Shown in pieces: positions 1 through 64,000 of a DNA stretch of 64,000 nt. The position numbers and the translations under genes are program-made. The DNA lies in NCBI RefSeq assembly GCF_016863315.1, contig NZ_BOOQ01000022.1:1-64000 (forward strand), given 5' to 3'. A model generated the notes under the pieces. The model saw nothing but the letters and a program-made list of their open reading frames with translations. It was not told the DNA's origin and searched no databases. Origin of the DNA: Planotetraspora silvatica (lineage in GTDB: Bacteria; Actinomycetota; Actinomycetes; Streptosporangiales; Streptosporangiaceae). Position 1 is the stretch's first letter. Each line of letters begins with the position of its first letter.

Positions 1-1
1 G

Positions 2-910
2 TTCGCCGTCCACACCACGGGCGGGGCGGCGACCCCGAGCCCGACTCCGACGATCACCCCCACGCCGCCGCCCGGCTCGACCAACCCGCCGGCGTCGTTC
101 TGGGGCGACACGAGCACCATCCCCGCCGCGCAGAACGTCGTCATGGTGAAGATCCTCAACCGCACGAACGGCAAGTACCCCGACAGCCAGGTCTACTGGA
201 GCTACAACGGGCAGATGCATTCGATTGCGGAGCAGCCGTACTTCGACATGCCGGTGAATTCGGCCGGGCGGATGTACTTCTACCTCGGCTCGCCGAACAG
301 CCAGTACTTCGACTTCATCGAGTTCACGGTCGGGGCCTCGGTGTTCAACGGCAACACGACGCGCGTCGACGCGTTCGGCCTCAAGCTCGCGATGCGGCTC
401 CACGCACACGACGGCTACGACGTGTCCGTCGGCGAGGACTACCCGACGTTCCAGGAGGACCGTGCGGTGACCTTCCAGCGGTTCATCAACGAGGTTCCGG
501 CCGAGTTCAAGCCCTTGGCGCAGGTCCAGGCCCCGTACCGGATCCCGGCGCCGGGCAGCTACAGCGGATTCCGGGCCGGCGGGGCGAACGCGGGCTACTT
601 CACCGCCTACGCGGCGTCGGCCGGCGTGTCCGCCGCGACCTCCGACATCTTCGGCTGCGCCGGTCCGCTGGCCGAGGAGCCCGGGATGTGCGCCGCGCTC
701 AACCGGCACGTCGCGCAGCTTCCCCAGTCGCAGTGGTCGAACCCCGCCGTGTACTACCAGGCCGCGCCGGCGAACTACTACGCCAAGTTCTGGCACGACC
801 ACGCGATCAACCGTCTGTCCTACGGCTTCCCCTACGACGACTACGCCGGGCAGTCGTCCTTCATCTCCCACGGCAACCCTCAATGGCTCCTGGTCGCCGT
901 CGGCTGGTGA
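2..910 (+). CDS. Secreted GH64-type beta-1,3-glucanase, C-terminal part (5' truncated)
   Basis: The reading frame enters from outside the window, so about 302 C-terminal residues are visible. It opens with a short tail of an upstream domain, then a Pro/Thr-rich linker (about residues 10-32), then a thaumatin-like GH64 catalytic module. Recognisable stretches are QVYWSYNGQMHSIAEQPYFD, the glycine-rich RMYFYLGSP, and VDAFGLKLAMRLHAHDGYDV. Family members hydrolyse beta-1,3-glucan (laminarin, fungal wall glucan) outside the cell. The linker suggests a carbohydrate-binding module upstream, which cannot be seen here. A strong hairpin follows the stop codon. Confidence 0.85.
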   Translation, partial: FAVHTTGGAATPSPTPTITPTPPPGSTNPPASFWGDTSTIPAAQNVVMVKILNRTNGKYPDSQVYWSYNGQMHSIAEQPYFDMPVNSAGRMYFYLGSPNSQYFDFIEFTVGASVFNGNTTRVDAFGLKLAMRLHAHDGYDVSVGEDYPTFQEDRAVTFQRFINEVPAEFKPLAQVQAPYRIPAPGSYSGFRAGGANAGYFTAYAASAGVSAATSDIFGCAGPLAEEPGMCAALNRHVAQLPQSQWSNPAVYYQAAPANYYAKFWHDHAINRLSYGFPYDDYAGQSSFISHGNPQWLLVAVGW

Positions 911-920
911 CACCGCATGG

Positions 921-949
921 GCGACCCCGGCGCGTCCCGCCGGGGTCGC
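921..949. terminator. Hairpin terminator after the GH64 gene
   Basis: Perfect 12-bp arms (921-932 and 938-949) flank a 5-nt loop. It sits 11 nt after the glucanase stop and between two convergent genes, so it could serve both strands. There is no U-tract, as is usual in actinomycetes. Confidence 0.65.
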
Positions 950-980
950 TCGGGCCGGCTTCGCCCGACCCCAGGGCGTG

Positions 981-1745
981 TCAGACGGGGTCGGACACGT
1001 TCCACATCTGGCCGGTGGCGTCTCCCGGCAGCCGGGAGACCAGCGATCGGGCGGACTGTTCGGAGCTGATCAGCGTCCCGGCCAGGTGATAGCGGCTGAA
1101 CTGCTCGTGCAGGCCCGCGCCGATCTGATCAGGGTCCTGCTCGCGGATCCACGCCTGCATGGCGGTGTCGACCCGTCCGGGCCGGAACGCGTTCACGGTG
1201 ACGCCGCTGCCCGCCAGCTCCGCGGCGAGGTTGACCGTGTGGGCCTCCAGCGCCGCCTTGGACGTCGCGTAGGCGTTGGCCCCGATCATGGACGTGGGCC
1301 GCTCCGCGACCCCGCTCGAGACGTTGACGACACGCCCCCATCCGCGGCCGAGCATGGCCGGCAGCAGCGAGAAGGTGAGGGTCGCGGCGGACACGACGTT
1401 GACGTCGATCGCGGCGGCCCACTCCGCGGCGTCCACAGCGGCACTGGGGCCGAGCGGCCAGACGACACCGGCGTTGTTGACGAGGATGTCGACGTGACCG
1501 AGATCGTCACCCACGCCGCCGAGCAGGTGGGCGATCCGGTCGGGGTGGGCGAGGTCTCCGCGTACGACGAGAGCCTCGCCGCCCTCGGCCCGGACCAGGT
1601 GCGCGGTCTCGGCGAGCTCACCCTGTGAGCGGGCCAGGAGGACGGTCCGCGCACCGGCCCGGGCAAGCTCGACCGCGACGGCTCGGCCGATTCCGCGGCC
1701 GGCCCCCGTGACCAGTGCGGTCCTGCCTTCGAACGGTTTCACCAT
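981..1745 (-). CDS. SDR-family short-chain dehydrogenase/reductase
   Basis: A 254-residue classical SDR. The Rossmann motif TGAGRGIG is at residues 13-20, NNAG lies near 90, a catalytic Ser is in NVSSG and the YATSK motif (YxxxK) lies near 155. The length is typical of the family. I chose the ATG at 1745 because a GGAGAG ribosome-binding site lies just upstream; longer in-frame starts lack one. It is on the same strand as the carboxymuconolactone decarboxylase-like gene upstream, separated by a 300-bp repeat-rich gap. The divergent AraC gene at 2917 may regulate the pair. The substrate cannot be inferred. Confidence 0.88.
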   Translation of the reverse strand: MVKPFEGRTALVTGAGRGIGRAVAVELARAGARTVLLARSQGELAETAHLVRAEGGEALVVRGDLAHPDRIAHLLGGVGDDLGHVDILVNNAGVVWPLGPSAAVDAAEWAAAIDVNVVSAATLTFSLLPAMLGRGWGRVVNVSSGVAERPTSMIGANAYATSKAALEAHTVNLAAELAGSGVTVNAFRPGRVDTAMQAWIREQDPDQIGAGLHEQFSRYHLAGTLISSEQSARSLVSRLPGDATGQMWNVSDPV

Positions 1746-1912
1746 GATCAATAACTCTCCGGTCCCCCGATGCGGCCACGCTGGAGCCGTACCGCGACCG
1801 GGCAGCAGACGATGCCCGCGCATGAGTCCGGCGGCGCCCGCGACACCTTATTCCAGAGGGTCCCGCGTCGTTCCAGGGAGTCCCGCGCCAGAATGCCGGT
1901 CTCCGCGGCCGA

Positions 1913-2046
1913 GTCGAAACGAGACGCGTCGAAACGAGACGGGTCGAAACGAGACGGGTCGGGTCGGTCGGGACCAGACGAGTCGGGTCGGTCGGGACCA
2001 GACGAGTCGGGTCGGGTCGAGTCGAGTCGAGACGAGACGAGACGGG
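1913..2046. repeat. Minisatellite of GTCGR/GAGAC pentamers
   Basis: Three 15-bp units (1913-1957, gtcgaaacgagacgS) are followed by two exact 24-bp units (1958-1981 and 1982-2005) and a degenerate tail of gtcgg, gtcga and gagac pentamers that runs to the stop codon of the gene on the minus strand at 2047. The rest of the gap (1746-1912) contains only the ribosome-binding site of the SDR gene and no gene. It is compositionally unlike the surrounding sequence. Confidence 0.9.
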
Positions 2047-2691
2047 TCACGCCCGGTCGCTCGATTGTGCCGCCCAGTAGTCGCCCGAGGCCCTCGACGA
2101 CGCCGCGGCCTCGGCCGTCTCGAAGCCCGGAGCCATGGACGCGGCCGTGCCCGGCAGGTACTCATGGTGGTCGATGCCGAGCAGCCTGATCCAGCTCTGC
2201 TGGCCGTAGGTCAGCGCGATGCAGCAGCCGAGCTCGACGAGCTCGGCCTCGGAGAAGTGCCGGTGCAGCCGCTCCCAGAACGCGTCGTCGGCCTCGAGGC
2301 CCCACGCGATGGCCTCGGCGTAGGAGAGCGCGGCGCGCTGCCGCTCGTCGTACTTCGAGGACGACTCGAAGTTCAGCAGATCGTCGTACTGCTGCTCGAC
2401 CAGGCCCGCGGCGTTCGCCTTGATCGAGCGCTGGTTGCCGCAGAATTCACATTTCACCGTGCGGGAGATGTAGACGCGGCAGAGTTCCTTGATCGCGTGG
2501 TCGCAGACTCCGCTGTGGAACAGGGCCTTCCAGGAGTCGGCGAACGCCCAGAAGGCGTTCGGCGCGTGCGCGCGGACGGCCGAACTCTCCGGCCGGGGCG
2601 TGCCCTCACGAGCACATCTGTGCATCTCCTCCCGCATCGCCTCGTCCATCGACTCCATCGGTACGTAGCTGATGCGATTCGTGTTCGTCAC
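2047..2691 (-). CDS. Carboxymuconolactone decarboxylase (AhpD-like) family protein
   Basis: A 214-residue all-helical AhpD-like protein. The redox motif CEFC is at residues 81-84 and is followed by the family pattern of small residues and a conserved His (ELGCCIALTYGQQSW, then DHH). Family members are peroxidatic or disulfide-relay proteins, or decarboxylases. The CxxC motif favours a thiol redox role over lactone decarboxylation. The gene is divergent from an AraC regulator 225 bp away and upstream of an SDR on the same strand, so it probably belongs to a small inducible oxidoreductase unit. Confidence 0.8.
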   Translation of the reverse strand: MTNTNRISYVPMESMDEAMREEMHRCAREGTPRPESSAVRAHAPNAFWAFADSWKALFHSGVCDHAIKELCRVYISRTVKCEFCGNQRSIKANAAGLVEQQYDDLLNFESSSKYDERQRAALSYAEAIAWGLEADDAFWERLHRHFSEAELVELGCCIALTYGQQSWIRLLGIDHHEYLPGTAASMAPGFETAEAAASSRASGDYWAAQSSDRA

Positions 2692-2916
2692 AGTGCGCTC
2701 CCATCTGGTGGTCGTCCCGCTCCCCCGACTCAGAACGCCGCAATCGTTTGCACACCCGATGCTGCACCAGCGCCGAAGCGGCGGTCAAGACATTCGGCGC
2801 ACGAGCCTCGCAACCCGGCACCGGCTGACCGTGATCCGTGCTGAGAAATCCGGTCTTCCGCCATGCACGGGCGGCGAGGATCGTAGGAGCACGAGCGACG
2901 ACGCACGAGTCAGGCG

Positions 2917-3792
2917 GTGACGGCCATGGCGGGAGAGCCGATTTCCGAGATCGTCCAGTGGCGTCCCGCGGCGCCGTTGCGGCCGTATGTCACCTGGTAC
3001 ACCGGATATCGCGAGGCCGGCATGGGTCCTGGCCGGCATCGCGGCCTGCCGTCCCCGTATCTGACCCTGATCATCGCGTTGGACGAGCCGCTCGTCATCG
3101 CCGCCCACCCGGACCCGCGCACTCCGCCGGCCGAGTACGGCACGCTCGTGGGCGGCCTCCACACGACCCCTGTCCTGATCACGCACGACGGCCGGCAGTC
3201 GGGCATCCAGCTGAGCCTTTCGCCGCTCGGCGCCCGCGCGTTGCTCGGCCTGCCCTCCGGCGAGCTCGCGGGTGCCGTCCTCGACGCCGCCGACGTCCTG
3301 GGACCGTTCGCGAACCGGCTGAGGGAGCAGGTGTTGTGCGCCTCCGGCTGGGCGGCGCGGTTCACCGTACTCGACGAGGTGTTGTCGGCACGGCTCGACG
3401 CGGGCGCGCGACTCCAGGATGAGGTCGTGCACGCCTGGAACCGCCTGCTGACGACCGCGGGAGCCGTACCCGCCTCGGAACTGGCCCGCGAGGTCGGATG
3501 GAGCGGCCGCTACCTGAGCCGGCGGTTCGGCGTCGAGGTCGGGCTGAGCCCGAAGGCGGCCGCACGGGTCGTACGGTTCGACCGGGCCCGCCGGTTCCTC
3601 CAGCGGCAGGCCGGCGACGATCACAGTCTTCCGCTGTCCGCCGTGGCGGCGGCGTACAGCTACTACGACCAGGCCCATCTCGCGCGCGACTTCGGCGAGT
3701 TCGCCGGCTGCTCGCCCAGCCGATGGCTCTGCGAGGAGTTCCGATACGTCCAAGGCGTGGCCGGTGACCCGGTGCCAGACTCGGCGTCATGA
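2917..3792 (+). CDS. AraC-family transcriptional regulator
   Basis: A 291-residue protein. The N-terminal 170 residues form a sensor-like region opening with WRPAAPLRPYVTWYTGYRE, as in AraC proteins with a DUF6597-like domain. The last 100 residues are a double helix-turn-helix (SELAREVGWSGRYLSRRFG, then AYSYYDQAHLARDFGEFAG). The start is the GTG at 2917; an ATG at 2926 is the alternative, and neither has a strong ribosome-binding site. It overlaps the next gene by four bases (ATGA), so regulator and VOC protein are co-transcribed. It is divergent from the CMD gene at 2691, its likely target. Confidence 0.85.
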   Translation: MTAMAGEPISEIVQWRPAAPLRPYVTWYTGYREAGMGPGRHRGLPSPYLTLIIALDEPLVIAAHPDPRTPPAEYGTLVGGLHTTPVLITHDGRQSGIQLSLSPLGARALLGLPSGELAGAVLDAADVLGPFANRLREQVLCASGWAARFTVLDEVLSARLDAGARLQDEVVHAWNRLLTTAGAVPASELAREVGWSGRYLSRRFGVEVGLSPKAAARVVRFDRARRFLQRQAGDDHSLPLSAVAAAYSYYDQAHLARDFGEFAGCSPSRWLCEEFRYVQGVAGDPVPDSAS

Positions 3793-4199
3793 CAGACGCA
3801 GCCCCACCACCCCAGGTCTATCCCTCACTGCGCGCCCGCGACGCGCGCGGGCTGATCCGGTTCCTCGTCGACGCCTTCGGCTTCGAGGAGACCGTGGTCT
3901 ACGGCGAAGGCGACCGCGTCGACCACGCCCAGCTCTCATGGCCGCTCGGCGGCGGCATCATGCTCGGCAGCGTCCGCGACACCCCCGACGACCCGTGGCC
4001 GCTGCAGGCGGGCGTATTCGGCGCGTACGTCGTGACCGACGATCCGGACGGCCTCTACCGGCGGGCGACCGCCGCCGGCGCGAAGGTGGCGCAGGAACTC
4101 CACGACACCGATTACGGTTCACGCGATTTCACCGTCGTCGACCCCGAGGGCAACCTGTGGTCGTTCGGAACCTACCGGGGCGAGCCCCGCAAGACCTGA
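3789..4199 (+). CDS. VOC (glyoxalase/bleomycin-resistance fold) protein
   Basis: A 136-residue single VOC module with the usual opening YPSLRARDARGLIRFLVDAFG and the closing DPEGNLWSFGTY. VOC proteins bind metal for lyase, isomerase or dioxygenase chemistry, or bind drugs. PhnB-like members of this size are often of unknown function. Translation is probably coupled to the upstream AraC gene through the ATGA overlap. The stop codon lies inside a 35-bp tandem duplication. Confidence 0.8.
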   Translation: MTDAAPPPQVYPSLRARDARGLIRFLVDAFGFEETVVYGEGDRVDHAQLSWPLGGGIMLGSVRDTPDDPWPLQAGVFGAYVVTDDPDGLYRRATAAGAKVAQELHDTDYGSRDFTVVDPEGNLWSFGTYRGEPRKT

Positions 4200-4263
4200 C
4201 CGCGACCACGCGGGGGCCGGATCGCAGGACCTGACCGCGACCACGCGGGGGCCGGATCGCAGG
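4194..4263. repeat. Perfect 35-bp tandem duplication
   Basis: Two identical 35-bp copies (4194-4228 and 4229-4263) begin with acctgaccgcgaccacgcgg. The first copy contains the stop codon of the VOC gene. It is probably a slippage duplication. Both copies precede the -10 element of the next gene. Confidence 0.95.
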
Positions 4264-4300
4264 CCGTGACGATCTCGCCGCGGCCGTCTACCTTCATGAC

Positions 4301-4576
4301 ATGGGGACGTTCGACCGGCGGCGCGGCCAGGATGACCGAGATCCCGGACACACCCGCCTCAAGCGTCTCACCATGGTGCTGAGCGTGCTCGCGGTCACCG
4401 TCACGGCGGCCGTGCTGGCGGTGGTCATCTCCGTCGACGCGTCACGGCGGCGGCCCGCCCCCTCCCCGCGTCCGGACACCGCCTCCCCCACGCCGGAGGC
4501 CTTGTCCGCCCTTGGAAGATCATTTGACCTGGTCCCCACGAAGGGGGCGGGCTCCCCTCTGCGGCGGATCATGTGA
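4301..4576 (+). CDS. Small single-span membrane protein, unknown function
   Basis: A 91-residue protein with a basic N-terminus (RLKRL), one hydrophobic segment at about residues 23-46, then a Pro/Ser-rich tail. No domain is recognised. A -10-like TACCTT ends six bases before the ATG and no Shine-Dalgarno is visible, so a leaderless mRNA is likely. It precedes the phosphatase gene at 4677 on the same strand by 100 bp. Confidence 0.5.
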   Translation: MGTFDRRRGQDDRDPGHTRLKRLTMVLSVLAVTVTAAVLAVVISVDASRRRPAPSPRPDTASPTPEALSALGRSFDLVPTKGAGSPLRRIM

Positions 4577-4676
4577 TCACCCGGAATCCGGAAGCCCCGC
4601 CGCATGCCGGTCTCACGGAGGGCCGGCAGGCGTACCGTCGTCAAAGGGGGTACGCCTGCCTGGGGGAGGTGCGGCG

Positions 4677-5894
4677 ATGCACGACGGTGAGCGGATGCTG
4701 GGCGGGCTGCTGGCCGCCAGTCATCTGGCCGCCCTGGAGGATCTCCCCACCCTGGTCGCCGAGCACGCCGCCGTCGTCGGCATCTCCCAGCCGATGATCT
4801 ATCTGTCGGACCTTCAAGGCCGGTTCCTCGCTCCCCTGCCGGGTCAGCACGACGAGGCGGGGCGGCCGCTCGGCGTCATGGGCGTCGACGCCACCGTCGC
4901 CGGACGGGCGTACCGGAATGTGGAAGTCGTCCGGATCCCGGCAGCCGAGGCGGCGGGAGGCGGGGCGTCGCGCAAGATGTGGGTGCCGCTGCTCAACGGC
5001 ACCGACCGGGTCGGCGTGCTGGGGCTGACCGCATCCGTCGACGACGAGCACGCCGAACGGCACGCCGTCTCGCTCGCCTCGCTGATCGGCCTGCTGGTGG
5101 TGAGCAAACGCGACTCCAGCGACGCCTACGCGCGGCTCCTCCGGGCGGAGCGGATGACCCTCTCCGCCGAGGTGCTCTGGAACCTGATGCCTCCGGGGAC
5201 CGTCGCCAACGACGAGATCGTGGTCAGCGCCGTCCTCGAACCGGCCTACGAGGTGGGCGGGGACGCCTACGACTACGCGACCGACGGCGACAAGGTACAC
5301 CTGTCGATCTTCGACGCCATGGGGCACGACACCGAGGCCGGGCTGACCGCGTCCGTCGCGATCGGGTGCTATCGCAACACCCGGCGCAAGGGCACCGACC
5401 TGCTGACCGTCAGCGAGACCATCGATGAGGCCATCGCCGAGCAGTTCGCCGTCCAGCGCTTCGCCACCGGGATCCTGGCCGTCCTGGACACCAGGACAGG
5501 CTCGCTGACCTGGATCAACAGGGGCCATCATCCGCCCCTCGTGATCCGCCACGGCCGACAGGTCGCCACGTTGGAGACCACGCCGTCGCCTCCCATGGGT
5601 CTGCGGCTGGGGGCCACCGTCGGGCCCGCGAACTACCAGCTCGAACCGGGCGACCGGCTGCTCTTCTACACCGACGGGATCATCGAGGCCAGGAGTCCGG
5701 ACAACGAGGTGTTCGGGCTGGAGCGGTTCATCGACTTCGTCATCCGCCGCGAGGCCGACGGCATGCCCGCACCGGAGACTCTGCGCCGGCTCATCCAGAC
5801 GATCCTGGACCATCAGCGCGGGGTGCTGCAGGACGACGCCACGGTGGTGCTGGTCGAGTGGCGCGCCCAGCGTCATGACCGGCTCACGCTGTGA
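4677..5894 (+). CDS. PP2C/SpoIIE-type serine phosphatase with GAF-like sensor domain
   Basis: A 405-residue protein. Residues 1-165 form a GAF-like sensor. Residues 190-400 are a SpoIIE/RsbU-type phosphatase with the acidic metal motif GGDAYDYATDGDKVHLSIFD, a later GH and YTDGIIEAR, and the closing DDATVVLVEW. Such enzymes dephosphorylate anti-sigma-factor antagonists in general stress or morphogenesis switches. The ATG at 4677 is preceded by a strong GGGGGAGGTG ribosome-binding site, which rules out the longer upstream frame. No partner antagonist or kinase gene lies nearby, so its target is encoded elsewhere. Confidence 0.88.
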   Translation: MHDGERMLGGLLAASHLAALEDLPTLVAEHAAVVGISQPMIYLSDLQGRFLAPLPGQHDEAGRPLGVMGVDATVAGRAYRNVEVVRIPAAEAAGGGASRKMWVPLLNGTDRVGVLGLTASVDDEHAERHAVSLASLIGLLVVSKRDSSDAYARLLRAERMTLSAEVLWNLMPPGTVANDEIVVSAVLEPAYEVGGDAYDYATDGDKVHLSIFDAMGHDTEAGLTASVAIGCYRNTRRKGTDLLTVSETIDEAIAEQFAVQRFATGILAVLDTRTGSLTWINRGHHPPLVIRHGRQVATLETTPSPPMGLRLGATVGPANYQLEPGDRLLFYTDGIIEARSPDNEVFGLERFIDFVIRREADGMPAPETLRRLIQTILDHQRGVLQDDATVVLVEWRAQRHDRLTL

Positions 5895-5971
5895 CGCGGC
5901 GGCGAGATCGAGACACCGGACGACCGGGACGAGGGCGCACGCACCACGCGCCGATGAGTGATCATTGGACC

Positions 5972-6478
5972 ATGCGGTCGAAACCCCTGCTGTTGCTGGA
6001 CGTGGACGGCGTGCTGAACCCGTCCCGCCGCTCGTCGCTCCGGTATCGGCGTCACACCTGCGTGGTCGACGGCGGCCTGTACAAGCTGCTGCTCGACAAG
6101 CGGCACGGCCCCCTGCTGCTCTCGCTGGCCCGCGAAACGGACGCCGAGCTCGTCTGGGCCACGACCTGGGAGGAGCACGCCAACGTGGAGATCGCCCCGC
6201 GCGTCGGGCTGCCGCGCCTTCCGGTGATCCAGGTGACCGGAGACCCCGTCTCCAGCGCCGGTGAACACTTCAAGACCCGAGCGGTCGCCGACTACGTGAA
6301 CGGCCGGCCGTTCGCGTGGTTCGACGACGGGCTCGGCGCCGCCGACCACGACTATCTCCGGGCCCACGAGGGGGTGGGCGATTTCCTGCTGGTCGACGTC
6401 GACGCACGTCACGGCCTCGACGCGGGTCATCTCGCCCAGGTGCGCGAGTGGCTCACGCGTACGGCGGGCGCTTCCTGA
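5972..6478 (+). CDS. HAD-like hydrolase-domain protein
   Basis: A 168-residue protein starting with the HAD motif-I pattern LLLLDVDGVLNPS, where the nucleophile and general acid would be the two Asp residues of DVDGV. A later FAWFDDGLGAADHDYL fits the acidic motif. It resembles the secreted-phosphatase-like (HAD_2/DUF) proteins of actinomycetes. The substrate is unknown. The start is uncertain: ATG at 5972 or 5954, neither with a clear ribosome-binding site. It follows the phosphatase gene after 77 bp and may be co-transcribed with it. Confidence 0.75.
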   Translation: MRSKPLLLLDVDGVLNPSRRSSLRYRRHTCVVDGGLYKLLLDKRHGPLLLSLARETDAELVWATTWEEHANVEIAPRVGLPRLPVIQVTGDPVSSAGEHFKTRAVADYVNGRPFAWFDDGLGAADHDYLRAHEGVGDFLLVDVDARHGLDAGHLAQVREWLTRTAGAS

Positions 6479-6542
6479 CGCTGACGTATCCGGGTGTCAG
6501 GGCCGTCGGCGAGGCGCGCGGCTCCGGCCTATGATCATCTTC

Positions 6543-7043
6543 ATGACCTCCGCGCTCGTCCTGATCGACCTCATGCCCCGAATCATCGCGCTGCCCCTTG
6601 CCCCGCACTCCGGCGAGGAGGTGCTCCGACGCAGCCGCCGGCTGGCTGAGGTCTTCCGGGCGAATGACCGCCCTGTGGCGCTGGTCCGGGTCGAACGGCC
6701 GAATGTGACCGAGCAGCCGCCTGGCAGCGACCTCGTCGACGGCCTGGTCGAGGAGGGTGACATCGTGGTCGTCAAGCGCACCATCGGGGCGTTCCACCAG
6801 ACCGATCTGCACGACCAGTTGCGTCGTCGCGACGTGACCACGCTGGTGCTCGCGGGGTTGGTCACCACGATGGGGGTGGAGTCCACGGCGCGCGCGGCCA
6901 GTGATCATGGCTATGAGCTGGAGTTCGTCGCCGACGCGATGTCCGGGCTCGCCGCCGACGAGCACGACTTCACCATCGAGAAGATCTTCCCTCGGTTCGG
7001 CACGGTGCGGAACACCGGCGCCTACGTCGCCCTCGGCCATTGA
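6543..7043 (+). CDS. Isochorismatase-fold (cysteine hydrolase family) protein lacking the nucleophilic Cys
   Basis: A 166-residue protein with the isochorismatase/nicotinamidase fold: first-strand Asp in ALVLIDLMP, catalytic-type Lys in VVVKRTIGAF, and the signature VTTMGVESTARAASDHGY. In active cysteine hydrolases the Cys sits where this protein has Gly (TMGVES), so classical amidase chemistry looks lost. It may bind ligand, act as a lyase like isochorismatase itself, or do something else. TATGAT ends seven bases before the ATG at 6543, indicating a leaderless start; an ATG at 6531 overlaps that element. Confidence 0.78.
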   Translation: MTSALVLIDLMPRIIALPLAPHSGEEVLRRSRRLAEVFRANDRPVALVRVERPNVTEQPPGSDLVDGLVEEGDIVVVKRTIGAFHQTDLHDQLRRRDVTTLVLAGLVTTMGVESTARAASDHGYELEFVADAMSGLAADEHDFTIEKIFPRFGTVRNTGAYVALGH

Positions 7044-7068
7044 CCGGCACCGGCCTCGGCCGGACGCG

Positions 7069-7263
7069 CTAGCCGCGGTCGCCGTTGCCGTCGCCGTTGC
7101 CGCGGTTGGCGATGATCACCGCGAAGGGCGGGATCGCCAGCGCCACGATGGAGACCGCGATGGCCGCCGGCACCGAGAAGCGCGCGATCACCGTTCCGGC
7201 CAGGACGAAGAGCGCCAGGCAGGTCCCCATCAGGATGAAGTAGACCCGACGACGGTTCCGCAT
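7069..7263 (-). CDS. DUF3099-family small membrane protein
   Basis: A 64-residue protein with two hydrophobic segments separated by a short turn. It matches the actinobacterial DUF3099 pattern: RRRVYFILMGTCLALFVLAG, then SVPAAIAVSIVALAIPPFAV and an Asn/Gly/Asp-rich tail. A GGGAGGA ribosome-binding site six bases before the ATG at 7263 fixes the start. The function of the family is unknown. It is convergent with the isochorismatase-fold gene. Confidence 0.75.
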   Translation of the reverse strand: MRNRRRVYFILMGTCLALFVLAGTVIARFSVPAAIAVSIVALAIPPFAVIIANRGNGDGNGDRG

Positions 7264-7417
7264 GACGTCCTCCCGCCTCCGAACCCCGGCTCGTCCGAAC
7301 CTGTCCACCTCATCACTACCCGCACCGGCTCCTGACGGCCCGGACCGGCACACGACGGCGGAGAAATGGACCGGCACCGCGTGCGCGGCGACGGAACGGG
7401 GTCCCTAGGCTCGAACG

Positions 7418-8044
7418 GTGACTGAACCGATCATCGTGGTGAGGGACGTGCGCGTCGAACTGGGTGGCACCGCCGTTCTCCGCGATGTCGACCTCACGGT
7501 CGCCCGTGGCGACATCGTGGCCGTGCTCGGCGTCAACGGCGTGGGCAAGTCGACGTTGCTGCGCTGCATCGCGGGCCTCCAGCCGCCCGCGTCCGGCGAA
7601 CTCGGGGTCCTCGATCGGCCACCGTCCGACGGCTCGGGTTTCTGGCGTGACGTGGTCCTCGTCGGCGACGAACCGGCCTGGTATCCGGGGCTGACCGTCC
7701 AGGAACATCTGGAACTGATGCACGCGGTCCACCGATCGTCCCGTTTGGACGTCGAGGCCGCCCTCGGCCTCTTCGACCTGGACAAGCGGCGCGACATGGC
7801 GCCCGCGACCCTGTCGACCGGGCAACGGCAACGGCTGTCGCTGGCGATGGCGCTGCTCCGGCCCAGCCTGCTCCTCCTGCTGGACGAGCCCGAGCGCGGG
7901 CTCGACTCGGCGTTCAGGAGCCGGCTGGCGGCGATCCTGACGGAGTACGCCGCCGCGGGCGGCACCGTGGTGATGGCGACCCACGACCTCGAGTTCGCCC
8001 GGGACGCCCGCGCCCGGGAGCTCACGCTGGAGGCCGCCGCGTGA
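7418..8044 (+). CDS. ABC transporter ATP-binding protein
   Basis: A 208-residue ATPase. Walker A is GVNGVGKST (residues 38-46), the signature is LSTGQRQRLSLA (LSTGQ rather than LSGGQ), Walker B is LLLLLDEPERGLD and the switch His is in ATHDLEF. It is of the short heme-exporter/CcmA or ABC-2 type. A TAGGCT -10 box ends seven bases before the GTG start, so the transcript is probably leaderless. The GTGA overlap with the next gene couples it to a membrane protein that should be its permease. Confidence 0.9.
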   Translation: MTEPIIVVRDVRVELGGTAVLRDVDLTVARGDIVAVLGVNGVGKSTLLRCIAGLQPPASGELGVLDRPPSDGSGFWRDVVLVGDEPAWYPGLTVQEHLELMHAVHRSSRLDVEAALGLFDLDKRRDMAPATLSTGQRQRLSLAMALLRPSLLLLLDEPERGLDSAFRSRLAAILTEYAAAGGTVVMATHDLEFARDARARELTLEAAA

Positions 8045-9624
8045 ACGACGTCCGGACTGTACGCGCCTTCATCCGGTCGCGCGGTCGTGGGCCCACGAGC
8101 TGGTCCGACCGGTATGTCTCCCTGTTCGCGCTGACGGTCGCGGCGGCCGTTCTGGCCGATCCCCTGACCGGCGCGTTCGCCAAGCTCACGGCCATCTCCC
8201 GTCAGGTGGATCCGTCCCGGCTGGGTGCGGGGATCGCCTTGGTCGCGCTGGCCTACGCGGGTTTCCTCTCGCTCGCCCGCAGGGTCGGCCCGGTCGTGCT
8301 GCCGGCGGCCGACGCGGCCTGGCTGCTCCGCTCCCCCCTTCCGCGCCGGGACGTGCTGCGACGGACGTCGGCGATCCTGCTGGCGGTCTCTCTCGCGAGT
8401 GGGGCCGCGCTGAGCCTGGCGCTGTTCGCCGTGCTCGCCGGGTCTGCGGCCCACGGCACGCTGGTCCTGGCCACCGCGGTGCTCGTCGGACTGTCCGCGG
8501 CCGTCGGCGGGATGGCCGCGGCCGTCGTGGCCCAATCGTCCCCTACGTGGGAGTCGTGGCTGCGCGGGGCGGTGGTCTCCCTCGTCGTCGCGGCCGTGCT
8601 GACCGCGGTGGCGGGGAGCGGCCCCGGACGGCAGGTCCTGACCGCGGTGACGCCGACCGGCCCCGGACGGCAGGTGCTCGCCGCCGTCACCGGCGCGCCG
8701 CGATCACTGGGCGCGACGCCGGCCGGGCTGTCGGCCGCCGCGGCCCTCCTCCTGGTACGGCAGGCCTGGCGAGCTCTCGGCCGCATCCACGTGAGCTCCC
8801 TTCTGGCCACGTCCACCCGCGCGGGCCACGTCGCCGCCGCGGCCGTCGTCATGGATCCGGGCGCCCTGACCTGGGCCGCGGAGGACAACCACTGGCGGGC
8901 GCGTGCCCTCAGGTCCCGCCCGTGGCCTGCGCTGCTGTCCCGGGGCGCGCCGTGGGCGCGGCATGCCGTGTCCGCCCCGCTGGCGCTGGCCTGGCATGAC
9001 TGGCGGCGGCTGGCCCGGCGGCCCGGACGGCTGGCGGCCCTGCTCGGGACCGCCGCGCTGCCCGCCCTGGCCGCGCAGGCCCAGGGGGGCCTGTCGGCCG
9101 TCGCGGTGGCCGTGCTGGCCGCAGGGGCGCTGACGGCGGCGGCGGTCTGCACCGCCGGTGCCCGCCGCGACGGCGAGGACCCTGGCCTCGCGCGCCTGTT
9201 CGGCGTGAATCCCCGGGCCGTGCTCGCCGCCCGGGCTCTGCTGCCCGCACTGATGAGCGCCGCCTGGCTCACGTTCGCCCTCGGGGTGCTGACGGTGACC
9301 GGAGCCCTGACGGGCTCGTGGTGGCTTCTCGGCCCGCTGGCCGCACCCGCGCTGGCTGCCGGGGCGCTGCGGATGGCGCGGCGGCGTCCGATCGACCATT
9401 CGATGCCGGTGATCGACACTCCGAGCGGAGCCGTCCCCACGGGCTGGGTCGTCTGGGCGTTCACGGGAGTGGACGTCGCCGCGATCGGCTGCGCGCCCAT
9501 GCTCTACGCCCTGGCGGTCCAGCCGCCTGACACCGGCGCCTTCGTCACCGCGCAGGCCGTCTCCGGCTTCGCCGTCCTGGCCGCCTTCCTGCTGGGTGCG
9601 AAGACGGGCGTCCGGCGAGGGTGA
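8041..9624 (+). CDS. Multi-span ABC permease-like membrane protein (DUF6297-like)
   Basis: A 527-residue protein with about ten to twelve Ala/Leu/Val-rich transmembrane segments in two halves. The central soluble stretch (about residues 255-325) contains WAAEDNHWRARALRSRPWP. It resembles the actinobacterial permease-like family that follows short ABC ATPases, recalled as DUF6297. It overlaps the ATPase gene by four bases and is therefore probably its membrane partner. Substrate and direction of transport are unknown. It is followed by a bidirectional terminator. Confidence 0.8.
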   Translation: MNDVRTVRAFIRSRGRGPTSWSDRYVSLFALTVAAAVLADPLTGAFAKLTAISRQVDPSRLGAGIALVALAYAGFLSLARRVGPVVLPAADAAWLLRSPLPRRDVLRRTSAILLAVSLASGAALSLALFAVLAGSAAHGTLVLATAVLVGLSAAVGGMAAAVVAQSSPTWESWLRGAVVSLVVAAVLTAVAGSGPGRQVLTAVTPTGPGRQVLAAVTGAPRSLGATPAGLSAAAALLLVRQAWRALGRIHVSSLLATSTRAGHVAAAAVVMDPGALTWAAEDNHWRARALRSRPWPALLSRGAPWARHAVSAPLALAWHDWRRLARRPGRLAALLGTAALPALAAQAQGGLSAVAVAVLAAGALTAAAVCTAGARRDGEDPGLARLFGVNPRAVLAARALLPALMSAAWLTFALGVLTVTGALTGSWWLLGPLAAPALAAGALRMARRRPIDHSMPVIDTPSGAVPTGWVVWAFTGVDVAAIGCAPMLYALAVQPPDTGAFVTAQAVSGFAVLAAFLLGAKTGVRRG

Positions 9625-9625
9625 A

Positions 9626-9658
9626 CCGCCCACCTGCGGTAGAGCCGCAGGTGGGCGG
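9626..9658. terminator. Bidirectional hairpin terminator
   Basis: Perfect 14-bp arms (9626-9639 and 9645-9658) with a 5-nt loop. It lies between the stop codons of the convergent permease and PepSY genes. Confidence 0.75.
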
Positions 9659-9669
9659 GTGCGCCACCG

Positions 9670-10257
9670 TCAGGCGCCGTGCCTGTCGTTTCCGTGGTCG
9701 TCGGGCCCGCGGTCGTCGTTACCGTGCCCGTGGCCTCCGTGGTCGTCGCCCACATCGTGCCGGGCAGGATCGTCACCGAGGCCGCGGGCGGCACGGACGC
9801 CGTCGTCTCCGCGGTCCTGACGGAGCCGCACGATGGTCCCGCTCTCCGCGGAGACCTGGACGTCGTACTCGAGACCGCCCTTGACCAGTTTCACCTCCCA
9901 CACGCGGTGGCCGTGCTCCCATTCACGTTCCACCCCGGTGACGCGCGCCCCGGGAACGCGCTTCCCGGCGATCTCGATCGCCTGCCGGGAGGTGATCGAC
10001 GCCGGCGAGGGCCCGGCGGGCGTGGCCGGCGTCGCGGTCGCGGTCTCCGGAGTAGGCGTGGGCGCGGCGGCCACGTCCGTGGGAGTGGTGCTCGTGCCGT
10101 GGGACGGTGAGGGCGTGCTTGTGTTCTCCGTGGCCGAGGGTGCGCCGGGAGAGGCCGCCGCGAAGGTGCTCGTGGCCACCAGGCCGAGGAGGGCGACCGA
10201 CCCGGTCGCCACGAGGGCCAGCTTCACCGTCTTGCTGATGCGTGGTGTGTTCGTCAT
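9670..10257 (-). CDS. Secreted PepSY-domain protein with His/Asp-rich tail
   Basis: A 195-residue protein. It has a signal peptide (residues 1-34, cleavage near TFAAA), a Thr/Pro/Ala linker (36-85), one PepSY domain (about 86-150, with SRQAIEIAGKRVPGARVTGV and WEVKLVKGGLEYDVQVSAESG), and a C-terminal 40 residues rich in Asp, Gly and His (DDHGGHGHGNDD) that could bind divalent metal. PepSY domains are thought to modulate proteases or sense cell-surface state. It lies 46 bp downstream of the sensor kinase gene. CTTA boxes in the gap suggest its own response-regulator-controlled promoter. Confidence 0.85.
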   Translation of the reverse strand: MTNTPRISKTVKLALVATGSVALLGLVATSTFAAASPGAPSATENTSTPSPSHGTSTTPTDVAAAPTPTPETATATPATPAGPSPASITSRQAIEIAGKRVPGARVTGVEREWEHGHRVWEVKLVKGGLEYDVQVSAESGTIVRLRQDRGDDGVRAARGLGDDPARHDVGDDHGGHGHGNDDRGPDDHGNDRHGA

Positions 10258-10280
10258 GTCGCCAGAGTCGGCGAGAGCAC

Positions 10281-10308
10281 GCTAAGCCCGCGCTGGCGCG
10301 TCGTTAAG
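10281..10308 (-). promoter_or_regulatory. Two CTTARC boxes 22 bp apart before the PepSY gene
   Basis: Read on the minus strand, CTTAAC begins at 10308 and CTTAGC at 10286, exactly two 11-bp turns apart. The first overlaps the stop codon of the kinase gene. They match the three 11-bp-spaced CTTA boxes at 12301-12328 and are a candidate site for the adjacent OmpR-type regulator. Confidence 0.45.
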
Positions 10309-11581
10309 GGGTTCCTAATTCGAGGATCACGGTGGCCCCGCCCCCGGGAGTCGCGTCGAGCAGGAGGGACCCGCCCGACGTCTCCGCGGTTCGCCGGGCG
10401 ATGTCCAGGCCCAGCCCGGTCGAGCCCGCGCCGCTCCTGCCCCGTTCGAGGGGATCCCCCGCACCCTGCGCCGACGGGAATCCGGGGCCCGAGTCGGCCA
10501 CCAGCAGCCGTACACCCTGAGGCGCGGGCGCGAGCCGTACGGCGAAGGGGGTGCCCTCCGGCGTGTGCGCGAAGACGTTGCCGAGCAGGGCGTCGACGCA
10601 GGCGGTCAGGTCGGCGCCGCTGACGGCCACCGTCAGCGGTCCCCGCGGCAGGTCGAGCTCCATCGGCCGGTCCTGGTCCTCGGCCAGGACGGCCCAGAAC
10701 GTCACGCGCTCGCGCACCACCTCCGCCGCGTCGCAACTGGCGCTCTCCTGCGACCTGCGGCGTACGTCGGTGATGATCGAGGTCACGGCACGTTCCAGTG
10801 CGTCGACCCGGGCCTGCAGCCGCGCGGCCGCCTCCGGATCGGACAACGACTCGACCTCCAGCCTCAACCCGGTGAGAGGGGTGCGGAGCCGGTGGGAGAG
10901 GTCGGCGGCGGTCTCGCGCTCTTCGGCCAGCAGGTCGCTGATGCGCCCGGCGAGATGGTTGAGCGCGAGCCCCACGTCGCGCACCTCCGGAGGCCCGCTC
11001 ACGGTGGTCCGCGCGGTCAGGTCTCCCCCGGCCAGCCGGTGGGACACCCGGGCGAGCCCGGTCATGGGCCGGGTCAGGGCGAGCGCGAGGCGGTCCGCCA
11101 CGAAGATCCCCACCCCGATCAGCGCGAACCCGAGGACGAGCATGCCGAGCCAGACCTCCGGCACACCGCGGGTGAGGTCCCGCCGGGTGAGAATCGTCCG
11201 GACCACGACGGTGCCGCCGGGGACGCCCTGGACGGCGACCAGGACCTCCAGCCCGGAGGACGTCTCGGCCACGAGGCTGCGGCCGCGTGCGGCGAGGTCC
11301 ACCGCGGGAGATCGCGGCACGGGTGAGCCGACGACGTCTCCGCCCGGCAGGAAGACCGTGATCGCATGCCCGCTCGACGCCGAAGTGCGGTCGGCCGTCA
11401 GTGCGAGACCGTCGGCGTCGGCCGTCCCCACGACCGCGGCGACGGACTGCGCCTCGGCGGTCGCCTGGCTGACGGCTCCGCTCTCGACGAGCTGACGGAC
11501 CAGCAGTCCCAGCGGGACGAGCAGGGCGATGAGCACGAGCGAGGTCGTGGCGGCCACCAGCAGGGCCAGCCAGCGCCTCAT
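10304..11581 (-). CDS. Two-component sensor histidine kinase
   Basis: A 425-residue membrane kinase. TM1 is at about residues 7-29, an extracytoplasmic sensor region at 30-142, TM2 at 143-165 and HAMP at 168-220. The DHp helix has phospho-acceptor His230 in DLSHRLRTPLTG. The ATPase domain has an N-box-like ALLGNVFAHTPEG, then DSGPGFP and GLGLDIARRTAE. The start at 11581 overlaps the response regulator stop (ATGA). The architecture is the CutS/BaeS-like envelope sensor type. The signal is unknown, and the PepSY gene next door suggests a cell-surface stimulus. Confidence 0.93.
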   Translation of the reverse strand: MRRWLALLVAATTSLVLIALLVPLGLLVRQLVESGAVSQATAEAQSVAAVVGTADADGLALTADRTSASSGHAITVFLPGGDVVGSPVPRSPAVDLAARGRSLVAETSSGLEVLVAVQGVPGGTVVVRTILTRRDLTRGVPEVWLGMLVLGFALIGVGIFVADRLALALTRPMTGLARVSHRLAGGDLTARTTVSGPPEVRDVGLALNHLAGRISDLLAEERETAADLSHRLRTPLTGLRLEVESLSDPEAAARLQARVDALERAVTSIITDVRRRSQESASCDAAEVVRERVTFWAVLAEDQDRPMELDLPRGPLTVAVSGADLTACVDALLGNVFAHTPEGTPFAVRLAPAPQGVRLLVADSGPGFPSAQGAGDPLERGRSGAGSTGLGLDIARRTAETSGGSLLLDATPGGGATVILELGTP

Positions 11582-12258
11582 GACGGCTCGACCAGCTTGA
11601 CCCCGACGCCGCGAACGGTCTGGAGATACCGGGGGTTCTGCGCGCTCTCTCCCAGCTTCCGCCGCAACCACGACAGGTGGACGTCGACGGTCTTGTCGGC
11701 TCCCCCGTACGGCACCAGCCAGACCTCGGTGAGGAGTTCCCGCTTCGTGACGACCTCCCCCGGCCGGGAGGCCAGGTAGTACAGCATGTCGAACTCGCGC
11801 GGCGTGAGGTCGAGGGGCGTCCCATCGAGAGTGGCCTCGCGGCTGCGCAGATCCAGCCGCAGGTCGCCGATGCTGACCGAGGAGTCTGTACGGCTCTCGG
11901 CCATCCGCCGCAGCACCGCCCGGACGCGGGCGTCCAGTTGCGCCGCGCTGAAGGGTTTGACCACGTAGTCGTCGGCCCCCGCGTCCAGCAGGCGGACCAC
12001 CTCCGCCTCGTCGTCCCTCGCCGTGGCCACGATCACCGGGACGCGGCTGACCGCGCGGAGCATGCGCAACATCTCGGCGCCGTCCAGGTCGGGCAGGCCG
12101 AGGTCGAGCACGACCAGGTCGGGGCGTTCCGCGAGGGCCAGCCGCAGCCCGTCGAGCGCGGTGTGCGAGGACGACACGGCGTGCCCGCGATCGCGCAACC
12201 CACGCGTCAGGGCGGTACGGATGGTCGTGTCATCCTCGACGAGCAGGACGTTTGCCAT
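11578..12258 (-). CDS. OmpR-family response regulator
   Basis: A 226-residue protein. The receiver domain has the acidic pocket EDD (8-10) and phospho-acceptor Asp52 (VVLDLGLP). The C-terminal winged helix has LTPREFDMLYYLASRPGEVVTKRELLTEVW and ends with the recognition region VDVHLSWLRRKLGE and TVRGVGVKL. The ATG at 12258 gives the canonical MANVLLVEDD opening. It is the first gene of an operon with the histidine kinase and divergent from the membrane-anchored gene at 12352. Phased CTTA repeats in the shared promoter region are its likely operators. Confidence 0.93.
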   Translation of the reverse strand: MANVLLVEDDTTIRTALTRGLRDRGHAVSSSHTALDGLRLALAERPDLVVLDLGLPDLDGAEMLRMLRAVSRVPVIVATARDDEAEVVRLLDAGADDYVVKPFSAAQLDARVRAVLRRMAESRTDSSVSIGDLRLDLRSREATLDGTPLDLTPREFDMLYYLASRPGEVVTKRELLTEVWLVPYGGADKTVDVHLSWLRRKLGESAQNPRYLQTVRGVGVKLVEPS

Positions 12259-12300
12259 GTGGATTAACGCTAACTGGTCCCGAGCCGCCGACATAAGGGG

Positions 12301-12328
12301 CTTATCACGCCCTTAACCCCGCCTTATC
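12301..12328 (+). promoter_or_regulatory. Three CTTAWC direct repeats at 11-bp spacing
   Basis: CTTATC at 12301, CTTAAC at 12312 and CTTATC at 12323 fall exactly 11 bp apart, one helical turn, as in PhoB/PhoP/OmpR-type operators. They lie between the response regulator gene and the divergent gene at 12352. Confidence 0.55.
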
Positions 12329-12351
12329 GCTCCGGCAGGAAGGATCGGCCC

Positions 12352-12846
12352 ATGAACCGGCGTCTGCTCCTCGTGATCACAGGATGGCTGACGGTCGGGC
12401 TCATCGCCACGGGCGCGGGCCTGACGCTGACCACCCTCCTGGGAGAATCGATCACCGAACTCGGAAGCCGCCCGCTTTCGGCCGACGAGGTCCAGCGGGC
12501 GCTCGAGACCTCGGACGCCACCCCGACCGCGACTCCGCAGGCCGCGTCGCCGTCGCCGCCTTCCCCGACCGCGTCCGTGCCGTCGCCGTCCGCGTCCCCC
12601 AGAAGGGCGGGTACGGCCCGCGTCATGACGCTGTCCGGGGGCGTCGTCGTCGCCCGGTGCTCCGCGGGCGTGGCCACACTGGAGTCGCTGACCCCGGCCC
12701 CGGGATACCAGGTCGACGACGCCGAGCGAGGCCCAGGGGACAGGGTGCGGGTGAAGTTCGAAAGCGAGGAGCGGCACGGCTCCAAGTCCGAGATAGAGGT
12801 GCGGTGCTCCGGCGATCGCCCCGTGGAAACGGTCAAAGACCACTGA
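12352..12846 (+). CDS. Membrane-anchored exported protein of the two-component module
   Basis: A 164-residue protein. It has an N-terminal signal anchor (residues 5-29), a Pro/Ser/Thr-rich linker (about 54-85) and a compact C-terminal domain with two Cys (VVVARCSAG and EVRCSG) that could form a disulfide outside the cell. No family is recognised. A GAAGGA ribosome-binding site precedes the ATG. It is divergent from the response regulator and shares its box-containing promoter region, so it is probably a regulon member, perhaps a sensor accessory protein. Confidence 0.7.
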   Translation: MNRRLLLVITGWLTVGLIATGAGLTLTTLLGESITELGSRPLSADEVQRALETSDATPTATPQAASPSPPSPTASVPSPSASPRRAGTARVMTLSGGVVVARCSAGVATLESLTPAPGYQVDDAERGPGDRVRVKFESEERHGSKSEIEVRCSGDRPVETVKDH

Positions 12847-13013
12847 CCTGGGCCACGGCGGGCCGATCAGCAGGAACACTCGCGGATTCGTGTGGCAATC
12901 GTCTAGACCCCTCGCGGAAGGTTCGCCATGAGCGCCCCTCCCTGTGCTGGATCTCGTCGCCACCCATCGCGACGTCCGCCGACCAGGCCCACCGCCTTTA
13001 CACCGTAGATTTC

Positions 13014-14030
13014 TTACCCGATGAAGGCGGGGTTGAGCGCCGCGACGGCCACCCGCGCGGCTTTGCCGGTCCCGTCGGCCGGGACGGACCACAGGTCGTC
13101 GCCGTAGTCGCCGGCCAGGCCGTACATCACGGTGTGCTCGTCCGACCAGACGACCTGGTCGTCGACGCTGCGTGACTCGGCGAGCGGCGTCTCCTCCATG
13201 GTCTTCAGGTCCAGCGCGTACAGCCGCCAGGGCTCGTCCGGGTCGGCGCCGGGGACCCGTTTCTTGAAGACCAGACGCGTGCCGTCCGGCGACAACGACG
13301 GGCATTCGACGTTGGTGCGCATCGTCGTCAACGTCTGCGCGGCGACGTCGCCGTGCACGAGGTAGGTCTGGCCCTTGGTGGCGAGCGTCGCGTAGAAGTG
13401 ACCGTCGTCGGCGAAGGTGACGCCCCAGAAGTTCACGTCGGCGGCGTGGTACGGCTTGCCCTCCTTGATGATCTTGTATGTCTCCAGGCTCGGGGTCAGC
13501 GCCCACGTCCGCGTGTCGACGATCGAGGTCCGGGTGGAGAAGTCGCTCCCCGCGTAGGAGTCGCCGCCCACGAAGACCGTCCACGCGGCCATGTGCCCGG
13601 ACGGCGAGACCCGCGTCCGGGTCGGGATGCCGGCGATCGGGAAGTCGTGCAGCGTCCGCAGCCGCGAGTCGAGGATCGATGCGAAGTAGGTCTCCTGCAG
13701 CGGGCCGTCCTCCTTGCGCAGGCACACCCCGGTCCCGGCCGCCGCGTAGAAGCGCAGGCAGCGGACCGGCGCGGCGACGCGTGCTCCGCCCGGGTCGTTC
13801 ACCGGCACGGAGACCAGGTCGTCCCGGTACGGCCCCCAGGCCATGTTCCGGAAGACCATCCGCCCCGCGCCCGCGAGGCTCACGGCCCCGGCCGAGATCG
13901 GCGGGCCGCCCGGCTGCGCCGTGTCACGCTCCCCCGCCCGGTGCGACGCGCGCATCACCGAGGCGAACGCCACCGTCCCCAGCACCGCCACCGCGACCAC
14001 CAGGGTGATCAGACGCGTCCGGGCCGTCAT
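13014..14030 (-). CDS. Membrane-anchored TolB/WD40-like beta-propeller protein
   Basis: A 338-residue protein. It has one N-terminal anchor (residues 6-24) and an extracytoplasmic region with propeller-blade repeats: RVSPSGHMAAWTVFVGG, VTFADDGHFYATL, CPSLSPDGTRLVFKK, LYALDLKTMEETPL. These are PD40/TolB-type blades. Its start overlaps the stop of the MFS gene, so the two are translated together. It may be an extracytoplasmic partner of that transporter, but no enzyme motif is visible. The 167 bp beyond its stop hold nothing recognisable. Confidence 0.75.
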   Translation of the reverse strand: MTARTRLITLVVAVAVLGTVAFASVMRASHRAGERDTAQPGGPPISAGAVSLAGAGRMVFRNMAWGPYRDDLVSVPVNDPGGARVAAPVRCLRFYAAAGTGVCLRKEDGPLQETYFASILDSRLRTLHDFPIAGIPTRTRVSPSGHMAAWTVFVGGDSYAGSDFSTRTSIVDTRTWALTPSLETYKIIKEGKPYHAADVNFWGVTFADDGHFYATLATKGQTYLVHGDVAAQTLTTMRTNVECPSLSPDGTRLVFKKRVPGADPDEPWRLYALDLKTMEETPLAESRSVDDQVVWSDEHTVMYGLAGDYGDDLWSVPADGTGKAARVAVAALNPAFIG

Positions 14031-15352
14031 GCGGTCTCCGGCCCGCGCAGCGCGTACGCCGCCCACCCGGCGCACACGGCGAGACCCGCCATGGCGATGC
14101 CGAGGACGGCCTGGTCGCCGATCACGGTCCACGCGGCGCCGAAGGCGATCGAGCAGCAGAACCGGGCGAGCGCCTGACCCGTCCCGATCAGCGCGAGCCC
14201 GCTCGCCCGCAACTCGGCCGGTACGGCACCGGCCGCGGCGGCCGGGAGCACACCGTCGGTGGCGGCGTAGAAGGTCCCGTGCAGGGCGAGCACGACGAAC
14301 GGCAGAGCGTCGTTGTGCAGCGGCATCAGCAGCAGGCCGTACGCGAGCAGCAGCGCGACATGGCCGCCGAGGAACACGCGCCTGCGGCCGACCCGGTCGG
14401 CGAGCACGCCCAGGGGCATGGCGAGCACGAGGAAGAAGAAGGCGGTGCCGAGCGGCAGCAGCGGGAACAGGCGCTCGGAGATCCCGAGCCGGTGCTGCAC
14501 CATCAGGTAGACGAACGCGTCGCTCACCGTGGTGAGCCCGAGCAGCGTCGCGGTGACGGTCAGCCGCCGTACGTCGGGGATCCGCAGTAGCGCCAGCGCG
14601 GACCGCAGCGTGACCGGCGGGGAGGCGGCCGCGGCGCCGTCGCCGGCCGGAGCGGCGTCAGCGCCGGCGGGGCCGGCCGTGACCGCGGGGGCACGGCCTC
14701 CGGGGACGAAGAGCACGAGGACCAGGACGCCCAGCGCGGCGATGCAGAAACTCACCGTGAAGACGGCGTCGTATCCGTCCGCGGCCATGCCCAGGACGAG
14801 AAACGCGACGATGGGGCCGAGAAGGGCTCCGCCCGTGTCCATCGCGCGGTGCACGCCGAAGGCCCGTCCCCTGTTCTCCGGGGTCGAGGCCAGGGAGATC
14901 ATCGCGTCCCGTGGAGCGGTGCGTATCCCCTTGCCGGTCCGGTCGAGGGCCAGTACCCCGCTGATCAACGGCAGGGTGTGCACGAAGAGGAGCAGCGGCT
15001 TGCAGAGGGCGGACAGGCCGTAGCCGGCCACCGCGACCGCCTTGTGGCGGCGCCCCCGATCGGCGAGGTGGCCGCCGAACAGGCGCACGAGCCCGCTGAC
15101 CCCGTTGTAGACGCCGTCGAGCACGCCGAACCCGAGCGGGCTGAGGCCGAGACCGGCCACCACGTAGAGCGGCAGCACGGCGGTGACCATCTCCGAGGAG
15201 ACGTCCGTGATGAGACTGACCGTTCCCAGCGCGAGAACCGTGGCCGGGATCGCCCGCAGCGCCCGGCCCGGCTGAGCGGCCCGATCAGTCCGACCTTGGT
15301 CCGCGTCGGTGGGCGCGGTGGCGGCGGTCGGGCCGCGATCAGCCAGGTACAA
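14027..15352 (-). CDS. MFS transporter
   Basis: A 441-residue protein with twelve predicted spans. Motif-A-like loops are present in both halves: GVYNGVSGLVRLFGGHLADR after TM2, and LGVLADRVGRRRVFLGG in the second half. A TTG at 15352 is taken as the start because it lies directly after the phosphoesterase stop; a later internal start is possible. The type resembles drug or small-molecule efflux MFS proteins. It sits in a tight three-gene unit with a secreted phosphoesterase and a propeller protein. Confidence 0.85.
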   Translation of the reverse strand: MYLADRGPTAATAPTDADQGRTDRAAQPGRALRAIPATVLALGTVSLITDVSSEMVTAVLPLYVVAGLGLSPLGFGVLDGVYNGVSGLVRLFGGHLADRGRRHKAVAVAGYGLSALCKPLLLFVHTLPLISGVLALDRTGKGIRTAPRDAMISLASTPENRGRAFGVHRAMDTGGALLGPIVAFLVLGMAADGYDAVFTVSFCIAALGVLVLVLFVPGGRAPAVTAGPAGADAAPAGDGAAAASPPVTLRSALALLRIPDVRRLTVTATLLGLTTVSDAFVYLMVQHRLGISERLFPLLPLGTAFFFLVLAMPLGVLADRVGRRRVFLGGHVALLLAYGLLLMPLHNDALPFVVLALHGTFYAATDGVLPAAAAGAVPAELRASGLALIGTGQALARFCCSIAFGAAWTVIGDQAVLGIAMAGLAVCAGWAAYALRGPETA

Positions 15353-15354
15353 GC

Positions 15355-16242
15355 TCAGCTCCAGATTCCGGTGATGTCCGAGGCGGACGCGGCGTTGCCC
15401 GCGTGCGTGCTCGTGCCGACCATGTCCTCAAGAGTGCGGAGCAGGTTGTAGTGGTTGTACTTCGTCGCGGAGGTGCTGCCCGCCATGACCGGCTGGCCGT
15501 ACACGACGGTCGCGATCTTGTTGCCGCTCAGGCTGTTGTCCTCGTCGAAGGTGACGACGAGGAGGCTGTTGTTGGCCTTCGCCCAGGTCGCGTACGCGCC
15601 GAGCTTGTTCTTCACCCACGTGTCGCCGGTCGAGACCGAGCAGTCGTGCATGTCGCTGCACAGGTTCGGGGTGACGTACGAGATCTTCGGGAGCTTGGTG
15701 AAGTCCGTCGGGAACTGCGCGAACGTGTACGCCGAGGAGGTCGGCACGTTCTTGAAGCCGAACCAGGGGTTGTGCTTCTGCGCGTACTTGCCGGAGCTGT
15801 TGGTGCAGACGGTCGAGCCCTGGCTGGGCAGGCCCTCGTTGTAGCTGGCCCAGGTCTTGCCGGCCGCGATCGTCTCCGAGGCCAGGTTGGCCGCGGAGCT
15901 GAAGCCGATCGTGACACAGCCGTCGCCGGTGATGCCCTGCGTGGAGCCGGAGAACATGGCGTAGTAGTTCGGCTGGCTCGGGTGCGTCTCGGCGTACATG
16001 TTGGTGAGGTTCGCACCGCCCTTCGCCAGCGAGTTGATGTAGGGGGCGCTGGAGCTGCCGATGACCTGGGAGTAGGCGTGGTTCTCCATGACGACCACGA
16101 CGATGTGACTCGGCGACGGCACCGTGGCAGCGGAGCTCGCCTGGGTCCCGGTCCACAGTCCGATCGCGGCGACGATCCCGAGGGCGGAGGCGACCGAGAC
16201 GAGCGCCTTGCGGACACGCGTCTTTCTGACGGATACGACCAT
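15355..16242 (-). CDS. Secreted phosphoesterase (acid phosphatase / phospholipase C-like family)
   Basis: A 295-residue exported protein. The signal peptide ends near residue 38. It carries the phosphoesterase-family opening HIVVVVMENHAYSQVIG, where Glu-Asn coordinates metal, followed by ETHPSQPNYYAMFSGS with the Thr/Ser nucleophile region and VVTFDEDNS with late metal ligands. This is the single-domain PF04185 form common in actinomycetes, probably a phosphatase. An AAGGA ribosome-binding site eight bases before the ATG at 16242 fixes the start. It is the first gene of the operon with the MFS and propeller genes. Confidence 0.85.
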   Translation of the reverse strand: MVVSVRKTRVRKALVSVASALGIVAAIGLWTGTQASSAATVPSPSHIVVVVMENHAYSQVIGSSSAPYINSLAKGGANLTNMYAETHPSQPNYYAMFSGSTQGITGDGCVTIGFSSAANLASETIAAGKTWASYNEGLPSQGSTVCTNSSGKYAQKHNPWFGFKNVPTSSAYTFAQFPTDFTKLPKISYVTPNLCSDMHDCSVSTGDTWVKNKLGAYATWAKANNSLLVVTFDEDNSLSGNKIATVVYGQPVMAGSTSATKYNHYNLLRTLEDMVGTSTHAGNAASASDITGIWS

Positions 16243-16447
16243 GACTGTCCTTCGTACAGGGGGCTGCGAGGCGATGTCAGGGTAGATCCACTCAGAAAGA
16301 TTCACTCAGTGAAGCGAGATGAATAGCACTCAAACATTGGGGTTCCATCTCTCGCCGGGGCGGCGGCCGACGATGGCACGCGGCGGAGCCGCCTTCGCCG
16401 GTGGGAGACTCCTCCACGTCCCTACGAACGAGCCCCGGAGAACGGCG

Positions 16448-16690
16448 ATGCCCGCGACCATCGACAAGATCGCATGGATACACCTGGAGGACGGCAAGGT
16501 CCTCAGCACCCGGACGCGGGGCAAGGACGTCTACTACTTCCCCGGCGGGAAACGCGAGCCCGGCGAGACCGACCTCGACACCCTCACGCGCGAGATCGAC
16601 GAGGAACTGGCCGTCGCCGTCCTCCCCGCGACCGCCGAACTCCTGGGCGTCTTCGAGGCCCGGGCGCACGGTCACGCCGGCGACGTTTCC
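16448..16690 (+). pseudogene. Nudix hydrolase, C-terminally disrupted
   Basis: From an ATG with a GGAGA ribosome-binding site the frame encodes a normal Nudix start (IAWIHLEDGKVLSTRTRGKD, YYFPGGKREPGE) and a complete Nudix box (G-x5-E-x7-REIDEEL). After about residue 80 (FEARAHGHAGD) the expected final strand and helix are replaced by unrelated Pro/Arg-rich sequence that runs into the opposite-strand gene at 16810. No other frame restores the missing end. The catalytic box is intact but the fold would be incomplete. Confidence 0.6.
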
Positions 16691-16809
16691 CTGATCCGGT
16701 CCCCGCCGCGGGTACCGGTGCCGACCAGGACCTGGGTGTCCACGGCGATCCGCCGCACCATCGACACCACGACGGGAGACCGTCGGGGGACGTCGCCCGG
16801 TGCCGCCGG

Positions 16810-17130
16810 TCAGCCGAGCGCCTTCTCCAACTGCGCCTTGCTCATGGCCGAGCGGCCCTTGATGCCGCGCCGCCTGGCCTCCGCGTAGAGCTGCTCCTTG
16901 GTGCGGCCGCCGGCCCCGGAATGCGAACGCAGCCCTCCACGGCGGGAGGAGGAGATGTCGTCGATGGAGGTGCGGCTCTTGGTGCGGGACTCCCCCGCGC
17001 GGGCCCGTTCCTTGTTCACGGTGCGGGCGGCGATCTCCTTGGCCACCTTGTCGCTCTTTCCGCGCTTCTTGACGCTGTCCTTGATGTGCTCGTACTGGCG
17101 TTCCCGCTTGGGGCTGGAACCACGTGGCAT
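16810..17130 (-). CDS. Small basic protein with Rho-N/SAP-like C-terminal motif
   Basis: A 106-residue, very basic protein. The N-terminal part is KRERQYEHIKDSVKKRGKSD. The C-terminal 35 residues (RTKEQLYAEARRRGIKGRSA, then MSKAQLEKAL) match the Rho-N/SAP-like helix-extended-helix that binds nucleic acid. Actinobacterial relatives are annotated as plasmid stabilisation or DUF7218 proteins. An AGGTGGGG ribosome-binding site precedes the ATG at 17130. A nucleoid or DNA-binding role is inferred. Confidence 0.75.
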   Translation of the reverse strand: MPRGSSPKRERQYEHIKDSVKKRGKSDKVAKEIAARTVNKERARAGESRTKSRTSIDDISSSRRGGLRSHSGAGGRTKEQLYAEARRRGIKGRSAMSKAQLEKALG

Positions 17131-17209
17131 GTTCCCCACCTCGCTGAATCGGCTCGTCTCATTGCGGGCTACCCGTGAAGCCCGGGCCGACACACGCCAT
17201 GCCCTGCGG

Positions 17210-18025
17210 TCATCCGCCGACGGGGTGAGTCATGGACAGCCGGGTCAGAGCACGTTCGGACGAGCTGCCCGGCTCGGCCTGCGCGATGAAGATCCGCTGG
17301 CCGGGGGAACCGTCGATGGAGAACGTCACATGCCAGAGGATCAGCTCGCCGACCTCGTGGTGGACGATGCGCCTGAACTCCTGGGTTCTGGTGCCCACGT
17401 CATGACGGGCCCAGATACGGCGGAAGTCCTCGCTCCCCCGGGACAACTCCTCCACCAGACGGAGCAGGGACGGATCGGGCCCGGGCCCCGCCACCGCCCG
17501 CAGATGCGCCACCTTGGACGATGCCTCCTGTTCCCAGTCCGGATAGAGCTTGCGCGACTCCGGGTTGAGGAACGTCAGCCGCAACAGGTTGTCGGTGTGC
17601 GCCAGCCCCTCGTAGAGGGCGCGGGCCACCGCGTTTCGCGCAAGGACGTCCAGCCGGTCGTTCGTCACGAGTGCGGGCATGCGGTCCAAGCTGCCGATGA
17701 GCCGCAACACGTTGCGGTCGACGTGAGCCGACGGGCGCCCCATGCGCTTGGATGGCCGGGGGTTGGCCAGCCGGTACAGATGCTCGGTGGCGTCGGCGTT
17801 GAGCCGGAGCACCCGGGCGAGGGCGGCGAGCACCTGATCGGAAGGATGGCGTTCTCTCCCCTGCTCCAACCTGATGTAGTAGTCGGCGCTGACCCCCGCG
17901 AGCAGTGCCACCTCGTCGCGCCGCAACCCCGGCGTCCTCCGGCGTCCGACGTCCGGCAGGCCCACCTCGTCAACGGTGACGGCCTGACGGCGGGCGCGCA
18001 GGAACTCGCCCAAGGGACTTTTCAT
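17210..18025 (-). CDS. MmyB-type helix-turn-helix regulator
   Basis: A 271-residue protein. The N-terminal XRE helix-turn-helix is RRTPGLRRDEVALLAGVSADYYIRLEQGR (given in parts: LRRDEVALLAGVS, DYYIRLEQGR). The MmyB ligand-binding domain follows (about residues 100-265), with RMPALVTNDRLDVLARN, LTFLNPESRKLYPDW and IVHHEVGEL. MmyB domains bind fatty-acid-like ligands. Many such regulators control adjacent oxidoreductases. Here the aldo/keto reductase lies immediately upstream on the same strand and a second MmyB regulator lies beyond it. The start at the ATG 18025 is chosen for the conserved opening. Confidence 0.88.
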   Translation of the reverse strand: MKSPLGEFLRARRQAVTVDEVGLPDVGRRRTPGLRRDEVALLAGVSADYYIRLEQGRERHPSDQVLAALARVLRLNADATEHLYRLANPRPSKRMGRPSAHVDRNVLRLIGSLDRMPALVTNDRLDVLARNAVARALYEGLAHTDNLLRLTFLNPESRKLYPDWEQEASSKVAHLRAVAGPGPDPSLLRLVEELSRGSEDFRRIWARHDVGTRTQEFRRIVHHEVGELILWHVTFSIDGSPGQRIFIAQAEPGSSSERALTRLSMTHPVGG

Positions 18026-18163
18026 GCCAGGCAGACTAGAAAAACTCGGGTAAAAACGATTAAAAGGGGGCGTTGCGGGCTTCCCCTCACCGGGAGATTT
18101 TGCAGGCAATTTGCCGGACACTCCCTCCTTTTCAGCGTTCCGGGCGCCCCCGACACCACGGTG

Positions 18164-18212
18164 GTCACATGCCGGCGACCACCCTCCGTGGAGGTGATCG
18201 CCGGCATGTGAC
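18164..18212. terminator. 49-bp palindrome after the aldo/keto reductase gene
   Basis: Perfect 15-bp outer arms (18164-18178 and 18198-18212) enclose an inner CCTCCGTGGAGG hairpin, so nearly the whole 49 bp can fold. It lies just beyond the aldo/keto reductase stop and upstream of the MmyB gene. A terminator is most likely; a regulator site is possible. Confidence 0.6.
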
Positions 18213-18227
18213 GCCGCGATCCGGCGG

Positions 18228-19256
18228 CTACCGCCGGCGCAGCGCCTTGTCCGCGAGCGCCGGGTGCACGAAGTAGTTGTCCGCCGGGTTCAGATCGGTG
18301 CCCGGCGGCACGATCTCGTCGATCCGGTCGAGGACGTCCTCGCTCAACACCGTGCCCGCCCCGGCCAGCAGTCCGTCCAGGTGCTCCATGGTGCGCGGCC
18401 CGAGGATCACCGAGGTGAGGGCCGGGTGGGCCAGGACGAATCCGAGCGCGAGGTGGGGCAGCGGCAGGCCCGCCTCCTCCGCGAGTTTCGTCAGCTCGCC
18501 GACGGCCTGCAGCTTGCGCGCGTTCTCCGGCAGCGACGGGTCGAACTTGTGCCGCTCGACGGACGCGCGTCCCGAGCTCGCCAGGTCGATGTCCGCCGCC
18601 TGCGTGTACTTGCCGGACAACCAGCCGGCCGACAGAGGGCCCCAGGTCAGCACGCCCATGCCGTACTTCTGCGCCGCCGGCAGCACCGCCGCCTCCACAC
18701 CGCGCGCCAGGATCGAGTACGGCGGCTGCTCGGTGCGGAAACGCACGTGGCCGCGCCGTTCGGCGACCCACTGCGCCTCGACGATCTGCTCGGCGGGGAA
18801 GGTGGAACTGCCCACTGCCAGCACCTTGCCCGCCCGGACCAGGTCGGTGAGGGCGGAGAGGGTCTCGTCGATGTCCGTGCGCGGATCGGGCCGGTGGACC
18901 TGGTAGAGATCGATGTGGTCCGTGCCCAGGCGCCGCAGGCTGTTCTCCACCTGGCGGACGAGCCAGCGCCGGGAGCCGCCGCCGTGGTTGGCCTCCTCGT
19001 CCACCGAGAGGCCGGCCTTGGTCGCCAGGACGACCTCGTCACGGCGGCCCTTGAGGGCTTTCCCGACGATCTCCTCCGACTCCCCCGCCGAGTAGACGTC
19101 GGCGGTGTCGACGAAGTTGATCCCGGCGTCGAGGGCGCGGTGGATGATCCGGACGCTCTCGTCGTGGTCCTTGTTTCCCAGGCCACCGAACATCATCGTG
19201 CCGAGCGCGTACTCGCTCACCGAGATCCCGGTGCCACCGAGGATTCTGCGCTTCAT
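18228..19256 (-). CDS. Aldo/keto reductase
   Basis: A 342-residue (beta/alpha)8 oxidoreductase. It has the family signature INFVDTADVYSAGESEEIVG with the catalytic Asp and Tyr, the catalytic Lys in VVLATKAG, and the NADPH-binding end LTSVILGPRTMEHL. It is of the YajO/voltage-channel-beta-like type. A GGAGG ribosome-binding site ten bases before the ATG at 19256 supports the start. It is flanked by two MmyB regulators, one divergent, and is the likely target of one or both. The substrate is unknown. Confidence 0.9.
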   Translation of the reverse strand: MKRRILGGTGISVSEYALGTMMFGGLGNKDHDESVRIIHRALDAGINFVDTADVYSAGESEEIVGKALKGRRDEVVLATKAGLSVDEEANHGGGSRRWLVRQVENSLRRLGTDHIDLYQVHRPDPRTDIDETLSALTDLVRAGKVLAVGSSTFPAEQIVEAQWVAERRGHVRFRTEQPPYSILARGVEAAVLPAAQKYGMGVLTWGPLSAGWLSGKYTQAADIDLASSGRASVERHKFDPSLPENARKLQAVGELTKLAEEAGLPLPHLALGFVLAHPALTSVILGPRTMEHLDGLLAGAGTVLSEDVLDRIDEIVPPGTDLNPADNYFVHPALADKALRRR

Positions 19257-19483
19257 TGAGTGCTGCCTCCAGCAGATCGTTTTCGGGGATACGGACACAG
19301 CCTCCGCTACCTCGCCGACCGGGCACCAGGCCTGGCTCAACCTGGGTCTGTCAGAACCACTTACCGCCTCGGCCGACACCCGATGGCGGTCGCTGCTCCG
19401 GTGGTCGTCTTGACGGGGAACGGCGGGACCTTGTAGCCGTGGGCTCGCAGGTCAGAGATGTAGCAGTCAATGCATGTGCTTGT

Positions 19484-20356
19484 ATGTCAGGCATGGGGCA
19501 TGCCGAGGACGAGATCACTCCATTCCTGAAGGCGCGCCGGGCCGCGCTCGACGCCGCCACGCTCGGTCTCCCGGACGGGATCGCCCGGCGGCGGGTGCGC
19601 GGTCTGCGCCGCGAGGAGGTCGCCCAGCTGGCCGGGATCAGCGTCGACTACTACACGCGCATCGAGCAGGGCCGCGCGCCCGCCATCTCCGACGCGGTGC
19701 TCGACGCGGTGGCGCGGGCGTTGCACCTGACCTCTGCCGAGCACACCTACCTGCGCAACATCACCGCACCCGGGCGGCGAGCCGGCAGGGGCACCTGCGA
19801 GGGATCGGGTCCCCGCCCCGAGGTGCGGCCGCAGATCCGGGAGTTGCTGGACGCGATGGGCGACGTCGTCCCCGCCTTCGTGTACGGCCCGGGCATGGAC
19901 CTGCTGGCCTGGAACCGGCTGGCCGGCCGGGTCGCGTTCGACTTCGACGCGCTCGCGGAGGCCGAGCTCAACACCGCCCGGCTGGTCTTCCTCCGCCCCG
20001 AGGCCAGGGCGCTGTACCCGGAGTGGGAGAACGTGGCGCAGGGGATCGTGGCGATCCTGCGTTCCGAGGCCGCGCAGCACGTCGGCCGGGCCCGGGTGCG
20101 GGAGGTCATCTGCGACCTGCGGGAGGCCAGCGAGGAGTTCCGTCGCTTCTGGGACGAGCAGACCGTGCTGGATCCCGACATCGGCACCAAACACATCCGC
20201 CACCCCGAGGTGGGCGACCTCATGGTGACCTTCGAGTCGTTCCCGCTCCCCACCGACCCGGGCCAGCGGCTGTGCACGTACACCGCGTCGAAGGGGTCGG
20301 CGACGGAGGAGCGGCTGCGGATGCTGGCGGACCGGGTCGGCGTGGGCGTCGCCTGA
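19484..20356 (+). CDS. MmyB-type helix-turn-helix regulator (second)
   Basis: A 290-residue protein. The XRE helix-turn-helix includes LRREEVAQLAGISVDYYTRI and EQGRAPAISDAVLDAVARAL. The MmyB domain carries VVPAFVYGPGMDLLAWNRLA, LVFLRPEARALYPEW and IRHPEVGDLMVTFESFP. It is divergent from the aldo/keto reductase across 227 bp, the classic regulator-target arrangement. The start is ATG 19484 (or 19493) with no clear ribosome-binding site. It is similar in plan to the gene at 17210 but clearly diverged, so the two are not a recent duplication. Confidence 0.88.
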   Translation: MSGMGHAEDEITPFLKARRAALDAATLGLPDGIARRRVRGLRREEVAQLAGISVDYYTRIEQGRAPAISDAVLDAVARALHLTSAEHTYLRNITAPGRRAGRGTCEGSGPRPEVRPQIRELLDAMGDVVPAFVYGPGMDLLAWNRLAGRVAFDFDALAEAELNTARLVFLRPEARALYPEWENVAQGIVAILRSEAAQHVGRARVREVICDLREASEEFRRFWDEQTVLDPDIGTKHIRHPEVGDLMVTFESFPLPTDPGQRLCTYTASKGSATEERLRMLADRVGVGVA

Positions 20357-20402
20357 CGCCCACACGGTCGATTCCGCCCGGCCCGCCCAGGGAGACACGG
20401 CC

Positions 20403-20771
20403 CTAGCCCGCGAGCTGACGCCTGGCGGCGAGAAGGGCGGCGTCGAGATCCACGCCGAGTTCGCGCACGGCCGTCGCGTAGGCCCGGGCCGCCTCCGCGA
20501 GCCGCGTGTCGCGTTCCTTGTCGGTCATCTCGGGGATCGCCCGCACGACGGTGCCGTGGCCCACCCTGCCGCGCAGGTATCCGGCGCTCTCCAACTCGCG
20601 GTAGGCCCGTGCGACGGTCCCGGACGCGAGGCCGAGGTCGCCGGCGAGTTGCCGGATGCTCGGCAGCCTGACCCCCTCCTTCAGCTCACCGGTGCGGATC
20701 AACGCGGCGATCTGCGTCCTCAGCTGCTCGTAGGGCGGAAGGGGCGCTTCGACGTCGATCTCGACGATCAC
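20403..20771 (-). CDS. GntR-family (YtrA-type) regulator
   Basis: A 122-residue protein. The winged helix-turn-helix is PPYEQLRTQIAALIRTGELK, then LPSIRQLAGDLGLASGTVAR and AYRELESAGYLRGRVGHGT. A short C-terminal helical tail (about 45 residues) is typical of YtrA-type GntR proteins, which lack an effector domain and control nearby membrane protein genes. The GTG start overlaps the stop of the membrane-protein gene (GTGA). A near-perfect 20-bp palindrome upstream of that operon is its probable operator. Confidence 0.9.
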   Translation of the reverse strand: MIVEIDVEAPLPPYEQLRTQIAALIRTGELKEGVRLPSIRQLAGDLGLASGTVARAYRELESAGYLRGRVGHGTVVRAIPEMTDKERDTRLAEAARAYATAVRELGVDLDAALLAARRQLAG

Positions 20772-21601
20772 GTCGTCGCCCTCGGCGAGAACCGGCGCAC
20801 ACGTACCCGGACCCGGAACCAGGCGTACACCGCCGACAACAACGTTCCGAAGGTCAGCCAGGAGAGGATCCAGTTGAACGGCTCGGGAGCGTCGAGATCG
20901 AGTTGGATCGCCCACATCACATTGGTGGCGGCCAGGCACATCAGGGCGAGCGACGCACCGCTGATGGTCTGCAGCGAGCGAGAGCGGATCGCGTCGTCCG
21001 CCGCTCCCAGATCGGCCGGCAGCACCGGCCGGGCACGGCCGATGATGAGCCGTCGCGCCGACCACATGACCACCGCCACCGCCGCCATGCCGCCGACGGC
21101 CAGGATCACCGTCGACGGCCGCAGGTCCGGCCCGCCTTCGCCCGGCCAGAGCCGGTAACCCCATATCTCGCAGGCCAGGGCCGCGACGACGAGCAGCGGA
21201 CCCCAGCGGGCGCCCCAGGACAGGTAGTCGCCGGACCGGCGCTGGTCCAATGCGGCTCGCCGGGGGCCGGCGGTGGGCGCCCACCGGACCGACGCGCCGA
21301 TCTCGGCGGCGAGCGCGCCCACCAGATAACCGGCAGCACCCCAGAAGTAGGAGGCGCCGGGAAGGGCGAAGACGCCACCGGCGATCCAGCCGGCCGCGCC
21401 GCCGACGGCCCGCCACCGGGGCACCCGGGCCAGATAGCCGATCAGGACACGCCCGTTGTCCGGCGTGACGGTGACGCCGCCCTCCTGGGCGAACACGTCG
21501 AGCCGCCTCCTGCTGACCGGCGCGAATCCGGCCAGCAGCGCCAGGGTGGGCACGGCGAAGATCCCTGCGAAGGCTACGGCGAGGCCCAGCGACGACGACA
21601 T
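20768..21601 (-). CDS. Multi-span membrane protein in GntR operon
   Basis: A 277-residue protein with about six hydrophobic segments: an N-terminal one at residues 4-25, a pair around 65-100, then 133-150, 165-185 and two at the C-terminal end (residues 220-265). It ends in an Arg-rich cytoplasmic tail. No enzymatic motif is seen. A GGGAGGAACG ribosome-binding site precedes the ATG. Translation is coupled to the GntR regulator. YtrA-type regulators usually govern cell-envelope transport or antibiotic-response operons, which suggests a membrane stress role by inference. Confidence 0.75.
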   Translation of the reverse strand: MSSSLGLAVAFAGIFAVPTLALLAGFAPVSRRRLDVFAQEGGVTVTPDNGRVLIGYLARVPRWRAVGGAAGWIAGGVFALPGASYFWGAAGYLVGALAAEIGASVRWAPTAGPRRAALDQRRSGDYLSWGARWGPLLVVAALACEIWGYRLWPGEGGPDLRPSTVILAVGGMAAVAVVMWSARRLIIGRARPVLPADLGAADDAIRSRSLQTISGASLALMCLAATNVMWAIQLDLDAPEPFNWILSWLTFGTLLSAVYAWFRVRVRVRRFSPRATT

Positions 21602-21633
21602 CGTTCCTCCCGGCGTTGCGACCGGCGGCTGAA

Positions 21634-21653
21634 TGTATCAATATATTAATACA
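21634..21653. promoter_or_regulatory. YtrA-type operator palindrome
   Basis: TGTATCAATATATTAATACA is a 20-bp palindrome with one mismatched pair. It is strikingly A+T-rich and lies in the promoter region between the divergent genes at 21601 (minus) and 21675 (plus). It fits the TGTA...TACA-type sites bound by YtrA-family GntR regulators, so the regulator at 20403 probably represses both directions through it. Confidence 0.7.
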
Positions 21654-21674
21654 CCAGGATCAATTGGAGGCGTC

Positions 21675-22211
21675 GTGGTCACCGATGAGACCTGGGCGCT
21701 GATCGCCCCCCGCCCATCACGGACACGGCGCACGGCCGTCGCCGCCTCCATCCTCCTCGTCATGGCCGTGCTCGCGGTCACGGCCTGGTGGGCCGGCGCC
21801 GTCGTCCCGCGGCTGAGCGTCACCCCCACGCTGGTCGAGCCCGGCGGGCCGGCCGGGAGCGTCCGGCTTCACGTGTGGGTGCGCAACGAGGGACTGGTCC
21901 GGACGGAGCCGTGGTCGATCTCGCCGGGCACGACCCTGCCCGTCCGCGCCGTCGAACCGCACGCCCCCGACGCCGGCGGCGAGCTCCTCTCACTTCCCGG
22001 TGAAGCCGAGACGCTGCCTGGGGGCGCGGGACGGCCGCTGATCCTCGACCTCCAGGTCCCGTGCGGGCCGGAACCTCCCGATGGGTCATTGGAGATGGTG
22101 GTCTACGGCCCGCGCGGCGGTCATGAAATACGACTCGCGTGGAAGGACGGACGGCTCCCCGACTGGCGACACCGGGTGGTCGAGGCGGCCTGTGCCCGAT
22201 CCGGTGGCTAG
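21675..22211 (+). CDS. Membrane-anchored exported protein, unknown function
   Basis: A 178-residue protein. It has a cytoplasmic Arg-rich N-terminus, one anchor (about residues 21-42), then an Ig-like extracytoplasmic domain beginning LSVTPTLVEPGG and containing LHVWVRNEGLVRTEP and VPCGPEPP. The GTG start at 21675 has a GGAGG ribosome-binding site. It is divergent from the GntR/membrane operon and shares the operator at 21634, so it probably belongs to the same regulon. Its stop codon overlaps that of the convergent amidohydrolase gene in a CTAG. Confidence 0.7.
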   Translation: MVTDETWALIAPRPSRTRRTAVAASILLVMAVLAVTAWWAGAVVPRLSVTPTLVEPGGPAGSVRLHVWVRNEGLVRTEPWSISPGTTLPVRAVEPHAPDAGGELLSLPGEAETLPGGAGRPLILDLQVPCGPEPPDGSLEMVVYGPRGGHEIRLAWKDGRLPDWRHRVVEAACARSGG

Positions 22212-23479
22212 ACGGCGGCCAGGCGGGCGGCAGACTCGGCGAGGGGCGCCAGGACGTCCTCGACGACATGGTGGAGCAGCCGGCCGTCCCGCTTGACGAT
22301 CCGGCCACCGACGATGACGGTGTCGACCGACCGGGTGTCGGCGGAGAGCACCACCGCACCCACCGCGTCGTGAGCCGGGGCGATTCCGAGCAGGTCGGTC
22401 CTGAGCAGCACCAGGTCGGCGTGTCTGCCCACGCCGAGGGATCCGGCGACGTCGCCGAGCCCGGCGGTCCGCGCCCCGTCGATGGTGGCCGTCCGCAGCG
22501 CGTCGCGGGTCGTGAAGCCCATGTTCGGGCGTGCCCTCTCCAGGGCGTACGCCGCCCGCATCAGGCTGAACATGTCGCCGGGGCCGCTGACCACGGTGTC
22601 CGCCCCGAGCCCCGCAGGGGCGCCCGCCGCCACCGCACGCCCGGTGATCGGGTAGCCGAGTCCCAGTTCCACCTCGACGACGGGTGAGACGGATACGGCG
22701 CCGCCGCTGGCGGCGATCCGCTTGAGCGCATCGTCGGAGTAGTGGTTGCCGTGGACGTAGCTCGTCGACGGGGCCAGGAGACCGTTCCGCTCCAGGAAGT
22801 CGAGCCCGCGGTCGGCGCGCTCGGTGTCGTAGCCCATGTGGACGGTCACCGGCAGGTCGAGGTCGCGGGCCAGGCGCCACTCGTGCAGCGCCTCCTCCTC
22901 GCTGACGATCTCCGGTCCCAGGGGGGCGATCGCCATCGTCACCGTGCCGCCTGCCGTGCCGAAGTGTTCGGCGTGCACCCGGCGTCCTTGCGCGGCCAGC
23001 GCTTCGGGATCGCCGCCTTGGGGGTGGCAGTATCCGAAGACGGCCCTGATCCCCGAACGACGCAGCGCCTCGACGGCCGCCGCCGTGTGATCGGGGGTGA
23101 ACTGGATGTGCGACCAGTCGACGAGCGTCGTGATGCCCGCGTCGAGGCACTCCAGGGCTCCTGCCAGGTTGCCGGCGTAGACGTCCTCCGGCCGGTAGGC
23201 GGGAGCCAGTCTCCCGAGGACGCGCTCGAGATAACCGGAGAAGGCGATGTCGGGGCCGATCGCCCGGATCCCCGCCTGCCAGGTGTGCCGGTGGGTGTCG
23301 ACGAAGCCCGGCAGCACGAGCATGCCGCGCGCGTCGATCACCTCGGCGCCCTCGGGCTCGGGCAGGTCCGGCCACACGGCCGCGATCCTGCCGTCCTCGA
23401 CCAGCACGTCGGCGGGAGCGACCGTGACGGGGTCGGTGTCGACGGCGACGCCGCCCTTGATGAGCAGTCTTGTAGTCAT
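22208..23479 (-). CDS. Amidohydrolase-superfamily deaminase-like enzyme
   Basis: A 423-residue metal-dependent hydrolase. The metal His pair is in FVDTHRHTW (His63, His65), a later ligand is in VTVHMGYD, YVHGNHYS supplies catalytic His, and GLGADTVVSG holds the final Asp. The plan is that of the chlorohydrolase/guanine-deaminase (TrzN/AtzA-like) cytosolic amidohydrolases. Its real substrate is unknown, probably an N-heterocyclic or amidine compound. It is divergent from a MarR gene with an A+T-rich inverted repeat between them, so expression is probably inducible by substrate. Confidence 0.85.
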   Translation of the reverse strand: MTTRLLIKGGVAVDTDPVTVAPADVLVEDGRIAAVWPDLPEPEGAEVIDARGMLVLPGFVDTHRHTWQAGIRAIGPDIAFSGYLERVLGRLAPAYRPEDVYAGNLAGALECLDAGITTLVDWSHIQFTPDHTAAAVEALRRSGIRAVFGYCHPQGGDPEALAAQGRRVHAEHFGTAGGTVTMAIAPLGPEIVSEEEALHEWRLARDLDLPVTVHMGYDTERADRGLDFLERNGLLAPSTSYVHGNHYSDDALKRIAASGGAVSVSPVVEVELGLGYPITGRAVAAGAPAGLGADTVVSGPGDMFSLMRAAYALERARPNMGFTTRDALRTATIDGARTAGLGDVAGSLGVGRHADLVLLRTDLLGIAPAHDAVGAVVLSADTRSVDTVIVGGRIVKRDGRLLHHVVEDVLAPLAESAARLAAV

Positions 23480-23494
23480 GCCGAAAGCTTAGAG

Positions 23495-23512
23495 AAAAGC
23501 TTTTTTAAAAGC
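23495..23512. promoter_or_regulatory. MarR-type operator (AAAAGCTTTT / GCTTTT-TTAAAAGC)
   Basis: Overlapping inverted repeats AAAAGCTTTT (23495-23504) and GCTTTT-TT-AAAAGC (23499-23512) lie in the short divergent gap between the amidohydrolase start at 23479 and the MarR start at 23541. This A+T-rich island in high-G+C DNA is the expected site for the MarR protein to regulate both genes. Confidence 0.6.
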
Positions 23513-23540
23513 AATGTGGCGAGAGAGGTACTCTCGACCC

Positions 23541-24053
23541 GTGCACGAAGGGGAACGAGACGAGGTCGACGCGCTTGTTCCGGCGTGGGAGTCGAGCATG
23601 GAGCCGCACATCGTGGCCTGGCTCGAGCTCAGCAAGCGGGTGTCGCGCGTCGGCGGGCTGCTGGAGCAGGCGATCAGGAACGCGCTCGCCGAACTCGGCC
23701 TGACCTACGCCGAGTTCGACGTGCTGGCCGCGTTGCGCCGCGCGGGCGAGCCGTACCGGCTCAAGCCCAGCGAGCTGACCAGGTCCCTCTTCCTCACGTC
23801 AGGAGGAACGAGCAACGTCCTGCAGCGGCTGACGGCGGCGGGACACGTCGAGCGCGAGGCGGACACGGGAGACGCGCGCAGCCGCTGGGTCCGCCTGACC
23901 GAGGAGGGTGTGCGGGTCACGGAGGCCGCGCTGGCCGCCTCGGTCCGGGCACACGGCGAAATCCTGCGCGACGTTCCGGAAGACGCCGTACGGCAGGCCG
24001 CCGACGCCCTTCGCGAACTCCTCCTGGTCATCGGCGGCCGGCGTTTCCGCTGA
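23541..24053 (+). CDS. MarR-family transcriptional regulator
   Basis: A 170-residue winged-helix MarR protein. The DNA-binding region is LTYAEFDVLAALRRAGEPYR, LKPSELTRSLFLTSGGTSNV and LQRLTAAGHVERE, with the wing DARSRWVRLTEEG. The GTG start at 23541 lies seven bases after TACTCT with no ribosome-binding site, so it is probably leaderless. It is divergent from the amidohydrolase gene. The inverted repeats at 23495-23512 overlap its promoter, which fits autorepression and ligand-controlled expression of the hydrolase. Confidence 0.9.
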   Translation: MHEGERDEVDALVPAWESSMEPHIVAWLELSKRVSRVGGLLEQAIRNALAELGLTYAEFDVLAALRRAGEPYRLKPSELTRSLFLTSGGTSNVLQRLTAAGHVEREADTGDARSRWVRLTEEGVRVTEAALAASVRAHGEILRDVPEDAVRQAADALRELLLVIGGRRFR

Positions 24054-24098
24054 CCGGCGGTGACACACCCGGATCCCCGGCCGGCGGCGCGGACCCAC

Positions 24099-24866
24099 TC
24101 AGGGCAGGGTGAGGATGCGGGGCCCCTCCTCGGTGACGGCGACGGTGTGCTCGATGTGGGCGGCCCGGCTGCCGTCGACGGTCTGCAGGGTCCATCCGTC
24201 GGAGGCGGTGCGGTAGTCGTCACGCCCGCCGGCCATGAACATCGGCTCGATGGCGAGCGTCAGGCCGGGACGCAGGGGGAATCCGCGGCCCGGCCGCCCC
24301 CGGTTGGGCACGTGGGGGTCTTCATGCATGCGGCGGCCGATGCCGTGGCCGCCGAAGTCCTTGGGCATGCCGCAGCGAGCCGACCGGGCGACGGCGCCGA
24401 TGGCGTGGCCGATGTCGCCGATGCGGTTGCCCGGCATCGCCGCGGCGATGCCGGCGTCGAGGGCCTTCTGCGTGGCATCGATCAGCGCCTGGTCGGCGGG
24501 CCTGGGGGTGCCGACGATGAAGCTGACGGCGGCGTCACCGGTCCAGCCGTCGAGCTCCGCGCCGCAGTCGACGCTGACCAGGTCGCCGTCGCGGAGACGG
24601 TAGTCGGTGGGGATGCCGTGCACGATGGCGTCGTTGACCGACGTGCAGATCACCGCGGGAAAGGGACTGAAGGCGAAGGCGGGCCGGTAGCCCAGGAAGG
24701 GTGAGCCGGCCCCGGCTTCGCCGAGGACGGCGCGGGCCGCTTCGTCCAGTTCGCGCAGTGACACTCCCACGTCCGCCGCTTCGCGGGCGGCGGCGAGCGC
24801 GTGGGCGACGACGCGCCCGGCCTCCCGCATCGCGTCCAGCGCCGTGTCGGATTTGATCTCGACCAT
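24099..24866 (-). CDS. map: Type I methionine aminopeptidase
   Basis: A 255-residue pita-bread metalloprotease with all five metal ligands: Asp in SVDCGAEL, Asp in GWTGDAAV, His in GGHGIGRRMHEDP, Glu in LAIEPMF and Glu in AHIEHTVAV. It removes initiator Met from nascent proteins. This is probably an accessory copy, since the main actinomycete map gene lies in a ribosomal protein cluster. The ATG at 24866 is preceded by GGGAG. It is divergent from a small XRE regulator, a pairing seen repeatedly for second MAP copies. Confidence 0.9.
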   Translation of the reverse strand: MVEIKSDTALDAMREAGRVVAHALAAAREAADVGVSLRELDEAARAVLGEAGAGSPFLGYRPAFAFSPFPAVICTSVNDAIVHGIPTDYRLRDGDLVSVDCGAELDGWTGDAAVSFIVGTPRPADQALIDATQKALDAGIAAAMPGNRIGDIGHAIGAVARSARCGMPKDFGGHGIGRRMHEDPHVPNRGRPGRGFPLRPGLTLAIEPMFMAGGRDDYRTASDGWTLQTVDGSRAAHIEHTVAVTEEGPRILTLP

Positions 24867-24906
24867 CTCGTGCGACTCCCAACCCCCGACTGGCGGTCCA
24901 ATTCTT

Positions 24907-24916
24907 ATACCGGTAT
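24907..24916. promoter_or_regulatory. ATACCGGTAT palindrome between map and XRE genes
   Basis: A perfect 10-bp palindrome in the 63-bp divergent gap. It lies just upstream of TAGTAT (24917-24922), a -10 element seven bases before the XRE start. It is a candidate operator for that regulator. Confidence 0.55.
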
Positions 24917-24929
24917 TAGTATCACGGGC

Positions 24930-25205
24930 ATGGTGAGGACTCCTTTGACTCCGTGGGAGCGGCAGCGCGGAGAACGGTTCGGCTCGCTGCTGCGCCAGGC
25001 GCGCGGCGAGCGCAGCATGGTGGAGATCGCGGCGGCGGCCGGAGTGTCCGCGGAGACGCTGCGCAAGATCGAGACCGGGCGTGCGCCGACCCCGGCCTTC
25101 TTCACCGTCGCGGCCCTGGCCGCCGCACTGGAGATGTCCCTGGACGAACTGGCCGGAGCCTGTTCGAAGGGCGCCGACGGGCGGGCGCAGGCCTTGCCCG
25201 CCTGA
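24930..25205 (+). CDS. XRE-family DNA-binding protein
   Basis: A 91-residue protein that is essentially one helix-turn-helix domain (GSLLRQARGERSMVEIAAAA, GVSAETLRKIETGRAPTP), followed by ALEMSLDELAGAC. It starts at the ATG 24930, seven bases after TAGTAT with no ribosome-binding site, hence probably leaderless. It is divergent from map and probably controls it through the ATACCGGTAT palindrome. Confidence 0.82.
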   Translation: MVRTPLTPWERQRGERFGSLLRQARGERSMVEIAAAAGVSAETLRKIETGRAPTPAFFTVAALAAALEMSLDELAGACSKGADGRAQALPA

Positions 25206-25234
25206 CCGTGCGCGCGCGGGCCCTGCCGGCACGC

Positions 25235-26221
25235 TCAGCGCGGCGCACGCAGGACGCGGACCGGTGACATGCCGTATTCCGCTTCGTGCGCGGCGGCGAA
25301 CCGGCCCAGGTGGGTGAACCCCCAGGAACGCGCGATCGACGCCACCGTCTGCACCGACGGGTCCGCGGCGCGCAGGTCGTCGTGCGCGCGACGGAGCCGT
25401 ACCTTGCGGAGATAGGCCATGGGCGGCATCCCGACGTGGCGCTGGAAGCCTTCCTGCAGCGTCCGTACGCTGACGTGGCATCGCGCGGCGAGCGTGGAGA
25501 TCGTCAGCGGCGTCTGGGGCTCGGCCTCCATGATGTCGATCGCCGTGCGGATCGCGATCGGACGGCCCGCCTCGGCCGGCGCGTCGAGCATCTCGCGGTA
25601 CGGATGATCCGTGGCCAGCAGGAAGCCGCGGATGAAGCCGTCCACGAGCGGCGGCGCGACCAGTGGCTGCAGGACGACGCTGTCGGCGTCACCGAGCTGA
25701 TGGTTGAGCATCATGAGCATCCGCGCCCAGCTCCGGGCGCGACCGGTCGTCATGTCCAGGCTCGACGCGAAGGGGATCTGCGAGGTCACCGGCTGCCCCA
25801 GCAGTGCCTCCAGCGCCCGGTCGAGCGCGGTCCGCTCGAACCCCACGCAGACCAGCCGGCAGTCTCCGGCCCACCTTGTCAGGACGGTGTCGCCCTCGGG
25901 CCGGAACACCACGGCCCTGTCCCGCGTCGCGACGACGTCCACGCCGCGATGCCGGGTCTCGACGTGGCCGGAGATCGGAAGATTCAGGTGGTAACTCGCC
26001 CGCAGCTCGCTGCCCTCCACCCGCAGATCCACCCCGTGGATGGCCTCACCGAACGAGACCGGCCCGATCCACCCGAAGCGCTGCACCGGCGTGACCGTGG
26101 TCGGCTTGCTCAGCACGGTGACCCGTAGCCTCTGAAACGCGGTGCGGCAGTCGTCGCCGGGCGGGTCCGCCGAGGGCGCGCCGATCGGCGAAGCCGGCGG
26201 CTGTGAGGCGTTCTGTTCCAT
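25235..26221 (-). CDS. AraC-family regulator with cupin-like sensor domain
   Basis: A 328-residue protein. The N-terminal AraC-binding-2-like beta-sandwich (about residues 30-190) contains YHLNLPISGHVETRHRG and RAVVFRPEGDTVLTRW. The C-terminal double helix-turn-helix has LTISTLAARCHVSVRTLQEG and ASIARSWGFTHLGRFAAAHE. The ATG at 26221 is preferred over one at 26278 because the promoter at 26260-26288 would overlap the longer form. There is no adjacent structural gene on its strand, so its target is not evident. Confidence 0.87.
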   Translation of the reverse strand: MEQNASQPPASPIGAPSADPPGDDCRTAFQRLRVTVLSKPTTVTPVQRFGWIGPVSFGEAIHGVDLRVEGSELRASYHLNLPISGHVETRHRGVDVVATRDRAVVFRPEGDTVLTRWAGDCRLVCVGFERTALDRALEALLGQPVTSQIPFASSLDMTTGRARSWARMLMMLNHQLGDADSVVLQPLVAPPLVDGFIRGFLLATDHPYREMLDAPAEAGRPIAIRTAIDIMEAEPQTPLTISTLAARCHVSVRTLQEGFQRHVGMPPMAYLRKVRLRRAHDDLRAADPSVQTVASIARSWGFTHLGRFAAAHEAEYGMSPVRVLRAPR

Positions 26222-26259
26222 GTGAACGGCTATCTGTTCTTCGGTCCTCAAATCTCTGC

Positions 26260-26288
26260 GCCATAACGTACGTGACACATGTTGACAA
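26260..26288 (-). promoter_or_regulatory. Sigma-70-type promoter of the AraC gene
   Basis: On the minus strand TTGTCA (26288-26283) and TATGGC (26265-26260) are separated by exactly 17 bp. The predicted transcript would start near 26253, about 30 bases before the ATG at 26221. Confidence 0.5.
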
Positions 26289-26320
26289 AATGGTTGTTTA
26301 TTGCAAAAAGTCGGTCATTC

Positions 26321-26355
26321 CAGACAGCCCCCGGCCATCGGCCGGGGGCTGCCTG
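26321..26355 (-). terminator. Strong terminator of the iron ABC operon
   Basis: Perfect 12-bp G+C-rich arms (26325-26336 and 26340-26351) around a 3-nt loop, extended by an imperfect outer stem. It is followed on the minus strand by a T-rich run. It lies about 40 bp beyond the stop of the substrate-binding protein gene. Confidence 0.85.
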
Positions 26356-26393
26356 AATCGGCGAGCGGATTCAGCGAGCGCGGGTGCGCACGG

Positions 26394-27368
26394 TCACTTC
26401 TGAACCAGCGGCGTCAGGGCCTTCTTGACGTCGTCGACGACCTTTCCCGCGGCGGTGACCCCGATGCCGGTCATCCAGATCTCGTCGTCCACGACCTGCA
26501 CGTGCCCGGCCTTGACGGCGCTGAGCTTGTTCCACAGCGGTCCGGCGGTCACCTGGGCCTGCTGCTTGGCGGCGTCCGCCCCGAAGGCGCTCACGAAGAT
26601 CATGTCACCGTCGACCTGGTCGATCTGCTCCGGGCTGATCGGGGCGAACCGCCGGTCGGCCTTGCCCTCGAGGAGCTGCTGCTGCGGACGGCCGACGCCG
26701 ATGTCGTTCAGCACGATCCCGGCGAACGAGTCGGGCCCGTACTCGCGGATCTCAGCGGGCCTGAAGCGGATCAGGCTGATCTTCAGCTTGGCCGGGTCGC
26801 CGAGCTCCTGCCCCACCGCCTTGGCCTGCGCCTCGTACGCCTGGAGCTTCTGCTCCCCCTCGGCCTTCTTGCCGACCGCGTCCGCGTCCAGCAGGAAGTT
26901 CTCCTTCCAGGTGATGCCGACCTTCTCGGTGAACACCGTGGGCGCGATCTTCGACAGCTCGTCGTAGAACTTCTCCTGCCGGAACTTCGAGCCGAGGATC
27001 AGATCGGGCTGCAGCGCGGCGATCGCCTCGAGGTCGGGCTCCTGGAGCGTTCCGACCGACTTGATCGTGGCAAAGGACGGACCCAGATATTTCGGGATAC
27101 CGGACTGCTCGTCCGGCAGGGCTGCGCCGACCGGAGTGATGCCGAGCGTGTAGAGGGAGTCCAGCTTGTCGGTGTCGAGCACAACGATGCGCGACGGGTG
27201 CTCGGGCACCTTCGTCTCACCCATGGCGTGCTTCACGGTGCGCGTGGCGCCGGCCGGCGAGCCGGAGTCGCCACTGCCGCTCCCGCCGCCGCACGCGGTC
27301 AGGGCCAGACCGGCCATCGCCACGACGGCCACCCCCCTGGCCAGCCGGCTGAATCCGTGGAACCTCAC
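26394..27368 (-). CDS. Iron-siderophore ABC transporter substrate-binding lipoprotein
   Basis: A 324-residue FecB/FhuD-type binding protein. The signal peptide ends in the lipobox LTAC (Cys at about residue 26), followed by a Gly/Ser linker. Features are RIVVLDTDKLDSLYTLGITP at the start of the first lobe, the long backbone helix, and ALQPDLILGSKF. It captures ferric siderophore at the outer face of the membrane. It is the last gene of the operon, 25 bp after the ATPase gene, and is followed by a strong terminator. Confidence 0.92.
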   Translation of the reverse strand: MRFHGFSRLARGVAVVAMAGLALTACGGGSGSGDSGSPAGATRTVKHAMGETKVPEHPSRIVVLDTDKLDSLYTLGITPVGAALPDEQSGIPKYLGPSFATIKSVGTLQEPDLEAIAALQPDLILGSKFRQEKFYDELSKIAPTVFTEKVGITWKENFLLDADAVGKKAEGEQKLQAYEAQAKAVGQELGDPAKLKISLIRFRPAEIREYGPDSFAGIVLNDIGVGRPQQQLLEGKADRRFAPISPEQIDQVDGDMIFVSAFGADAAKQQAQVTAGPLWNKLSAVKAGHVQVVDDEIWMTGIGVTAAGKVVDDVKKALTPLVQK

Positions 27369-27393
27369 TGTGTCTTCTCCTATCGCTTTCCAG

Positions 27394-28230
27394 TTACGCC
27401 GGTGCGTCCGGCACGACCATCGGCGCCCCTGTCACCGGGCACGGCACCACCACGCCGCCGAGGCCGAACACCTCGGCCAGGCATTCGGCGCTCATCACCT
27501 TGTCCGGCGCGCCCTGATCGACCACCCGGCCGTCCTTCATGACGACGAGGTGGTCGGCGTATCGGCACGCCTGGTTGAGGTCGTGCAGCACGGCGATCAC
27601 GGTGCGCCCGCCGTCGCGGTTCAGCCGCCGCAGCAGGTCGAGGACTTCGACCTGGTGGGCGAGGTCCAGATATGTGGTGGGCTCGTCGAGCAGGAGCGCG
27701 TCGGTGTCCTGCGCGAGCGTCATGGCGATCCACACCCGCTGCCGCTGGCCGCCGGAGAGGGCCTCCACGCTCTGGTCGCGCACATCCGCCAGCCCGGTCA
27801 GGGCCAGCGCCCGCTCGACGGCAACGGAGTCCTCCGCACCCCACTGCCGGAACCACCGCTGGTACGGCTGGCGGCCGCGGGCCACCAGGTCCGCCACGGT
27901 CACCCCCTCGGGAGTGACCGGGCTCTGCGGCAGGACGCTGAGCCGGCGCGCGAGTTCACGGGTGGGCTGGGCGTGCAGGTCCACCCCGTCGATGAGCGCC
28001 GCGCCGCCGCGAGGGGCGAGCAGTCGCGCCATCGTGCGCAGCAGGGTGGACTTCCCGCAGGCGTTGGGGCCGATGATCACCGTGAAGGCGCCGGCCGGCA
28101 GTTCCAGGTCGAGTCCCTCGATGACCAGCCGGTTGCCGTATCCCACACTCAGGTCGCGGGCGGCCAGCCGTACGGGCGCGCGCGACTCGCCGCCGTCCGT
28201 CGGGGACGGCGGCACGTGCTCATCTGTCAT
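27394..28230 (-). CDS. Iron-siderophore ABC transporter ATP-binding protein
   Basis: A 278-residue FepC-type ATPase. Walker A is GPNACGKST, Q-loop VLPQSPVTPEG, signature ALSGGQRQRVWIAMTLAQ, Walker B ALLLDEPTTYLDLAHQ and switch His in AVLHDLNQAC. TYLDLAHQ is diagnostic of the iron-siderophore class. The ATG at 28230 overlaps the permease stop by one base. It energises the two permeases encoded upstream. Confidence 0.94.
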   Translation of the reverse strand: MTDEHVPPSPTDGGESRAPVRLAARDLSVGYGNRLVIEGLDLELPAGAFTVIIGPNACGKSTLLRTMARLLAPRGGAALIDGVDLHAQPTRELARRLSVLPQSPVTPEGVTVADLVARGRQPYQRWFRQWGAEDSVAVERALALTGLADVRDQSVEALSGGQRQRVWIAMTLAQDTDALLLDEPTTYLDLAHQVEVLDLLRRLNRDGGRTVIAVLHDLNQACRYADHLVVMKDGRVVDQGAPDKVMSAECLAEVFGLGGVVVPCPVTGAPMVVPDAPA

Positions 28231-29270
28231 CAGGGCGTCCTCCGTACGAGCAGCCACAGCAGATAGGGGCCCCCGAGGACGGCGGTGAGCACGCCGACGG
28301 GAAGCTGGACGGGCGCGAACGCCGTACGGGCGACCAGGTCGGCGACCACGGTCAGCAGCGCTCCCGCGAGGGCGGAGCAGGCCAGCGGCGGGCGCTCGGC
28401 GCGCACGAGGCGACGGGCGAGTTGGGCGGCGGCGAGCGCGACGAAGTCGACGGCCCCCGCCTGCGAGATGGCCAGCGCGGCGAGGATCACCCCCACCACG
28501 CCCAGCAGGAGACGTCGTTGCGTCACCCGTACGCCGAGGCCGCGGGCGACCCCGTCGTCCAGGGCCGTGGTGTCCATCGCGCGTCCGGCCCACAGCAGCA
28601 CCGGCAGGAGCACCACCAGCGGGATCAGCAGGATCCGCGCCTCGGCGTAGCCGGTCCCCGCCACGCTGCCCGCCAGCCAGACCTGGGCGCGCTGCCCGTC
28701 GATGGCGTCGGCGCCCACGATGAAGATCTCGGTGAGCGCCTTCGTCGCCAGCGCGACCGCGATCCCGCACAACACGAAGCGGCGGGCGGCCAGGCCGTAG
28801 CGCCACGACAGCGTGAACACCACCGTGGCCGCGGTCAGGCCGCCCAGCAGCGCGAACGGCCCCAGCCACGCGGCGCCCAGGTCGGTGCTCATCACGACGG
28901 TCGCGGCGAATCCCGCGCCCTGACTGACGCCGATGACATCGGGACTGGCGAGCGGGTTCCTGCTGACCGCCTGCAGCAGCGCCCCGGACAGCCCGAGCAG
29001 GGTGCCGACGGCGAGGGCCACGACGATCCGCGGAAGCCGCAGATCCTGGACGACGATGGTGAAGGGCCCGTCGCCCGCGAGTGCGCGCACGACGTCGGCG
29101 GGGGCCACGAACGTGCTGCCCACGCCGAGCGACAGCACCACGGCGACCGCGGTGAGGGCGAGGAGCAGCAGGAACATCCCCGCCGCGCGGCGGCGCAGCA
29201 CGAAAGTCAGCGGCCCGGCGCTCACGACGACACGGCCCGCCACCGGATAGGACGGCGCGCCGGTCCTCAT
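28230..29270 (-). CDS. Iron-siderophore ABC transporter permease (FepG/FecD type)
   Basis: A 346-residue FecCD-family permease with about nine to ten spans. It carries LRLPRIVVALAVGTLLGLSG, NPLASPDVIGVSQGAGFAAT and the ATPase-contact loop VDFVALAAAQLARRLVR, where the usual Pro-His/Gln of APHIARRL-type loops has become Ala-Gln. The start at 29270 overlaps the upstream permease stop (ATGA). It forms the membrane channel together with the other permease. Confidence 0.92.
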   Translation of the reverse strand: MRTGAPSYPVAGRVVVSAGPLTFVLRRRAAGMFLLLLALTAVAVVLSLGVGSTFVAPADVVRALAGDGPFTIVVQDLRLPRIVVALAVGTLLGLSGALLQAVSRNPLASPDVIGVSQGAGFAATVVMSTDLGAAWLGPFALLGGLTAATVVFTLSWRYGLAARRFVLCGIAVALATKALTEIFIVGADAIDGQRAQVWLAGSVAGTGYAEARILLIPLVVLLPVLLWAGRAMDTTALDDGVARGLGVRVTQRRLLLGVVGVILAALAISQAGAVDFVALAAAQLARRLVRAERPPLACSALAGALLTVVADLVARTAFAPVQLPVGVLTAVLGGPYLLWLLVRRTP

Positions 29271-30265
29271 GCGGTCACCGTCCGTCCGCGCCGGACGAGC
29301 AGGATCAGGAAGGGGGCGCCGACGAGCGCGGTGACGATCCCCGCTCTGATCTCGGCGGGCGGAACGACCAGCCTGCCTATCACGTCCGCTCCCAGCAGCA
29401 GCGCGGGCCCGAGCAGCAGCGACACGGCCATCACCCACCGGTGGTGTGCGCCGACCAGCCCGCGGGCCAGGTGCGGAAGGGCGAGCCCGACGAACCCGAT
29501 GGGCCCGGCCGCGGCCACCGCGGCTCCGGTCAGGACGATCGCCGCGACGGCGGCCGCCAGCCGTACCCGGCCGACGTTCCGGCCGAGGCCGCGGGCGACG
29601 TCGTCACCGAGGGCGAGGGCGTCCAGGCCGCCGGCGACGCCGAAGGCCAGCACGATTCCGGCCACCACGAACGGCAACACCCACAGGGCGACCTCGATCG
29701 GGCGGCCGGACAACGATCCGACGGCCCAGAAGCGGTACTGGTCGAAGGTCTTCACATTGACCGTGAGGACCCCGATCACCACGCCGGTGAGCGAGGCGTC
29801 CAGCGCGGTGCCCGCCAGCGCGAGGGTGACCGGCGAGGCACCGTCGCGGGCACGGGCCGCCAGGGCGTAGACGAAGGTCCCGGCCAGCGCGGCGCCGGCG
29901 ATGCCGAACCAGATGTAGGAGGGCAGCGTGGTCAGTCCGAAGACGTTGATCGCCGCGACCACCCCCAGCGACGCGCCGGACGAGACGCCCATGATCCGCG
30001 GATCGGCCAGCGGGTTCCGGGTGAGCGCCTGCATCAGGACTCCGGCCGTGGCCAGTCCCGCGCCGACGGCGAGCCCGATGATCGTCCGAGGCACCCGGAG
30101 GGACCACAGGATGGCGCTCGCGTCGCTGTCGTCCGGCCGCAGCAACACCTGCAGCACGCGGCCGGGTGCGATCCCCCGGCTGCCCGCCGCCAGGCTCAGC
30201 AACACGGCGGCGGCCAGCAGCACCGCCGACCCCGCCAGTACGGCGAGGCGCCTGTTCGTCCTCAT
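29267..30265 (-). CDS. Iron-siderophore ABC transporter permease (FepD type)
   Basis: A 332-residue FecCD-family permease. Features are LRVPRTIIGLAVGAGLATAG, NPLADPRIMGVSSGASLGVV and the cytoplasmic loop GFVGLALPHLARGLVG with its conserved Pro-His. It is the first gene of the four-gene operon. An IdeR/DmdR-type iron box lies 40 bp upstream, so expression should be derepressed on iron starvation. Confidence 0.93.
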   Translation of the reverse strand: MRTNRRLAVLAGSAVLLAAAVLLSLAAGSRGIAPGRVLQVLLRPDDSDASAILWSLRVPRTIIGLAVGAGLATAGVLMQALTRNPLADPRIMGVSSGASLGVVAAINVFGLTTLPSYIWFGIAGAALAGTFVYALAARARDGASPVTLALAGTALDASLTGVVIGVLTVNVKTFDQYRFWAVGSLSGRPIEVALWVLPFVVAGIVLAFGVAGGLDALALGDDVARGLGRNVGRVRLAAAVAAIVLTGAAVAAAGPIGFVGLALPHLARGLVGAHHRWVMAVSLLLGPALLLGADVIGRLVVPPAEIRAGIVTALVGAPFLILLVRRGRTVTA

Positions 30266-30304
30266 CGCCCGCCGCCCACCCTGTGCCCCGTTCGCCCGAT
30301 CAAA

Positions 30305-30323
30305 CTAGGTAAGGCTTACCTAA
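30305..30323 (-). promoter_or_regulatory. IdeR/DmdR iron box
   Basis: A 19-bp palindrome (TTAGGTAAGCCTTACCTAG on the minus strand) that closely matches the actinobacterial iron-box consensus TTAGGTTAGGCTAACCTAA. It lies upstream of the iron ABC operon, where Fe(II)-bound IdeR/DmdR1 would block transcription. Confidence 0.9.
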
Positions 30324-30436
30324 CCGGGGGGATACTAGGGGATGACCATTACGAACGACAAATCACGATATATCCGATACCTGACAGGCCATCGGAGCGA
30401 GGGCGTGCCGCTCCGACGACGTCCGACGCGACGGGG

Positions 30437-31075
30437 TCACAACTCGGTGCTGCGCGGTGGGGTCGGGGTCCCGTGGATCAGTTCGGAGTGGGCCGCGAAA
30501 GCCTGTGCGGCCATCGTCCCGATGACCGAGCGAGCCTCCGGCGGCATGTTGGAGATGGCGAGTTCGACGATCTCGGGATCGCCTTCGTACATCAACATGC
30601 CGAAGCCGAGCGGCAGGCCCTCCGGGTCGACGTCGGCCGCTCCCGCCTGGACCATCCGATTCCACTCGGTGAGGGTGATGTGCTTCTCCATGAGCGGGAC
30701 GACGTGCTCCTCCTCCACCCCCAGGTGCTCCTTGAGCAGCGGGAGGAACCGGTCGAGGACGTCGGCCAGGGCCTCGCGGGCCTCGGTGCCGGCACTGCCG
30801 CGCCAGGCGGCGATCGCCTCGTCGACCCCGGCCGCCGTCCTGGCGACCTCCTCGTGCTGACTCTCCATCAGGCGGACGACGGGCGCCAGATCCTCGGGGA
30901 CGCGTTCCAGCAGCAAGGGCCAGACGTGCTCGTCCTCGCTGTGATGGTGATGGTGGAGGACGGTCGCCACGCCCTCGATGTGACCGGCGACGATCCGCGT
31001 CCGTTCGTGGTCGCCCTCACCGGACCAGTCGCCGGGGTCCACCTTCGCGCCACAACCACCGGGCGATGTCGGCAA
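30437..31075 (-). CDS. Hemerythrin-like protein, N-terminus uncertain
   Basis: Up to 212 residues. Hemerythrin-type di-iron ligands are visible in VLHHHHHSEDEHVWP, MESQHEEV and LKEHLGVEEEHVVPLMEKH. The C-terminal half resembles actinobacterial hemerythrin-like proteins (LPLGFGMLMYEGDPEIVE, then HGTPTPPRSTEL). The first helix of the family, with its His and Arg-Arg-Glu pattern, is not encoded in this frame. The only upstream start is a TTG at 31075 (or GTG at 31042), while fragments resembling the missing helix (PRRLVR) lie in another frame. The gene may be 5'-damaged. Confidence 0.65.
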   Translation of the reverse strand: MPTSPGGCGAKVDPGDWSGEGDHERTRIVAGHIEGVATVLHHHHHSEDEHVWPLLLERVPEDLAPVVRLMESQHEEVARTAAGVDEAIAAWRGSAGTEAREALADVLDRFLPLLKEHLGVEEEHVVPLMEKHITLTEWNRMVQAGAADVDPEGLPLGFGMLMYEGDPEIVELAISNMPPEARSVIGTMAAQAFAAHSELIHGTPTPPRSTEL

Positions 31076-31156
31076 TGTCGGCGATGCGGCCCTTCTTCAT
31101 ATACGCGATCTTAGGGCGGAGACATTGCGGTAGCAGGGGTTCCGTGCGTTAGCCTC

Positions 31157-31260
31157 GACCACGACACCGCGGGAGCCCGGCGCACCGGGCTGAGAGTGTG
31201 GCTGGCGCGGCCACAGACCGCTCGAACCTGACCGGGTCATGCCGGCGTAGGGAGCTGGTC
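31157..31260 (+). ncRNA. TPP (thiamine pyrophosphate) riboswitch
   Basis: It contains the conserved thi-box elements: GGGCTGAGAG (31187-31196), then CTCGAACCTGACCGGGTCAT and GCCGGCGTAGGGA toward 31253. A closing P1 helix forms between GACCACG (31157) and GCTGGTC (31254). A likely -10 TAGCCT lies at 31150. Its 3' end carries GGGAG 14 bases before the tenA start, so thiamine pyrophosphate would probably block translation initiation. Confidence 0.93.
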
Positions 31261-31267
31261 CGAAACG

Positions 31268-31963
31268 ATGTCCGAGTCGACCTTTCCGCACGCGACCCAG
31301 CGGCCGTTCAGTGAAGAGTTGTGGGACGCGATCGCCCCGATCTACCAGGCGATCCTCGACCATCCGTTCATCACGGGCCTGGTCGACGGCTCCTTGCCGC
31401 ACGACGCCTTCCGGCAATTCGTGGTGCAGGACTCGCACTACCTGCGCGACTACGCCCGGGCCCTGGCGCTGTGCGCGGCCAAGGCGCCGGCCGAGGACGA
31501 CGTACGAGCCTTCGCCGGTGACGCCGCGGGAGCGATCGCCGCGGAGCAGGACATGCACGGCGCGTTCATGGCCGATCTCGGCGGCTCCGCCGAGCAGGCC
31601 GCGACGGTGCCCGTGGGGCCGACCACTCGGGCCTACACCAGCTACCTGCTCGCGACCGTGTACGGCGGCTCGTTCCTTGACGGCCTCGCCGCGGTGCTGC
31701 CCTGCTACTGGATCTACGCCCGCGTCGGCGAGGCACTGCTCGAACGCTCGTCACCCGACCCGCTCTACCGCCGCTGGATCGCCACCTACGGGGACGAGGC
31801 GTTTCAGAGCGTGGTCCGCCGGGTGGTCGCCCTGGCCGACCGGGTCGGGGACGAAGCGACCGACGCTCAACGCTCCCGCGCCCGGGAACACTTCATCACC
31901 ACGTCTCGCTACGAATGGATGTTCTGGGACGCCGCCTGGCGACAGGAGTCGTGGCCGATCTGA
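31268..31963 (+). CDS. tenA: Thiaminase II (aminopyrimidine aminohydrolase)
   Basis: A 231-residue all-helical TenA protein. It has the substrate-binding Asp55 in FVVQDSHYLRDYARA, catalytic Cys146 in LPCYWIY, and the C-terminal Tyr/Glu region YEWMFWDAAWRQE. TenA hydrolyses degraded thiamine (formylaminopyrimidine products) to salvage hydroxymethylpyrimidine. The TPP riboswitch directly upstream shows thiamine-responsive control. It stands alone, with no other thiamine gene beside it. Confidence 0.94.
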   Translation: MSESTFPHATQRPFSEELWDAIAPIYQAILDHPFITGLVDGSLPHDAFRQFVVQDSHYLRDYARALALCAAKAPAEDDVRAFAGDAAGAIAAEQDMHGAFMADLGGSAEQAATVPVGPTTRAYTSYLLATVYGGSFLDGLAAVLPCYWIYARVGEALLERSSPDPLYRRWIATYGDEAFQSVVRRVVALADRVGDEATDAQRSRAREHFITTSRYEWMFWDAAWRQESWPI

Positions 31964-32033
31964 CGCCTGATGGAGTGGCTGTCCGCCCACTGGCAGGTCT
32001 TCGTCTCGACCGAGCAGTGCTGCCCAGGCGCCG

Positions 32034-32156
32034 CAGGTCATCGGGCACATCACCGCCGACTGGCCTCTGCCGGACGGCACCACGGCACAGGACATGTTCG
32101 CCGTCCTCCTCGACACCGCGTCCGCGCCGGGCTCGGACGTGTCGGGCAGGCCGTAG
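32034..32156 (+). other. Possible 3' gene remnant
   Basis: An open stretch ending at a TAG encodes QVIGHITADWPLPDGTTAQD and MFAVLLDTASAPGSDVSG, which reads like the end of a real protein, but no start or upstream domain is present. I do not recognise the family. It fills the gap between tenA and the gene ending at 32168. Confidence 0.25.
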
Positions 32157-32167
32157 ACGTCCCTCCG

Positions 32168-32908
32168 TCAAACGTCCGCGGCAGGACCGTCCCGCCCGAA
32201 CCACGTCGCGTCGACGGTCGGCGACTTCCCAAGCAGCGTGACGGAGGCGTCGCGGTGCGGCCAGACCAGGGCGATCTCGTGGCCCATGTTCGTCGCGACG
32301 ACGGTGGTCGAGCGGGGTTTCTCCACCCGCTCGACGATCGTCCAGCCGGCGGCGCGCAGCCATCCGGCGATGGCCTCGAGCAGCTCCGGGATCGGCCGAC
32401 CGGCGGGCGGCACCACCAGGAAGGCGCAGTCCACCCGGTACTGCTCCTCGGCGAGATCGATCGAGCCGCGGCCGACCCGCTGGGGGCCGATGTCCGAGAT
32501 GACCGAAACCCGGCCGCCCGCGACCACGCCGGCCGCACCGGTGACCTGCCCGCGCAGCCAGATCTCGGAGTGCTCCAGCCAGCGGCCCATGTCGTCCCAA
32601 CCGGGCGGGGTCGCCTGGTGGGCCGGACGCGGTCGCACGCCGATCGGCTCCTCGTTCTCGATGTGCCGGGCCCGCCACTGGGGCCAGGACGGCAGCCCGG
32701 TCCGCGGTGTCGTCGGACTGGCCTGCGACGTCTCGTAGTCGGCGATCAGATTCCGCTCGCTCAGCGCGAGTGACGCGGCGCGGACGTCCGCGCGCACGGA
32801 GTCGGGGTCGGTGTAGTCCCGGCCGTCGACGGAGAACATGGGCTCCAGGTCGTCGTAGGCCTCACCGAGCCGGAAGACGTAGACCGTCGTAAGCTCGCGA
32901 TCACTCAT
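32168..32908 (-). CDS. Protein of unknown function
   Basis: A 246-residue soluble protein with no recognised domain. Notable stretches are TVYVFRLGEAYDDLEPMF, ALSERNLIADYETSQ and the C-terminal IAGWLRAAGWTIVERVEKP, TTVVATNMGHEIALVWPHRD, which alternate strands and helices. A GGAG ribosome-binding site eight bases before the ATG at 32908 fixes the start, and codon usage is ordinary for the region. It is divergent from the SUKH-3 gene. Confidence 0.7.
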   Translation of the reverse strand: MSDRELTTVYVFRLGEAYDDLEPMFSVDGRDYTDPDSVRADVRAASLALSERNLIADYETSQASPTTPRTGLPSWPQWRARHIENEEPIGVRPRPAHQATPPGWDDMGRWLEHSEIWLRGQVTGAAGVVAGGRVSVISDIGPQRVGRGSIDLAEEQYRVDCAFLVVPPAGRPIPELLEAIAGWLRAAGWTIVERVEKPRSTTVVATNMGHEIALVWPHRDASVTLLGKSPTVDATWFGRDGPAADV

Positions 32909-33028
32909 CCGCATCTCCACTGATCCAGGACCGCCGCCCGCGCCGGCCGGACCGCGCCCCCTCGCCCGGCGAGAGCAAGATATACACCTTGTATAGCGAG
33001 TCGGCCGGATAGGGAGGTGTGTGCGTCG

Positions 33029-33565
33029 GTGACGCCGGATGAGGCCACGGAGGTCGCCCGGTCATGTCCGCCGGTCAGCCTGCCGGAGGACGTGCGCCGG
33101 GTGCTGACCGCGGTCGGCTGGCGCTCCGACCGCGACGTCAGTGCCTGGGTGTCGACGTGGCTCCGGGATCTGTACGCCGGGATCCCCGGCTCCGCCGACC
33201 GCCTGCCGATCCACCCGGCGGCCCGCGAACTGCTCGATGAGTTCGGCGGCCTGTCCTTCCGGCAACTCAAGCAGCCCGGCTCGACGAGCGGCGGCTACGA
33301 CGTGCAGGTGTGGCCCACCGAGGGCCGGGTGCTCGTCGACCTGTTCGTGGCGTTCGGCACCGACATCGGCGTCCCGGTGTTCCCGCTCGCCTGGTACGAG
33401 GACGGCCCCGGCGACATCGTCTGCGCCGCCGACGGCCGGGTCTACCTCCTGCACGAGGCCGGCGAGTTCCTCATCGGCGCGACCCCGGATGAGGCGATCA
33501 TCCGCCTGGTCCGCGGTGAGCCGTTCACCCCGGTCGACGATCACGGCGAGCCGCTTCGGCACTGA
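33029..33565 (+). CDS. SUKH-3 domain protein
   Basis: A 178-residue protein of the SUKH (SMI1/KNR4) superfamily, SUKH-3 type. It opens with LPEDVRRVLTAVGWRSDRDV, then HPAARELLDEFGGLSF, FPLAWYEDGPGDIVCAADGR and YLLHEAGEFLIGATPDEAII. SUKH proteins are commonly immunity proteins against nucleic-acid-targeting polymorphic toxins. No toxin gene is adjacent, so this is an orphan copy or a housekeeping relative. AGGGAGG at 33011 suits the GTG at 33029 better than the GTG at 33017. Confidence 0.82.
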   Translation: MTPDEATEVARSCPPVSLPEDVRRVLTAVGWRSDRDVSAWVSTWLRDLYAGIPGSADRLPIHPAARELLDEFGGLSFRQLKQPGSTSGGYDVQVWPTEGRVLVDLFVAFGTDIGVPVFPLAWYEDGPGDIVCAADGRVYLLHEAGEFLIGATPDEAIIRLVRGEPFTPVDDHGEPLRH

Positions 33566-33680
33566 TCAACGATTCGGCTTGGGCGAGACGTGAGTATCGC
33601 CGTCCTCGGGGTCCGCGGGAGTCCTGGGGGTCACGGCGGCATGGCCGGCGGCGACAGATAGGCCGCGTTGTTCGCGACGC

Positions 33681-34685
33681 TTATTTCACGAAATACGACT
33701 TCACTGCCGACACGAACATATCGATGTCCGCCCGCTTGACGTCCATGTGCGTGACGAAGCGCGTGCCGTACAGAATCTGCGTGAGGATGCCGCGCTCGTG
33801 CAGCGATGCTTCGAGCGCCGCGCAATGCTCCTGCGGAAACTGCGCGAACACCATGTTGGTCGCGTGCGATTGCACGCGGACCTCGTCGATCTCCGCGAGC
33901 CCGCGCGCGAGATGCTCGGCGTTCTCGTGGTCTTCCGCGAGACGATCGATGTTGTGTTCGAGCGCGTACAAGCATGCCGCCGCGAGCAGGCCCGACTGCC
34001 GCATGCCGCCGCCCAGCATCTTGCGCCAGCGGCGCGCGCTCTCGACCAAGGCGCCGCTGCCGACCAGCACCGAACCGACAGGCGCCCCCAAACCCTTCGA
34101 GAAGCAGATCGAGACCGAATCGAACGGTGCGCAGAGCGCGGCGATCGATTGACCCGACGCGACGGCCGCGTTGCAGACGCGCGCGCCGTCGAGGTGCGTC
34201 GCGAGACCGCGGCCCTTCGCCAGCGCGACCGCTTCGGCGACATACCCGGACGGCAGCACCTTCCCGCCGATCGTGTTCTCGAGCGCGAGCAAGCGCGTGC
34301 GTGCGAAGTGATCGTCGATCGGCTTGATCGCCGCGGCGATCTCGTCGAGCGGCAGGGAACCGTCCGCGGCGTTTTCGATGGGCTGCGGCTGGATGCTGCC
34401 GAGCACGGCCGCGCCGCCGCCTTCGTTCCTGTACGTGTGCGCCAATTGGCCGACGATGTACTCGTCGCCGCGGCTGCAATGCGCCATCAACGCGGCGAGG
34501 TTACTCTGCGTGCCGCTCGGAAAGAACAGACCCGCTTCCTTGCCGGCGCGCTCCGCGACGGCCGCTTGCAGGCGCAGGACGGTCGGGTCGTCGCCCCAGA
34601 CGTCGTCACCGACTTCGGCTGCCACCATCGACGCCAACATCGCCTGACTCGGACGGGTAACGGTATCGCTGCGCAAGTCGATCAT
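33681..34685 (-). CDS. ltaE: Low-specificity L-threonine aldolase, Burkholderia-like
   Basis: A 334-residue PLP enzyme cleaving L-threonine/allo-threonine to glycine and acetaldehyde. It shows IDLRSDTVTRPS, the PLP-site AHTYRNEGGG, HLDGARVCNAAV and the Schiff-base Lys in SICFSKGLGAPVGS. The length and all motifs are intact. The sequence is of Burkholderia type as I recall those proteins, and its DNA differs from both neighbours: lower G+C and codons such as gcg, aag-cgc and atc-gat in place of the local gcc/ctc style. The foreign stretch seems to run from about 33660 to 34740. Confidence 0.92.
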   Translation of the reverse strand: MIDLRSDTVTRPSQAMLASMVAAEVGDDVWGDDPTVLRLQAAVAERAGKEAGLFFPSGTQSNLAALMAHCSRGDEYIVGQLAHTYRNEGGGAAVLGSIQPQPIENAADGSLPLDEIAAAIKPIDDHFARTRLLALENTIGGKVLPSGYVAEAVALAKGRGLATHLDGARVCNAAVASGQSIAALCAPFDSVSICFSKGLGAPVGSVLVGSGALVESARRWRKMLGGGMRQSGLLAAACLYALEHNIDRLAEDHENAEHLARGLAEIDEVRVQSHATNMVFAQFPQEHCAALEASLHERGILTQILYGTRFVTHMDVKRADIDMFVSAVKSYFVK

Positions 34686-34859
34686 GTCGGTGCCTTCCTG
34701 TGGATGACATCAATGGCCCATGGCAGCTCGTAGCGCTCGTGCCGGCCAGACGACGGGTCACAGGAGTGTAGTGCGATCCGGCAATACGCCTTTGAGCGAC
34801 TCCGGCGGATCATCGGCCATGACCAGACGACACTTCCCCCGGTGAGAGGATCGTGAGCC

Positions 34860-35363
34860 GTGACCGACAACCGCGTTCCCCCTCCCTTCATCGGCGACGA
34901 GCGCGCCATGCTGAACAACTGGCTCGACTGGCACCGCGAGACCCTGATCGTCAAGTGCGCGGGGCTCTCGGAGGAGCGACTCCGCGAACGCTCCGTGCCG
35001 CCGTCGACCATGTCGCTGCTCGGGCTGGTACGCCACATGGCACACGTGGAGCGCGCCTGGTTCCGCCGCGTGCTGAACGGCGAGGACATCCCCCTCCTTT
35101 ACAAGACCGACGACCTCGACGCCGACTTCAACGACGTGGACACCGCCTCCGCCGAGGAGGCTTTCGCCACCTGGCGGGCCGAGGTCGAGCACGCCCGCAA
35201 GCTCTCGGCCGAGGTACCGCTGGACGCCATCGGCAAGCAGAAGCGCCACGGGCAGGACTGCTCCCACCGCTGGATCCTCGTCCACATGATCGAGGAGTAC
35301 GCCCGGCACAACGGCCACGCCGATCTGCTGCGCGAGCGGATCGACGGCGTCACCGGCGAATAG
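34860..35363 (+). CDS. DinB-superfamily protein (DUF664-like)
   Basis: A 167-residue four-helix bundle. DinB metal-type histidines lie in GLVRHMAHVERAWFR and HRWILVHMIEEYARHNGHAD, with the opening MLNNWLDWHRETLIVKCAGL. Actinobacterial DinB/DUF664 proteins include mycothiol-dependent transferases. The GTG start lies 10-12 bases after AGAGGA. It lies directly beyond the foreign-looking threonine aldolase segment and has normal local codon usage. Confidence 0.85.
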   Translation: MTDNRVPPPFIGDERAMLNNWLDWHRETLIVKCAGLSEERLRERSVPPSTMSLLGLVRHMAHVERAWFRRVLNGEDIPLLYKTDDLDADFNDVDTASAEEAFATWRAEVEHARKLSAEVPLDAIGKQKRHGQDCSHRWILVHMIEEYARHNGHADLLRERIDGVTGE

Positions 35364-35471
35364 CCCAATCCCCCGCCGTGATCACGATGCTCTATCGTCC
35401 TCGTCTGCATGACAGCGCTGTCGCGGCAAACCAGTGGCGCGGCGGGGGGCTTGATCGTCAGGATCGAGTCC

Positions 35472-36113
35472 ATGCTTGCTGATCTGTGGCCCCAATACGG
35501 CCTCACCATCTTCACGCCCCGACTCGAGCTTCGCCTGCCCCGTGAAGAGGAACTGGCGGAGCTTGCTCACCTCGCCGCCAGGGGCGTGCACCGCCCGGAC
35601 GAGCGTCCGTTCCTGACGCCTTGGACCGACGGCAGCCCCGAGGATCGGGCCCGGTTCGTGCTGCAGGAACACTGGGGCAAGCTTGGAGGCTGGAGCGTGG
35701 CAGCGTGGCGGCTCGGGCTTGGAGTCTTCTGTCATGGAGACCCGCTTGGCGTGGTCACCCTTCGAGCGCGTGACTTCCCGGTTGTTCGGGAGGTCACGAC
35801 ATCCGCGTGGCTGGGAATCGAACACCAGGGCAAGGGCTACGGAACCGAGGCTCGGGTCGGCCTGCTGACGCTGGCCTTCGACCACCTCGGCGCGCGTGCC
35901 GCACTCACCGAGGTCTTCCAGGACAACCATGCCTCTCAGGGCGTGTCCCGCAAGCTCGGCTATGAGTACGACGGCATCTCGGTCGATGCCCGCGGCGACG
36001 AGGCCGTCGTATCCGACCGCCTGCGGCTCACCCGGGAGAGGTGGACTCAGGAGAAGCGGCCCGCCGTGAGGGTGGACGGGACGGAGGCTTGCCGGCCGTT
36101 GTTCGGCCTCTGA
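35472..36113 (+). CDS. GNAT acetyltransferase (RimJ/RimL type)
   Basis: A 213-residue GNAT protein. It opens with LTIFTPRLELRLPREEELAE. The acetyl-CoA binding loop is in WLGIEHQGKGYGTEARVGLL, and TEVFQDNHASQGVSRKLGYE forms the end of the fold. An AGGA nine bases upstream supports the ATG at 35472. A TATCGT -10 ten bases before an ATG at 35409 would suit a 21-residue longer form. The substrate is probably a protein N-terminus or small amine, unassigned. Confidence 0.85.
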   Translation: MLADLWPQYGLTIFTPRLELRLPREEELAELAHLAARGVHRPDERPFLTPWTDGSPEDRARFVLQEHWGKLGGWSVAAWRLGLGVFCHGDPLGVVTLRARDFPVVREVTTSAWLGIEHQGKGYGTEARVGLLTLAFDHLGARAALTEVFQDNHASQGVSRKLGYEYDGISVDARGDEAVVSDRLRLTRERWTQEKRPAVRVDGTEACRPLFGL

Positions 36114-36194
36114 CAACATCCGCTCATGCCACGGAGGGGATCGTGTCCGGTCCTGCCTCGATCGTTGCGCGGCGGTGTGGCCGTCGTCGATGGG

Positions 36195-36701
36195 TCAGCT
36201 CGTTCGAGGGGCGATAGCGCGCAGCAACGCCTGCAGTTCGCGGTCGGGACTGATGTGTTTGCTGTAGAGGGGTCCGCAGGGTGTGGTCGCCAAGCGCATC
36301 GCGAGGCCGAGCAGATCCGGCGGCGGGATGTCACCGCGGTAGGTCTCGGCGAGGTAAGTGAACTCGTTCAGGATGCCGACGACGCTGCGGTTGGCGGTCT
36401 TGGCGAGGCAACGGTCGCGCATCTGCCGCACTTCATCGTCGATGATCGTGTCGGGGGTTCCATGCGCGGCGAGCACCGTGGCGACCTGCTGCGGGAATCT
36501 GGCCAGCAGGGTCGCTGCGGGGGCCAGCGGCATCAGCACGGGTAGCAGCGTCGATTCGTTGACGAACAGCGCGACCTGGGGTTTCCAGAACACGGCTGTG
36601 GCGTACCACTGGCCCAACAAGGTGGTGGAGTGCTCGCCTTCACCCAGGCTGGGCGGGCCGATACGGTCGAGCAGCTTCTTGGTCCCGCGCACGATGAGCA
36701 C
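36195..36701 (-). CDS. DUF6933-like protein downstream of prfH
   Basis: A 168-residue protein opening with VRGTKKLLDRIG, followed by LLGQWYATAVFWKPQVALFV, NESTLLPVLMPLAPAATLLA and CLAKTANRSVVGILNEF, all of which I recall from DUF6933 proteins of unknown function. The pattern suggests a compact alpha/beta domain with no catalytic signature. The GTG at 36701 is chosen; a TTG at 36719 is possible. It lies 59 bp beyond the prfH stop on the same strand and may be a third member of that RNA-repair operon. Confidence 0.75.
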   Translation of the reverse strand: MLIVRGTKKLLDRIGPPSLGEGEHSTTLLGQWYATAVFWKPQVALFVNESTLLPVLMPLAPAATLLARFPQQVATVLAAHGTPDTIIDDEVRQMRDRCLAKTANRSVVGILNEFTYLAETYRGDIPPPDLLGLAMRLATTPCGPLYSKHISPDRELQALLRAIAPRTS

Positions 36702-36760
36702 CTGCTCATCCTGCCGCAATCATCACTACGCGTGTTCTTGTCCTAGCGATCCTCATGTTG

Positions 36761-37462
36761 TCAGGTGCGATTCTCCTTCCTCGGTGGGCGTGGTCGGGTG
36801 GACTGCCGCCGCTGGTGCGTCTGCTCCTGGGGGGCCGGGTCCTGCTTCGACACTTCCGGACGCTCGATACGCGTGGGGTTGCCGCGTACGAGCTCGTCGT
36901 GGATGCGCCAGCGGGCGGTGGTGACGGCGCGCCCTGCCGCCTCCTCGCCGCGCTCGATGCGCTGTCGCAGCAGCTGCATGGCGAGGCGGCGATTGAGGCT
37001 GAACTGCCGCTCGGTGTCGACCACGACGACGATCCCCGAGGGCCGGTGGGTCGCCCGCACCGCCGTGCTGGCCTTGTTTCGATGTTGACCGCCGGGGCCG
37101 CCGGTACGGCAGGCGACGATGTCGACGTCTGCTTCCGCGAAGGTCGTGCGCGGGGTGTCGACCTGGCACGGCTGGGCGATGACGTACCAGTTCTTTCGGC
37201 CGGTGCTGGCCCGGTAGGGGCTGGGGGCCTGCCAACACAGAGTTCCGGTCCACGAGGCGGCGAACGCCTCGGCGCCGGTTCCTGCGATCTGGATCAGGAC
37301 CGATCGGTAGGTGCCGGGCCGGTCACCGGGAACGGTCTCGGCCCGACGAGTCTCCAGATTCTGCCGGGTGGCGTCGGCTTCCAGGCGATGCAGCAGCCGG
37401 GCCAGCGCCCAGGCGCACTCCTGCGGGCCACGCCCGGCCGACAGGAGCAGGTGGACGCTCAC
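36761..37462 (-). CDS. prfH: Release factor H (peptide chain release factor-like)
   Basis: A 233-residue class-I-release-factor-like protein without the codon-recognition domain. The N-terminus LLLSAGRGPQECAWALARLL is typical of PrfH. The peptidyl-hydrolysis loop CRTGGPGGQHRNKASTAVRA carries the GGQ motif, and the tail is Arg/Lys/Pro-rich for ribosome binding. PrfH is known to act on ribosomes damaged in the decoding centre, releasing the nascent chain so that the partner RtcB ligase can repair the rRNA. It overlaps the rtcB gene by four bases (ATGA). Confidence 0.93.
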   Translation of the reverse strand: MSVHLLLSAGRGPQECAWALARLLHRLEADATRQNLETRRAETVPGDRPGTYRSVLIQIAGTGAEAFAASWTGTLCWQAPSPYRASTGRKNWYVIAQPCQVDTPRTTFAEADVDIVACRTGGPGGQHRNKASTAVRATHRPSGIVVVVDTERQFSLNRRLAMQLLRQRIERGEEAAGRAVTTARWRIHDELVRGNPTRIERPEVSKQDPAPQEQTHQRRQSTRPRPPRKENRT

Positions 37463-38706
37463 GGCCGGCCTTGCCTGCGGCGGTGGTCCCGATCGTCTCG
37501 GTGGTCACGCCGGGACGTGGACCCGAGGTCGGGCGTCTTGTAGGTGACCAGCGGGACCGTGGTGGCCACGGGCGTGGCCAGGTCATGGTCGACGAGGTCG
37601 GCGATCACCTGCTCGATGCGCTTGTAGGCGGTTGGTGCCTCCTCGAAGAGCAGCTGACGGTCGCCGCACACCACCACCGACCCCACCGGCGTACGGCGCA
37701 GCTCCTCGACCGTGTGCTTGGCCCGGCCCCGGCGCAGGGCGTCTGCACGCGACATCTTGCGGCCCGCGCCGTGCGCCACGGAATGGTTGGCGTCCGGCCC
37801 GGCGTGGGCGGCCACGAGGTAGGAATGGGTGCCTCGCGTACCGGCGATGAGCACGTCGCGGCCGTCACCCGGCGCCGCCCCCTTGCGGTGCAGGTAGACC
37901 CCGTCGCGGATCTCGACCAGGTTGTGGCACTGGTCGACGAGCGGCTCGGTGGGCTCGGCGCCCAGGGCATGGGCGACCCGGGCGGCCATCAGCCGCCGGT
38001 TGAGCGATCCCCAGCGTACGGCCTCGTCGTGCATCGCCAGGTAGGCGCCGGGATCAGGGGCGGGGCCCGCGCCGTGGACCGCGGTGTGCGCCCGCAGGAT
38101 CCGTTCGCCCAGTCCTCGGGAACCGCTGTGGACGATGAGAACCAGGTCGTCGGCGGCGAGTCCGAGACGGCTCGCGTGGCCCGGCTCGAAGACGGTTCCG
38201 ATCCGCGCCAGTTCGACGAAGTGGTTGCCCCGGCCGACCGTCCCGAGGCCCTCGAGGTGGCCGGCTGGAACATCGCCCTGCACGACGGCCCAGGCCGGGT
38301 GGTCGGCATCCCGCTCAGGGTCCAGGGCGCGATCGAGGTCGGGGAATCGCGCGGCGACCTTCGTGGGTACGGCGCGCTTGAGCTTGATGGGAAACACGGC
38401 GATGCCGCAACCGATGTCGGAACCCACCAGGAACGGATACAACACGGTCGACGCCATGGCGGCCCCGATGGGGGCGCCCTTGCCAGGGTGCAGGTCCGGC
38501 ATCGCGGCGACGTGCATCATGCCGTCGAGGGCTGCCACCTGGTGGCACTGCGCGAGGGCATCAGACTCGATCCAGCTTTCGGGGGAGGCGAACACGGCGA
38601 CGGTGGCCGAACCCATGGCCGGGGCGGACGGCAGCAGTGACTCCTGCCGGGAGTGTTGCTGAGACAAAGAGCTCTCTTCGCTGAAAAAGGTACGGGCGGA
38701 CGGCAT
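37459..38706 (-). CDS. rtcB: RtcB-family RNA ligase (RtcB2, prfH-linked)
   Basis: A 415-residue RNA ligase joining 2',3'-cyclic phosphate to 5'-OH ends with GTP and Mn2+. Visible elements are MPDLHPGKGAPIGAA, metal site VGSDIGCGIAVF, GRGNHFVELARIG, HSGSRGLGERI and the guanylylation His in HGAGRKMSRADALRRG. The gene pair rtcB-prfH is the known ribosome-repair unit. The start is uncertain: ATG at 38706, TTG at 38667 or ATG at 38616. There is no RtcR/sigma-54 regulator beside it. The Arg/Asp-rich C-terminal tail overlaps prfH. Confidence 0.93.
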   Translation of the reverse strand: MPSARTFFSEESSLSQQHSRQESLLPSAPAMGSATVAVFASPESWIESDALAQCHQVAALDGMMHVAAMPDLHPGKGAPIGAAMASTVLYPFLVGSDIGCGIAVFPIKLKRAVPTKVAARFPDLDRALDPERDADHPAWAVVQGDVPAGHLEGLGTVGRGNHFVELARIGTVFEPGHASRLGLAADDLVLIVHSGSRGLGERILRAHTAVHGAGPAPDPGAYLAMHDEAVRWGSLNRRLMAARVAHALGAEPTEPLVDQCHNLVEIRDGVYLHRKGAAPGDGRDVLIAGTRGTHSYLVAAHAGPDANHSVAHGAGRKMSRADALRRGRAKHTVEELRRTPVGSVVVCGDRQLLFEEAPTAYKRIEQVIADLVDHDLATPVATTVPLVTYKTPDLGSTSRRDHRDDRDHRRRQGRP

Positions 38707-38971
38707 TACGGCGCGCGTCGGCGCCGTGGCATTTCGGGAGTAGCCGGGGTGCTGTCCGTCAGAGCGTCATGGACACAACTTTCCTTGAGCCCACCAGGCG
38801 AGGCAAACGGTTTTCGGGCGTATAGGCCTGTATGCCGCCATCTAACGACGTGCGCGTGCGCACCCTGTACCCGGACAGGGGCCGGCGAAATGCCTGATCG
38901 GCGCCGATGGTGATCGCCCTGGCTTCCGTTCACAATTGGGAGGGTTTCGTCGGCGGAAGGGCAGCCCTGTC

Positions 38972-39499
38972 ATGAAGCGATTAGTGCGCCGCGCGCTGAC
39001 GGCGGCGGCGAGCATCCTGCTGACCGCGGCGCTGGCCGGGGCGCCCGTCACACCGGCGGCGGCAGCCGTCCCCTCCGCCGTCTACATCAGGCCGCTGACT
39101 GCGGGCATGGACAGGCACGTCGGAGTGCAAGGAGGGCTCGGTTTCGGAGCCCCGGTGAACACGCTCACCGGCAACCCTCTGGTGTGGGACATGACCGTCG
39201 TCTCCACCTATCAGGGATTCCAGGTGGTCACCTTGGCCGTCATCGGAACGCCGTTGTGCCTGGGCAAGGTGCCCAGCCCGGCGACGAGCACGGCGGTGGT
39301 CCTGTACGGCTGTGACAACGGGCCGTACCAGCGGTGGCTGCTCCAGCGCACGTCGACCTGGGGCGAGGCGAAGGTGTACTACGTCCGGAGTTTCGTGCAG
39401 GGCGTTCCGGGAGACTGCCTCAAAGTCAATCCCACCGGTCCCTCCTCGGTCGGGGCCTGCGTTCCGCATTTCGATGAATACGCCGTCTTCGTCATCTGA
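38972..39499 (+). CDS. Small secreted protein with lectin-like repeats
   Basis: A 175-residue exported protein. The signal peptide (residues 1-33) ends in AAAAV. The mature part has ricin-type motif fragments (YQRWLLQRTS, PGDCLKVNPTG, CVPHFDEYAVFVI) and four Cys that could form two disulfides, so a beta-trefoil carbohydrate-binding fold is plausible but unproven. GAAGGGCAG precedes the ATG. It lies 18 bp before the large beta-helix membrane protein gene and may be co-transcribed with it. Confidence 0.7.
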   Translation: MKRLVRRALTAAASILLTAALAGAPVTPAAAAVPSAVYIRPLTAGMDRHVGVQGGLGFGAPVNTLTGNPLVWDMTVVSTYQGFQVVTLAVIGTPLCLGKVPSPATSTAVVLYGCDNGPYQRWLLQRTSTWGEAKVYYVRSFVQGVPGDCLKVNPTGPSSVGACVPHFDEYAVFVI

Positions 39500-39517
39500 C
39501 GAATAGTCTCGGCTTTC

Positions 39518-41836
39518 ATGCGCTTGACGGATCGGCTGGCGGACGCGTTCAAGTTCTTCGGCACGGCGGAGGTCCGGCCCCGAAGGGTGCGAGTTCTCAG
39601 CGCGGCGGCCCTCGCCCAGGCCTGTACGGCCGGCCGAGCCGTACGCGCCCGGGAGGGTGAGGGCCTCGTCGTGCCCGCCAGGCTGGTGCGTGAGCTGTGC
39701 CGCGGCGGGCGCGAGGAGGTCGACCCGCGTGGGCTGACGATCGAGGGAGCCAGGATCGACGGCGACCTCGACCTGAGCGGGATGCAGGTTCCCTTTCCTC
39801 TGCGTTTCGTCGGCTGCTCCTTCGACCGGCCGGTCAATCTGGACGGCGCCGACCTGCACGTGTTGACCCTGGACGCCTGCACGGTGCCGGGACTTCTGGG
39901 CAACGGCATGCGCGTGCGCCGCGATCTGGATCTGTCGCGATCGCGCATCACGGGTGACCTGTGGACGTCCGCGAGCACCTCGTGCACGGCGGCGGTCTGG
40001 CTCTGCGAGTCGGAGATCGGCGGCCGCATCCTCTGCCTGGACACGGTCATCGACTCACGTATGCGGGCCGTACAGGCCGACCGGATGCGGGTCGGCGGGA
40101 CGATCCGGCTGCTCCACGGATTCGAGGCGCGTGGAGGGATCCGGCTGATCGGAGCTCAGGTGGAGGGCTCGCTGGACTTGGCCGGAGCCCGGCTGACCCG
40201 GCCGGACCGGGGGCTGGCCCTCGATCTGGGCGATGCGCACATCGGCGGAAGCTTCTTCCTCGTCGACGACTGGACGGGCCGCCGTCCACTCATCCGTGGC
40301 CGCCTCGACCTCGGCAACGCCCGGATCTCCGGGCAAGTGCTGGTGCGCAACGTGACCGTCGAACCCACGGAAGAGGTCAGAGGAGCCGGCTATTCGAATA
40401 GCCGCAGCGGGGGCACCGCGGTGAGCGCGCCCGGCCTGTACGTCGGCGGAGACCTCAGCGTCGAAGGCGCCTGCCGCATCGAAGGCGGGGTCGACCTCGC
40501 GATGGGTTCGTTCAGCACCATCCGCATCCACAGGGGATGCGAGCTGGCCGCGGGCGGCGGGCGTGCGCTCGACCTGACCAATGCCGAGTTGCGCTCCAGC
40601 CTTTTCATTGAGGACGGCGTGGCGGTCCGCGGCACGTTGCGGCTGGCCGGAACCCACATCAGGGGCGACCTCACCCTCGAGGGGACGACGTGGAGCGACC
40701 CGGAGGGCGGCTCGCTCATCGCCGCGGAAGGGGTCGTCGTCGACAACGTGGTGAACCTGCGGAGGCTGGAGGCGAACGGCGGCCGGCTGAGGTTCCGCTC
40801 CGCGACCGTCGGCGGCATCGTGGACGCCCATGACGCCCGGCTGAACAACCCGGGCGGTGAGGCGCTGTCACTCCAGCGGGCCGTGGTGCGCGGTTCGGTC
40901 TCGTTGTCGGGAGGCTTCTCCGCCGAAGGCCGGGTGCTGCTGAACAGGTGCACGGTGGAGGGGCGCCTCGACTGTGAAGGCGGCACGTTCGGCGAAGGAC
41001 TCTGGGCGGTGGCGGCCACAGCGCGAGGAGGCATGCGCCTGCGATGGGCGCAGGTGCCGCCCGTGGTCGACCTGACGGGCGCGTCCACCACCGTGCTCAC
41101 CGACGACCCCGACCGGTGGCCGCGCGCGGCGGCGATCGCCGGATTCGTCTACGACCGCTTCGACGGCTCATGGGACTGGCGGGTCCGCAGGGACTGGCTG
41201 CGCGGGATGAGCTCGTTCGACGCCGGGCCGTACGAGCAGGCGGCCAGGGTGTTACGCCAGCACGGCCGCGCGACGGAGGCCGAGCGGCTGCTCATCGAGC
41301 AGCGCCGACAGGCGCGGAAGGCGGCGGCCGCGCGCGGCCGCTCGCCCCGCCAGTGGATCCAAGGCGCGCTCGACCTGCTGTACGGTCTGAGCGTCGGCTA
41401 CGGCTATCGGCCGGGACGCACGTTGTGGCTGCTCGGCGCGTTACTCGTCGTGGTGGGGGTCATGATGGCGACTCCCGCGGTCCAGCAGACCATGCGGGCC
41501 ACCGACCCGCGGGGCAACGTGTACGCGGTGGACGGGCGGCTCGTCACGGTCGACGGCGAGGCAGCGGGACAAGACGCCACCGCAGCGGCGGCGCCGCGCG
41601 CCGCCCGTCCGGGGCCGTGCGGGGACGGGCAGGTGCGCTGCTTCGACCCGCTGTTCTACAGCGTGGACACCGTCGTGCCACTCATCTCACTGGGCCAGCG
41701 GGCGACGTGGTATCCCGAGACGCGCAGCGCTCACGGCTCGCTGGTCTCGACGCTGCTGAACGTGGCCGGCCTGCTGGGCTGGTTGTTGTCGACGGTGGTC
41801 GTGCTCTCGTTCGCCAGGCTCGCCCGATCGGCGTGA
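39518..41836 (+). CDS. Large membrane protein with repeated beta-helix domain
   Basis: A 772-residue protein. Residues 60-530 are built from short repeats of the type IDGDLDLSG, VRRDLDLSRSRITGDLW, VEGSLDLAGARL, VRGTLRLAGTHIRGDLTLEG, as in bactofilin/pentapeptide-like right-handed beta-helices. Residues 535-620 are Trp/Arg-rich helical linkers (DGSWDWRVRRDWLRG). The C-terminal part has two membrane spans (about 633-655 and 740-765) around a loop with a Cys pair and DPLFYSVDTVVPLISLGQR, which resembles a channel pore helix. Relatives are often called membrane-associated oxidoreductases, but no redox motif is visible. Confidence 0.8.
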   Translation: MRLTDRLADAFKFFGTAEVRPRRVRVLSAAALAQACTAGRAVRAREGEGLVVPARLVRELCRGGREEVDPRGLTIEGARIDGDLDLSGMQVPFPLRFVGCSFDRPVNLDGADLHVLTLDACTVPGLLGNGMRVRRDLDLSRSRITGDLWTSASTSCTAAVWLCESEIGGRILCLDTVIDSRMRAVQADRMRVGGTIRLLHGFEARGGIRLIGAQVEGSLDLAGARLTRPDRGLALDLGDAHIGGSFFLVDDWTGRRPLIRGRLDLGNARISGQVLVRNVTVEPTEEVRGAGYSNSRSGGTAVSAPGLYVGGDLSVEGACRIEGGVDLAMGSFSTIRIHRGCELAAGGGRALDLTNAELRSSLFIEDGVAVRGTLRLAGTHIRGDLTLEGTTWSDPEGGSLIAAEGVVVDNVVNLRRLEANGGRLRFRSATVGGIVDAHDARLNNPGGEALSLQRAVVRGSVSLSGGFSAEGRVLLNRCTVEGRLDCEGGTFGEGLWAVAATARGGMRLRWAQVPPVVDLTGASTTVLTDDPDRWPRAAAIAGFVYDRFDGSWDWRVRRDWLRGMSSFDAGPYEQAARVLRQHGRATEAERLLIEQRRQARKAAAARGRSPRQWIQGALDLLYGLSVGYGYRPGRTLWLLGALLVVVGVMMATPAVQQTMRATDPRGNVYAVDGRLVTVDGEAAGQDATAAAAPRAARPGPCGDGQVRCFDPLFYSVDTVVPLISLGQRATWYPETRSAHGSLVSTLLNVAGLLGWLLSTVVVLSFARLARSA

Positions 41837-41978
41837 CCTGAAACCTTGTCGGACGGGTTGCGCCATGGGCCGAGAGAAGATCGCGCGGCACGGACTAGGC
41901 GGGATCCGAGTCGATGGTCCTCCGGTGAGAGGGCCCCTCGAGGGATCTCGCCACCGGCCAATCATGTGCGGCGAGCCG

Positions 41979-42500
41979 CTAGAGAGGCTGCGACTGCAGC
42001 CCGGAGTCGCGGATCCGACGCAGGAGTGGCAGCTGTTGCCGCCCTCCAGCCAAGGAGCGCAGCCGTTCCAGACTGCGGTTCAGATGCACCTGTTCGTTCC
42101 GCTGCGGGAGCCGCCTGAGTACGGCGGGCACACCGAGGAGCCTGGTCTGCACCGAGCAGCGCAATGCGGTTGCCGCACCGATGGCGCGCAAGTCGTAGCG
42201 GACGGTCCGTTCGTACTTGTCTTGACCGAACGCAGGCCGGTAGCACCGGACGAGTACCTGGTCACTCAGCTCCACGACTTCCCCATGAAAGGTGCCTGGG
42301 CTGCGTGCGCCACCTCCGTAATCCAGCCTGGTGCGGGCGCCGACGACATCGGGCTGCGAATCGATGAGGGTGACTGCGTCCAGGCCGGCTATCCACCTGC
42401 TCATGAGATCGGGCATCACCAGCCAGCGCAGGACGTCCGCGGAAGGGCACTCCACGGTGACCCCTCCGTCAAAGGCGTACTCGCCCCACTCGTATCGCAT
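41979..42500 (-). CDS. SRPBCC-superfamily protein
   Basis: A 173-residue START/Bet-v1-like protein: MRYEWGEYAFDGGVTVECPS, ADVLRWLVMPDLMSRWIAGL, RLDYGGGARSPGTFHGEVVE and YRPAFGQDKYERTVRYDLRA give the strand and helix order of polyketide-cyclase-like lipid binders. The C-terminal helix (VLRRLPQRNEQVHLNRSLER) caps the cavity. TATGGT ends seven bases before the ATG at 42500 with no ribosome-binding site, so it is probably leaderless. The ligand is unknown. Confidence 0.75.
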   Translation of the reverse strand: MRYEWGEYAFDGGVTVECPSADVLRWLVMPDLMSRWIAGLDAVTLIDSQPDVVGARTRLDYGGGARSPGTFHGEVVELSDQVLVRCYRPAFGQDKYERTVRYDLRAIGAATALRCSVQTRLLGVPAVLRRLPQRNEQVHLNRSLERLRSLAGGRQQLPLLRRIRDSGLQSQPL

Positions 42501-42601
42501 CCGGCAACCATAATCAGGCCGCGCTCGGAAAGATCCGGAGAGGCCGCCATTTCCCCCGCTTTCAACCCCGACACGCGCTGGTCGACCGGCTTCGCGAGTA
42601 G

Positions 42602-42811
42602 AGAGTTGTATGCACCGCACGCGTTGAAGCGGCGCTTCGTGCTGTCCCTTGCCATCAGTTCGTGCCGACCGTCCCGCTGGAGGAGGCCTACGCCGACGAG
42701 GTGATCCTCACCAAACACGACGAGACCGGCCAGTCGATCAGCGCCGCTTCCCAGCCGAGCGTCGTCGCCGTGATGCTCGAATGGCTTCAGGCCGAACCCG
42801 GCCAGCGAACG
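42602..42811 (+). pseudogene. Remnant of a protein-isoaspartate-methyltransferase-like gene
   Basis: An open frame encodes ARVEAALRAVPCHQFVPTVP, then LEEAYADEVILTKHDETGQS, ISAASQPSVVAVMLEWLQAE, PGQR. This is the N-terminal quarter of a PCMT-like methyltransferase, including the SQPS substrate-site pattern. The SAM-binding motif that should follow (VLEIGTGTG-like) is absent. The frame then collides with the NACHT gene end at 42843. There is no start codon with a ribosome-binding site. Confidence 0.65.
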
Positions 42812-42842
42812 GTGCCGTCGGACATCGCCAGATCCGCAGATC

Positions 42843-45032
42843 TCAACGGGGGTTGTCGGCTGCAGCTAGGTGGTCGTGCAAGGCGGCGTGGCGAAACTGG
42901 TAGACCGGCCCGACAGCGCGTAGTAGTCCCAGCCGGTGAACGTCGTCAAGGAAGTCCATGATCTGCCAGGGAAGCCGGTGTGCAAAGGCAAGTGTGCTGC
43001 GGGATAGTGCCCAGGCCAGCCATGCGTGATGACTCCCGTTTAGGACATACGCAAGGCCGAGCACGAGGCCTCCCAGAAGTCCGAACACGAGGCCTTCCCC
43101 AAGCGACAACCCGGGTGTGGACATGAGCGCGAATCCAGCCGCCAACGTGAGCCCAACAACGAGACCAGTGATCGCTCGGAGGAAAGTGAGGGTCTTGTCG
43201 GCTCGCCAACTCGAACGGGGCGTGCTGGTTGACGTGAGACTGGGTTGTTCAGACCACTCGATCAGTCCGTCCGTGAACCCGGCGGCGAGGCAGGTTCCGA
43301 ACCCGATCAGGAAAGCAGTTGCGATGCCGACCTGTGGCAAAAACGCGACCCCGAGCACAAGCCCGAGCACAAGCCCGTATGTGAGCGATGATCTCTTAAT
43401 TGATCGGATGAGGATGTTCGTTCGTCCGCTCAGGTGAAGGCTGGCGTAACCAGGGCGATGATCAACCCATGTGCCGGTCGTGATCCCAGACGCAACGCCG
43501 GCCGCTACGCCGAACGCAATCCCAAATCGGAGCCAACCATCGAGCGCCCAATTGAACCAAGTGCCGGGACCGAATTCGAGCCAAAGGTCGAACCTGAACC
43601 CATCCGCAATGCCGAACATGAGACCTCCCGTGAGCCCGGCCGCGAGCCCGAACAACAGCCCGGCCGCGAGTCTGACCCTCAGCCGAAAACAGTTGGCAGT
43701 CCTGGCGATGTGCCACCAGGCGATGTCGCGGGTGGCTTCCGGAGGGAAAGCGCGGGCCAGGTAGGCCAGGTAACGACGGGTGGCGTCCGGGTCGAGCCGA
43801 CGACGAGGTCGGAAGTGGTCGGCGGGGTCGGTGCTGGGCGGCCGGGTGGCGATCAGGGCGGGAATGAGCTCGTCGAGCAGGTGGGCACGCAGTGCGGCGG
43901 CATCACCGCCAAGGAGGCCGGTCAGCGGAGTGGGGTCGGCGCCAGGGGTGAGATAGACGGTGCGGATCAGCCACAGCCCTAAGGGGGTGGCGGCGAGCTG
44001 GGACAGGCCGGGGACGGCACGGGACCGCAGAGCGGCCAGGACCTGCTGCCAGGCGGGCCGTGGGGTGGCGGGCAGGCACGCGGTCAGGTAGTCGGCGGTT
44101 GCCTGCGGGGTGAGGAGCTTGGGGGTGATGACCGCAGCGGCATTCAGAGGCCGACCCGCGGCGGTGATGGCGGTGGCGAACTCGGCGGTGCGGCTGGTGA
44201 GGATGAGTTGGTCGGCGGCGGTCAGCGAGGCGTTGAGCGCTTCGATGACCCGGGCGCGGGCATCATCGGCGATCTCGTCCAGCCCGTCCAGGACGGGCAG
44301 GATGTGGCCGCCCTCGGCGAGCGCGGCCGCGGCGCCCACGCCAAGCTGCGGGGCGGCCAGCGCCGGGTAGTCCTGGGCCAAGCGAACCGTGAGCCAATCC
44401 TGCAGCCGGGGGTGGGCGTCGAGGTCCCAGCCCGAGACCGGCAACAGCACCGGCACCGGCACGATCTCGCCCTCGGCGACGCCGTGCCTGTCCTTCTGGC
44501 GTGTGGCCAACAGGTGCAGGAGGAGTTGCACCGCCAAGGTGGTCTTGCCCATGCCCGCCCCGCCGGTGATGACCAGCCGCCGCCGGATCAGCACGCGGAA
44601 ATCGCGGGCCATGCGGGCGATGTCGTCGCTACGGCCGGCGAAGAGCGGCTCGCCCTCGGCGGCGATCAGGCGCGAGTGACTCATCACGGTCTGGTCGGTG
44701 GTGAGCTGCCATTGCACCGGGATGGGCTCGGGATCGTCCAGCAGGCGGTGCCGGGCTTCAGCATGCCACTGCCGCTCGACCAGGCCGGCCAGCACCTGGG
44801 CGGCGGTCTCCACGTCGGGGTCGGTCGGGACGGCCGCCGCGGTGGAACGCCGGGCCCAGGCCACCACCGCGCCTACTGCGGTGGCCGCGGCCAGCGCCAC
44901 GGCGACGACGTCGGCAAGGTTGACCTCGGCGGCCGGCGTCCACGCCCGCCACACCGCGACCACCAGCGCGCCCACGGCGAGGACGGCTAGCACGGCGAGC
45001 GGGATCCGCCAGCGGACCCTGCCTTTGGTCAC
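42843..45032 (-). CDS. NACHT-domain NTPase with multi-span C-terminus (first copy)
   Basis: A 729-residue STAND ATPase. Two N-terminal membrane spans (about residues 10-30 and 40-60), Walker A GGAGMGKTT (157-165), Walker B ILPVLDGLDEI (about 243) and TSRTAEF as sensor 1 define the NACHT module. The winged-helix region is DYLTACLP, LAATPLGLWLIRTVYL. Residues 445-690 are glycine-rich membrane spans (GLLFGLAAGLTGGLMFG, LTYGLVLGLVLGVA). The closing motif is GPVYQFRHAALHDHLA. The gene at 49969 is a paralogue. NACHT proteins are known in defence and signalling; the role here is unproven. Confidence 0.88.
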   Translation of the reverse strand: MTKGRVRWRIPLAVLAVLAVGALVVAVWRAWTPAAEVNLADVVAVALAAATAVGAVVAWARRSTAAAVPTDPDVETAAQVLAGLVERQWHAEARHRLLDDPEPIPVQWQLTTDQTVMSHSRLIAAEGEPLFAGRSDDIARMARDFRVLIRRRLVITGGAGMGKTTLAVQLLLHLLATRQKDRHGVAEGEIVPVPVLLPVSGWDLDAHPRLQDWLTVRLAQDYPALAAPQLGVGAAAALAEGGHILPVLDGLDEIADDARARVIEALNASLTAADQLILTSRTAEFATAITAAGRPLNAAAVITPKLLTPQATADYLTACLPATPRPAWQQVLAALRSRAVPGLSQLAATPLGLWLIRTVYLTPGADPTPLTGLLGGDAAALRAHLLDELIPALIATRPPSTDPADHFRPRRRLDPDATRRYLAYLARAFPPEATRDIAWWHIARTANCFRLRVRLAAGLLFGLAAGLTGGLMFGIADGFRFDLWLEFGPGTWFNWALDGWLRFGIAFGVAAGVASGITTGTWVDHRPGYASLHLSGRTNILIRSIKRSSLTYGLVLGLVLGVAFLPQVGIATAFLIGFGTCLAAGFTDGLIEWSEQPSLTSTSTPRSSWRADKTLTFLRAITGLVVGLTLAAGFALMSTPGLSLGEGLVFGLLGGLVLGLAYVLNGSHHAWLAWALSRSTLAFAHRLPWQIMDFLDDVHRLGLLRAVGPVYQFRHAALHDHLAAADNPR

Positions 45033-45479
45033 GTCGATATCGTCATCGCTGGCACGTTCTCAGGCAGCGGTTGCGCACTAATCGTGACCATATTGGTGGT
45101 CATCGAAACGCGAGGCAGGCGGGCCGAGCTGAGACGATTCAGCATGATGTGGCGGCAGGTCGGGTTCCGGGTCTGCACGCGAGATGATCTACGTCTTGAT
45201 CCGGTCGGCGACCACTTACAGCACTGGCTGTGCACTGGGACGCCGAGCGCGAACGGCCTGGTTGGCGCCCCGTCCAACGACGCCTCCGCCTCCTCGAAGT
45301 TGCTGCCGAACGAGCACCTCGACAACAGCCTGTCTCGAGCCCGGGGATCTGCCCTCGCGCATCATCGGCGGAACCGACGCCGTGCAGCCCCGTGTCGATG
45401 CGCTGCCCGCCGTACGGGCACCGAACCTCTACAAACCCACCCCGGGAATCTGCACATCGGTTTCGTAGGTTCGGGGGCC
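45033..45479. other. 447-bp region without a recognised gene
   Basis: It lies between the divergent NACHT and ferritin-like genes. Several frames stay open but none shows a motif or consistent codon bias. A weak -10-like TAGGTT lies just before the GGGGG of the ferritin-like gene. The region could hold regulatory DNA or decayed coding sequence; I see no hairpin or repeat. Confidence 0.5.
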
Positions 45480-46193
45480 ATGACGGTCGAAACCGGCGAG
45501 TTCACCAACTGGCTGCGCGACTTCGAGGGTGCGGCCCTTCTCCGGCGGACGTGGGGCGACCCCGACTGGGGCCAGGGGGCGCAGCTGTCGCCTCCCCTGG
45601 TGCGGAGCCTCCAGCGCTTCCAGGTGGGGGAGGATGGCGACGGCGGCGGTCTCATGGGTAAGGCCGACCTGGCGGCGGACCCCGTGTACGCGGACGCGGT
45701 CCGCCTGTTCGTGGCGGAGGAGCGTGAGCACGCCCGCCTGCTGGGCCGCCTGCTCGTGGCGGCGGGCGCGGCAACGATCGCGGGCCACTGGACCGACGCC
45801 GTCTTCGTCCGGCTGCGGCGGCTCCTCGGCCTGCGCACGGAGTTGATGGTCCTGATGCTCGCCGAGGTGGTCGCGCTCGGCTACTACCGGGCTGTGCACG
45901 ACGGCGTCCGCGACCCCCTCTCCACGGAGGTGGCGGGCCGGATCCTCGCGGACGAGCTCCGCCACGTGCCGTTCCACTGCGACCGGCTGCGGCGGTCCTT
46001 CCAGGAGTTCTCCCGCTTGTCGCGGGCGGCCGCCTCCGTCCTGTGGTGGCTGTCGCTGGCCGGCGTGGTGACCGTGGTCGTGCTCGACCACGGTCACGCC
46101 CTGCGCGCGGTCGGGGTTTCCCGTACCGCCTTCGCCTGCGAGGTCGTGGCTGGCTTCCATGCCGTCGTAACGAACGTGATGTCGCCGCTCTGA
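45480..46193 (+). CDS. Ferritin-like diiron protein
   Basis: A 237-residue helical protein with two di-iron ExxH motifs, EEREHARLLGRLL and DELRHVPFHCDRL, the pattern of ferritin-like/rubrerythrin-type carboxylate-bridged iron sites. The opening TGEFTNWLRDFEG and the helix AEVVALGYYRAVHDG are compatible with the ferritin-like superfamily. A hydrophobic C-terminal segment (about residues 180-200, VLWWLSLAGVVTVVVL) could be a membrane anchor. GGGGG lies before the ATG at 45480. It may be an oxidase or oxygenase rather than an iron store. Confidence 0.78.
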   Translation: MTVETGEFTNWLRDFEGAALLRRTWGDPDWGQGAQLSPPLVRSLQRFQVGEDGDGGGLMGKADLAADPVYADAVRLFVAEEREHARLLGRLLVAAGAATIAGHWTDAVFVRLRRLLGLRTELMVLMLAEVVALGYYRAVHDGVRDPLSTEVAGRILADELRHVPFHCDRLRRSFQEFSRLSRAAASVLWWLSLAGVVTVVVLDHGHALRAVGVSRTAFACEVVAGFHAVVTNVMSPL

Positions 46194-46261
46194 TGAACGG
46201 CGCCGTGATGAACGGCGCCGTCCCACCTCCGCGTCGAAGGCCGTCCCACCTCCGTCTCGAA
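46191..46261. repeat. Short tandem duplications after the ferritin-like gene
   Basis: A 15-bp unit (gatgaacggcgccgt) is repeated twice from 46192. It is followed by a near-duplicate of about 20 bp beginning cgtcccacctccg at 46221 and 46242. These fill much of the gap to the WrbA stop at 46355. Confidence 0.7.
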
Positions 46262-46354
46262 GAAGGAACGGTCGCCGTCAAGCCTGATCTGGACCGTCTC
46301 CCCCTCGCCCTCCCCGCAGGCGAAACTCCTGGGCCCCCGAACCGGGGCCTCGCA

Positions 46355-46987
46355 TCACACGAACCGGGCCTCGCGTCCGCGCTTGAACGTGGCCGCGGTC
46401 TCGACGACGCGGCGGGTCTGGAACTCCATCGCGGCCAGCTCGATTTCGCCGGGCGGAACCTCGGCGTTGTTGGACGTGTGGCTGGTGCCGTACGGGTTGC
46501 CCATCTGGAACTGGATCGGGTCGGCGTAACCGGGCGGGACGATGATCGATCCCCAGTGGTAGAAGGTGTTGTTCAGCGCGACGATCGTCGTCTCCTGCCC
46601 ACCGTGCCGGGTGCCGCTGGAAGTGAACGACGAGCCGATCTTGTCGATCAGCTTGCCCTGCGCCCACAGGCTGCCGGCGGTGTCGATGAACTGCTTGAGC
46701 TGCGCCGCCGGCAGTCCATAGCGGGTGGGCGTGCCGAACATGATCGCATCGGCCCACACCAGGTCGTCCAGGGACGCCTCCACGATGTGCTGCGTGGCGG
46801 CGGCGTGGTCGCTCCATCCCTGGTTGGAGGCGATGGCTTCGGCGGGGGCCAACTCGCGCACCTTGCGCAGCCGCACCTCCGCGCCCGCCTTCTCCGCGGC
46901 GGTCGCGGCGGCCTTGGCGAGCTCGAAGACCGTTCCCGTCGACGAGTAATAGATGACGGATACCCGGACGGCCTCTTGCAGGGACAT
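46355..46987 (-). CDS. wrbA: NAD(P)H:quinone oxidoreductase, WrbA type
   Basis: A 210-residue flavodoxin-like quinone reductase. The FMN phosphate loop is YYSSTGTVFELA, and the WrbA-specific regions are MFGTPTRYGLPAAQLKQFID, SFTSSGTRHGGQETTI, YHWGSIIVPPGYADP and the conserved GTSHTSNN. It reduces quinones by two electrons, protecting from redox cycling. GAGAGAGATC precedes the ATG at 46987. It is flanked by a ferritin-like gene and the LAL regulator, which suggests oxidative-stress functions by association only. Confidence 0.92.
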   Translation of the reverse strand: MSLQEAVRVSVIYYSSTGTVFELAKAAATAAEKAGAEVRLRKVRELAPAEAIASNQGWSDHAAATQHIVEASLDDLVWADAIMFGTPTRYGLPAAQLKQFIDTAGSLWAQGKLIDKIGSSFTSSGTRHGGQETTIVALNNTFYHWGSIIVPPGYADPIQFQMGNPYGTSHTSNNAEVPPGEIELAAMEFQTRRVVETAATFKRGREARFV

Positions 46988-47134
46988 AGATGATCTCTCT
47001 CTCATTTTCCGGTATGAAGCAAAATGAGAACTTAGGCCGGGGCCATCGGAGCGCACATCGGTCGCCGCATAGGCCATCGCATAGGCCATCGCGTCAGGCA
47101 GGGCGCCGCCAAGCCCGTACGGCAGGCGGGCCGG

Positions 47135-49837
47135 TCATTCGCTCAGCGTCTCGGCGAGTTCCCTGAGCTCGGTGCGGGAGGTGATGCCCAGCTTGAGGAA
47201 GACGCTGGACAGATGATGGCCGACCGTCCGGGGGCTGATGAACAGGGAGGCGGCGATCTCCTTGTTGGTCCGCCCCTGCGCGGCGAGTCCGGCGATCCGT
47301 GTCTCCTGCGGCGTCAACTCGGTGGGACCGGTGGCCTGCTCCGCCTGAATGCCCGCCTCACCGGCCAGTTCGAGCTCCGTCGTCGCCCGGGCCAGCCAGT
47401 CATGCGCCCCCAGCCGGGCGAAGGTCTCCCTGGCGGCGCGCAGATGTCCTCTGGCCTGAGCCCTGCGGCGGGCTCTGCGCAACCACTCGCCGTAGAGAAG
47501 CTCGGTCCTGGCGTGGTCGAACGGGCGGTCGGCCTCGGCGTATCCGGCCAGCGCCAGCGGGTAAAGGTCCTCCGCCTCCGCGCGTTCGGCCGTCAGGGCC
47601 CGGCAGCGGAAGGCCGCGCCCTTCGCCCAGGCGGCCCCGCTCCGGTCCGCCCACTCCTCGATGAGCCGCACCCACTCCGAGGCGCCGTCCGGCCGTCCCG
47701 CGCGGACCGCGGCCTCGACCGCGTCCGCCGCCGCCAGCACCGCGAAGGTCGAATGCGCCGCCTGGCCGCCCGGCGTGATCAATCTGTCCAGCAGGTCCGA
47801 GGCGTCCTCGGCGCGCCCCGCACCGAGCGCCGCCACCCCCTGATGCCAGTACGACGCGCCCATCAGCGCCCGAGACGACCAGTTGGACCGGTGCCGTCGC
47901 ACCTCCTGGACCATCTCGTCCGCGGCGGTCTCCCCCTCGGTGGCGGCTCGCAGCCACCCCATCACGTTCAGGCATTGGGCGATGACACTGCATGCCCCCA
48001 TGTCTTCAGCGAGCCGGAGTCCTTCGCTCACGTTGATCCGTGCTTCCGGCCAGTGACCGGCCATCATGTCGACCAGGCCGACCTGCGACAGCAGGAGGGC
48101 CAGCCCGGACAGCACCCCTGTCTCCTTCAACCGGTCGGCGGCTCCCTGGTAGCAGGCCCGCGCCTGCTCCTCCAGGCCCCAGGCGAGGGCGATGGGAGCG
48201 GGAACCATCAGCCATATGAGCAGGTCCAGGTCGTTTCCCGGCGTGATCTCCGGCATCGCCTGGCGGTCGGGCAGCGCCTCCTCGAACCACCAATGGCGAA
48301 ACCCCGTGACCAGCAGATCGATCCGCTCATCCCCCGTCGCGGGCAATCCGTCCAGGACCCCCAGTGCCCGAGCCCAGTGTTCAGGTGAGTCGATGTTCCA
48401 CGCGGCCCGCAGCGCGAGGCACGCGAGCTGTACCGCCAGCCGGGGATCCTCGACGATGAGCGCCTCGGCCAGCAGCAGCCGATGGGCGCGCGCCTGCTCA
48501 CCGTGGACGAACTCGAGCAGGCCCCGCAACCCTCCGCTGAGCGTCGTGACGACAGCCTCGGGGGCCCGGCTCCGCGCCTGCGCCAGCAGTTCGCGCGCGC
48601 GTTCCGGCTCCCCCGACTCCCAGGCGGCGCGTGCGGCCACGGCGTACCTGCCACCCGCCTGCACCGCATCGGGTGTCAGCTCGGCCGAACGCCGCAGCGC
48701 CCTGGAGGCCGCCGCGCATCCGCCTCGGGCCAAGGCCCGCTGCGCCGAATGGTGCAGCAGGTCGGCGACCTCCGCGTCCGATTCGAGCGTCGCTTCGGCG
48801 AGATGCCAGGCCCGGCGGTCCGTGTCGTCCTGGCCCCCGAGTGCTGCGGCCAGGGCACGATGGACGGCCTGCCGTTCGGGAAGGAGCGCCGCCTCGTAGA
48901 TCACGCTGCGGATCAGGGGGTGCCGCAAACTCACCCGCGTCCCCGTCAGGTCGAGGAACCGGCCCACGACGGCCTGGTCCCACGTCTCGGCGCCGATCCC
49001 GAGCGCGGTGGCCGCGGTGTTCACCGTCCCGAGGTCGCCGCGGTCCTCCGCTGCGACCAGGAGGAGCAGGGTCCTCGCCGCCCGGGGAAGGGACGCGACC
49101 GTGGCCAGGAACGCCTGGCGCAGCCGCGGCCCCGGGGACAGCGTGTCCCCCTCGGCGGGGTCCACGTCGGCCATTCCGGAGAACTCATGCAGCGCCAGGG
49201 GATTGCCGTGGGCGGAACGCAGGACCGCCTTGGCGGCCGGCTCGGTGAGCTCGGCATGCTCGGCCCGCAGGTATTCATGTGCGGCGGCCTCGTCCAGCGG
49301 CTCGACATGAAGTCCCTGGACGCCACTCCATCTGCCGTCGGCCGGATCACCCTGGTGGGCCGCCACCAGGGTGATCGGCTCAGTGCGCAGCCTCCGGGCG
49401 ACGAAGGCCAGACAGCTCGCCGACTCCGTGTCGATCCACTGGGCGTCGTCCACCAGGATCAGCACCGGCCGCCGGCGCGCCAGTTCCGAGAGCAGAGTCA
49501 GCGTGGCCGCGCCGAGCAGAAGGCTGTCGGTCCTGCCCTCGCCCAGGCCGAAGGCGGCACGCAGCGCGGCCGCCTGGGGGGCGGGGAGCGCGTCCACGCG
49601 ATCAAGCACGGGCCAGAGCAGCTCGTGCAGCGCGGCGAAGGCCATGGCGGATTCCGACCGCGTCCCCCTGCTCCTGAGAACGGCAAGGCCTTCGGCCCGG
49701 CCCTCGATGTAGCGAAGCAACGCCGTCTTGCCGATGCCCGGATCGCCCCAGAGCACGCACGCGTCGCCCCGCCCCCGCAGAGCCGCGTCGATAAGCCGGT
49801 CGAGCTCCGCCGTCTCCCGGTCTCTCCCGTACAGCAC
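47135..49837 (-). CDS. LAL-type LuxR regulator (large ATP-binding STAND regulator)
   Basis: A 900-residue protein. The N-terminal AAA/STAND ATPase opens with VLYGRDRETAELDRLIDAAL and carries Walker A GDPGIGKTAL and Walker B LILVDDAQW. A long middle helical repeat region (TPR-like, about 300-820) follows. The C-terminal LuxR helix-turn-helix is LTPQETRIAGLAAQGRTNKE, IAASLFISPRTVGHHLSSVF. Such regulators activate pathway genes in response to unknown ligands. The GTG at 49837 has TAACCT six bases upstream and looks leaderless; an ATG at 49891 is possible. Its target may be wrbA just downstream. Confidence 0.9.
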   Translation of the reverse strand: MLYGRDRETAELDRLIDAALRGRGDACVLWGDPGIGKTALLRYIEGRAEGLAVLRSRGTRSESAMAFAALHELLWPVLDRVDALPAPQAAALRAAFGLGEGRTDSLLLGAATLTLLSELARRRPVLILVDDAQWIDTESASCLAFVARRLRTEPITLVAAHQGDPADGRWSGVQGLHVEPLDEAAAHEYLRAEHAELTEPAAKAVLRSAHGNPLALHEFSGMADVDPAEGDTLSPGPRLRQAFLATVASLPRAARTLLLLVAAEDRGDLGTVNTAATALGIGAETWDQAVVGRFLDLTGTRVSLRHPLIRSVIYEAALLPERQAVHRALAAALGGQDDTDRRAWHLAEATLESDAEVADLLHHSAQRALARGGCAAASRALRRSAELTPDAVQAGGRYAVAARAAWESGEPERARELLAQARSRAPEAVVTTLSGGLRGLLEFVHGEQARAHRLLLAEALIVEDPRLAVQLACLALRAAWNIDSPEHWARALGVLDGLPATGDERIDLLVTGFRHWWFEEALPDRQAMPEITPGNDLDLLIWLMVPAPIALAWGLEEQARACYQGAADRLKETGVLSGLALLLSQVGLVDMMAGHWPEARINVSEGLRLAEDMGACSVIAQCLNVMGWLRAATEGETAADEMVQEVRRHRSNWSSRALMGASYWHQGVAALGAGRAEDASDLLDRLITPGGQAAHSTFAVLAAADAVEAAVRAGRPDGASEWVRLIEEWADRSGAAWAKGAAFRCRALTAERAEAEDLYPLALAGYAEADRPFDHARTELLYGEWLRRARRRAQARGHLRAARETFARLGAHDWLARATTELELAGEAGIQAEQATGPTELTPQETRIAGLAAQGRTNKEIAASLFISPRTVGHHLSSVFLKLGITSRTELRELAETLSE

Positions 49838-49968
49838 GGTTGAGGTTACCCTGCGCTCGCCATATCCCACGTTTGAGCAGATCAGGCCCATAATCCGACA
49901 GCATTGACCGCGCTGTCCTAATGCGGCCAATTTCCGCAGTGAATCTTCAACGCTGTCACCATGGGGGA

Positions 49969-52227
49969 ATGAGAGGCCTGCCCGGGTGGCGACGCGTCGC
50001 GGTCCCGGTCGCAGCCGTGGCGGTCATCATCGCGATCAGCTACGCCCTGGCCGAGCTGTCCGAGTCGGACAAGGCCGCCAACTGGGCGCAACTCGCCAGC
50101 GTCGCCCTCGGCGTCCTGGCGCTGATCCCCCCGGTCGTCGGCACCTGGCGGGAGCGGCGGCCCGGCAGGACGAGCACCCCCGACCAGGTCGACCGGGCGG
50201 AGCAGGCGCTGCGGGTGCTCGTGCGCGCCCAGTGGCGTGAGGAGATCCTCATCCGCGAGCTCGACGAGCCGTCCCCGTTGCCGGTCCGCTGGCGGATCTC
50301 CGGCCTCGACGTCATGGACCAGGACGACCGGGTCGACCGGCCGAGGTTCCTCCGCTCCTGGTTCGGTCTGGGCCGCGTGCGGTTCGACGGGCGCACCGAC
50401 CGGATGCCGGAGATGGCCGGGCGTTTCCGCAAGCTCGCCCGGCGCCGCCTGGTGATTCTGGGCGAGCCGGGAATGGGCAAGACCACTCTGGCCGTGTTGC
50501 TGCTCAGGGAACTCCTGGAGGATCCGCAGCCCGGCGACCCCGTGCCCGTGCTGCTGTCGATGTCGGGCTGGGATCCGGAAGCCGAGTCCGTGCACACGTG
50601 GCTGGTCAGGCGGCTCCGCGAGAACTACTCCGCACTCCGGGCCCCCGACTTCGGGCCCGACGCCGCGCGCGGCCTCGTCGCGCACCGGCGCATCCTGCCG
50701 GTCCTCGACGGCCTGGACGAGTTGCCCGACAAGGTGCAGCCAAGGGTGATCACCGCGTTGAACGCGGCTCCGACCACCGAGGCGGTGATCCTGACCTGCC
50801 GCACGAGGGAGTACCTGACCGCCGTCAGCCTCCCGGGCGGCGACGTGCTCGCCGGTGGGGCCGTCATCGAGCCTCGCCCCGTCAAGAACGCCGATGTGAT
50901 CGCGTACGTCCGCAACCGCCTGGCGCCGCGGCAGGCGGCGAGCTGGACCGGCCTGCTGTCCGCGATCAAGAACGATCCGGACGGGCCCCTCGCCGACGCC
51001 CTGTCCACCCCGCTCGCGCTGTGGTTGCTGGGCAAGGTCTACATCGAGACCCACGCCGACCCCGCCCCGTTGTGCGACACCGCGCGCTTTCCGACGGCCG
51101 AGGCCGTCACCGAGCACCTCCTCGACAACCTCGTTCAGGCCACCTTCGCGGCGACTCCGCCCGACCACGACCCCGCCGACCCGCACGACCACGACCATCC
51201 GTTCCGGCCGCACCGCGCGTGGGATCCCGAGGACGCCAGACGCTGGCTGTCCTTCGTCGCCCATCACATGTCCGTGACCGGCACCCGGGACTTCCGGTGG
51301 TGGCACCTGCACCGCGCGGTGTCCCGGCGCTGGAGCACACTGGTCGGCGGCGTGACCGTGGGACTCACGGTCGGCCTGACGGTCGGGCTGACCAGCGACG
51401 CCATCGTCGCCCTCCGCAGCCCGCACGAGGGCAGCCTCTGGAACGCGCTCCTGTTCGGGCTCGCCGGAGGTCCCGTGGGCGGACTGGTGGGCGGTCTCAC
51501 CGGCGGGTTCATCCTGGAGCGGCTGAAGGGCTCCACGCTCGAGCCGGCCTACGCGAACCTACGGCTGGGCGGCCATCTCCAGCGGCTCGCCGGGCAGCTC
51601 ACGCTGGGGCTGGTCCTCGTGCTTCCCGTCGGCATGATCGCCGCGTACGCGTTGTGGCGCGTCGCCGGGATCAGCTCGGAGGCCGGGGACTTCATCTTCT
51701 TCGGGCTGGTCGTCGGGACCGTCGGAGGGCTCACCCTCGGCCTGAACCGGTGGGTGACGACTCCGCTGACGAGCGACCGGCCGCAGGCCCCGCTGATCAC
51801 CCTGCGGCGCGATCTCCAGCTGGTGTACGGACGGTCGCTGACCTTCGGGCTGGCGCTCGGCCTCGCCTTCGGAATCGCCGGAACGCTGGTGAACGGATTC
51901 TCCGGGCTTCTGCGGGGAGTCGAGGCCGGGATCGCCTTCGGGATCGCGGGCGGTGTGGTCTTCACACTCACCTTCGGATTCACCGGCGCCAGCTCGATCT
52001 ACTTCGTCGCCGTGTCGATGCTCCGCCTCCGGGGCCGGACGCCGCGGCGGCTGATGAGCCTTCTGGAGGACGCCCACCGGATGGGCCTGCTCCGCCAGGC
52101 GGGCCCGGTCTACCAGTTCCGCCACGCCAGACTTCAGGATCGCCTCGCTCAGCTCCACCAGCGGTACGGCCCGGCCGGGAACGCCCCGGCCTCGCCGCAC
52201 GACACCCGGGAGGTCGAGAGGTCATGA
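49969..52227 (+). CDS. NACHT-domain NTPase with multi-span C-terminus (second copy)
   Basis: A 752-residue paralogue of the gene at 42843. It has two N-terminal spans (about 10-30, 42-58), Walker A LGEPGMGKTT (164-173), Walker B ILPVLDGLDELPD and LTCRTREYL. The C-terminal glycine-rich spans include VTVGLTVGLTVGLTSD, GLAGGPVGGLVGGLTGGFI and GVEAGIAFGIAGGVVFTL. It ends GPVYQFRHARLQDRLAQL as in the other copy. Its stop overlaps the start of the HIT gene (ATGA), a coupling the first copy lacks. The start is tentative (ATG 49921 or 49969). Confidence 0.88.
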   Translation: MRGLPGWRRVAVPVAAVAVIIAISYALAELSESDKAANWAQLASVALGVLALIPPVVGTWRERRPGRTSTPDQVDRAEQALRVLVRAQWREEILIRELDEPSPLPVRWRISGLDVMDQDDRVDRPRFLRSWFGLGRVRFDGRTDRMPEMAGRFRKLARRRLVILGEPGMGKTTLAVLLLRELLEDPQPGDPVPVLLSMSGWDPEAESVHTWLVRRLRENYSALRAPDFGPDAARGLVAHRRILPVLDGLDELPDKVQPRVITALNAAPTTEAVILTCRTREYLTAVSLPGGDVLAGGAVIEPRPVKNADVIAYVRNRLAPRQAASWTGLLSAIKNDPDGPLADALSTPLALWLLGKVYIETHADPAPLCDTARFPTAEAVTEHLLDNLVQATFAATPPDHDPADPHDHDHPFRPHRAWDPEDARRWLSFVAHHMSVTGTRDFRWWHLHRAVSRRWSTLVGGVTVGLTVGLTVGLTSDAIVALRSPHEGSLWNALLFGLAGGPVGGLVGGLTGGFILERLKGSTLEPAYANLRLGGHLQRLAGQLTLGLVLVLPVGMIAAYALWRVAGISSEAGDFIFFGLVVGTVGGLTLGLNRWVTTPLTSDRPQAPLITLRRDLQLVYGRSLTFGLALGLAFGIAGTLVNGFSGLLRGVEAGIAFGIAGGVVFTLTFGFTGASSIYFVAVSMLRLRGRTPRRLMSLLEDAHRMGLLRQAGPVYQFRHARLQDRLAQLHQRYGPAGNAPASPHDTREVERS

Positions 52228-52733
52228 ACGATCCGGTTGCTGATCGGCGCGTGCCGTTCGACGTGACCGCCTACGAGGTGCGCGCCCGGCAGGGCCCCTG
52301 CTTCATCTGTTCCCTCCTCGGCGGCGACCCCGGCTACCGGCACGAGGTGGTCTACGAGGACGAGCGGCACATCGCGTTCCTCGACCGCCATCCCACGATG
52401 GTCGGCAGGACGCTGGTGGCGCCCAAGCCCCACATCGAGCACGTCGTCCGCGACCTCGCCGAACGGGACTATCTGGCGCTGATGGCGCTCGTCCGCCGCG
52501 TCGCCCTCGCGGTCGAGGCGAGCGTCCCCACCGAGCGCACCTACCTGTTGTCGCTCGGCAGCGGGCAGGGCAACGCGCACCTGCACTGGCACGTCGCGCC
52601 GCTCCCGCCGGGCGTCCCGTACGGCCGGCAGCAGCACTACGCGCTGATGACCGAGAACGGCGTCGTCTCACAGACGCCCGAGCGGGCCGCCGAGGTGGCC
52701 GCCCGCATCCGGGCGCACCTGGACGGGGACTGA
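52224..52733 (+). CDS. HIT-family nucleotide hydrolase/transferase
   Basis: A 169-residue HIT protein. The catalytic triad motif is GNAHLHWHVAPLPPG, a CFIC pair near the N-terminus may bind zinc, and FLDRHPTMVGRTLVAPKPH is the conserved substrate-side region. HIT proteins cleave or transfer nucleotidyl groups from substrates such as AMP conjugates or dinucleoside polyphosphates. GAGAGGTC precedes the ATG. The four-base overlap with the NACHT gene indicates coupled translation. It ends three bases from the convergent LysR stop. Confidence 0.9.
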   Translation: MNDPVADRRVPFDVTAYEVRARQGPCFICSLLGGDPGYRHEVVYEDERHIAFLDRHPTMVGRTLVAPKPHIEHVVRDLAERDYLALMALVRRVALAVEASVPTERTYLLSLGSGQGNAHLHWHVAPLPPGVPYGRQQHYALMTENGVVSQTPERAAEVAARIRAHLDGD

Positions 52734-52736
52734 CCG

Positions 52737-53615
52737 TCAGCGCATCGCGACGGCGAGTTCGACGAACTCGCCGATCAGAGGATGGTGACGGGCCGCCACC
52801 CAGGCGAGTGCCACCTCGTTCGGCGGTATGTCGAGGATGGGCACGCAGACCACGTCGGGCCGCTGGTAATAGGCGGCCGTCGACTCGGGCAGGATGCTGA
52901 ACCCCCGGCCTGCCGCGACGTGCTCGAGCTTCTCCTCCACGCTGCGCGTCTCCGAGGCGGGCGTCTCCCCACGTTCCCGCGGCCCCCGGGACATCCGCGA
53001 CACCCGGCCCCACTCCGGCACCGAGTCGGGATGTTGCAGCAGGCGTTCGTCGGCGAGATCGGTGATGTTCACCGACGTCTCGCCGGCGAGCCGATGATCG
53101 GCGGGGAGGACGGCCATCCGCCGTTCACCGAAGAGCGGACGCAACTCAAGCCCGGCGGAGTCGACCGGCAGCCGCATGTAGCCGACGTCCACCCGGCCGT
53201 CGTGCAGCACACTCACCTGGTCGGTCCAGTTCGTGCGCAGCACCTCGACCGTGAGCCCGGGATGCGCCTCGCCCAGCGCCCGGACCGGACCGGTTACGGT
53301 GAGGCCGGGCATGAAGCCGACGGTGAGCGTGTCGACGGCCCGGGCCGCCTGAGCGACCCGGCGGCGCAGCGCCTCCGCGCCGGCCAGAACCAGCTCGGCC
53401 TCGGTGACCAGTTGCTCCCCCGCCGGCGTCAGCCTGGTGCGGCGCTTGTCCCGCACGAACAGCTGCGCGTCCAGCTCCTTCTCGAGTGCCTGGATCTGCC
53501 GTGACAGGACGGGCTGGGCGATGTGCAGCCGTTCGGCGGCCCGGCCGAAGTTCAGCTCCTCGGCCAGCGCCACGAAGTAGCGCAGCTTCCGCAGGTCGAC
53601 ATCCGCGTGTGCCAT
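52737..53615 (-). CDS. LysR-family transcriptional regulator
   Basis: A 292-residue protein. The N-terminal winged helix is LRKLRYFVALAEELNFGRAA, ERLHIAQPVLSRQIQALEKE. The periplasmic-binding-like effector domain (about 90-290) includes TLTVGFMPGLTVTGPVRALG. It is divergent from the epimerase-like gene at 53772, its likely target. An ATACC-TTCAG-GGTAT palindrome covers its own start codon and fits a LysR T-N11-A site, so it may autoregulate. Confidence 0.93.
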   Translation of the reverse strand: MAHADVDLRKLRYFVALAEELNFGRAAERLHIAQPVLSRQIQALEKELDAQLFVRDKRRTRLTPAGEQLVTEAELVLAGAEALRRRVAQAARAVDTLTVGFMPGLTVTGPVRALGEAHPGLTVEVLRTNWTDQVSVLHDGRVDVGYMRLPVDSAGLELRPLFGERRMAVLPADHRLAGETSVNITDLADERLLQHPDSVPEWGRVSRMSRGPRERGETPASETRSVEEKLEHVAAGRGFSILPESTAAYYQRPDVVCVPILDIPPNEVALAWVAARHHPLIGEFVELAVAMR

Positions 53616-53628
53616 ACCTTCAGGGTAT
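53614..53628. promoter_or_regulatory. LysR-type T-N11-A palindrome
   Basis: ATACCTTCAGGGTAT is a 15-bp near-palindrome overlapping the LysR start codon at 53615 and lying upstream of the divergent gene at 53772. This is the expected position for LysR-type autoregulation. Confidence 0.5.
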
Positions 53629-53771
53629 TACCTGCTCGGATATAGGTCTTGGACGGCCACCGCCCTTCGGGACCACAGTTGACCTCGTAGAACGCGTCTT
53701 CGCACGCGTCCACGGTGGGATCCGGCCGGCCCGCCGATCCATCTTCTGAGTGCCATCTGAAGGAGCAGGAA

Positions 53772-54635
53772 ATGAAGGTCTTCGTCACCGGGGCCTCCGG
53801 CTACATCGGCCAGGCCGTCGTCCGCGCGCTGGCCGAACACGGGCACACCGTCGCCGCGCTCGCGCGGGGCGACGCCGCCGCACGAACCGTGACCGCCCTC
53901 GGGGCCGAGGTCATCCCCGGCGGGCTGACCGACCTCGACGTCCTGCGCGGCGCCGCGGCCGGGGCGGACGGCGTCATCCACCTCGCCCAGCATCAGGGCC
54001 CCGACGTGGCCGGGGTCGATCTGGCCGCGGCCACCGCGATGCAGGACGGCGCCGGCGACCGGCCGTACGTGCACACCGGAGGTGTCTGGATCTACGGCGA
54101 CACCGACGGTCTCGCCGACGAGGACGCCCCGCTGTCACCGCCTCCGGTCGTCGCCTGGCGGCTGGACAACGAGAGGCGGGTCCTCGCACGTGCGGCCGAA
54201 GGCGGCAGGCCGGTGCTCGTGATGCCGGGCGTCGTGTGGGGCAGGGCGAGCGGGCTGATCGAGGGGTTCTTCACCGGCCCCGCCCGGGACGACGGCGAGG
54301 TCCGTTACATCGAGAACGGCTCGAACCGATGGGCGCTCGTGCACGTCGACGACATCGCCGAGCTGTACGTACTGGCCCTCGGGGCCGAGGCCGGCGCGCG
54401 ATACGCGGGCGTCGACGCCGAGGCGCCCACCGTGCTGGAGATCGCCCACGCCGTCAGTGCAGCGGCCGGGCACCCGGGAAAGGTCGCCTCCGTCACGCTC
54501 GCGCAGGCTCGTGAGCGGATGGGCCCGATCGCCGACGCGTTCGCCCTCGACCAGCGGTTCACCGCCGCCCGGGCCCGCACGGAGCTCGGCTGGAAGCCCG
54601 CCCCGCGCGACGTGCTGAAGGGCCTGGCCGGCTGA
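53772..54635 (+). CDS. NAD(P)-dependent epimerase/dehydratase-family protein
   Basis: A 287-residue extended-SDR/atypical-SDR protein. The Rossmann motif is TGASGYIG at residues 6-13, with IHLAQHQGPD, YVHTGGVWIYGD and a distal VHVDDIAELYVLALG. The usual YxxxK is not obvious; the active site appears to rest on other residues, as in atypical SDRs. A GAAGGAGCAGGAA ribosome-binding site fixes the ATG. It is divergent from LysR, which probably controls it. A quinone or NADPH-dependent small-molecule role is inferred. Confidence 0.85.
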   Translation: MKVFVTGASGYIGQAVVRALAEHGHTVAALARGDAAARTVTALGAEVIPGGLTDLDVLRGAAAGADGVIHLAQHQGPDVAGVDLAAATAMQDGAGDRPYVHTGGVWIYGDTDGLADEDAPLSPPPVVAWRLDNERRVLARAAEGGRPVLVMPGVVWGRASGLIEGFFTGPARDDGEVRYIENGSNRWALVHVDDIAELYVLALGAEAGARYAGVDAEAPTVLEIAHAVSAAAGHPGKVASVTLAQARERMGPIADAFALDQRFTAARARTELGWKPAPRDVLKGLAG

Positions 54636-54679
54636 TCTTCTTGTCATCCCCCGCTCGAACGGGACGCACGAGGGCGGAC

Positions 54680-55594
54680 TCACTCGGGCAGGCGCGCGAA
54701 GGCACGGACGGGGATCGTGCCGAACTTCTCGATGCGCAGCGGCACGGCGGTGAACCGGGCCCCCGTGGGCGGGAGGCGCCCGAGACCGGTCAGGTGCTCG
54801 ACGACGGGAATGCCGGCGGCGAGCAGCAGCGTGTGGGCGGGCCGTTCGAGGTCGGCGACGTCGTCGATGTTGATCGCGTCGATGCCGACCAGCGCGGCGC
54901 CCCGGTCGACGAGGTGGGCGGCGCCGTCCCGGGTGAGGAAGTGGGGGTCCTCGGCGTAGGCCGGTGAGCCGAACCGGGCGTCGTCGCCGGTGTGCACGAG
55001 CACGGCCTTCCCGCGGACGTCCAGTCCGGCCAGCGCGCCGACGCCGATGCCGTCCCGGTGGTCGCCGGTCACCCTGACGACGACCGCCGGGAGGTCCACG
55101 GTCGCGTCCAGCGGGATCGACGCGAGGTCCGTCCCGCCGGCATAGCGGTGGTACGGCGCGTCGAGGTAGGTCCCGGTGTTGCCGACCAGAGTGAGCCTGT
55201 CGATGGCGAACTCGGTGCCCGGTGCGTACAGCTCACGCGAGGACTCCCTGGTCAGATGGGCGTCGATCTCCGGAGCGGGAAGGCCGGGATAGGTCACCAT
55301 GCCGGCGCGGATGACATGGCCGAGCTCGACGAACCGGCCGCCCGCCCTCGCCGGCCCGGCCTGACGATCCGACGGCCCTCCCCGGGTGCCCTTGTGCCGT
55401 TCGGCGAAGATCTCGACGTCGGCGAGCTCGACCGTGTCGGTCATCAGCAGACCGAGTGAGGCGACGAAGAGGGCGGCGATCTCGGACTCCGTGACGTCGG
55501 GGCCGGGGACGTCCACACGGAACCCGTGCACGGCCAGGTCGCCGCCGTTGCCGAAGGTGATGGCGGCGTCGAAGGAGGCGCGGTATTCGGTCAT
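54680..55594 (-). CDS. Cyclase-family protein (kynurenine-formamidase-like)
   Basis: A 304-residue protein. Residues 90-300 match the cyclase family: RFVELGHVIRAGMVTYPGLP, TYLDAPYHRY with the metal/catalytic HxxxD-type residues, DVRGKAVLVHTGDD and LVGIDAINIDDV. The metal-dependent fold hydrolyses amides such as formylkynurenine. The first 85 residues (MTEYRASFDAAITFGNGGDL and on) are an extra domain of unknown role. The start at ATG 55594 is chosen to include it. It is convergent with the epimerase-like gene. Confidence 0.8.
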   Translation of the reverse strand: MTEYRASFDAAITFGNGGDLAVHGFRVDVPGPDVTESEIAALFVASLGLLMTDTVELADVEIFAERHKGTRGGPSDRQAGPARAGGRFVELGHVIRAGMVTYPGLPAPEIDAHLTRESSRELYAPGTEFAIDRLTLVGNTGTYLDAPYHRYAGGTDLASIPLDATVDLPAVVVRVTGDHRDGIGVGALAGLDVRGKAVLVHTGDDARFGSPAYAEDPHFLTRDGAAHLVDRGAALVGIDAINIDDVADLERPAHTLLLAAGIPVVEHLTGLGRLPPTGARFTAVPLRIEKFGTIPVRAFARLPE

Positions 55595-55835
55595 GGAGAT
55601 ACGCCTACCACGGGAGCGCGGGCGTGGCGCCGCCGAGCGCGGCCGGCCGGGGCTCGCGAACTTCTTTCGGACTCGTTTGTAACGTTTAGGCGTTTCGGTC
55701 CACTTCCTCCTGTGAACACAAAACAGGACTTCGGCGAATAAAGGGTGACCCGTGCACGGCTTCGGCCGGCCCACAGGCCGGCCGAAGCCCGCGGGTTCCA
55801 GTGATCATCGAGGGGACCACCGAAAGAGCGTGACC

Positions 55836-56711
55836 ATGACCCAGTTTTCCGTGATCGACACCTGGACGCCCATGACCGCCGCCGAGCGGGAGCAGTTCGA
55901 ACAGGACGGCTACCTGGTCATCCCCGGTGCGCTCAGCTCCGAAGAAGTCGATCACTATCAGGGCGCGATCCAGCGCGCCTACGCGAACTCGCCCGAAGGC
56001 GCCGCGGGCGTCGCCCTGCACCAGCTGAGCGCCGCCACCCATTGCAGCGAGCTGACCGGACTTCTGGATCACCCGGCCGTCTTCCCCTACGTGTGGTCCC
56101 TCCTCGGCTGGAACGTGCACGTCTATCACTCGCATTTCGATGTGCATCCGATGTTGCGGAAGCCGAGGCCGTTCCGCTGGGAGTGGCACCAGGACGGCGG
56201 CAGGCAGAACCGGGAGATCGAGGTGAGTCCCCGGCCGAGACTGTCGGTGAAGCTGGCCTTCTGGCTCTCGGACGTCTCCCGGCCCGGACGGGGCAACCTG
56301 ACCGTCCTCCCCGGCAGCCACAAGACCGACTGGCTTCCCGGCCCGCCCAGGCGTGACCTGCCGCATCCCCGGCCGGAAGGAGCGGTGGAGGTCACCGTCA
56401 ATCCCGGAGACGTGCTGCTGTTCGACCGCAGGCTGTGGCACGCACGGTCGGACAACTACTCGGACTTCACCCGCATGGTCGCCTTCTTCGGCTACACCTA
56501 CCGATGGATCACCATCCGCGACGAGGTGGCCGGCCTTTCCCGCCAGCACTGGTTCGACGCGCTCAACCCGGTTCAGCGGCAGCTTCTCGGCCACGCCGGC
56601 GACGGTTCCGGCGACCACAGCTGGGGCCATTTCCCGGAGACGACCCCGCTTTACGGCGCACTCGCGGAACAGGGTCTGCTCGACCCCAATTATCCGCCCC
56701 TCATCCCCTGA
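55836..56711 (+). CDS. Phytanoyl-CoA dioxygenase (PhyH)-family Fe(II)/2OG oxygenase
   Basis: A 291-residue double-stranded beta-helix oxygenase. It has the HxD iron motif in EWHQDGGRQN and the distal His in LLFDRRLWHARSDN. The Arg after the second His anchors 2-oxoglutarate. It opens with DTWTPMTAAEREQFEQDGYL, typical of PhyH proteins. It hydroxylates an unknown small molecule or lipid. The start is ATG 55836 or GTG 55830. It is followed by a strong terminator, so it is probably monocistronic. Confidence 0.88.
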   Translation: MTQFSVIDTWTPMTAAEREQFEQDGYLVIPGALSSEEVDHYQGAIQRAYANSPEGAAGVALHQLSAATHCSELTGLLDHPAVFPYVWSLLGWNVHVYHSHFDVHPMLRKPRPFRWEWHQDGGRQNREIEVSPRPRLSVKLAFWLSDVSRPGRGNLTVLPGSHKTDWLPGPPRRDLPHPRPEGAVEVTVNPGDVLLFDRRLWHARSDNYSDFTRMVAFFGYTYRWITIRDEVAGLSRQHWFDALNPVQRQLLGHAGDGSGDHSWGHFPETTPLYGALAEQGLLDPNYPPLIP

Positions 56712-56756
56712 CGAGCCCCCGCGGGTTCCCTGCCCCGGAGGTCCCCCTCGTCAGGA

Positions 56757-56789
56757 GAGAGCAGGCCCGTCCCCAGCGGGCCTGCTCTC
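56757..56789 (+). terminator. Terminator of the PhyH-family gene
   Basis: Perfect 13-bp arms (56757-56769 and 56777-56789) with a 7-nt loop, then GTGTTTCC. It lies 45 bp beyond the stop. Confidence 0.85.
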
Positions 56790-56931
56790 GTGTTTCCAGG
56801 CGGGAGCGCCTTCCACCCGGCGACTCCGACGCTCTCGGCCGCCCGGGCGAACCGTCGGCCGGAACATGACATCGGACGGCAGGAATGGGCGGTAGCGTCA
56901 CCGGTGCTCCCCCGACGAAGGAGGCGATGCA

Positions 56932-57459
56932 ATGCGATACGTGGCGCTGTTGCGCGGAATCAACGTCAATCCCCGCAGTCGAGTGGCGATGGCCGACCTC
57001 CGCGCGCTGCTCGAGGGGCTGGGACACACGAAGGTGCGCACCCACCTGCAGAGTGGGAACGCCCTGTTCACCGGCGACGAGCAGCCGCCCGAGCAGGTCG
57101 CCTCCGCCATCGAACGGCGGATCGCCGACGAACTGGGCATGGAGGTGCCCGTCATCGTCCGGACGGCCGCGGAACTGCGGGCGGTGGTCGCGGACAATCC
57201 CCTGGACGTGCGGGAGCCGGCCAAGTTCGCGGTGGTGTTCCTGGCCGAGCCGCCCGACAGGGAGATGCTGGAGGGCATCGACCCGGCCGGCTACGCCCCG
57301 GAGGAGATGCGCGTCGGCAGACGCGAGCTCTACATGTACTTCCCCGACGGCCTCCGGCGCCCGAAGCTGCCGCCCCTGCTGGAGAAGCGGTCGTCGATGA
57401 CCGCCACGATGCGCAACTGGAACACCGTCACCAAGCTGCTCGCCCTGACGGAGGACTGA
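56932..57459 (+). CDS. DUF1697 protein
   Basis: A 175-residue DUF1697 protein. The family opening is MRYVALLRGINVNPRSRVAM, then DLRALLEGLGHTKVRTHLQS, GNALFTGDE, and the later YFPDGLRRPKLPPLLEK and TMRNWNTVTKLLAL. The family is common, soluble and functionally uncharacterised. The start is certain from conservation. It ends just before a 19-bp perfect hairpin shared with the convergent GH5 gene. Confidence 0.9.
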   Translation: MRYVALLRGINVNPRSRVAMADLRALLEGLGHTKVRTHLQSGNALFTGDEQPPEQVASAIERRIADELGMEVPVIVRTAAELRAVVADNPLDVREPAKFAVVFLAEPPDREMLEGIDPAGYAPEEMRVGRRELYMYFPDGLRRPKLPPLLEKRSSMTATMRNWNTVTKLLALTED

Positions 57460-57466
57460 AAGCAGG

Positions 57467-57508
57467 ACGGGGACGACTCCCGGGAAGGCTCCCGGGAGTC
57501 GTCCCCGT
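57467..57508. terminator. Bidirectional terminator (19-bp perfect stem)
   Basis: Perfect 19-bp arms (57467-57485 and 57490-57508) around a 4-nt loop lie between the convergent DUF1697 and GH5 genes. It ends both the DUF1697 transcript and the sugar ABC operon. Confidence 0.9.
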
Positions 57509-57555
57509 CGCTTGCAGGGCGATCACGCCGTCATCGGGTGGCCGTGCGGACGGCC

Positions 57556-58941
57556 TCAGCCGGCGCGCAGTTGCTCGGCGAGGGTCGTCCGGACGTCGCA
57601 GTTGCGCAGCGCGAACGAGTCGGCCAAGGCGATCAGCTCGTCTTCGTCCAGCCCGCGGAACAGCTCGGCGTACTCATAGGCCAGGGGCTGGGCGACCGTG
57701 AGGTTCAGGATGAGCGTCCTGACCCAGTCGAACCGCCCCCACGGGTACGGATCGAAGTCGGGGAACTCACGCGCGATCATGTCCTGGAACGGCTTGGTCA
57801 CCTCGACGATGCCGTTCCCGTCGCTGCCCCAGTTGTCCGCGCCGAGCCGGTTCTTCTTCGCCACGAAGTCACCGAAGCGCTTCATGTACGGAGAGTCGGG
57901 GCGGACCATGGCCACGCCCTGCCGTCCGAGGTCCTTGTACATCCAACTCGACCAGCCGGCCCCGTCGCGGCGGTAGATCTCGAGCTGGTCCTCGAGGACC
58001 TGCCGGCGCATGGCGTCCTTGCGCTCGTCCCCGGTGTAGATCGGAGCGAACTCCCCCACCCAGATCGGGGTCCCGGTGCGGCGGCTGTACTCGGTGCGCT
58101 GGAGGTACTTGGCCTCAAGCGCCGCCTTGTCGTAGTACTTGCCGTCGGTGGTGCCGGGGTAGTCGCCGCCGTTGCCCATGCCGGGGGCGGCGTAGTCGTG
58201 ACAGACGTAGACGGTGTTGTCCCACTCCTGGTCGAACACGTCGAACTCGGTCGAGTAGGTGTTGCCGTCGAGGAACAGGATGTGGCGGTCGTCGATCGCG
58301 CGGATGGCCTCGACCAGGCGGGTGTAGAACGGCCCGACCACCATGCGCGACTCGTCCGCGGGCTCGTTGATCGGGTTGTAACCCGCCACCCACGGGTTGT
58401 CCTTGTAGTGCTCGGCGATGCGCTCCCAGATGGCCACCACTCGGTCCTGGAAGTGGGGGTGGTCGAAGAACGCGGGCCGATGGGTGGGGTTGTCCGAGTG
58501 CCAGTGATGGTTCTGCGAGCCCGGCAGCGCGTGCAGGTCGATGACCGAGTAGATCCCCTGCCGCGCGCAGGCCTCGACGGCCCGGTCGAGGTGGCGGAAG
58601 CCGTCCTCCTTGAACTCGAACGGCCTGGCGTCGTCCTCGAAGTGCCGGTAGTTGACCGGGAGCCGGACACAGTTCATGCCCAAGTCGGCCAGCAGCTTCG
58701 CGTCGTCCTCGCCGAAGAACGCGGTCAGCAGCCGCTCGAAGAACAGATCGTACTTCTCGTCCCCGAGGACCTCGCGGACCGTGCTGCGCATCAGTGATTC
58801 GTTGGCGGAGTAGCCAGTGATGAAGTTCTCCATGTTCAGCCAGCCGCCGACGGCGACTCCCCGCAGGCGTACGGGGGTGCCCGTCTGGTCGACGATTTCC
58901 CGGCCTGCCGTACGGAGGAAGGCCGTGCTGTCCGACGTCAT
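57556..58941 (-). CDS. Cytoplasmic GH5-family glycoside hydrolase
   Basis: A 461-residue retaining beta-glycosidase. The acid/base Glu is in YNPINEPAD, the nucleophile Glu in PIWVGEFAPI, and DLHALPGSQNHHWHSDN and GMNCVRLPVNYRHF are typical GH5 strand ends. There is no signal peptide, so it acts inside the cell on oligosaccharides imported by the ABC system encoded just upstream. The subfamily (glucan, mannan or other) cannot be read from motifs. It is the last gene of the operon, 65 bp after the second permease. Confidence 0.88.
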   Translation of the reverse strand: MTSDSTAFLRTAGREIVDQTGTPVRLRGVAVGGWLNMENFITGYSANESLMRSTVREVLGDEKYDLFFERLLTAFFGEDDAKLLADLGMNCVRLPVNYRHFEDDARPFEFKEDGFRHLDRAVEACARQGIYSVIDLHALPGSQNHHWHSDNPTHRPAFFDHPHFQDRVVAIWERIAEHYKDNPWVAGYNPINEPADESRMVVGPFYTRLVEAIRAIDDRHILFLDGNTYSTEFDVFDQEWDNTVYVCHDYAAPGMGNGGDYPGTTDGKYYDKAALEAKYLQRTEYSRRTGTPIWVGEFAPIYTGDERKDAMRRQVLEDQLEIYRRDGAGWSSWMYKDLGRQGVAMVRPDSPYMKRFGDFVAKKNRLGADNWGSDGNGIVEVTKPFQDMIAREFPDFDPYPWGRFDWVRTLILNLTVAQPLAYEYAELFRGLDEDELIALADSFALRNCDVRTTLAEQLRAG

Positions 58942-59006
58942 GTGTTCTGTTCCTCAAATCTGAAAACGCGGTGAATCACACGGTGGTATCGGGGGGTGCG
59001 CGACGC

Positions 59007-59804
59007 CTACTTCAGCGCGCCGGCCGCCAGACCGCGCTCGAAGAGGCGCTGCAGGCACAGGTAGGCCACGATCTCGGGGATCGCGGTGATGACCGCACTG
59101 GCCAGGACCTTGGTCTGGTCGTTGCTGAACTGGCTGACGAAGAACTGCGGCAGCAACGTGATCGTCTGCTTGGCCGGGTCCTGGATGAGCACCAGCGGCA
59201 GCAGGTAGTCGTTCCAGGAACCGATCAACGTGAGGACGACGATCGCCGCGGCGATCGGACGGGTCATCGGAACGACGATGTAGCGGAAGGCGGTGAAGAT
59301 GTTGGCGCCGTCGACCCGCGCCGCGTCGAAGAGCGAGTCGGGGACGCCGTCGATGAACTTCCTGGCCAGCAGGACCGCGAAGGGGATCTGGAGCGCGGCC
59401 AGCGGCAACACCACCGCCCAGTACGTGTCGTACACGCCCAGGCTCAGGGTCGTCGCGAACAGCGGGGTGAGCAGCACGACCTCGGGCAGCGTGAGGGCGG
59501 CCAGGATCAGCCAGAAGTAGACCTCCTTGCCGCGGATGTGCAGCTTGGAGAACCCGAAGGCGGCGAACATGGTCAGGACGTAGACGATCAGGATGGTCGA
59601 GGCCGAGACGATGACGCTGTTCCTGAAGAACGTCCCCACCGTGCCGACGGCGAACACGGCCTGGTAGTTGCCGAGCCCCTCACCCGCCAGCGAGCCCTGG
59701 ACCATGACCACCAGAGGGAACAGGTAGGGGATGATCATCAGGGTCACGAGGATCTGGAGCAGCAGCTTGGTCGACAGCCGGCGCGCCTCAAACACTGGAT
59801 TCAC
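59007..59804 (-). CDS. Carbohydrate ABC transporter permease (MalG type)
   Basis: A 265-residue permease with six spans. The ATPase-contact loop is in AARVDGANIFTAFRYIVVPM (EAA motif, with the usual G-x-x-x-x-x-x-x-x-P). The N-terminal span region is LLLQILVTLMIIPYLFPLVV. The GTG start at 59804 has AAGGA seven bases upstream and overlaps the upstream permease gene by 17 bp. No ATPase gene is present, so it probably uses a shared MsiK-type ATPase encoded elsewhere. Confidence 0.92.
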   Translation of the reverse strand: MNPVFEARRLSTKLLLQILVTLMIIPYLFPLVVMVQGSLAGEGLGNYQAVFAVGTVGTFFRNSVIVSASTILIVYVLTMFAAFGFSKLHIRGKEVYFWLILAALTLPEVVLLTPLFATTLSLGVYDTYWAVVLPLAALQIPFAVLLARKFIDGVPDSLFDAARVDGANIFTAFRYIVVPMTRPIAAAIVVLTLIGSWNDYLLPLVLIQDPAKQTITLLPQFFVSQFSNDQTKVLASAVITAIPEIVAYLCLQRLFERGLAAGALK

Positions 59805-60738
59805 CGTCCTTACGGTTGGCGCGGGCCGCGACGATGATCGCGCCGAGCAACGCCAGGATGAGCAGCAGGATCGACAGGGCCGCCCCGTAACCGACGTGGG
59901 CCGACGGGATGCTGATCCGGTAGATGTAGGTCCCGAGGAATTCCGTGCTGTAGTTCGGCCCGCCGATGGTCACCAGATAGGGGATGTCGAAGGTCTTCAA
60001 CGCCCCGATCACGCCGAGCATCGCCAGAGCCACCGTCGTGCCCCGCACGCCCGGCCAGACGATGCTCCTCAGGACGCGGAGGTTGCTCGCCCCGTCGGTG
60101 CGCGCGGCCTCGAGCGTCTCGGGATCGATCTGTCCCATTGCCGCGAAGTACAGGACGAACGTGAGGCCGGTGAACTGCCACACCGTGATGAACATGATCA
60201 CTGGCATCGCGGTGCTCGACTGGGCCAGCCAGGGCTGGCTGAGGAACCCGAGACCGATGTGGTCCAGCGCCCAGTTCAGCTGACCGTCGGCGGCGAACAT
60301 CTGCCGGAACACCGGCGCCATCGTCGCCGGCGCGAGGACGACCGGCGTGAAGACGAGGACCTTGTAAAGGGTGCCGAGCTTCACCTTCGAGTGCAATAGT
60401 GCGGCGAACACGAACCCGAGGGCGGTCTGCACGGTGAAGGTCACGACGAAGAAGAGCGCCGTGTGCCAGATGGCCTTCCAGAAGATGGGGTCCTGCAGGA
60501 TCGCGGTGTAGTTGGCGAACCCGACAGATGTGGGAGTCGGGCTGGTGCCGTCCCAGTCGAGTGTCGAGATGTAACCGGTCTCGATGATGCAGTAATAGAT
60601 CAGCCCGACGACGAAGACGAACGCCGGCATGATCCACGGCAGACCTGAGGGCCTCCCGCCCCTCTTCCGGGGACTGCCCGGAAGAGGGGCGGGCGATGGA
60701 CGGCGCGCCCCGGTCTTCTGCGAGGTGATGGAAGTCAT
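59788..60738 (-). CDS. Carbohydrate ABC transporter permease (MalF type)
   Basis: A 316-residue permease. A basic N-terminus is followed by six spans and the EAA loop EAARTDGASNLRVLRSIVWPG. Features are WMSALDWDG-like external loops and the C-terminal span ALSILLLILALLGAIIVAAR. It forms the channel with the second permease. It lies 44 bp downstream of the binding-protein gene, in the standard order binding protein, MalF-type, MalG-type. Confidence 0.92.
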   Translation of the reverse strand: MTSITSQKTGARRPSPAPLPGSPRKRGGRPSGLPWIMPAFVFVVGLIYYCIIETGYISTLDWDGTSPTPTSVGFANYTAILQDPIFWKAIWHTALFFVVTFTVQTALGFVFAALLHSKVKLGTLYKVLVFTPVVLAPATMAPVFRQMFAADGQLNWALDHIGLGFLSQPWLAQSSTAMPVIMFITVWQFTGLTFVLYFAAMGQIDPETLEAARTDGASNLRVLRSIVWPGVRGTTVALAMLGVIGALKTFDIPYLVTIGGPNYSTEFLGTYIYRISIPSAHVGYGAALSILLLILALLGAIIVAARANRKDGESSV

Positions 60739-60782
60739 GAATCTCCCCTGCGCGTATGCGATGAGACGGGCCGTCTGCGGCT

Positions 60783-62159
60783 CTACTTGATCTTCTCGGC
60801 GGTGCTCTGCAGAGTCGCGGCGGCCTGCTCGGGAGTGGCCTGTCCCGCTGCCACGGTGGTCGACGCCACCCCGATGGCGGTCTGCAGATCGGCGCTCACC
60901 GTCGAGAGACGGGGCTCAGGCGACTTGCCCGCGTCGCTGATCAGCTTCTCCAGCGCGGGCTGCTGCGCCTGAGCGTTGACCAGCTTGATCGAGCTCCAGT
61001 TCGGCTGCACGCTGGTCAGGGCGGGGATGTCGTTGAGGATGTCGGCCACCGCCTGCTGCCCCGCGGTCGAGGTGCCCAGCCAGGTGGCGAAGGTGGTGGC
61101 GGCGGCGATGGACTTGGACTTCTTGTTCACGGCCAGGCCGAAGTCCGCGTCACCGTAGAGCGACCCGACGTTGCCGGTGCCCGCCACGTCGGGGAACGCG
61201 ATGGGGAGCTGGGTGAACGGCTTGGGATCGCCGACGCCCGCGCCGGAGATGGCGGCCGTGCTGCCTTCGACGGTGGAGTACTGCATGTACCAGGTGCCCA
61301 TCATGACCATCGCGGCCTTGCCGGACATGAAGTCGTTGTTGGCGTCGGGGTACTGCTGGGTGCCCAGCGCTCCGTCCTGCATGATCCCGTCGGTGAACAG
61401 CTGCTTCCAGAGGGTCAGCGCCTTGACGATCGTCGGGTCGGTCCACGGGACCTTCTTGTCCAGCGCCTGCGCCCACACGCCCGGCTTGACGTTGTTGCTG
61501 ATCGCCTGCAGCGTGTCCTCGTTGAACGCGGTCTGGGCGGCACCCTGCACGAAGCACTTGACGCCGTGGGTCTTGAAGGCCGCGCAGACCTGCTTCCACT
61601 CGTCGAAGTTGGTGGGCGGCTTCAGCCCGTACTTGTCGAACAGGTCCTGGTTGACCCAGACCGACCCGGCGTAGTTCGAGCCGACCGACAGGCCGGCGAG
61701 CTTGCCGTCGGCGGTCAGGCTGGACACCCCGATCGGGGCCAGCTTCGACTTCCAGTCCGCGCCCAGCGACTTCTCCACGGCGGGCGCGAGGTCCACGGCG
61801 TTCACGCCGTAAATGTCGACCGAGCCGTTGGCGGCGCCCGGCGCGACGTCGAAGACGTCCGGGCCGACCGACGAGGCCAGGGCCGGACGGATCGCGGCGT
61901 CGTAGCCGTCGATGGTCAGCTTCTTATAGGTGACCTTGATATTCGGGTAGACCTTGTTGAACGCCTTGATGTATGCCTCGGCGGGCGTCGCGTCGGGCGT
62001 CCACCCCCACCAGGTGATATTGCCCGAGTCGGCCGAACCCTTGTCCGTGGTCTCGGTCGTAGCTCCGCCGGCGCATCCGGCGAGCGCCAGCACCGTGGCC
62101 GTGAACGCGGCTGCGGCTCCGGGGAGGCGGCGCTTCCAGATTCGCGAGGATCCCAGCAT
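60783..62159 (-). CDS. Sugar ABC transporter substrate-binding lipoprotein
   Basis: A 458-residue extracellular binding protein. The signal peptide ends in the lipobox LAGC (Cys29). The mature part begins with a Thr/Ser linker, then NITWWGWTPDATPAEAYIKA and YPNIKVTYKKL, and later NNDFMSGKAAMVMMGTWYMQ, as in the family-1 sugar binding proteins. It captures an oligosaccharide for import. It is the first gene of the operon, divergent from LacI, with a CGAAAGTTTC element upstream. Confidence 0.93.
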   Translation of the reverse strand: MLGSSRIWKRRLPGAAAAFTATVLALAGCAGGATTETTDKGSADSGNITWWGWTPDATPAEAYIKAFNKVYPNIKVTYKKLTIDGYDAAIRPALASSVGPDVFDVAPGAANGSVDIYGVNAVDLAPAVEKSLGADWKSKLAPIGVSSLTADGKLAGLSVGSNYAGSVWVNQDLFDKYGLKPPTNFDEWKQVCAAFKTHGVKCFVQGAAQTAFNEDTLQAISNNVKPGVWAQALDKKVPWTDPTIVKALTLWKQLFTDGIMQDGALGTQQYPDANNDFMSGKAAMVMMGTWYMQYSTVEGSTAAISGAGVGDPKPFTQLPIAFPDVAGTGNVGSLYGDADFGLAVNKKSKSIAAATTFATWLGTSTAGQQAVADILNDIPALTSVQPNWSSIKLVNAQAQQPALEKLISDAGKSPEPRLSTVSADLQTAIGVASTTVAAGQATPEQAAATLQSTAEKIK

Positions 62160-62375
62160 GTGATCTCTCCTTGCACGTGACTCGCACGCACTGGTCGTGT
62201 CGACATCGCGCCGTCCACCACTTCATGGGGACGGCCACGACGGCCTGTGCTCACGTATGAGCACGGGGGTCCCGCTCTCACGCGGCGACGATGTCGGCAC
62301 GGGGTCGCGGGACAGGGCGTGCGTCCTCCCTCGGCCGGGGTCACCGGTCGGCGAAAGCAGCACTGCTCACGGATA

Positions 62376-62388
62376 CCGAAAGTTTCGG
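62376..62388. promoter_or_regulatory. LacI operator 1 (CCGAAAGTTTCGG)
   Basis: A 13-bp perfect palindrome around a central G, of the LacI type. Its core CGAAAGTTTC recurs on the minus strand at 62731-62740, near the regulator's own gene. It lies on the operon side of the control region. Confidence 0.65.
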
Positions 62389-62730
62389 AAAGTCTTCTTG
62401 TGAGAGAAAAACACCGGCCCGGCGACAGTGTCAATAACCTCGGCCGAATTTGTTTCCGTTCAGTTACGCGGATCCGGCCCCGCGGCCTCTCGCCGGAGGC
62501 GTCCACGCCGACGCCGGGAGCAGTCATACCGAGATCGTCGGCGCGATATCCGCAGGTCGTCACCGGATGACTCCACGGCGCAGACGCCCCGGAACACCGT
62601 GCGGCCCGGTGCCGGAGCGTGTCGACGGACCACGTTACGGCCCCAATTCAGACAATCCGGTATTCATGCCGTGAGCAGCCTACCTGTCGCACGTTTCCAC
62701 AGGCCCCCCACCAGCGGTGCTACCGTTAGA

Positions 62731-62740
62731 GAAACTTTCG
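62731..62740 (-). promoter_or_regulatory. LacI operator 2 (CGAAAGTTTC)
   Basis: The minus strand reads CGAAAGTTTC, identical to the core of operator 1, and lies about 30 bp before the LacI start codon. It fits autoregulation. Confidence 0.55.
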
Positions 62741-62771
62741 ACAGCACAGGCTCAGCGCGTGAAGAGGTGTC

Positions 62772-63863
62772 GTGGCGACCGAGCAGGGGACGAGGACACA
62801 TAAGCGGGCAGCAGCGGGGACTCCCCGGAGCGCGGACGCCGACCGGGTGACCATCGCGATGGTCGCGCGTGAGGCGGGCGTGTCCGCGCCGACGGTGAGC
62901 AAGGTGCTCAACGGCCGGGAAGCCGTCGGCCCCGAGACCCGCCGCCGGGTCCAGGACGCGTTGATCTCGACGGGTTATCAGCGCAGGGCCCGATCGGAGA
63001 CGGGAAAGGTCGGCCTGGTCGACTTCGTCATCACGGAGCTGGACACCGCCTGGGCCTGTGAGCTGCTGCGCGGCGCCGAGCAGGAGGCCTACCGGCTGGG
63101 CGCCAGCCTGGTGCTGACCGTGACCCACGACCGGCAGGCCCAGCCTCGCGAATGGCTCAAGACGATCGCCTCCCGGCCCACCGACGGCGTGGTCCTCGTG
63201 GTCACGAACACCCGGCAGGTGGCCGCGGAGACGCTACGTCCGATCGACACCCCCTTCGTCGTCATCGACCAGGTCGGCGGGTACGACCGCGACGTTCCGA
63301 CCATCGGCGCCACCAACTGGGCCGGCGGGTTCGCCGCCACCGAGCATCTGGCCGAACTCGGCCATCGCCGTATCGGAGTGATCACCGGGCCGGAGGACGT
63401 CCGGTGCAGCCTGGAGCGCCTCGACGGCTACCGCGCCGCGCTCGGGCGAGCGGGGCTGCCACTCGACGAGAGCCTGGTCCGGCAGGGCGACTTCTACGCC
63501 GAGGGAGGCAGGCGGGCCGCGCTCGAGCTGCTCGACCTGCCGGAACCGCCCACCGCCATCTTCGCCGGCTCCGACCAGCAGGCGGCCGGCGTGTACGACG
63601 CGGCCCACGCCAGGGGGCTGCGCATCCCCGAGGATCTCAGCGTCGTCGGGTTCGACGACACCGAGGTCTGCGAATGGATGTTCCCCCGGCTGACCACCAT
63701 CCGGCAACCTCTCGCTCAGATGGCGGTGCTGGCCATCCGCAACGTGCTGGAGACCACGCACACCCCCGGTGAGCAGCCGCTGCACCTCGAGCTCTCCACC
63801 AGTCTGGTGGAGCGGAACAGCACCGCGCCGTGGAAGGAGCGGGCCGACCGCCGCCGGGTCTGA
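62772..63863 (+). CDS. LacI-family transcriptional regulator
   Basis: A 363-residue LacI/GalR regulator. The N-terminal helix-turn-helix is VTIAMVAREAGVSAPTVSKV, LNGREAVGPETRRRVQ. The effector domain has GVVLVVTNTRQVAAETLRP, HLAELGHRRIGVITGP, AIFAGSDQQAAGVYDAAHAR and LSVVGFDDTEVCEWMFPRLT. The GTG at 62772 has AAGAGGTG six bases upstream. It is divergent from the sugar ABC/GH5 operon, which it most likely represses until an imported sugar binds. Confidence 0.94.
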   Translation: MATEQGTRTHKRAAAGTPRSADADRVTIAMVAREAGVSAPTVSKVLNGREAVGPETRRRVQDALISTGYQRRARSETGKVGLVDFVITELDTAWACELLRGAEQEAYRLGASLVLTVTHDRQAQPREWLKTIASRPTDGVVLVVTNTRQVAAETLRPIDTPFVVIDQVGGYDRDVPTIGATNWAGGFAATEHLAELGHRRIGVITGPEDVRCSLERLDGYRAALGRAGLPLDESLVRQGDFYAEGGRRAALELLDLPEPPTAIFAGSDQQAAGVYDAAHARGLRIPEDLSVVGFDDTEVCEWMFPRLTTIRQPLAQMAVLAIRNVLETTHTPGEQPLHLELSTSLVERNSTAPWKERADRRRV

Positions 63864-63953
63864 CGGCCCGCCGAACACCGCAGCCCGCGACCCGGGCCTG
63901 CCGCCACTGACGGCCCGCCGCACACCCCGGCCCCGCGACCCGGGCCGCGGTGG
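63861..63953. repeat. Imperfect 47-bp tandem duplication after the LacI gene
   Basis: Copies at 63861-63907 and 63908-63953 share tgacggcccgccg, then cacacc- or aacacc-type variants, and gcgacccgggcc. The first copy begins at the LacI stop codon. Confidence 0.6.
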
Positions 63954-63998
63954 TCACGTGAGCGGCGTTCCGAGGACGTCACGCCAGGAGTACAGCGG
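63954..63998 (-). CDS. C-terminal end of a gene entering from the right
   Basis: The last fourteen codons (PLYSWRDVLGTPLT) before a TGA read like a true protein end on the minus strand. The rest of the gene lies outside the window, and neither family nor frame can be confirmed. Confidence 0.35.
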   Translation of the reverse strand, partial: PLYSWRDVLGTPLT

Positions 63999-64000
63999 GA

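Follow-up and report, generated by a model that had tools for sequence, protein, structure and literature searches.

The rtcB2-prfH gene pair of the soil actinomycete Planotetraspora silvatica is preceded by a control region, shared with many actinobacterial loci, in which a promoter fitting the WblC/WhiB7 consensus is followed by a three-codon mini-ORF and a leader. It is proposed from this arrangement that the pair is a member of the WhiB7 regulon with a mini-ORF leader, the new element being the actinobacterial control region of rtcB2-prfH. The DUF6933 gene following prfH is most likely a separately inherited bystander. We consider the explanation as a whole (a repair pair, a WblC/WhiB7 promoter, a mini-ORF leader and a DUF6933 bystander) to be likely. 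The features are listed in Table 1, with coordinates that refer to the 64,000-nucleotide stretch of DNA analysed here, termed the window.

Table 1. Features of the rtcB2-prfH locus in the P. silvatica window
Feature	Position	Strand	Basis or remarks
WblC/WhiB7 box GAAAAC, 3 nt (CGT), then −35 TTGCCT	38801..38815	−	Fits published consensus (PMC7157823)
−10 element GAAAGT, 17-nt spacer	38778..38783	−	Fits NANNNT, not the first T of TANNNT
Mini-ORF ATG ACG CTC TGA (M-T-L-stop)	38759..38770	−	ATG-N6-stop conserved 35 to 37 nt downstream of the −35 TTG
Leader from the mini-ORF to the rtcB2 start, which is preceded by the weak Shine-Dalgarno-like GAAGAGAG	38668..38758	−	Length varies regardless of frame
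rtcB2, RNA ligase, 402 aa from the most likely UUG start	37459..38667	−	NF007153, TIGR03073 and PF01139 above cut-offs; start by frame conservation
prfH, peptide chain release factor H, GGPGGQ	36761..37462	−	TIGR03072 above cut-off; best PDB matches are PrfH structures
DUF6933 gene, GTG start	36195..36701	−	PF22016; neighbour, probably outside the repair system

Identity and arrangement of the rtcB2-prfH pair

The rtcB2 ORF, which would occupy positions 37459 to 38706 of the minus strand at its maximal extent if extended to an ATG at 38706, matched PF01139 (2.4e-61), NF007153 (477 bits; cut-off, 407) and TIGR03073 (312 bits; cut-off, 272). The product has the motifs for metal binding and guanylylation (DIGCG, GNHF, VHSGSRG, CHN and HGAGR), which align with solved RtcB structures. 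PrfH scored 196 bits against TIGR03072 (cut-off, 167), and a comparison with the PDB identified the PrfH chains 7sa4 and 9mor as its nearest solved relatives. The rtcB2 gene lies directly upstream of prfH with a 4-bp overlap (37459 to 37462), an order that was identical in other actinobacterial loci. The original prediction of an RtcB ligase with its key motifs overlapping a PrfH with a GGPGGQ motif was, therefore, borne out. One locus, L161 (G141:C43:10709), has rtcB2 and an intact WblC-type leader, while its prfH breaks off after ∼24 matching residues.

The pair resembles the RtcB2-PrfH (RFH) module of Escherichia coli and its relatives (PMC1586002, PMC9223846, PMC6514570) in its two families, in the order and overlapping or translationally coupled arrangement of the genes, in the GGQ motif and the RtcB metal and histidine motifs, and in a sporadic distribution in changing contexts. 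It differs from the E. coli module in having a leader with a WblC-type promoter and mini-ORF, in its UUG start and in the presence of DUF6933 downstream in one actinobacterial lineage. That PrfH releases the nascent chain from cleaved ribosomes and that RtcB2 reseals their 16S rRNA is established for the enterobacterial relatives, and membership in the same families leads us to infer that the P. silvatica genes form a ribosome rescue-and-repair pair.

A profile search detected no RtcR (PF06956) in the whole P. silvatica genome. The absence of this regulator had been predicted, together with a contrast to the control of enterobacterial rtc operons; the absence held genome-wide, but the comparison was misplaced, as RtcR in enterobacteria controls rtcBA (PMC12606134) and not rtcB2-prfH. 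The lack of RtcR, therefore, says nothing special about this pair. The rtcBA operon also encodes an RtcB-family ligase, which is induced by translation damage, but it is under sigma-54/RtcR control, has RtcA as the partner and contains no PrfH.

A WblC/WhiB7-type promoter upstream of rtcB2

Many actinobacterial loci shared a conserved region of >100 bp upstream of rtcB2 despite changes in the neighbouring genes. In the window, this region contains a predicted promoter, GAAAAC-CGT-TTGCCT-N17-GAAAGT (38815 to 38778, minus strand). The WblC consensus of Streptomyces coelicolor consists of GAAAWY, 3 nt, TKGMNN, 16 to 19 nt and TANNNT, with the transcript starting 7 to 8 nt later (PMC7157823). The 17-nt spacer of P. 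silvatica is within this range, while GAAAGT differs from the consensus −10 element at the first base.

Counts were obtained from 67 actinobacterial rtcB2-prfH loci, collected as relatives of one prfH query, whose leaders share ancestry, so that the counts do not represent independent events. Of the 67 loci, ∼60 had a promoter in agreement with the consensus for WblC/WhiB7 (GAAAWY-N3-TKGM). The strict form of the box was detected in 35 of 67 upstream regions versus 4 matches in 1.69 Mb of flanking background (∼0.0008 expected per region), and the other promoters (32/67) matched the relaxed form only. Across loci, the promoter profile was GAAAWY-CGN-TTGCC followed, after ∼17 nt, by a −10 element of the form NANNGT; among 63 loci, 53 retained the A and 52 the T of this element, and its first base departed from TANNNT. 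The promoter resembles those of the WblC/WhiB7 regulon in S. coelicolor (PMC7157823) and Mycobacterium abscessus (PMC10727445) in having a GAAAWY box separated by 3 nt from the −35 element, a 17-nt spacer and a predicted start 7 to 8 nt after the −10 element, and differs in the first −10 base; a function in ribosome rescue also fits this regulon. Together, these features strongly suggest that rtcB2-prfH has a WblC/WhiB7-dependent promoter in actinomycetes, and induction of the pair would then be WhiB7 dependent.

The WblC regulon of S. coelicolor includes ribosome rescue genes, among them arfB, smpB, hflX and hsp15 (PMC7157823), and neither RtcB nor PrfH occurs in the main text of that paper. 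A limited literature search, which further papers could extend, yielded no publication linking RtcB with WblC, and the only match for RtcB together with WhiB7 concerned feather degradation. WhiB7 itself is encoded in the P. silvatica genome (L156, G000:C9:314558) and has the EPW motif and the RGRP AT hook that distinguish WhiB7, being the only WhiB protein of this genome with an AT hook. The upstream region of this whiB7 gene carries GAAAATAGGTTGCCC, which corresponds to GAAAAT-N3-TTGCCC and represents an autoregulation-type promoter.

A three-codon mini-ORF at the predicted transcription start

The predicted transcription start (38771 to 38770) is located on or beside the ATG of the mini-ORF, which is, therefore, possibly leaderless. 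An initial scan detected ATG-N6-TGA/TAA at the distance from the −35 TTG given in Table 1 in 61 of 67 loci. A relaxed second scan detected the mini-ORF in 63 of 67 loci, including one with ACG in place of ATG and one with TAA in place of TGA. In the control, this arrangement was present at 2 of 5,194 background TTG[CT] sites. The combination of box and mini-ORF occurred eight times in 394 genomes, and three of these occurrences were before rtcB2. Locus L094 has a deletion of the leader, and its rtcB2 frame opens with a GTG approximately where the start of the mini-ORF would be. At a further locus, L157 (G233:C1:5606452), a gene is preceded by a WblC-type promoter, a three-codon ORF (ATG GGC ATC TGA) and a hairpin accompanied by a T run, an arrangement resembling a classical attenuator.

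It is quite possible, although we would not put it at an even chance, that the promoter is WblC dependent but that the three-codon ORF is an initially transcribed sequence or a DNA element that is not translated for regulation. The promoter evidence stands alone, irrespective of the mini-ORF, and four loci have kept the promoter while the mini-ORF is missing. The bases just after the stop codon (CGGAC) are also conserved, such that conservation may act on this segment at the level of DNA or RNA. Opposing this explanation is the pattern within the mini-ORF: the start and stop codons show almost no variation, partly by construction as the regular expression of the scan required both, whereas the intervening codons vary, with T, R, M or S at codon 2 and F, Y, L or others at codon 3. 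Furthermore, the single change of stop codon was from TGA to TAA, and start and stop were always separated by two codons. A regulatory role of the mini-ORF leader is our preferred reading, and these patterns hint at such a role.

The leader and the start codon of rtcB2

The frame between the TTG that follows GAAGAGAG and a fixed anchor inside rtcB2 was kept in 61 of 61 loci. The distances from the mini-ORF to this TTG were spread over all three frames (23, 21 and 17 loci). As the frame is maintained from the TTG but is random modulo 3 further upstream, translation of rtcB2 most likely starts at the UUG at 38667 and not at the ATG at 38706. The length of the leader varies without regard to frame, which argues that positions 38668 to 38758 are non-coding.

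Analysis with RNAalifold detected a possible pairing of CUGACGGACA with UGUCUCAG, that is, with the rtcB2 start region, as well as a small G+C-rich hairpin between the mini-ORF and the rtcB2 start. The paired bases of CUGACGGACA and UGUCUCAG were nearly invariant and provided no covariation support. The leaders' own pairing partners were no better than swapped partners (31.6% of permutations reached the value of the own partners), and sliding of the partner resulted in similar energies at other positions. The all-locus folding energy was near 0, and the mean z score was only −0.75. A simple consensus scan detected no terminator-like site or hairpin on the strand of the gene in the rtcB2 leader, and no known RNA family matched this leader.

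The arrangement is similar to the uORF attenuator of whiB7/wblC in that a non-coding leader with an upstream ORF (63/67 loci) lies behind a WblC-type promoter. Differences are that the rtcB2 leader ORF has three codons and is directly at the predicted transcript start, that the main gene belongs to a repair operon instead of encoding a regulator and that the whiB7/wblC attenuator needs a terminator, whereas no Rho-independent terminator was found by the consensus scan of the rtcB2 leader.

A model for induction and action of the repair pair

In the proposed mechanism, WblC/WhiB7 would switch on the pair, along with other ribosome protection genes, when translation is inhibited. The transcript would start at or next to the three-codon ORF and would continue through a non-coding leader of ∼90 nt into rtcB2, translated from the UUG. 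Ribosomes that are slowed or damaged on the mini-ORF may alter the leader such that the rtcB2 start is exposed; the predicted pairing could perhaps reflect such a switch, with the mini-ORF region hiding this start unless it is covered by a slowed ribosome. At ribosomes cleaved in the decoding centre, PrfH would then free the nascent chain and RtcB2 would reseal the 16S rRNA. An extension of this mechanism, which is speculative and which we regard as rather improbable, is that the leaderless mini-ORF is a direct sensor of damage. Cleaved ribosomes would stall on AUG-N6-UGA and cover the CUGACGGACA segment that masks the UUG, turning on rtcB2-prfH, and release of the stalled ribosomes by PrfH would close a feedback loop operating on top of WhiB7-mediated transcription.

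In a different view of the function, the substrates of the pair would be other RNAs (tRNA or mRNA), or its trigger would be antibiotics and not toxins that cut rRNA. WblC responds to antibiotics that target translation (PMC7157823), and the P. silvatica genome encodes a further RtcB that is not of this type, such that roles may be divided. We consider this view unlikely in light of the E. coli RtcB2-PrfH pair, which protects from colicin E3 but not from colicins E5 and D, which cut tRNA (PMC9223846).

Distribution of the pair and separability of DUF6933

A PrfH scan of genome contigs identified 79 prfH loci, mostly in Micromonosporaceae and Streptosporangiales. No further neighbouring gene was conserved beside rtcB2-prfH in most of the surveyed actinomycete loci. 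The RFH-RtcB unit is described in PMC6514570 as sporadic, horizontally spread and at times accompanied by accessory genes. In the five Planotetraspora species, P. silvatica included, all of whose genomes contain prfH, the rtcB2-prfH block (window 36723 to 38861; L148, L149, L150 and L151) was observed in four different contexts with sharp edges of homology. No transposase was present within the block in these species, and no clean empty site for a mobile block was found in a sister species, the flanks being rearranged too. A gene for a SUKH-3 immunity protein (PF14433) is located at 33017 to 33565 of the window, ∼3 kb from the repair pair, and positions 39518 to 41836 encode a protein of 772 aa that has hydrophobic segments at its C-terminal end and matches pentapeptide repeats (PF13576) weakly.

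A DUF6933-like gene had been predicted 59 bp downstream of prfH on the same strand, and this was confirmed with PF22016 (1.3e-34 for the ORF from 36195 to 36719, minus strand, which includes an alternative TTG start); the gap is 59 bp from the GTG at 36701 and 41 bp from the TTG at 36719. The gene is present as a single copy in the P. silvatica genome. The suggestion that its product takes part in the repair or in its control did not hold up in the survey of prfH loci: searches with a single sequence and later with a small profile found DUF6933 adjoining prfH in 1 of the 79 database loci, L040 of the sister species Planotetraspora kaengkrachanensis, in which PrfH shares 94% identity with that of P. 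silvatica. DUF6933 is present in three of the five Planotetraspora genomes and absent from the other two although these contain prfH; in one of the three (G397), DUF6933 is on contig C27 and prfH on C80. Among 394 actinomycete genomes, prfH was above the cut-off in 4 and DUF6933 was present in 10, the two occurring together only in P. silvatica. DNA comparisons resolved two blocks of homology: the rtcB2-prfH block ends at 36725 of the window relative to G397 (L149) and at 36723 relative to G396 (L151), and homology to G397 (L147) over the DUF6933 block begins at 36723, at the edge of the former block. Elsewhere, DUF6933 was found alone or near transposases on plasmids, and none was found in viral contigs and phages. 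In other actinomycetes (L119 and L120), DUF6933 is fused to PRiA4_ORF3 (PF07929), a hint of an unrelated function of its own. Comparison of the DUF6933 sequence with the PDB yielded no meaningful match, and an AlphaFold model based on two input sequences was unusable (pLDDT, 37.5).

Of the two observations named beforehand as arguing against a role of DUF6933, the lack of linkage elsewhere was thus made, but neither a terminator nor a separate promoter was found between prfH and DUF6933. As no terminator-like site is present, read-through and passive co-transcription are likely here, and DUF6933 is probably expressed by read-through from the rtcB2-prfH promoter. The dN/dS ratio of ∼0.26 to 0.44 indicates purifying selection and, hence, a functional gene. 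That DUF6933 is a true third member or regulator of the repair system, recruited in this lineage, is very unlikely: its position close behind prfH, the retention of this arrangement under purifying selection in two species and the accessory genes that other lineages have around RFH-RtcB are outweighed by its adjacency in one sister species only, its separation from prfH within the genus and among the 394 genomes, its occurrence elsewhere alone or in fusions and its absence from the RFH accessory genes in the main text of PMC6514570. DUF6933 was, therefore, rejected as a repair partner on linkage, and the patterns of inheritance indicate that it is most likely a bystander with no conserved part in repair.

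Implications

If the proposed explanation is correct, DUF6933 would no longer count among the likely repair factors, and rRNA repair would be part of the antibiotic-stress response of actinomycetes. The rtcB2-prfH pair would then be linked both to intrinsic resistance and to the toxins with which soil bacteria cut each other's ribosomes. The mini-ORF, three codons long and located at the extreme 5′ end of the mRNA, would be a candidate for a minimal uORF that may report ribosome damage.
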